A program made the translations under genes and the position numbers. 23,263 nt of DNA from assembly GCA_001303705.1 (NCBI GenBank), contig LJUI01000024.1, positions 1 to 23,263 on the forward strand. Direction: 5' to 3'. Source of the DNA: a candidate division TA06 bacterium SM23_40. Lineage in GTDB: Bacteria > LJUI01 > SM1-40. Shown here piece after piece: positions 1 to 23,263 of this stretch; within the stretch, counting starts at the first letter, position 1, and the number at the start of each line of letters is the position of its first letter. The notes under the pieces are model-generated. The model was not told where the DNA came from, ran no database searches, and was given only the letters and a program-made list of their open reading frames with translations.

Positions 1-210
1 GATTCGCGACACGAGCCTCCACCAACTCCCAACCAGTCGAGGTAGCACACAGGTTCCCCGCTCTCCACAAGACGGCGCCAGGGAGGACCGCAGCAAGAGC
101 CTCGACGATTTGCCAGCCAGTTGAGGCGACCTGTAGGTTCCCACGGGCGATCGGCCTTCTCTATCTGGGTCGCCCCGTCTGGATCCCCGACCCTCGATTC
201 GCGACACTGC
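1..210. repeat. Degenerate tandem repeats, about 84-nt unit, flanked by a 12-nt direct repeat
   Basis: The 12-mer GATTCGCGACAC occurs at 1-12 and again at 196-207. Between them are two diverged copies of a unit that begins GAGCCTC at 13 and at 97, a spacing of 84 nt. Both copies share the order CCARCCAGTYGAGG followed by AGGTTCCC. On the minus strand two frames stay open through this stretch, and in one the copies read GNLxxASTGWxxVEA twice, so it could be the decayed 3' part of a repeat-containing gene lying to the left. It could equally be an extragenic repeat family. I recognise no known family and make no coding call. Confidence 0.5.
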
Positions 211-418
211 ACCTCTGAACTGCCGCCCCCTGGTACCGGCGAGCGCACTCAAGTGCTGCCCGGCGATCATCCATTATTGTAACTCGAACACCCGCGACCG
301 CGCAAGCCGTGACCGGAGTCTCCGGATCACAATGAAGGGGAGTGAAGGGGACCCTTGGCTGCGGGGTCCCACCAGGCGCACGGCCTTCCGGTACGGGCTA
401 CTGTGTGCAAAAAGAGAC
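211..418. other. Gene-free stretch left of the rubrerythrin-like gene
   Basis: There is no convincing coding region here. Open frames on the minus strand that cross into the downstream gene are antisense shadows of it. I see no RNA gene or clear terminator in this stretch. Confidence 0.4.
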
Positions 419-447
419 TTGACAGCGCCCTCCAGGGTGGGTAGGAT
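419..447 (+). promoter_or_regulatory. Sigma70-type promoter for the rubrerythrin-like gene
   Basis: TTGACA at 419-424, a 17-bp spacer, then TAGGAT at 442-447. Transcription would begin near 454, leaving a leader of about 65 nt before the start at 521. A strong ribosome binding site, AAGGAGGAG, lies at 509-517. Confidence 0.6.
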
Positions 448-520
448 GCCGACGTCCAGCGATGGACTCCGCACGACTGCTCTGTAATCTCGAACCAGAC
501 ACTTGCGCAAGGAGGAGTAG

Positions 521-973
521 ATGCCATCGATGACGTTCAATGAGGCCATAAGCCTGGCCATCGAACGCGAGATCGGAGCTGCGACACTGTACGATGGGGC
601 ATCCAAGAAGGCAACCAGGCCCGATGCGAAGAAGATGTTCGAAGAGTTGGCCGACGAAGAGCGCGAGCACCGCAGACGCCTCGAAGAACTCGATCCATCC
701 AAGCTCACCTCATATAAGGTTGAAGAGATTCCGGATATGGGCATCGGGAAGCCAGAGGGTAAGGCCACATTCGACCCCAACATGGGATACCAGAAGATAC
801 TGATGTTTGCGATCGCGAAGGAGGAGGAGGCAAAAGGATTCTACGAACACCTGGCTGGCACGGTCGACAAGCCGGAGGTGCGCCAACTCTTCACGGCGCT
901 GGCACAGGAAGAGGCAAAACACCGGCTGCGCCTCCAGGACGAATATGACGAACACGTGATGACCTGGGATTGA
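521..973 (+). CDS. Rubrerythrin-like ferritin-superfamily diiron protein
   Basis: A 150-residue soluble four-helix protein with two pseudo-repeated halves. Each half has a helix carrying ExxA...Y (E17-Y24 and E102-Y108) and a helix carrying ExxH (E47-H50 and E131-H134). This is the ligand pattern of the rubrerythrin/ferritin-like diiron fold. There is no C-terminal rubredoxin CxxC domain, so it is a short rubrerythrin-like protein rather than a classical rubrerythrin. Family members act in peroxide or oxygen detoxification or in iron oxidation in the cytoplasm, usually in anaerobes or microaerophiles; which applies here is unknown. The ATG at 521 is chosen because AAGGAGGAG ends 3 nt before it; a second in-frame ATG at 530 is less well placed. 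The gene stands alone behind its own promoter and ends before a strong hairpin. Confidence 0.88.
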   Translation: MPSMTFNEAISLAIEREIGAATLYDGASKKATRPDAKKMFEELADEEREHRRRLEELDPSKLTSYKVEEIPDMGIGKPEGKATFDPNMGYQKILMFAIAKEEEAKGFYEHLAGTVDKPEVRQLFTALAQEEAKHRLRLQDEYDEHVMTWD

Positions 974-1005
974 ACCGCAGGGGTGACTGCGTTCACGAGG
1001 TGACG

Positions 1006-1035
1006 CCCCCAGGCCCGAGAGATCGGGCCTGGGGG
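1006..1035. terminator. Perfect 13-bp hairpin between convergent genes
   Basis: CCCCCAGGCCCGA (1006-1018) pairs perfectly with TCGGGCCTGGGGG (1023-1035) around a GAGA tetraloop, which is a GNRA loop. It lies between the stops of the two convergent genes at 973 and 1063, so it probably serves both directions. No T-run follows on either strand, so it departs from a classical intrinsic terminator. Confidence 0.65.
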
Positions 1036-1062
1036 TCGACATACGTATATGCCTCTCAATGA

Positions 1063-2283
1063 CTATCGCTCTGCTGTGACGCGAAAGTTGAATCCATCCA
1101 CATCGATGACGTTATCGGGCGGCGTGCCGACATAGGCCCGATACTCATAGCTGCCGACAGGCGCGGCGGCCGGGATCTTGTGCCCGAGATCAGCGTCGAT
1201 CACCTCTCCTGAGCCGAGGGTGATCCTGGTCGGGCCGATCAGCCAATCAGTGAGCGTGCCGCCAGGAATGGCCGCTTTTGTGCCTACATAGAACGTCTGG
1301 CTCGTCCCGGTGTGGTTCAACAGGCTGACCCGAAACTTGAGGGAATCACCGGGCGCGAGGTGGACGCCCGCGATCGGGTTCACACTCACCGTGATATCTG
1401 TCAGACCGTCGCACTCATACCAATTCGATTCATTCACCGAATAGGCATACCCGTCCGTCTCGATGACCACCGTCCCCACCTCTCCCGTGATATAGACATC
1501 GCTCAGCGAATCCAACCTCGCCACAACTTCGGGATCGGGATCGTCCCCTGAGATGACCGACACTTCCGGAACGATCCGGTGGAGGAAGTACGAACTCGAC
1601 GCGTTCCCATACCCGTGATGGTCTGCCTGGTACACCTCGACGTCGCCTACGTCATTTGCGATGATGTCTTCGATATACCACAAGAGATCGCCAGCTACGT
1701 ACAGATCGAACTCTCGGTAGGAGAGGACATTAATGATAGAGAGCGCATTTTCATCGTGAGGTGGATCAGTGAACGGAGGCGAAAGGTACCCTGCCCCGTT
1801 CAGCGAGACACAGAGCGAGACGACCCCTCCGCCGAGATCGATCACGTCCCCCTCTTCAATCGTCGTACGCCTGTTCCCGACTGCAACGACATAATTGGAA
1901 TAGGTCAGCGTACTGTATGACCATCCCCTGTCGTATGCAGCCTCATCGATCTCTACTCCCATGTCGACGAGCTCCACGATCCCGCCGATGTGATCGGCGT
2001 GGTAGTGAGTTGCGATGTGGTAGTCGAGATCGTCCACACCCTGAGAGAGGAGATAGGACCGGACCACGGGAGCGGTATCGCCCCACCCGCTGTCGATCAG
2101 CATCGGAGTCCCCGCGGACGAGATCACAAGAGTACAATCACCATTTCCCACATCGAGACAATGGATCTCCATCTCTCCCGCGTCCGCCACCGCGCGAGGA
2201 AGACACAACAACGCGGCCACCGCCAGCAGACGTGCCGCGGCCGGGCACTGGCCTCCCGACCATCTGCTTCCCTCTCTTCTCAT
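1063..2283 (-). CDS. Secreted metallo-beta-lactamase-fold hydrolase (ComEC-like) with C-terminal beta domain
   Basis: A 406-residue exported protein. The N-terminus has basic residues, then a hydrophobic stretch (about 17-29) and an AVADA-type cleavage region near residue 35. The domain that follows opens with LDVGNGD (43-49), as in ComEC/Rec2-type and related hydrolases. It carries the zinc motif THYHADHIGG (92-101), a likely bridging Asp in YVAGD (195-199) and DHHG (221-224). The last 130 residues or so are beta-rich and resemble an Ig-like domain of secreted proteins. Family members hydrolyse phosphodiesters or other esters; the substrate here is unknown. It is not fused to a ComEC membrane channel. 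The ATG at 2283 is preceded by AGGGTGAG at good spacing. The gene stands alone, convergent with the rubrerythrin-like gene. Confidence 0.82.
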   Translation of the reverse strand: MRREGSRWSGGQCPAAARLLAVAALLCLPRAVADAGEMEIHCLDVGNGDCTLVISSAGTPMLIDSGWGDTAPVVRSYLLSQGVDDLDYHIATHYHADHIGGIVELVDMGVEIDEAAYDRGWSYSTLTYSNYVVAVGNRRTTIEEGDVIDLGGGVVSLCVSLNGAGYLSPPFTDPPHDENALSIINVLSYREFDLYVAGDLLWYIEDIIANDVGDVEVYQADHHGYGNASSSYFLHRIVPEVSVISGDDPDPEVVARLDSLSDVYITGEVGTVVIETDGYAYSVNESNWYECDGLTDITVSVNPIAGVHLAPGDSLKFRVSLLNHTGTSQTFYVGTKAAIPGGTLTDWLIGPTRITLGSGEVIDADLGHKIPAAAPVGSYEYRAYVGTPPDNVIDVDGFNFRVTAER

Positions 2284-2436
2284 TGCTCACCCTGGAGAGG
2301 TACGCTCAATCTCGATCGCCGGGCCGACCACGGACCCGAGGCGATCCCGTAAGCGCCCTCTGTGCAGCTGTACCGTCGTGCTTTGCCGCTCGTTTGTCGC
2401 TCCCGGCGACGGTTTCCCGGAAGCCGCACCTAAGTG

Positions 2437-2466
2437 AGAATAGCACAGCTTCGTCCGCGCTGGCAA
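2437..2466 (-). promoter_or_regulatory. Promoter for the secreted MBL-fold gene
   Basis: Read on the minus strand: TTGCCA (2466-2461), an 18-bp spacer, TATTCT (2442-2437). The expected start near 2430 gives a leader of about 145 nt. It lies back to back with the plus-strand promoter at 2501. Confidence 0.45.
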
Positions 2467-2500
2467 GGACTTTCATCTCCGGCCTCACCAGAATTTTCCC

Positions 2501-2530
2501 TTGACATCCATGACGGCCCTCAGATACTAT
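2501..2530 (+). promoter_or_regulatory. Promoter for the small membrane protein at 2635
   Basis: TTGACA at 2501-2506, an 18-bp spacer, TACTAT at 2525-2530. An overlapping GATACT at 16 bp is an alternative -10. The predicted leader is about 100 nt. Confidence 0.6.
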
Positions 2531-2634
2531 CGCCCGCGATAGCTGGCTCTCTCGAAACGGATGCATCGGGAAGCGGACAGTGCGCGGCATCCTGAGCAGT
2601 CCCGCAGCGTCAACCACCACAAAGGAGGACAACA

Positions 2635-3030
2635 GTGGGATTCTTCGGTGCGATGTTCGGTGCGATAGTCGGCATCTTCATTGTGGCAACGATCATTGCC
2701 GCGTTCTTCATGTGGCTTGGAGCGAAGCTGGCTCGTGTCGAGAATGCCACGTTCGTGAAGTCGATTCTCGCCGCACTGGCCGCAGCCGCCATCACCTGGA
2801 TCGTATCGCTCATTTTTTCACTCGTCCCGGTCGCAGGCACCATCGTCGGGTTCGTTATCGGTTTGATCCTCACGATCTTCGCAATCAAGGCCATCTACGC
2901 TACCACGTTCGGCAAGGCGGTCCTGGTCTGGGTCTTCCACATCATCGCCGAAATCATCGCCGTTATCATCGGCATCCTGACATTTGCAGGTGCCCTCTTC
3001 GCTGTCGGCGGAGGGATAGAGGGTATGTAG
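2635..3030 (+). CDS. Small polytopic membrane protein, function unknown
   Basis: A 131-residue, very hydrophobic protein with three to four predicted transmembrane segments, roughly residues 5-28, 43-62, 66-90 and 98-125. Polar residues are few (ARVENATF between the first helices). I recognise no family. The start is a GTG, fixed by a near-ideal AAAGGAGG at 2621-2628 with a 6-nt spacer and by the promoter at 2501-2530. The gene is a single transcription unit that ends at a strong hairpin shared with the convergent dehydrogenase gene. No motif points to transport or enzyme activity. Confidence 0.75.
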   Translation: MGFFGAMFGAIVGIFIVATIIAAFFMWLGAKLARVENATFVKSILAALAAAAITWIVSLIFSLVPVAGTIVGFVIGLILTIFAIKAIYATTFGKAVLVWVFHIIAEIIAVIIGILTFAGALFAVGGGIEGM

Positions 3031-3041
3031 CAGAACGAAAC

Positions 3042-3072
3042 GCCGGGCTGTCCCGCCACGGGACAGCCCGGC
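3042..3072. terminator. Perfect 13-bp bidirectional hairpin
   Basis: GCCGGGCTGTCCC (3042-3054) pairs with GGGACAGCCCGGC (3060-3072) across the 5-nt loop GCCAC. It lies between the convergent stops at 3030 and 3098. As with the hairpin at 1006, no T-run follows, so this organism may use long GC hairpins as 3' ends. Confidence 0.65.
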
Positions 3073-3097
3073 CCACACTGTCTGTGCCTTCCGTCTC

Positions 3098-4291
3098 CTA
3101 CTGGTAGCTCTTCCATTTCGCCTCGAGCTTCTTGTCCTGAAGCGTTTCCATGATGTAGTCGGCGAGCTCCTGGCCGGTCGCCCCGTCGGACCGACCGGTG
3201 ATGGCGAGCTTCCGCTCATGCTGGCCGCAGATGTCGAGCGCCATCTCGAGCATCTTCGCTCTGTCAGGGAAGCCGATGTGCGAGAGGAGCATGGCCGCAG
3301 CCCTGATCATGCTGCTCGGATCGGCATACTGCGCCCTGTTTTCGCGTACCATTCTCGGCGCCGAACCGTGGATCGCCTCGAACATGGCGTAGCGCTTTCC
3401 GATATTTGCGCTCCCCGCGGTGCCGACCCCACCCTGAAACTCCGCTGCCTCATCGGTCAGAATATCCCCGTATAGGTTCGGAAGAGCCATCACCTTGAAC
3501 TGCGTGCGACGCTTCTGATCCACGAGCTTAGCAGTCATGATATCGATATACCAATCATCGACCTCGATCTCGGGGTACTCCCTGGCGATCTCCTGACCGA
3601 TCTTGAGAAATTTCCCGTCGGTCGTCTTGACGACGTTCGCCTTCGTCACGAGCGTGACTTTATTGACCCCGTTCTTCTTTGCGTACTCGAACGCCGCCCT
3701 GATGATACGGTCAGAGCCCTGCGTCGTCGTAACCGTGAAATCGACCGCCAGGTCCTCTGTAACGTCGACGCCGTTACTCCCCAGGGCGTACGCTCCCTCG
3801 GTATTCTCCCGGAAGAACATCCAGTCGATGCCCTCCTTGGGGACTTTGACAGGACGCACGTTGGCAAACAGGTCCAGTTCCTTCCGCATCGCGACGTTCG
3901 CACTCTCCACATTGGGCCAGGGATCGCCTCTCCTCGGCGTCGTTGTCGGGCCCTTGAGGAGCACGTGGCACTTCTTGATCTCTGCGAGGACGTCGCCAGG
4001 TATCGGCTTGTTGTGCTTGGCCCGATTCTCTATCGTCAGTCCCTCGATGACCCGGAATTCGACCTTGCCCGATTTCTGCTCATCCTCAAGCATGAACTCG
4101 AGAACACGCTGAGCCTGGGCGGCGATATACGGACCGATGCCATCGCCCCCGATGATACCGATGATGATCGGCCTCAATGCCTCGAAGTCGAGCCAGTCCT
4201 CAGCCGCCTTCATTCGATCGACACGCGCTAACTGCTGCTCCAACACAGCGCCGAAGTGTTCCTTCGCCTTCTCCACAGCTTCACTGCTCAT
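3098..4291 (-). CDS. Isocitrate/isopropylmalate-family dehydrogenase, probably isocitrate dehydrogenase
   Basis: A 397-residue beta-decarboxylating dehydrogenase. Seen in order: GDGIGP (49-54), KGPTTTP (113-119), the substrate loop S130-A-N132-V-A-M-R136 with ELDLFANVRPV (R146), RENTEGAYA, TKANVVK, DWYIDIMTAKLV with metal-binding Asp, LPNLYGDILTDE, and the cofactor loop HGSAP. The S-x-N-x-x-x-R spacing is that of isocitrate dehydrogenase, which oxidises isocitrate to 2-oxoglutarate. After HGSAP the residues are R-M, where E. coli NADP-enzyme has K-Y and NAD-type relatives have D-I, so the cofactor is unclear. A homologue using another 3-substituted malate is possible. The ATG at 4291 follows GGAGGAGACAC. 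It lies 84 nt downstream of the thioredoxin-like gene on the same strand and may share its transcript. Confidence 0.85.
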   Translation of the reverse strand: MSSEAVEKAKEHFGAVLEQQLARVDRMKAAEDWLDFEALRPIIIGIIGGDGIGPYIAAQAQRVLEFMLEDEQKSGKVEFRVIEGLTIENRAKHNKPIPGDVLAEIKKCHVLLKGPTTTPRRGDPWPNVESANVAMRKELDLFANVRPVKVPKEGIDWMFFRENTEGAYALGSNGVDVTEDLAVDFTVTTTQGSDRIIRAAFEYAKKNGVNKVTLVTKANVVKTTDGKFLKIGQEIAREYPEIEVDDWYIDIMTAKLVDQKRRTQFKVMALPNLYGDILTDEAAEFQGGVGTAGSANIGKRYAMFEAIHGSAPRMVRENRAQYADPSSMIRAAAMLLSHIGFPDRAKMLEMALDICGQHERKLAITGRSDGATGQELADYIMETLQDKKLEAKWKSYQ

Positions 4292-4317
4292 GTGTCTCCT
4301 CCGTCTCCGCGACAGAT

Positions 4318-4351
4318 GAGCCCGACGCCTGCCGTGACTCTCATCGGGCTC
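4318..4351 (-). promoter_or_regulatory. Stem-loop between the thioredoxin-like and dehydrogenase genes
   Basis: GAGCCCGA (4318-4325) pairs with TCGGGCTC (4344-4351) over an 18-nt loop. It sits in the 84-nt gap between two genes on the minus strand and has no T-run. It could be a partial terminator or an mRNA processing or stability element. Confidence 0.35.
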
Positions 4352-4375
4352 GAGTTGACTCCTCCTGCCGGCTCT

Positions 4376-4891
4376 TCAAACCTCCCCCTCTTCTCGTTCA
4401 CGCGTGGCTTCGTCGAGCCACCCGGCGATTCGGTCCGGCGAGGGTACGCTGCCGACAGACTTCACTACTCCGTCTATGATCAACGCCGGTGTACTGACTA
4501 CCCCGTAGTCCGCTATTGCCGCAATGTCGGTGACGTGCCGGATATCGGCCCGTATGCCGAGCTCGCTCAGCACCGCCATCGTCCTCTGCATCAGCATATC
4601 ACACGGGGGACAGCCGGGGCCCAGGACGCGGATCTCCAGCGCCGTGCTCTCCCTCCCTTCGTCGGCCACCGGCTCTCCGATAAACCGCTTGAACTCACGC
4701 AGGAGAGCGGCGGCATAGCGTTCGCGGGATGCAAGAGGGACGTAGTTACGCGCCGCGACCAAAGCGATGAGCCTCTCGGCTCTTCGAGCGTCATCCTCTC
4801 CGCCTTCGTCCCTGACTGCCCGGAACGCCGCATCGAGGCCCACCAGGCCGACCGACATCCCATCCACCATGATCTCTCTGACCTCGTCCAT
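4376..4891 (-). CDS. Thioredoxin-like CPPC protein with N-terminal helical domain
   Basis: From the ATG at 4891 this is 171 residues. The C-terminal 80 or so are a small thioredoxin fold of the glutaredoxin-like/redox-active-disulfide type: a beta strand IRVLGPG, the redox motif CPPC (94-97), a helix, and the cis-proline loop VSTPAL. The N-terminal 80 residues are helical, with VDGMSVGLVGLD and NYVPLASRERYAAALLREF; I cannot name that domain. Expected role: cytoplasmic thiol-disulfide exchange, partner unknown. Frame-open sequence continues to a GTG at 4942, which would overlap the PEPCK stop by 16 nt but lacks a ribosome binding site; the ATG at 4891 has GGCGGAG (very close) and GCGGAGG upstream. 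The gene follows the PEPCK gene and is probably cotranscribed with it. Confidence 0.72.
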   Translation of the reverse strand: MDEVREIMVDGMSVGLVGLDAAFRAVRDEGGEDDARRAERLIALVAARNYVPLASRERYAAALLREFKRFIGEPVADEGRESTALEIRVLGPGCPPCDMLMQRTMAVLSELGIRADIRHVTDIAAIADYGVVSTPALIIDGVVKSVGSVPSPDRIAGWLDEATREREEGEV

Positions 4892-4926
4892 GATCTCCGC
4901 CGACCTCCGCGCGAGGGGCGCGACGG

Positions 4927-6876
4927 CTAACGCTGCCTCCACCCTCGCGGCCGCGGCAGCCGCGCTTTCGATTCCCCCGGCCGCGCGGCCTCTGCCGCCT
5001 TCTCCTCGGGTCCCCCGGCTTGCTCCTCTGTGCCCGAGGAGCTCGCCGATTCAGCCGGGGGGGACTCGCTGCCTACGGCGGCCGGCGCGGCGCTCGCCGA
5101 CTCGTCAGATGCTCCTTCTTCTGCGCGGGCGAACGCGACCCGTGCGCGCAGCCGCCGCGCAGCCGCCAACGATCGCTCGGCTGCTGCAACGATCTCGGGC
5201 TTCAGGCCCTCCTCAGCGATCTCCTCCGTGAACTTGCGTCGCCCATCGAAGATATCCCTGATGTAATCGTCGATCTCTTCCTGAGAGTAGAAGTTCGACG
5301 GGTCGTACTCACTCAGGCTGTGCCCTTCGACATAGACGATCTCGTCCCGACCGAGGCGGCCGCGTTGGTACTGGTTTGTTCCACGCAGATCCCCACGCTG
5401 GATTGCCGCCATGAGGTTGATTGGCACTCTAACGGGCTTCCTGATCTGTCTCTTCTTCTTGATCTCCCCTACGGTGACCGTTTCGAGTATCTCACCCACG
5501 CCGCCCGTGTTGTACTGGTAGAACCTGACCTTGCCCGGGTACTTATCGATGAGCTTCATCACGATGTCATAGAACCTGTTCGTCTTCCTCGCTCGCGATC
5601 CGATGATGAACGGGTCGGTGCCGACGATCCTGACCGACTCACCCGCACGGTGTGGCTGCGAGGCATAGCTGTGGGTCGACTCGCCCCACAGGTACGCGAG
5701 GATCGCCTGTTCCGGGGTCAGCTCGATCGCAAACGGCATGACCGTGTTCCGCCTCGTGATGAACGCAAGGATGATTCCATCCAGATCGTCGAGCGAGGAT
5801 AGGTCGATGCTCCTGGAGCTGATGCCAACGAGTCGCCGCCCCCTCCTGATGCGGAGTTTCTCGCGCTGTATCACAGCCCGCCCGTTTGCAGTCAGGCTCT
5901 CATCGAGGAAATCGACGTTCCCGTCCGAATCGATCATCACATTCTCATACAGCGCCGTACTATCGATCAGCGCGTGATACATCGCCTCCTGCAGTTTCTC
6001 GTCGACATCAGTCTTGACGAAGAACCCCACCTCCGTCCCCAATGCGGTCCCATCCTGCCTGAGGAAGACGATATCGTCTTGCGCGACTTCAGTCCTCTCT
6101 CCGTCCTCATATCGCAGACCCAGCTGGTGGCACGCCCAGGTCGACTTGCCGGTAGCCGTCAGGCCGAACATGAAGACACCGTAGGTCTTCAGCTTCCCTT
6201 CTTTGGCATCGCGCACGGTCACGAGCTTGGTGCCGGCGTGGAGCCCCAGCATTCCGTGTTCGTCAGCGTACCACATCGCCTGGCGGAGGAATCCTTTCTT
6301 GTCCTCTCCCATGTAGTCTGTGCCGAGAGCAATGTTGAGATTGTACTCGGGAAGCACGAGCACCTGCTGGCGCAGCTGGTGCTCCTCCGGAATATGGATC
6401 ATGGTGAACTCCGGGCCGGGGCGCCGCCGCGACGGCTTGGCCACGGTATTGCCCCACATATACGCGATGCGGTAGTTCTTCTGGTCGGCGCCAGAGACGT
6501 ACAGATTGCAGATCGGGTTATAGACGTCGTTCTGGCCCATCTGGCGACTGATGCAGACGAACGGCAGTGTGCGCATCAGGTGGAGCACCCTATGGAGCTC
6601 TTCCGGAGCATTCTCAATGAGGTCTCGCTGCAGATCGGTCGGGCGCGGCAGACGCACCGACTCGCTCCCGAGATAGACAGTCCGCGGCGCAACCCGGCTC
6701 GAGACCGACGACCGCCACCCATAGGACCCGAACTTCGTCCTCGTCGCCGTCTGCAGGGCCAGCGGCCTGAGAGTATCGAGCTTCATGTGCCGGATATTCG
6801 GACCCTTCAGCACAGGAACGAGGTTCTCATAGAACCGCCTGTACACTTCGTTGTCGTAGATGTCGCTGCTCCCCAT
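4927..6876 (-). CDS. pckA: Divergent ATP-type phosphoenolpyruvate carboxykinase with acidic/Ala-rich tail
   Basis: A 649-residue protein; family members are about 530. PEPCK converts oxaloacetate and ATP to PEP, CO2 and ADP. Matching E. coli PckA by eye: TDYMGEDKKG (186-195) aligns with the TWYGGEMKKG block, H213 with the metal-binding His, the P-loop is GLTATGKST (238-246) instead of GLSGTGKTT, the kinase-2 Asp pair is D267-D268, and R333 lies in TANGR where E. coli has ENTR. LTPEQA (386-391) is also conserved. The usual IGDDEHGW block is replaced by AQDDIVF, so this is a distant branch. The last 70 residues or so are low-complexity Ala/Glu/Ser/Pro and end in basic residues. The ATG at 6876 has AGGAG about 11 nt upstream. 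Same-strand neighbours are the thioredoxin-like and dehydrogenase genes. PEPCK activity is likely; another substrate is possible. Confidence 0.8.
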   Translation of the reverse strand: MGSSDIYDNEVYRRFYENLVPVLKGPNIRHMKLDTLRPLALQTATRTKFGSYGWRSSVSSRVAPRTVYLGSESVRLPRPTDLQRDLIENAPEELHRVLHLMRTLPFVCISRQMGQNDVYNPICNLYVSGADQKNYRIAYMWGNTVAKPSRRRPGPEFTMIHIPEEHQLRQQVLVLPEYNLNIALGTDYMGEDKKGFLRQAMWYADEHGMLGLHAGTKLVTVRDAKEGKLKTYGVFMFGLTATGKSTWACHQLGLRYEDGERTEVAQDDIVFLRQDGTALGTEVGFFVKTDVDEKLQEAMYHALIDSTALYENVMIDSDGNVDFLDESLTANGRAVIQREKLRIRRGRRLVGISSRSIDLSSLDDLDGIILAFITRRNTVMPFAIELTPEQAILAYLWGESTHSYASQPHRAGESVRIVGTDPFIIGSRARKTNRFYDIVMKLIDKYPGKVRFYQYNTGGVGEILETVTVGEIKKKRQIRKPVRVPINLMAAIQRGDLRGTNQYQRGRLGRDEIVYVEGHSLSEYDPSNFYSQEEIDDYIRDIFDGRRKFTEEIAEEGLKPEIVAAAERSLAAARRLRARVAFARAEEGASDESASAAPAAVGSESPPAESASSSGTEEQAGGPEEKAAEAARPGESKARLPRPRGWRQR

Positions 6877-7021
6877 TCTTGCATCTGCTCCTGATCAGTC
6901 TCGGAATTCACTGTCTCTTCCGCGCACCCATTTCCACATCCTTGCGATCCCGGCGACCCGCCACATCTCTGATGCCGGTCTCAGATCGCCAGGCAACGAG
7001 GACTCCCCCCACGGGGTCGCA

Positions 7022-7050
7022 ATTCTACCACAGCAGGAAATCCGATACAA
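7022..7050 (-). promoter_or_regulatory. Promoter for the PEPCK gene (possible operon promoter)
   Basis: On the minus strand: TTGTAT (7050-7045), a 17-bp spacer, TAGAAT (7027-7022). A start near 7015 would leave a leader of about 140 nt. Confidence 0.4.
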
Positions 7051-7164
7051 CCCCTTTCCTTCATTCCCTCTCCGAGAGCTATCCCCTGTCCGGGACCCGT
7101 ATCTTCCCTCCCTTCCGGCGCTTCGGATACTATCGCGATCCGACAATGAAAACGTCGAATTTGG

Positions 7165-7193
7165 TTGCACTCAGCAACCCGTCTGGATATAAT
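7165..7193 (+). promoter_or_regulatory. Promoter for the flotillin gene
   Basis: TTGCAC at 7165-7170, a 17-bp spacer and a perfect TATAAT at 7188-7193. The leader to the ATG at 7463 would be about 263 nt, long enough to hold a cis-acting RNA element. Confidence 0.6.
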
Positions 7194-7339
7194 GGGGCAC
7201 CAGAGATCGGAACCTCTCACGAGGGCCGTGGGCGCCGGGAGCCTGCGTGCTCGTGGGAAGACCTATTCCGCCAGTTCCGGCCCCCCCCGATCTTGCCACC
7301 TGAGAGAGTAGGGGCGATGCCGAGTCTGCGGGACGCGAA

Positions 7340-7422
7340 GCTAACCATCGGCCGGTGGCACATCGTGGGCCACGCCGCACCGGCATAGCGAATCACGGCC
7401 GTCCTCGCGAGGCCCTGACGGC
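7340..7422 (+). promoter_or_regulatory. Structured leader upstream of the flotillin gene
   Basis: The first stem-loop has GCTA (7340-7343) pairing with TAGC (7386-7389) and, inside it, GCCGGTG (7351-7357) pairing with CACCGGC (7378-7384). The second pairs GCCGTC (7398-7403) with GACGGC (7417-7422). The ribosome binding site GGGAGGAGG follows at 7451. I cannot assign it to a known riboswitch class. Confidence 0.3.
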
Positions 7423-7462
7423 AGATGAAGCTCGGGAACCATACATACAAGGGAGGAGGACG

Positions 7463-8956
7463 ATGACACTCGTCGGTTGGCTCATTCTGGCTGGCGCAAT
7501 AGTAGTCGCGCTTGGATTACTTGTCCTGGCCATGTGGAAGCAGTATCGCAAGGTGGGGCCGAACCAGGTCCTCATCATCTCCGGAGGCAGGCGGCGAACG
7601 GTCATCGACCGCGATGGCACGAAACGGAAGATCGGGTACCGCACGCACATCGGCGGCGGCACCTTCGTCCTCCCGTTTCTCGAAAGCGCCCAGGTCCTCT
7701 CGCTCGAGGTGTTCACGCTGGGTATCGAAACCCCAGAGGTCCTCACACAGGAGGGAGTCCCGATTCTCGCGCAGGGCCTTGCCCAGGTGAAGGTACGGGG
7801 CGATGAACACTCGATCCGTCTCGCAGCGGAGCAGTTTCTCGGGAAGGGACCAGAGGGAATCAGGGAGATTGCCAACCAGATCCTTGAAGGGCATATGCGG
7901 AATGTCATCGGCACGATGACGGTGCAGCAGATCTATCAGAATCGTGAGGACTTCGCACGTAAGGTCGTGGAGGCTGGTTCGCAGGACTACACTGCGATGG
8001 GTCTTCAGATCCTCTCATTCGCCCTCAAGGACATTGCAGACACGCAAGGATATATCGAGGCACTCGGAAAGCCGCAGGTGGCGGCAGTGAAGCGAGATGC
8101 CGCGATCGCCGAGGCGGAGACGGAACGGGACGCCACGATCAAGTCCGCCCTCGCACGCAAAGAGGGAGACGTCGTCAAGTTCCAGGCCGAGACCGAGGTT
8201 TCCGAAGCCAGCCGGGACTATGAGGCGAAGCGCGCCGAGTTCCAGGCCCTCATCAACAAGAAGCGGGCTGCAGCCGATCTTGCCTATGATCTGGAGCGCC
8301 ATCGGGTCGGCCAGGAGCTGAAGCTGGAAGAATACAAAGTCAAGATCGTCGAGAAGGAACAGGCAGCCATCGTCGAAGAGAAGGAGATCGAGCGCCGCGA
8401 GAAGGAACTCGAGGCGACCGTCAAGAAGCAGGCTGATGCGGAGAGGTATCGTGTGCAGGCGTTGGCCGATGCCGAGAGCTATCGGCTCGAGAGCGAGGCG
8501 AAGGGACGCACGGAGGCGAAGAAGCTCGAAGGAGCCGCCGCAGCCGAAGGGATTCGCGCGCACGGGTGGGCCGAGGCCGACGCGATGAGAAAGAAAGCCG
8601 AGGCCTGGCGGGAGTACAACGAGGCAGCAGTCTATCAGATGTTCGTCGAGATGCTCCCGCAGCTGGCTCGAGCCGTGGCCGAGCCGCTCTCGAAGGTCGA
8701 AAAGATCGTCCTTGTGGGGAGCGGAGATGGTCCGGGCGCATCGCAGATAACTGGCCAGGTGGCGAAGGTCCTGGCGCAGCTCCCGGTCGTGATCGAATCT
8801 CTCACCGGCATAGACATAAAGGCGATGCTTGAGAAGCGCACAGGCCAGCCGGGCGACCAAGCAGCTGGGATAGTGCCGTCAGACAGCGCCGCGACCGGCA
8901 AAGAGCCCGAAGAGGAGGGACCCCACCCCAGGACCGGGCGGCGGAAGGGCAACTGA
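7463..8956 (+). CDS. Flotillin-family SPFH-domain membrane scaffold protein
   Basis: A 497-residue protein. An N-terminal hydrophobic anchor (about 5-25) is followed by the SPFH domain, recognisable from VGPNQVLIISGGRRR through VLTQEGVPI, QFLGKGPEGIREIANQILEGHMR and MGLQILSFALKDIADTQGYIEALG. A long charged coiled coil follows (about 215-400), rich in EAE/AEA heptads. It then has the flotillin-type C-terminal oligomerisation region and a hydrophilic tail. Bacterial flotillins scaffold membrane microdomains and affect fluidity and signalling. The open frame extends upstream to 7355, but the ATG at 7463 is chosen because GGGAGGAGG lies just before it and the anchor starts there. The gene is 71 nt upstream of the aminotransferase-kinase fusion on the same strand, with no obvious promoter between them, so the two may be cotranscribed. 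The anchor has no cleavage site. Confidence 0.9.
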   Translation: MTLVGWLILAGAIVVALGLLVLAMWKQYRKVGPNQVLIISGGRRRTVIDRDGTKRKIGYRTHIGGGTFVLPFLESAQVLSLEVFTLGIETPEVLTQEGVPILAQGLAQVKVRGDEHSIRLAAEQFLGKGPEGIREIANQILEGHMRNVIGTMTVQQIYQNREDFARKVVEAGSQDYTAMGLQILSFALKDIADTQGYIEALGKPQVAAVKRDAAIAEAETERDATIKSALARKEGDVVKFQAETEVSEASRDYEAKRAEFQALINKKRAAADLAYDLERHRVGQELKLEEYKVKIVEKEQAAIVEEKEIERREKELEATVKKQADAERYRVQALADAESYRLESEAKGRTEAKKLEGAAAAEGIRAHGWAEADAMRKKAEAWREYNEAAVYQMFVEMLPQLARAVAEPLSKVEKIVLVGSGDGPGASQITGQVAKVLAQLPVVIESLTGIDIKAMLEKRTGQPGDQAAGIVPSDSAATGKEPEEEGPHPRTGRRKGN

Positions 8957-9027
8957 TCGAGTGACCAGTAGACGCGGCACTCGCCGGTGCCACCACCCGA
9001 CACGACGCGACGATGTGAGGAAGCCGT

Positions 9028-11457
9028 ATGATAGCTGAAAGGATCCAACGTATCGCACTCTCCCCGACGCTCAGGATCAACGCTACTGCCCTTGCGATGA
9101 AAGCGGAGGGGATAGATGTCGTCGACTTGAGCGTGGGGGAGCCGGACTTCCCCACTCCTGAGAACATCAAGGAGGCGGCAAAGCGGGCGATCGATAAGAA
9201 CATCACCAAGTACACTCCCAACGATGGCATTCCGGCGCTGAAGGAGGCGATCAGAAAGAAACTCCGCAACGAGAACGGTCTGGAGTATGGTCCGAAGGAA
9301 ATCATCGTCTCGTGCGGCGCCAAGCAATGCCTGTACAATCTCTCGGTGGCTCTGTACAACAAGGGAGAAGAGGCGATCATCCCTGCACCCTACTGGGTCT
9401 CGTATCCCCAGCAGGTGACTCTTGCCAAAGCGAACCCGGTGATCGTTCCAACCAAAGAGGAGAACGGATTCCGGATCACGCCTGAAGAGCTGAAGGCGGC
9501 GATCACTTTCAACACCAAGGCCCTCATCCTCAACAACCCCTGCAACCCCACCGGTACCGCCTATACCCGGGAGGAGCTCGAGCCCCTGATCGACATCGCC
9601 GTGGACGAAGGCATCTACATCATCGCGGACGAGATCTACGAGAAACTGGTCTATGACGACTTTCGCTTCACGAGCGCCGCCTCCCTCGGCCCGCAGATCA
9701 AGGAGCGCGCGATCGTCATCAACGGCGTTTCCAAGGCCTACTCCATGACCGGGTGGCGGATCGGGTACGCTGCCGGCCCCAAGGAGATCATCGCGGCGAT
9801 GGACAAGGTCCAGAGTCACAACACTTCGAACGCGCCCTCCATCTCGCAGATGGCGAGTCTCGAGGCGTTGACCGGACCGCAGACCGACATCCCGAAGATG
9901 GTCGCCGAGTTCCAGCGGCGCCGCAATTATGTCCTCCATCGGCTCCAGTCGCTCAGAGATGTCTCGTGCATGGTGCCGCGCGGCGCGTTCTATGTCTTCC
10001 CCAATTTCAGCGCCTACTTCGACAAAGAATTCAAGGGGATGGAGATACGGAACTCCTATGGCCTTGCCTACTATCTGCTCAAGAACGCCTTGGTCGCCAT
10101 CGTTCCCGGCGATGCCTTCGGTGCCGAGGGATTCATCCGCATCTCATACGCAACATCGATGGAGAATCTCGAGAGGGGCATGGACCGCATCATCGAAGCC
10201 GTCTCGAAATTGGAGAAGACGAGGAGAGTGCGCAAGGTCGCTCTCTCCAACGTGATGACGAAAGAACGCTCACTTGCGCCTACCGAGACTGACGTGAGTA
10301 TGGAGATGCGCAATGCGCTCGTGGGCGAGGTGGAGGCTCACCTCCGATATGACAACTACTACGAGTGGAATGCCAACATCGCCGGCGTCGTCACCCAGCT
10401 GAGGACGAACGACCACCATCTGTACGATTTCTGGATGGAGAACTGGTATCCTGCGCCGCTCGAGGCAGATCTCGAACCGCACGGCATCATCTATGCTGTC
10501 GACGGGATCCCCGGACGCGAGCCCCGCGCGTTCTACAACTCGGAGTCGAAGAGCGGAATCATCATCAACACCACCTACTATGCCCAACTCAGAGCGTGGG
10601 CGATCGGGATTGTCACCGACATCACAGAGCGCCTGTTCGATGTCCACTCAGTTCACGGAGCCTGCCTCGATTTCGATGGCACCGGTCTCCTCATTATTTC
10701 CCCTCCGGGGACCGGACGCTCCACCCACCTGTACGGCCTGCTGAGCCGACCTCACGCTCGCCTCCTCTCTGATGATTGGGTCACCATCAGATATCGCGGC
10801 CAGGAGGCGATCGCCGACATCCCCGAGCGCAAGTTCTATGTCGAGACTGATATCGCCCGAAAGCACCGCGAGCTCATTGATCTATTCGATCGCAGTCGGT
10901 GCGAGAACGTGATCACTCGAAAGGACGACTGCACGGATGAAGCCTGCCTGCGCGAGGATGTCTGCCGACTCGACCGAGGTGATCCCCACTGCTACTGGGC
11001 TTCAGGCACCTCAAGGGCCATGCTCGATCCATACTGGATCGGCGGCCCGGAAAAGCACGTCAAGCGGACGACCACCCGCTGGGTGCTGGTTCTGAAGAGG
11101 GACACCAGCTCGCCGCCGCTTGCCGAGCTATCTCCGGAAAACGCGGTCGAGGCTCTCGTCGAGGGCAAGTATCCAGTTGGCGCCAGGGTCTCTTCCACCC
11201 CCTCCTCGGGATTCGGGCCAGCGGGGCGGACTGCACTCGTGGGAGTGAGCGCCGGCGGAGGGGGAGGCCTGTGGAGCGCGACAAAGGAGCCGTTCTACAA
11301 TCCCTACCTCCTAGTGCGGACCGACGAGCGGCTCGAACTCCAGAGACGGTTCTTCCAGCGGCTCGCCGCCGCGGCGTCATGGTACCATGTAAACACTGGC
11401 GTGGAGGCTCCGGAGGAGATCCAGAGGCGGATTATCGAGATGATCGGCAGCGAGTGA
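9028..11457 (+). CDS. Aspartate aminotransferase fused to a HprK/PEPCK-superfamily P-loop domain
   Basis: 809 residues in one uninterrupted frame. Residues 1-400 are a complete class I (subgroup Ib-type) aspartate aminotransferase: VGEPDFPTP, NNPCNPTG (169-176), D201-E-I-Y204, PLP lysine K236 in SKAYSMTGWR, and FIRISYATS with the carboxylate-binding R371. This half should interconvert aspartate/2-oxoglutarate and oxaloacetate/glutamate. Residues 430-809 resemble the HprK/PEPCK kinase fold: SVHG (H543), GTGLLIISPPGTGRST (551-566) as P-loop, SDDWV (581-585), then PEPCK-like ELSPENAVEALVEG and, near the end, YHVNTG. The P-loop Lys is Arg (R564), and the PEPCK active-site lysine pair has no clear counterpart. 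Five cysteines cluster at 625-655. An in-frame ATG at 10255 could give a separate second domain but has no good ribosome binding site. TGAGGAAG precedes the ATG at 9028. Nucleotide or substrate use by the second half is unknown. Confidence 0.85.
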   Translation: MIAERIQRIALSPTLRINATALAMKAEGIDVVDLSVGEPDFPTPENIKEAAKRAIDKNITKYTPNDGIPALKEAIRKKLRNENGLEYGPKEIIVSCGAKQCLYNLSVALYNKGEEAIIPAPYWVSYPQQVTLAKANPVIVPTKEENGFRITPEELKAAITFNTKALILNNPCNPTGTAYTREELEPLIDIAVDEGIYIIADEIYEKLVYDDFRFTSAASLGPQIKERAIVINGVSKAYSMTGWRIGYAAGPKEIIAAMDKVQSHNTSNAPSISQMASLEALTGPQTDIPKMVAEFQRRRNYVLHRLQSLRDVSCMVPRGAFYVFPNFSAYFDKEFKGMEIRNSYGLAYYLLKNALVAIVPGDAFGAEGFIRISYATSMENLERGMDRIIEAVSKLEKTRRVRKVALSNVMTKERSLAPTETDVSMEMRNALVGEVEAHLRYDNYYEWNANIAGVVTQLRTNDHHLYDFWMENWYPAPLEADLEPHGIIYAVDGIPGREPRAFYNSESKSGIIINTTYYAQLRAWAIGIVTDITERLFDVHSVHGACLDFDGTGLLIISPPGTGRSTHLYGLLSRPHARLLSDDWVTIRYRGQEAIADIPERKFYVETDIARKHRELIDLFDRSRCENVITRKDDCTDEACLREDVCRLDRGDPHCYWASGTSRAMLDPYWIGGPEKHVKRTTTRWVLVLKRDTSSPPLAELSPENAVEALVEGKYPVGARVSSTPSSGFGPAGRTALVGVSAGGGGGLWSATKEPFYNPYLLVRTDERLELQRRFFQRLAAAASWYHVNTGVEAPEEIQRRIIEMIGSE

Positions 11458-11484
11458 CCACCCCGGTGCTCGCGATCAGGCACT

Positions 11485-11560
11485 GTACAGATCGGCGCGG
11501 AACTGGTTACTATGACAGTTGGGGCACGGACCCTGAAGGTTTGTGCCCCCAGTTCTGTAC
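11485..11560. terminator. Nested inverted repeat between convergent genes
   Basis: GTACAG (11485-11490) pairs with CTGTAC (11555-11560), GAACTGG (11500-11506) with CCAGTTC (11549-11555), and GGGGCAC (11521-11527) with GTGCCCC (11543-11549). Neighbouring arms share one base, so the stems compete slightly. It fills the gap between the fusion gene (stop 11457) and the convergent membrane protein gene (stop 11573). A bidirectional terminator is likely; an extragenic palindromic element is the alternative. Confidence 0.5.
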
Positions 11561-11572
11561 TATGGCACCGGC

Positions 11573-11950
11573 TCACCTGGATTTCGTCACAAAAAGCCCG
11601 GTGAGATAGGTGACCAGGAAGATCGAGGCGAACGGAATCCATGTTCCCACAACACTGGAGAACATCTCGAGACTTCTCAGAATCAGGAGAGCGACGACGA
11701 ACAGATCCATGAAGACTACCAAGGCGATGAATATGATCGCAGTCTGCAGCGGAGCCGTGTAGCCAAACCTATTGAAGTAGATGAGGGCCACTAACAGGGA
11801 GGCAAGAGGAGCAACGATTGCATGGACCAGGAGCGTCCTCTCCACGGACGCAACCGCCATCCCGATCCACATCGTCGATCCGCATGCAACCCAGATGGCG
11901 AACGCATGCGCAAGGATAGTGATGACCCTCCAGGCGCTCCCGCTCTTCAT
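11573..11950 (-). CDS. Four-helix integral membrane protein, function unknown
   Basis: 125 residues with four predicted transmembrane segments (about 9-32, 38-58, 68-92 and 100-121). Notable conserved-looking stretches are HAFAIWVACGSTMWIGMAV, FGYTAPLQTAIIF and GTWIPFASIFLVTYLTG. I believe related uncharacterised membrane proteins exist but know no function. Its ATG overlaps the stop of the DUF3795 gene in an ATGA junction (11947-11950), so the two are translationally coupled; AAGGGGA lies inside the upstream gene as its ribosome binding site. The coupling suggests the cysteine-rich protein and this membrane protein act together. Confidence 0.78.
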   Translation of the reverse strand: MKSGSAWRVITILAHAFAIWVACGSTMWIGMAVASVERTLLVHAIVAPLASLLVALIYFNRFGYTAPLQTAIIFIALVVFMDLFVVALLILRSLEMFSSVVGTWIPFASIFLVTYLTGLFVTKSR

Positions 11951-12423
11951 GGCGTCCCCTTCTCGAGGTCGCTCTCTTCATCCTTACAGCTATAGAGCGT
12001 CGCTCCACATGCCCCGCATTCCTTCTCATACCACGCGGATCCGACGCCGCACTCCGGACAGCTCCATCTCGACTTCTGTTCGGCCAGCCAGTCATCGAGG
12101 CCACGCTCACGGATGGCCTCCAGGTTCTTCAACACTATAGAGTGGTGCGCACACTCATCATCCTTGAACGCTACCAGGCGTTTGCAGGGGAATTCGCTGC
12201 AGTCAAAGCAGAACTCGACATCCTCATCCTCCGCACACTTCTTGATATCGCAGCTTGTGCAGAATGATGAGAGCGTCTCCGTCTTACAGCCGTGGCACCG
12301 CAGATCCTCGGGCTTCATCTTCCACTCTCCCGCGACCTCCTCAACCCTGCCGTCTCTGTTGGCACGAAGGACGGGGCATGCGCCGCAGTACAGACCGCAG
12401 TACGAATCGTATCTCAACTCCAT
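11947..12423 (-). CDS. DUF3795-family cysteine-rich protein with C-terminal zinc-ribbon-like segment
   Basis: 158 residues. The N-terminus YDSYCGLYCGACPVL, followed by CHGC, CTSC-D-IKKC and FCFDCSEFPCKRL, is the signature of DUF3795 proteins, which are small cysteine-rich presumed metal-binding proteins of unknown function. The C-terminal part adds CPECG...CGAC, a zinc-ribbon-like pair. The frame is open to 12630, but upstream residues have no cysteine motif, and the ATG at 12423 gives the usual N-terminus with GAGGGA about 9 nt before it. It is cotranscribed and coupled (ATGA) to the membrane protein downstream. Cofactor (zinc or iron-sulfur) and partners cannot be decided from sequence. Confidence 0.85.
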   Translation of the reverse strand: MELRYDSYCGLYCGACPVLRANRDGRVEEVAGEWKMKPEDLRCHGCKTETLSSFCTSCDIKKCAEDEDVEFCFDCSEFPCKRLVAFKDDECAHHSIVLKNLEAIRERGLDDWLAEQKSRWSCPECGVGSAWYEKECGACGATLYSCKDEESDLEKGTP

Positions 12424-12611
12424 TGTTCCATCCCTCTGTTGTGTGGCCCTCGCTGAAGCCAGCGGGCCGCTTCTCCCCTCATCACTCCTCGCACCGAGAC
12501 TGACAGCCCAGGCATCTCGCGGACGGACCATCATCTCACTCGCACGGAGACCGGCGAGGCCGCCGGATACGGTGATCGCCGCTGCGAACCCGGAGCGAGC
12601 CGGTGGATACA

Positions 12612-12640
12612 ACGATATGTCTTGTCTCACGCTGCGTCAA
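12612..12640 (-). promoter_or_regulatory. Promoter for the DUF3795/membrane protein pair
   Basis: On the minus strand: TTGACG (12640-12635), a 17-bp spacer, TATCGT (12617-12612). The leader would be about 180 nt. Confidence 0.4.
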
Positions 12641-12787
12641 TAGTCTTCCCCCTCTTGTCTACAGTACTACCCGGCCGGCCGCCGGATGGTAGTTCGGCGG
12701 GCCCGGGCGGAGAAGGTGCACACGCTCTGAACCAGGCCGCAGACCGGGAATGGCCGGAGAGAACCACAAGGGAAGGAGATGAAATGC

Positions 12788-12816
12788 TTGACGGTCTGCG
12801 GTGCAGGTGCTAGATT
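12788..12816 (+). promoter_or_regulatory. Promoter for the membrane-fusion lipoprotein gene
   Basis: TTGACG at 12788-12793, a 17-bp spacer, TAGATT at 12811-12816. An alternative -10, TATAAC at 12838-12843, has only a weak -35. Confidence 0.45.
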
Positions 12817-12911
12817 CAGCTGCCGGTGCAACAGTGATATAACTGATTGAATCCATGTCTCACTCACGCGATCCTACTCGCGTACGCATCATCTCAGGGG
12901 AGGCGACGATC

Positions 12912-14003
12912 ATGAGCAGATCCTATCAACTCCTCGCATGTGCCGCACTCCTTTTCATGGTCGTTGGATGCAGAGGAGGCGGGGAACCTGAACCCCAGCC
13001 CACTCCCGTCCCGGGTATGGGGACTACGCCGGTCGTTGTGGAAGAGATCTTCCCCAGCCCCCTGCAGCAGACCATCCAGACGGCCGGAACGATCGAGCCG
13101 ATGGCCCAATCCACACTCTATGCGGGAATCGAGGGACAGGTGATCGGCATCACCCAGGGTGCCAACAGTGCCGTCAGGAGAGGGGACCTCCTCGTCGAGA
13201 TAGACTCGCCTGCTTTGCGTCTGGAAATCGAACGCGCCGAGAGCGACATCCAGAATATGGAGTCGGAGGTGAAGGAGGCCGAACGAGTGCACGACGAGAA
13301 GAAAGCACTTCACGCACGGTATGCTATTCCCTGGTCGGAGCTCAGGCAGGCCGAGATAGCGCTGGAGGCGTCAACAGCGACTCTCGACTCAGCACGCGCT
13401 GCCCTCGATACACTCCTCGTAGCATTCGATGAGACAAAGATCTCCAGCCCGATTGCGGGCACGATAACCCGCATGCAGGTCGAGGTCGGCGATTCGGTCT
13501 CCCGGGGTCAGTCTCTGTGTACTGTCTCGGACATGTCACGCATCAGAATGAAACTCGACGTGCCCGGACGGGATGCCGCCTCGCTCGACAAAGACCAGGA
13601 AGTTACGATCAGAACCGACGCCCGCCCCGGCGCGGAGTTCAGCGCACACGTCGCGAACATCGCCTCGGCCCCGGATCCGCAACCCGGCAACGTGCTGGTC
13701 ACAGTCGTTGTCGATAATCCTCGGGGGAGACTCTCTACGGGACGAACAGGACCCGTCCGCATTTTGGGACGCAAGGTCCGCGATGCACTGGCCGTGCCGA
13801 GCGATGCCGTTGTCGAGCGCAACGGAAGAGAGGTAGTCTACATTGCGGACGGGGATACTGCCGTAGAACGTCCGGTCAGGCTGGGCATCAGCGATGGGAA
13901 ACGCATCGAAGTACTGGAAGGTGTTGCCGAGTGGGACTACGTGGTCATATCCGGCCAGGAAGATCTGGAGCCCGGCACAGCCCTCAGTCTTCCCGAACCC
14001 TAG
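12912..14003 (+). CDS. HlyD/RND-type membrane-fusion protein, lipoprotein
   Basis: 363 residues. The N-terminus MSRSYQLLACAALLFMVVGC is a lipoprotein signal with lipobox VVGC (Cys20), followed by a Pro/Glu linker. The rest follows the periplasmic adaptor plan: a lipoyl-like half (AGIEGQVIGI, VRRGDLLVEIDSP), an alpha hairpin (about 95-165), the second lipoyl half (ISSPIAGTITRMQVEVGDSVSRGQSL), a beta barrel, and a membrane-proximal domain ending VVISGQEDLEPGTAL. Such adaptors link an inner-membrane RND or ABC exporter to an outer-membrane channel. No RND pump or TolC-like gene is in the window; the likely partner is the heterodimeric ABC exporter at 19080-22649. The frame is open to 12855, but GGGGAGG at 12897-12903 and the signal peptide select the ATG at 12912. 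A decayed second copy lies at 16422-16721. Confidence 0.88.
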   Translation: MSRSYQLLACAALLFMVVGCRGGGEPEPQPTPVPGMGTTPVVVEEIFPSPLQQTIQTAGTIEPMAQSTLYAGIEGQVIGITQGANSAVRRGDLLVEIDSPALRLEIERAESDIQNMESEVKEAERVHDEKKALHARYAIPWSELRQAEIALEASTATLDSARAALDTLLVAFDETKISSPIAGTITRMQVEVGDSVSRGQSLCTVSDMSRIRMKLDVPGRDAASLDKDQEVTIRTDARPGAEFSAHVANIASAPDPQPGNVLVTVVVDNPRGRLSTGRTGPVRILGRKVRDALAVPSDAVVERNGREVVYIADGDTAVERPVRLGISDGKRIEVLEGVAEWDYVVISGQEDLEPGTALSLPEP

Positions 14004-14081
14004 TCCAGGAATCCCGGACAGTGGAACTCAATTCGCGGACCCTGCCTCCTCTCGCGTCGATTGCCGCGCGCAATCACATCG

Positions 14082-14212
14082 CGGCGAATTCGAGGTCGCT
14101 CCGCCGCCCCTCAGTAACGAGGAAGTCCCGGTACGTGTCACACCGCCCGGCCAGCTCATCGTCCGTCCCTCCATCGACAAGCCGACCGTCATGGAAGATG
14201 AATACCGTCAGC
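14082..14212 (-). pseudogene. 3' remnant of an ABC exporter ATP-binding/permease gene
   Basis: On the minus strand this stretch encodes FHDGRLVDGGTDDELAGRC followed by DTYRDFLVTEGRRSDLEFAA and a stop. It matches almost residue for residue the last 40 or so codons of the intact exporter gene at 19080-20849. Before this point the match is lost through an apparent small deletion and frameshift near 14205-14215, and no Walker or signature motifs follow. It lies about 80 nt after the MFP stop, in the same convergent orientation that the intact exporter has to the MFP remnant. It is therefore the stub of a duplicated gene, not an independent coding region. Confidence 0.85.
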
Positions 14213-14448
14213 GATAACCCCAGAAGATGTTCTCTACCTAGTCAACTCACTCCGACCCAGTTCAATGGCCAATCTGGCCCCTACCGAATGGTTTGGATAC
14301 TTCGTGACTCTCGACTGGCATTGCTGGAACCCGCCAAGCCACCTCGGTCTCGCTACGCCCCCAAAAGCAGCGGGCCACTGGTCACCTGCGTGCTCACGCG
14401 ATTGACTGGCGAGTTCGAAAAGAACGCCGGGTCCCAGAGAATTCTGAC
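14213..14448. other. Gene-free stretch between the ABC remnant and the first GT-C gene
   Basis: No supported gene. I looked for continuation of the ABC exporter homology beyond 14212 and found none by eye; it may be degraded beyond recognition or replaced. Confidence 0.4.
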
Positions 14449-14477
14449 TTGACGCTTGTGCGATTGAATGGTACTAT
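14449..14477 (+). promoter_or_regulatory. Promoter for the first GT-C glycosyltransferase gene
   Basis: TTGACG at 14449-14454, a 17-bp spacer, TACTAT at 14472-14477. Transcription would start near 14484, inside the open frame but upstream of the ATG at 14581. This supports the downstream start. Confidence 0.55.
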
Positions 14478-14580
14478 CCGGGCCCCAGACAGCTCAGGAA
14501 GCTCAGGATTCGCGTTCGATGCTAGTAGCCTGACGGTTGAGAAGGACGGGTTAACAGTACTACAGGAGGTAGCGGCCTCC

Positions 14581-16320
14581 ATGCGATGGACTCGAAAATC
14601 GAGACCGATGTGGCTGGACCCCATTTTGCTGGCCGCAATCCTATTCACCGGCCTAGTAATTCGCCTGGAAAAGGCCGCTTCCAGTTTCCTGGGGCAAGAT
14701 GAATGCTACTCCATTGCTCTCTCTTCTCTTCCCTTCGGCAAGATGACAGAAGCTTTCCTCAAGGACGTGAATCCCCCTCTCTTCTACGTAGCCTTACACG
14801 TCTGGTATCGACTTTTCCCTCACTTAGATGTGGCTCTCCGGCTCCTCCCCATTCTTGCTGGGCTAACTACGCTCTGGGTCTTCTACCTCCTGGCGAGCCG
14901 AATCGGAGATCGGCACGTAGGCCTTCTCGCCACCCTGATGCTCGCTCTCTCCCCTTGGTACATCGACATGTCCATCTTACTTAGGTGGTATAGTCTTCTC
15001 GCCCTCTTCAGTCTGACATCGCTGCTTCTCCTTTTGAAAGCGGCGCGGTCCAGGAATAGATCACTCTGGTTTGGCTTCATCCTTAGCTCGATACTCGTCG
15101 GATATGCCCACTACTCCGCGATTCCTGTCCTAGTCACTCTGGGCTTCATCTGGGTCGGACTGGTGGTGACCGAATCGAACAGAGAAGAGAGAGTCGAGTT
15201 CTTCAGAAGGGGCATGATAGCATTTCTCATAATCGTCGTATGTCTTATCCCCTCTCTTCTTCTCGCAAGGTTACAGTACCAGAATTACCTGGCGTTCTCC
15301 CACAGAGCCCTCTTTCTCTCGCTAGACCAGGCCTCCGTCCATAGAGATTGGTCAGTGTTCGTCAAACAATTCTCGATCACCGGATCGATCCGTTCCCTGA
15401 CCCGGTTCTCTCTCTTCGGCGATTATCCGACTGGCCGGATGGCCAGTCGGGTCTGGTTCGGGTTGGCGGCCCTCCTGCTGATCATTGGAACCGTCGATAT
15501 GTGGAAGAGGAATCGGAGAGCGTCGGTGGCCATCCTCGCGTGGATAGTGATACCAGTCGCGGCTTTCCTGATCATCTCCCTCTCCCCCGCGATCCATGGT
15601 AGTGCAAAGACCCCGAACAGATGGGTTGGACCGGTCGTCCCCGTCATTCTCCTTCTCATGGCCTGGGGTGCAGCAACTCCAGGCATCTGGCCTAAGGAGA
15701 GATCGAACATCAGCTGGGGCAAAATCATCTCTGCCCTTCTTGTAGTGTCAATGCTTACCGGGCAGGCGGTCCTCGCCCGGCGCGCTCTCCATGAGGAAAG
15801 CGAAGAGTCTGCCAGACTCATCTCCGGGGTCATCTCATCGGCTTCGAAGCCCAATTCGGCCATCGTCGTAATCACAGCGAGTTGGTACTATGGCCTCCGC
15901 TGGTATGCCAGATCGGAGCCTTTCCCGGAAGGTTATCACTTGCTGAGCAGAAACGAATTCATTTCGGTCTCTCTGCCTATTCTCGGTGATCCCGCCAGTG
16001 AGTCGAAGATCTTGCGCGAGATATCTCAGCAGCTTCAGCACGATCGAGCCGGGGCGCTGGACCGATGGGCGACTATGCTCATCGAGGCGAGCGAACGCCT
16101 GAGCCGACAGTACGCCGAAGTTTGGTGGATGTATAAGGCGGAGGCGAGACGAGCACCTTATCTAGGGAGAACCGATCCTCGGGGATATCTCAAGAAGTGG
16201 CTAGACGAAGTCTCTAGCGGGTACACGGTCTTCACAGCCCCAGACGGACTGAACTTCCTCTTTAAAATTCGTGGGCAGAACGCAGAATCGTCCATGAAAG
16301 AGGGTGAGACCTCTGCTTGA
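14581..16320 (+). CDS. GT-C fold membrane glycosyltransferase (PMT_2/ArnT-like, GT39-type)
   Basis: 579 residues with about ten to twelve membrane segments. A first membrane helix (about 13-30) is followed by the short acidic loop GQDE (D40-E41) and then VNPPLFYVALHVWYRLF (63-79), the DE...PPL pattern of dolichyl-phosphate-mannose/ArnT-type enzymes of the GT-C fold. A helical bundle follows, and a soluble C-terminal domain of about 130 residues. These enzymes transfer a sugar from a polyprenyl-phosphate donor to a lipid or protein on the outer face of the inner membrane; the acceptor here is unknown. The frame is open to 14449, but the promoter there and AGGAGGT at 14564-14570 favour the ATG at 14581. 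It uses AGA, CTA and TTA codons more freely than the metabolic genes to the left, which may reflect transfer or relaxed selection (impression, not counted). Confidence 0.82.
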   Translation: MRWTRKSRPMWLDPILLAAILFTGLVIRLEKAASSFLGQDECYSIALSSLPFGKMTEAFLKDVNPPLFYVALHVWYRLFPHLDVALRLLPILAGLTTLWVFYLLASRIGDRHVGLLATLMLALSPWYIDMSILLRWYSLLALFSLTSLLLLLKAARSRNRSLWFGFILSSILVGYAHYSAIPVLVTLGFIWVGLVVTESNREERVEFFRRGMIAFLIIVVCLIPSLLLARLQYQNYLAFSHRALFLSLDQASVHRDWSVFVKQFSITGSIRSLTRFSLFGDYPTGRMASRVWFGLAALLLIIGTVDMWKRNRRASVAILAWIVIPVAAFLIISLSPAIHGSAKTPNRWVGPVVPVILLLMAWGAATPGIWPKERSNISWGKIISALLVVSMLTGQAVLARRALHEESEESARLISGVISSASKPNSAIVVITASWYYGLRWYARSEPFPEGYHLLSRNEFISVSLPILGDPASESKILREISQQLQHDRAGALDRWATMLIEASERLSRQYAEVWWMYKAEARRAPYLGRTDPRGYLKKWLDEVSSGYTVFTAPDGLNFLFKIRGQNAESSMKEGETSA

Positions 16321-16421
16321 TCCGATCCCCTTCAGTTCTCGTCTGCTCTCAACAGTCACCCAACATACTCCTCTCATCTCAGGAGACTGAACCCACCACA
16401 TACCGCACCATGTGCAAGGGG

Positions 16422-16721
16422 ATGAGCACGGATAGATGCTATCGATTGGTCTTCTGTGCCGCACTCGTTCCTATGGTGACAGGCTACAGAGCACGCAGAG
16501 AGCCCCAGCCTCAACCGACTCCCTCGACGACGGCCACACCGGTCGTTGCTCAGGTAATCGACTCTGCCGACCCTCTGGTCGATATCGAAGAGGCTCGCCC
16601 TCAGATAACGCTCGAGATAGGCTTCGGCGATGAGGATGTGTCCAAGTCATCGAGGACATTGCGGAGCGAGACTACGCCATCATGTGCCTGCGACAGAACC
16701 TCGAACACAGCTGCGCAGTGA
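16422..16721 (+). pseudogene. Decayed second copy of the membrane-fusion lipoprotein gene
   Basis: The first 46 codons, starting at the ATG at 16422, match the signal peptide and linker of the intact MFP: CAALVPMVTGYR against CAALLFMVVGCR, then EPQPQPTP against EPEPQPTP and TPVVAQVI against TPVVVEEI. The lipobox Cys has become Tyr. Almost the whole central part (about 270 codons) is missing. Homology returns at the C-terminus, where 16646-16720 reads VIEDIAERDYAI...LEHSCA in a shifted frame, against VLEGVAEWDYVV...LEPGTA in the intact protein. In the first frame the sequence runs on as nonsense to a stop at 16719-16721. A large deletion, a frameshift and loss of the lipidation Cys make this a pseudogene. 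Confidence 0.8.
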
Positions 16722-16811
16722 CGACCCGTGAGCCCCAGGTGCAGCCGCGATCAGTCATCACTCACTCGTCGCAGCTCTCCTCCCCCCGGGCGCTTCTCAC
16801 GGCCTATTCCC

Positions 16812-16840
16812 TTGACATCCTGGCAGGCACAAGGTACAAT
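16812..16840 (+). promoter_or_regulatory. Strong promoter for the small membrane peptide/GT-C pair
   Basis: TTGACA at 16812-16817, exactly 17 bp, then TACAAT at 16835-16840. It is the closest match to the sigma70 consensus in the window. The leader to the ATG at 17028 would be about 180 nt, and I see no gene within it. Confidence 0.65.
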
Positions 16841-17027
16841 GCTTTTGACAAGAATGGCCCGCCGCAAGCTCGCCTCCGAACCGCCGCAGAGCAGTGCGCG
16901 CGAGCCCTGGCCACTAACTGCTCCCGGCCCACTCGGCCAGAATAGAGCCTGTGGCACACCGTCGGTCACTCAGAAACGCCAGTGGACGCGGGAGTGCTGT
17001 GCCGATCTGACGGACCAGGGTGGCACG

Positions 17028-17168
17028 ATGCGAACAATGTGGACTCGAGTGCTGATGGCCTGCACGCTGGCCTGGGCTCTCATTATCCTCACCCACTACA
17101 TCTTCCAGCATGCATCCTACCTGACTCGCTTTCTCCAATACGCCACGCGCCTGATGGGAGCAGCGTGA
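17028..17168 (+). CDS. 46-residue single-pass membrane peptide coupled to the GT-C protein
   Basis: Encodes MRTMWTRVLMACTLAWALII followed by LTHYIFQHASYLTRFLQYATRLMGAA. A basic N-terminus leads into one hydrophobic helix (about 8-22) and an amphipathic, aromatic- and Arg-containing C-terminus, which is the layout of a small membrane regulator or accessory subunit. AGGGTGG precedes the ATG. Its TGA overlaps the ATG of the next gene by one base (TGATG at 17166-17170), the geometry of translational reinitiation, and supports real translation. I recognise no family. The start of the next gene was probably recovered only through this coupling, since its own ribosome binding site is weak. Confidence 0.6.
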   Translation: MRTMWTRVLMACTLAWALIILTHYIFQHASYLTRFLQYATRLMGAA

Positions 17169-19039
17169 TGTCTGAGCTCCTCCTCACAATAGCCCTGGTT
17201 GGAACCGCCAGCGCGATCGGAAGGCGGTCCCTCCGGTGGCTTAGAGTAGAGTTTGCATCCGTGGGCGAAGAACTCATCTTCTCTTCAGCGCTCGGGCTGA
17301 TAGAGTTTTCCTATCTGGTTATGCTTGCCGGGCTTGTCGGCCTGCTCTATCGATGGTTTGCATATGGTCTATTGGCGGTCACTGCCATAGCTTTTCATCG
17401 AGATCTCTTCCATTTCCTCACGTGCAGCCGTGCTCTTCTTGCTCGCACCAGAAGACTCCGACATGGCCAGCTCTTCGACCGCCTTCTCATTCTCATTCTC
17501 GTAACGACGGCCCTCGTCTCGCTCGTCGGAGCCCTCGCACCACCGATCGCCTACGACGAGCTCTCATACCACCTTCAATTCCCTAAGGAGTATATCGACG
17601 CCCATCGCATCTGCCGGTATCCCGCGGTCGTCTGGGGTTATCCCCAGACGACCGAAATGCTCTATCTCCTGGGAATGCTCCTCAGCGGCGACATCGTCGC
17701 AAAACTCGTTCATTTCACGTTCTACGCACTCACCCTGGCAGCGATCGCGGCCTTTGCCCGGCGCTACCTGGCGAGTCATCGGCTTGGCTTACTCGCGGCA
17801 ACGATCTTCTCTTCCATGACCATCGTCGGATGGCTTGCCACAACCGCTTATGTAGATTTGGCTTTGACCGCTCTTTCCTTCCTTTCTGTCTACGCACTCG
17901 CCAATGCTGTTCTCAACAAAGAGCGGAACTGGAGTCTAGTGGCCGCCCTCATGTGGGGAGCAGCAATGGGGGTGAAATACACCGGACTGCTCATGCCCGG
18001 CATCTTCGTCCTGGGAGTGCTCATCTACGTCTTGCTGAAGATGGAGGGGGGATTCAAGAGGTCTGCGGCCAGATTCACGATAGCTATCTTGATCGCTTTC
18101 CTCCTCATCGCACCCTGGCTGGCAAAGAACATTGCATACGTAGGCAACCCTGTTTACCCATTTCTTGGAAAGGTCTTCAAGACTGTTGGACCCAAGGGGC
18201 TTGGCCACTTGATGGACGAACCGAGGCTTCCCAGCGCGACCGAGCGCGGTCTGCTGAAGAATCTGCTCCTCCCCTGGAAGATTACCTTCGAAGAGAAGTT
18301 GAGCGCGGGAGCAGACCGGATGGTAGGGGTGGGACCGCTCTTTCTCATGTTCCTGCCGATGCTGATCTGGCTGAGGCCCAGGCATCGGGCACTATCCTTC
18401 CTCCTCGCCTACGCTCTTGTAACATTCATCATCTGGGCACTGCTCATTCCACTCGGCCCGAGGTTTCTCCTCCCGATCTTTCCTGCACTTGCCGTACTCA
18501 CCTCGTACGCTGCTACCAGGCTATCCGAGGGCGGAGCGATAGTAAGAGGTGTCGCGAGGAGCGCGCTACTCCTGGGTATGATCTATCCGAACCTCGGCAT
18601 CAGCGGCAACCGATTCGTGGAGCAGGCACTGGTTGTCTCCAGACTAAAGTCAAGAGACGACTATCTTCTCGGCGCCTTCGATGGGTATGCTGCCCAGAAG
18701 TTTACCAACGATAGGGTCATCGACAGCTCCGAAATCGCCACCACCGATGGGAGAACCTACTATCTGAACCACCGGCCAGCCCTCACCGGCGGATGGGGCA
18801 TCTACGAACTGAACCTCCTCACCCAAGGCGGGCACATCATAGATAGGTTGAGGCAACGAGGCATCTCCTACCTACTCACGAGCGAGCACAGTCTGCGCGT
18901 GGCTAAGGACCGAGTGCCCACGATACTAGACAGCCTCACTCGTGAACTTGCTGGCCAGGACGTTACGATTCTCTTCTCCGAGAACGGCTGGTGTCTCTAT
19001 TCGATTAGCGATATCACGCAGGAACGACGAGAGCGGTGA
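17168..19039 (+). CDS. Polytopic membrane protein, GT-C-like glycosyltransferase
   Basis: 623 residues with about twelve membrane segments and a soluble C-terminal domain of about 120 residues. The first large outer loop carries APPIAYDELSYHLQFPKEYI (124-143), with an acidic pair in YDELSYH. Later come GVKYTGLLMPG and APWLAKNIAYVGNPVYPFLG. The YDxLxYHLxxPKxYI, GxKYT and GNPVYPF combination occurs in a family of large bacterial membrane proteins usually placed with PMT_2/GT39 enzymes. It would transfer sugars from polyprenyl-phosphate donors; donor and acceptor are unknown. It is not a recent copy of the GT-C gene at 14581. The frame is open upstream to 16982, but the TGATG junction with the 46-residue peptide marks the ATG at 17168. 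It converges on the ABC exporter gene 40 nt away. Confidence 0.8.
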   Translation: MSELLLTIALVGTASAIGRRSLRWLRVEFASVGEELIFSSALGLIEFSYLVMLAGLVGLLYRWFAYGLLAVTAIAFHRDLFHFLTCSRALLARTRRLRHGQLFDRLLILILVTTALVSLVGALAPPIAYDELSYHLQFPKEYIDAHRICRYPAVVWGYPQTTEMLYLLGMLLSGDIVAKLVHFTFYALTLAAIAAFARRYLASHRLGLLAATIFSSMTIVGWLATTAYVDLALTALSFLSVYALANAVLNKERNWSLVAALMWGAAMGVKYTGLLMPGIFVLGVLIYVLLKMEGGFKRSAARFTIAILIAFLLIAPWLAKNIAYVGNPVYPFLGKVFKTVGPKGLGHLMDEPRLPSATERGLLKNLLLPWKITFEEKLSAGADRMVGVGPLFLMFLPMLIWLRPRHRALSFLLAYALVTFIIWALLIPLGPRFLLPIFPALAVLTSYAATRLSEGGAIVRGVARSALLLGMIYPNLGISGNRFVEQALVVSRLKSRDDYLLGAFDGYAAQKFTNDRVIDSSEIATTDGRTYYLNHRPALTGGWGIYELNLLTQGGHIIDRLRQRGISYLLTSEHSLRVAKDRVPTILDSLTRELAGQDVTILFSENGWCLYSISDITQERRER

Positions 19040-19079
19040 GCTTGCTGAGTCTCCCACAGTTCTTTTCGGCGCCGCGGCA

Positions 19080-20849
19080 CTAGGTGGCCGCGAATTCGAG
19101 GTCGCTCCGCCGCTCCTCAGTAACGAGGAAGTCCCGGTACGTATCACACCTCCCGGCCAGCTCATCATGAGTCCCCGTGTCAACTAGTCGACCGTCGTCG
19201 AAAACGAAGATCGTGTCTGCCCGCGTGATCGTTGAGAGACGATGTGATATGAGAAGGCACGTAGTGTCAGGGAGGACACTGAACAGCCGATTCCAGAAGC
19301 GATCTTCGTTTCGTGCGTCGAGCGAAGCAGTGCAGTCATCGAGAAGCAGCACCTCGGGATGATGAGCTATCGCTCGCGCGATCGCAATCCGCTGTTTCTG
19401 GCCGCCGGAAATGAGCGTGCCCTTCTGCCCCAGCACCGTGTCGATTCCCCCGGGAAGCTCTTCCAGATCGTCGTCCATCTGACTGATCGAGAGACACTCT
19501 CTGAGCCAGTCGTCGGCAACCGAACGTCCGAAAGAAACATTCTCCCCGATCGACTCCGAAAAGAGGAGCGATTCCTGGGGGACGTATCCGATCCGCTCTC
19601 TGTACGTCCGCCAGTCCCAGCTAGCGAGCGGACGACCGTTGACGAGCACCTCCCCCTTCTGCGGGACGAGGAGGCCCGCGGTCACCTTGAGCAAGGTCGA
19701 TTTCCCGCTCGCCACCGGCCCCACGAGCGCAATCCGCTTCCCGAAGGGTATGCGAAGATCGACTTCTGATAGAGCTGGACGCCCGTCATCATATGAGAAC
19801 GTAACCCTCTGGAAAGCGATCTCCTCGATCTTCTCCAGCTCTGGACCTTCCTCGCGGTGGATGACTTGCACCGGGTAATCGCGCAGCTCATCTTCTCGAT
19901 CCATGCAGACGAACGCCACCCGCGATGTGGCGAAGAGATTCGGCACATCCATCATCGGGAATATCAACATGTCGAGGTAGACATAGAAGGCGTACAGAGC
20001 ACCGATGGTGAGCTCTCCGCGGAGCACCATGTACCCACCGACCGCCAGGACGATGACCTGTCCCATCCGGCTCGCCACGGTATCGAACGAGTGAACGGCA
20101 ACCATGAGCTTGGCCGTCCTGAGCTGCACACCGATACGATGCTGAAGGAGTTGGTCGAGCCGCCGCGCCTGCCCCGCCTCGGCACAGAACGCCTTGACGA
20201 TCCGTATCCCCGAAAACGCCGCCTCGAGCAGACTATTGGTCTCCGAGGTAGACCGTTGCTGCTCGTCCCAGGCATCCGAGAGCCGCGTCCTCAACAAGTA
20301 GAAGAAGTACAGCATGGCCGGAATTGGAGCCGTCGAGAGGAGCGCCAGTCTCCAGTCGAGGATGAACATCGCCCCGATACAGAAGATGAGCTTCGACCCC
20401 GACTCGACGGCCCGGAAGATACCTGAGCAACAGAACCACGCGATCTTCGGATAATCCGCGATGTCATCGGTGAGCCGCGTGATGATGTCACCGGTGCGGA
20501 AATGGTTCAAGAATCGATAGTCCTTCTTGAGAACCTCGCCGAAGATGTCCTCTCTGATGGCGACCTCGAGCTTCAAGTTCGTCCAGCCCCTGAATGCCGG
20601 GTAGAATCCCGCGATGAATCGACCCACGCCGATCACAGCGAGGATGATCATGATCCGGCCGAGATTGAAGGAAGCCGGATCATCCGATCCCAGAGCCGCC
20701 GTCACCTCGTCGATGATCGTCCGGAAGACGAGAGGGAACGCGATCGCCACGGCGCTCGACACAAGGGTGAAAATGAACAGGGCGACAAGCACGCGCCGGT
20801 GCGGCCTCCAGTATGACCAGATCCAGCCAATTCGCTTCGACAGAACCAT
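19080..20849 (-). CDS. Heterodimeric ABC exporter, subunit with degenerate catalytic site
   Basis: 589 residues with an N-terminal six-helix exporter domain (about 1-320) and a C-terminal ATPase. Motifs: Walker A GPVASGKST (377-385), Q-loop YVPQESLLF (Q425), signature LISGGQKQR (479-487), Walker B VLLLDD (500-505) and the switch His in LLISHRLS (H536). The residue after Walker B is Asp505 where active ATPases have Glu, the mark of the degenerate site in heterodimeric type IV exporters such as TM287/288. Its own signature is canonical, so it completes the active site of the partner. The ATG at 20849 directly abuts the partner's TAG, so the two are translationally coupled, with GGGGAG inside the upstream gene as ribosome binding site. 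Exported substrate unknown: lipid, glycolipid, drug or peptide. A 3' remnant of a paralogue lies at 14082-14212. Confidence 0.92.
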   Translation of the reverse strand: MVLSKRIGWIWSYWRPHRRVLVALFIFTLVSSAVAIAFPLVFRTIIDEVTAALGSDDPASFNLGRIMIILAVIGVGRFIAGFYPAFRGWTNLKLEVAIREDIFGEVLKKDYRFLNHFRTGDIITRLTDDIADYPKIAWFCCSGIFRAVESGSKLIFCIGAMFILDWRLALLSTAPIPAMLYFFYLLRTRLSDAWDEQQRSTSETNSLLEAAFSGIRIVKAFCAEAGQARRLDQLLQHRIGVQLRTAKLMVAVHSFDTVASRMGQVIVLAVGGYMVLRGELTIGALYAFYVYLDMLIFPMMDVPNLFATSRVAFVCMDREDELRDYPVQVIHREEGPELEKIEEIAFQRVTFSYDDGRPALSEVDLRIPFGKRIALVGPVASGKSTLLKVTAGLLVPQKGEVLVNGRPLASWDWRTYRERIGYVPQESLLFSESIGENVSFGRSVADDWLRECLSISQMDDDLEELPGGIDTVLGQKGTLISGGQKQRIAIARAIAHHPEVLLLDDCTASLDARNEDRFWNRLFSVLPDTTCLLISHRLSTITRADTIFVFDDGRLVDTGTHDELAGRCDTYRDFLVTEERRSDLEFAAT

Positions 20850-22649
20850 CTACGCTATCTCCCCGGACTTGAACTGGAGGTCGAAGAGCGCCCGGTAAAT
20901 ACCGTTCCGCTCGTACAATTCCTCGTGGTCCCCCTCCTCCACGAGCTTGCCCCTGTGAAGCACGAGAATGCGATCGGCAGAGACGATAGTCGCGAGTCTG
21001 TGCGCCACCACGATAGAGGTCCTCCCCTCGAACAGGCGGGCGAGGGCCGCCTGTATCTCACGCTCGGTCGCCGGATCGACCGATGCGGTCGCCTCGTCGA
21101 GCACGAGGATATCCGGGTCGCGGACCACGGCACGCCCGAAAGAGATGAGCTGCCGCTCGCCCATCGAGAGGTTGGCACCACCCTCGGCTAGCTCAGTCTC
21201 ATATCCCTCGGACAATCGCTCGATCACCTTCTCGGCCTGTACGGTCCTCACGGCCTGCTCCACCGCCTCAGGTGAGATGTCGTCGGCGAGGGCTCGGAGG
21301 TTCTCACCCACGCTCCCGGGGAAAAGATGTATGTCCTGTAAAACGAGACCGATCTTCTCCCGCCACGCTCTCTGCCGATACCCTTTGATATCCACCCCGT
21401 CGAGCGTGATCTTGCCCTCGGTCGGCTCGTAGTAGCGAAGGAGAAGATTGGTGACCGTAGTCTTCCCGCCTCCGGACTCCCCTGCCAGGGCGATACGCTC
21501 CCCCCGATTCACGACGAACGAGAGCCCATCGAGCGCCTTCTGTCCGCCATCGTATGAGAAACTGACGTTCTCGAATGCGAGCTGCTGCCAATCATCGGGA
21601 ACCGTCTCGCGGGCACCGGGGTAGTCAGGGGTCTTCGAGGGAGTATCGAGAACCGCGAAGACACGGTCCGCAGAGGCCAGGGCTCGCTGGATGAAACTCA
21701 CCTGCTCAGAGAACATGACGATCGGGAAGAAGAGCCGCCTCGTGTACTCGAGAAAGAGGACAAGTGTCCCCACGGTCATTCCAGTCCCGAACACCTGCCG
21801 CGATCCGACCCAGATGATCACCATCACTGCCGCCACTTCGAGCGTCCAGAGAACGCTCCACAGACCGTATTCGAAGAACATCGCCCCTGTCTGGACGCGG
21901 TACTTGTCGAGGTTCCGACGCCGGAGCTTCAGTCTCGCCTGCTCGATGTGCCCGTATACCTGGAGGATCGGTATGCCCTGCACATACTCGGTGAGGAAGG
22001 TCGAGATCCGGGCGTAGAGCTTCCGAATACGTCGATAGATACCGCGCAGGTACGTCAGGAAGTAGAAGGTCCCCAGGCAGAGCGGAACGCCCATCGCCAA
22101 CACCGATGCCGTCACGCGCGCATCAGCGATGAGCATGACGACGAGCACTCCAACGAGAAGCACGAGGCTCCGAAAAAGCCCGATGGCAACCTCGGAAAAG
22201 AGCATCTGGAGGCGCTCTGCATCAGACTCGACCCGGGCCATGAGCCTACCCGGCGGGTTCTTGTCGAAGTAGGCGAGGGAGAGCGTGAACAGGTGTTTGA
22301 ACATCCTGTTCTTGAGCCGGGTGACGATCCGGAGGCCCATCCGCGTCGTGACGATCACCTGGAGGTACCCGGCCCCCATACCCACGATGAAGATCAGGGC
22401 GTATGCGACAGCACTTCGCACGATGCCGGCCCTATCCCCGCCCGTGATGTCGTGGTCGATCAGATAGCGCAGAACGAGGGGACCACCGATCTCGGCCGCC
22501 ACGGTCACGAGCAACAGCAGGATCCCGCATGCCAACGCCCCGAGGTGCGGCCTGAGGAGGGGCAGCATCCTGCCAAGCATCCTGGCGACGCTGAGGCGCC
22601 GGATTTCTCCTTCTTCTGTGTCCAGTATCTCTTCGTCCCAATACCACAT
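20850..22649 (-). CDS. Heterodimeric ABC exporter, subunit with catalytic Glu
   Basis: 599 residues from the ATG at 22649: a short acidic N-terminus, a six-helix membrane domain and a C-terminal ATPase. Motifs: Walker A GESGGGKTT (390-398), Q-loop LVLQDIHLF, signature LSMGERQL (494-501), Walker B ILVLDEATA with catalytic Glu519, and the switch His in VVAHRLA (H550). The signature LSMGE is non-canonical, and it faces the partner's degenerate Walker B; the partner's canonical LISGGQ faces this subunit's Glu. The dimer therefore has one consensus and one degenerate ATP site. The frame is open to a GTG at 22682, but that has no ribosome binding site; the ATG at 22649 has a weak GTAGGATCT. It is the first gene of the exporter pair, behind a promoter near 22890. 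Confidence 0.9.
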   Translation of the reverse strand: MWYWDEEILDTEEGEIRRLSVARMLGRMLPLLRPHLGALACGILLLLVTVAAEIGGPLVLRYLIDHDITGGDRAGIVRSAVAYALIFIVGMGAGYLQVIVTTRMGLRIVTRLKNRMFKHLFTLSLAYFDKNPPGRLMARVESDAERLQMLFSEVAIGLFRSLVLLVGVLVVMLIADARVTASVLAMGVPLCLGTFYFLTYLRGIYRRIRKLYARISTFLTEYVQGIPILQVYGHIEQARLKLRRRNLDKYRVQTGAMFFEYGLWSVLWTLEVAAVMVIIWVGSRQVFGTGMTVGTLVLFLEYTRRLFFPIVMFSEQVSFIQRALASADRVFAVLDTPSKTPDYPGARETVPDDWQQLAFENVSFSYDGGQKALDGLSFVVNRGERIALAGESGGGKTTVTNLLLRYYEPTEGKITLDGVDIKGYRQRAWREKIGLVLQDIHLFPGSVGENLRALADDISPEAVEQAVRTVQAEKVIERLSEGYETELAEGGANLSMGERQLISFGRAVVRDPDILVLDEATASVDPATEREIQAALARLFEGRTSIVVAHRLATIVSADRILVLHRGKLVEEGDHEELYERNGIYRALFDLQFKSGEIA

Positions 22650-22754
22650 AGATCCTACCCGGTCGGTCGCGTTCTTCCTCACGGGCTACGAGATCCGGCC
22701 GGACCAGAAGGTCCAACGAAGACAGACCGCGACCCATGCCCATTCAGGAGAGAT

Positions 22755-22780
22755 GAGGCCCCCTCAGAGGGGGGGGCCTC
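22755..22780 (-). promoter_or_regulatory. Hairpin in the ABC exporter leader
   Basis: GAGGCCCCCTC (22755-22765) pairs with the G-run and CCTC at 22769-22780 (up to 11 bp with one wobble, a spare G, 3-nt loop). It lies in the exporter leader between the likely promoter and the start. No T-run follows on the minus strand, so attenuation is only a possibility. Confidence 0.4.
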
Positions 22781-22861
22781 GCGACACAATGTGATAATCT
22801 CATTCCATTCTGATCTGCTGGGGCGGACTCCGATAGGAAAAAGACATCCGATATCGGCCAT

Positions 22862-22890
22862 ACCCTACCACGCCCCGGCCAGTTTGTCAA
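22862..22890 (-). promoter_or_regulatory. Promoter for the ABC exporter operon
   Basis: On the minus strand: a perfect TTGACA (22890-22885), a 17-bp spacer, TAGGGT (22867-22862), in which the key T-A...T positions fit. The perfect palindrome CCGATATCGG at 22848-22857 would overlap the transcription start. Confidence 0.45.
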
Positions 22891-22898
22891 GCGCCAAC

Positions 22899-22960
22899 AT
22901 CCATCAGATCCATCAGTTGGGATCTATCAGTCGATCTATCAGTCTGGGATCTGTCATGCC
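22899..22960. repeat. Short degenerate ATCYATCAG repeats
   Basis: At least four imperfect copies of ATCCATCAG/ATCTATCAG lie in about 60 nt, some preceded by GGG. There is no spacer regularity. They look like a simple-sequence expansion just upstream of the exporter promoter. Confidence 0.5.
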
Positions 22961-23039
22961 ACCTACTTCATGTCCTTGCTTGTGATCTGGAGGGCATTCG
23001 GTTCCTGCTGGCCTCCCTGTCTGCCCTCTCTTCTATGCC

Positions 23040-23093
23040 CGCTGGGTCCTCGATGTTCGTTATCTCCGCCGGGTCCTCGATGTCCGCTATCTC
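23040..23093. repeat. Two copies of a 27-nt tandem repeat
   Basis: Two copies of GCYGGGTCCTCGATGTYCGYTATCTCC lie directly adjacent, followed by a partial GCTATCTCC. The unit is a multiple of three and on the minus strand encodes an acidic repeat (IEDPAEI-like) in one open frame that is out of frame with the gene ending at 23104. Confidence 0.55.
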
Positions 23094-23103
23094 CGCTATC
23101 TCC

Positions 23104-23263
23104 TCATCTGCCATCGATGACCCGGAAGCCGATGCCCGCGGCATCATACACTTCCTCGAGGTTGCAGTCGGTCAGACCCATTCTCAGAAGATAGACCGAA
23201 GGCGGTGTGCCGGCAGGTACGGTAACAGATCCGTGTCGTTCGATCGTCGACTCGGCAGGGATG
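23104..23263 (-). CDS. 3' end of a gene entering from the right edge, function unknown
   Basis: The last 52 codons and the TGA of a minus-strand gene whose start is beyond the window. The visible residues include SVTVPAGTPPSVYLLRMGL and NLEEVYDAAGIGFRVIDGR. The composition is that of an ordinary folded protein C-terminus, perhaps secreted, but no family can be named. If the frame moved by one base at the stop, an acidic repeat tail of about 45 residues would follow to a stop at 22968-22970, so the annotated stop may be a recent frameshift. It is upstream of the ABC exporter genes on the same strand but separated by more than 450 nt and a promoter. Confidence 0.55.
   Translation of the reverse strand, partial: IPAESTIERHGSVTVPAGTPPSVYLLRMGLTDCNLEEVYDAAGIGFRVIDGR

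Follow-up and report, generated by a model that had tools for sequence, protein, structure and literature searches.

A single open reading frame in the window, by which I mean the whole stretch of 23,263 nucleotides analysed here, has a class I aspartate aminotransferase as its N-terminal part and, as its C-terminal part, a domain labelled HK, which by its predicted fold is a shortened ATP-dependent PEPCK with a degenerate active site. The same fusion recurs in many bacterial phyla, nearly always directly downstream of a flotillin-like gene and, in about three quarters of the loci, adjoining a gene for a divergent PEPCK, here called PCK. The parts are known, and the conserved flotillin-fusion-PEPCK cluster is a new arrangement of them. 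The window is part of a 2.9 Mb draft genome, the sole representative of its phylum among the genomes compared, and the cluster is laid out in it as follows.

4927 to 6876, minus strand: the divergent ATP-PEPCK, PCK, 649 amino acids (PF01293 93.7 bits, cut-off 26.5).
7463 to 8956, plus strand: SPFH/flotillin-like gene, directly upstream of the fusion (Band_7 E 4.6e-27, Flot E 1.8e-7).
9028 to 11457, plus strand: the fusion frame, a single ATG-started open reading frame of 809 amino acids with no internal stops.
9028 to 10212, plus strand: predicted aspartate aminotransferase domain, residues 1-395, with K236 as PLP lysine and R371 as substrate arginine, from PF00155.
10213 to 10260, plus strand: linker (residues 400-411 have a pLDDT below 50 in the full-length model).
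10240 to 11454, plus strand: HK, the C-terminal domain of predicted PEPCK fold (residues 405-809) with an apparently degenerate active site, from a structure model, Foldseek and VIA.

The uninterrupted frame of 809 codons and the complete aminotransferase described in an earlier note on this DNA are both confirmed. In a Pfam search Aminotran_1_2 (PF00155) spans residues 30-388 of the fusion (E 3.4e-79, 267 bits); among 56 full-length fusions K236 is invariant and R371 is at least 90% conserved. With the domain, the PLP lysine and the substrate arginine all present, the N-terminal half is, as far as sequence goes, a complete class I aspartate aminotransferase, its aspartate specificity being predicted from its best relatives. 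The closest solved structures are the aspartate aminotransferases 6f35, 6f77 and 1j32, and the likeness to the class I-gamma enzymes (these three and 1bkg) comprises the full-length domain and both residues; however, those enzymes end where the fusion runs on, and against the NCBIfam aspartate transaminase model NF004769 the fusion scores 440 bits, below the cut-off of 617. The interval between the two aligned domains, about 10 residues, is constant across all loci. A fixed inter-domain arrangement is not predicted by the full-length monomer model, in which the two halves have no set mutual position (pTM 0.53), and channelling between them is on that model neither supported nor excluded. Class I aminotransferases are dimers, so that a monomer model would miss an arrangement present in the dimer.

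For the C-terminal half, the earlier note had proposed profile searches and structure prediction. No Pfam family is above threshold over HK: PF01293 gives no match, HPr_kinase_C (PF07475) covers 58 residues with 26.2 bits and does not reach its gathering score of 33.3, and TIGR00679 (HprK) gives 32.3 bits against a threshold of 240. The profile route was thus negative for both families, and structure prediction returned a PckA-type fold. The HK model, built on 71 natural sequences, has a pLDDT of 91.2 and matches the ATP-dependent PEPCK 1xkv in Foldseek (E 2.5e-17); VIA-align 2 aligns 339 residues of it with residues 40-455 of 1j3b (Z 28.8, rmsd 2.6), which covers the two-domain PEPCK fold. 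ATP-PEPCK structures score Z 26-29 against HK, and those of the GTP type Z 21-23. Among the structural matches listed by Foldseek and VIA there are PEPCK chains and no HprK chain, a list that does not by itself exclude HprK.

As the PEPCK match extends along the whole length of HK, the modelled domain is a shortened ATP-dependent PEPCK rather than an HPr kinase. It shares with PckA (PF01293; 1j3b, 1ayl) the whole fold and the tyrosine at the Y207 position, and retains remnants of the Walker A motif, of ENV and of the xNTG end; it differs in lacking the metal and phosphate ligands and any PF01293 match, in being fused to an aminotransferase, and in its C-terminus, since its alignment with E. 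coli PEPCK stops at residue 466 and leaves about 75 C-terminal residues of that enzyme unmatched. The likeness to HPr kinase/phosphorylase (HprK, PF07475; 1jb1, 1ko7) is local, at SxHG, the P-loop and DD, and is limited to the 58 sub-threshold residues, whereas the N-terminal half of HK aligns with the N-terminal domain of PEPCK, and most of the HK family lacks the H, K and DD required by HprK. The HprK signature around RGLG stands after the DD motif, and no RGLG-type signature is present after DD in the window protein or in the family consensus. All motifs quoted in the earlier note (SVHG, IISPPGTGRST, SDDWV, ELSPENAVEAL, YHVNTG) are found, and its assignment to the HprK/PEPCK superfamily stands, with the PEPCK-type fold it had allowed for; the HPr kinase plan it saw in the first three does not, as HK is PEPCK-type over both PEPCK domains and, by sequence, HprK-like only in the P-loop stretch. 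The fold, the decayed residues and the sub-threshold HPr_kinase_C score together speak against an HprK-type kinase as the identity of HK. Profile comparison gives E 4.6e-7 between HK and the divergent PCK and E 4.6e-4 between HK and canonical PEPCK; being closer to PCK, HK is likely to be an ancient, shortened paralogue from that family.

The positions on which the state of the active site is judged are these.

10309 to 10536, plus strand: near-invariant N-terminal stretch of HK (residues 428-503), from conservation in 91 sequences and 56 fusions.
10591 to 10593, plus strand: R522, an invariant arginine in place of the PEPCK KK pair (E. coli K212/K213).
10696 to 10725, plus strand: degenerate Walker A motif ISPPGTGRST, with R564 at the PEPCK K254 position.
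10771 to 10776, plus strand: D582-D583 (PEPCK D268/D269); only 12 of 92 copies retain the first Asp.
11182 to 11274, plus strand: insert of about 31 residues (719-749) peculiar to the window copy in the alignment, with a pLDDT below 50 and predicted to be disordered.

Conservation was counted in 91-92 HK sequences and in the 56 full-length fusions, and single residues were placed in the numbering of E. coli PEPCK through a profile alignment, not by structural superposition. On this mapping the Y207 position (Y518) is invariant in the HK family. The position of the metal-ligand histidine H232 carries Arg in 80 of 92 copies and His (H543) in the window copy. At the Walker A lysine position 65 copies have Lys, 26 Arg and one Gly; in whole lineages the P-loop reads GPKGTKKT or GPKGLKRG. 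Asp is found at the D269 position in 82 of 92 copies, Arg at the R333 position in 40 of 92. The full ligand set of PEPCK (K213, H232, K254, D268/D269, R333) is present in no fusion copy, and I read HK as a catalytically degenerate pseudo-PEPCK domain. Decay across the family at the H232, K213, D268, R333 and P-loop positions makes the new kinase suggested earlier improbable. Near-invariant instead are R428, E434, Y444, EWN446-448, N450, LRTN458-461, H464, EN471-472, EPH483-485, GR496-497 and Y503. Pseudo-enzymes are familiar among kinases; to my knowledge none is known for PEPCK.

Standalone HK homologues of 574-600 amino acids also exist (positions 8422-10143 of locus L151 in genome G009, and one in G413), in genomes without a PEPCK_ATP gene. 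Both have every PEPCK/HprK signature residue intact; the G009 homologue has Lys at the R522 position and reads YYGQLK, SIHG, GTGKST, SDDW and NTRAMLD at the signature sites. These standalone proteins are possibly active as a small PEPCK-like enzyme or kinase. With the signature intact there, the decay belongs to the fused forms.

A scan of GTDB genomes with the HK-domain alignment gave 152 relatives, and the 80 best of them serve as the loci here. In 79 of these 80, aminotransferase and HK lie in one frame, the first 88 or so aminotransferase residues of one of them (L077) sitting in another frame; in the remaining locus (L099) a contig edge cuts off the sequence before the aminotransferase, so that it begins inside HK. 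Five of the fusions are on complete chromosomes (CP070758, CP070674, CP070756, CP070766 and CP070813; loci L032, L064, L065, L075 and L085). The independent loci and complete chromosomes rule out an artefact of assembly or chance. The hosts carry about 14 phylum labels in their submitters' titles, most frequently Zixibacteria, and further Aminicenantes, Bacteroidota, Ignavibacteriota, Calditrichota, Planctomycetota, Acidobacteriota and others. The earlier note had named two findings that would speak against its proposal: homologues that always occur as two separate proteins, and a C-terminal half without an HprK/PEPCK fold. No unfused pair of aminotransferase and HK genes was met among the 80 loci, and the C-terminal model has the PEPCK fold. 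A search of viral sequences gave no relative, and one of plasmid sequences matched ordinary aminotransferases only, none of them over 80% of the query. The earlier note knew of no description of the architecture, and I find neither the fusion nor the flotillin-PEPCK-aminotransferase cluster described in 5.4 million open-access papers, a scope that makes 'undescribed' provisional.

The earlier note missed the upstream flotillin gene, the nearby divergent PEPCK gene and the HK-PCK fusion homologues discussed below. The longest frame of the flotillin-like gene starts at 7355, the probable start being the ATG at 7463. Both flotillin domains score above their Pfam cut-offs (Band_7 95.6 vs 23.6 bits, Flot 31.7 vs 27 bits), as in the bacterial flotillins FloT and p-flotillin SPFH2, whereas the NCBIfam FloT model gives 413 and does not reach its cut-off of 700. 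Of 68 testable loci, 65 have an SPFH homologue immediately upstream of the fusion, and a 66th has one about 1 kb off. For SPFH1, 2 and 5 the operon partner described is NfeD, and the principal survey of SPFH proteins in prokaryotes mentions neither aminotransferases nor PEPCK (PMC2636767); the conserved partner of the window-type gene, in contrast, is the aminotransferase-HK fusion and not NfeD. Adjacency of the genes does not prove that the fusion and the flotillin-like protein physically associate.

By its PF01293 score and its catalytic motifs (DYxGEDKKG, HAGTK, ATGKST, QDDI, ENV and NGR, invariant in 48 homologues) PCK is an ATP-dependent PEPCK, and it is the only PEPCK_ATP of the window genome. 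It lies on the same strand, at most 700 bp downstream of the fusion, in 43 of 69 loci; in 8 more it is found upstream beyond the flotillin gene, as in the window, where it is in divergent orientation across that gene from the fusion. Where no copy adjoins, PCK lies elsewhere in the genome in at least five cases. In the Saccharicenans relatives (L088, L093-L095, L105) and in L069, flotillin and fusion are retained and no PEPCK_ATP gene was found in the genome; the fusion can thus do without a PEPCK partner, and HK must also have a role of its own. A canonical full-length PEPCK is also present in 10 of 36 fusion genomes, and PCK may therefore be specialised, with a role separate from that of the canonical enzyme. 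Among 386 diverse bacterial genomes, searched directly at the protein level, a PCK more than 60% identical to that of the window occurs in five, exactly the five that have the aminotransferase-HK fusion, a co-occurrence to which I attach no probability because shared ancestry inflates it. The NCBIfam model NF006821, which this search replaced, was rejected as a PCK marker, as it also fires on ordinary PEPCK (188 of 386 genomes).

Two of the next three PCK matches in the same 386 genomes belong to a further type of protein, in which HK is fused N-terminally onto PCK, in genomes G040 and G130 (about 910 amino acids; L150:6404-9142 and G040:C107), apparently a dead and a live PEPCK in tandem. Neither a flotillin nor an aminotransferase is recognised beside the fusions of G040 and G130. 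In eight zixibacterial loci (L052, L054, L064, L065, L070, L075, L078, L090) a nucleoside diphosphate kinase gene stands between fusion and PCK. In the window, 3098-4939 on the minus strand, downstream of PCK and on its strand, encodes a member of the isocitrate/isopropylmalate dehydrogenase family and a thioredoxin-like protein (MTH895/ArsE family). Further along, a direct repeat of 128 nucleotides occurs in two copies about 5 kb apart (14081-14208 and 19087-19214, 84% identical), with no third copy in the genome; the copies flank two membrane glycosyltransferase-like genes. At 19080-22682 on the minus strand the open reading frames include two adjacent ABC transporter half-genes, probably of a heterodimeric exporter.

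From architecture and synteny, which are observed, I infer a function for the unit. Aspartate to oxaloacetate to PEP are consecutive reactions of established biochemistry, and I agree with the earlier note that oxaloacetate is the likely link. The aminotransferase half would form oxaloacetate from aspartate, and the divergent PCK would convert it with ATP to PEP; the dead HK could sense oxaloacetate or a related acid in its remaining PEPCK pocket, or else dock on the active PCK as a pseudo-subunit, a contact suggested by the natural HK-PCK fusions; and the flotillin-like protein would gather the enzymes at the membrane, the whole forming a gluconeogenic aspartate-to-PEP unit. That an aminotransferase carrying a dead PEPCK paralogue, as sensor or tether, passes aspartate-derived oxaloacetate to a dedicated PEPCK in a flotillin-linked unit is the explanation I prefer, tentatively and at somewhat short of an even chance. 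The more elaborate picture of a widespread membrane metabolon, made up of a flotillin scaffold, the aminotransferase with its pseudo-PEPCK tag and a dedicated PCK, in which the dead PEPCK copy takes or senses oxaloacetate and either hands it on to the live one or regulates that enzyme, is rather doubtful.

Alternatively, HK may be a structural adaptor only, which binds no metabolite and serves to bring the aminotransferase to the flotillin scaffold or to determine how it oligomerises. The decay of the ligand site agrees with this, as does a flotillin neighbour more constant than PCK and kept even in the Saccharicenans relatives; however, more sequence change would be expected of a mere adaptor, and near-invariant polar residues (R428, N450, R459, N461, H464, E483, H485) resemble a kept pocket or a strict interface, and I regard this alternative as unlikely. 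Quite unlikely is that the cluster serves some other end than gluconeogenesis, for instance stress- or membrane-linked homeostasis of nitrogen or aspartate, with a PCK substrate other than oxaloacetate. Flotillins are membrane-domain proteins, the ten genomes with a canonical PEPCK leave the divergent one free to differ in role, and the zixibacterial loci have the inserted kinase gene, but every canonical catalytic motif is invariant in PCK and many genomes, including that of the window, have no second PEPCK_ATP.

HK might also be an active kinase, of the HprK kind or with a small molecule as substrate, that phosphorylates the aminotransferase or another target. H543, D582-D583 and S565 in the window copy could be taken in favour, together with the standalone homologue of G009, in which the whole signature (GTGKST, SDDW, H, K, R) is kept; but Arg replaces the Walker A lysine in 26 of 92 copies, that of the window included, the site has been lost in successive lineages, HprK signature and gathering-level match are both absent, and the PEPCK fold accounts for the whole length of HK, so that I consider it very unlikely. 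A bifunctional enzyme, with both halves active and aspartate converted to PEP in one chain, would suit the fold, the order of the reactions and the invariant Y518. Yet the positions of the metal ligands K213 and H232 and of D268 and R333 are lost, HK stops some 75 residues early, and a separate, intact PCK adjoins, which makes this reading highly improbable.

Here a catalytically worn PEPCK is fused to the maker of PEPCK's own substrate, in an arrangement kept across many phyla beside a flotillin gene. The cluster is a testable, concrete case for what bacterial flotillin might organise, and for the way in which uncultured lineages may feed carbon from amino acids into gluconeogenesis.
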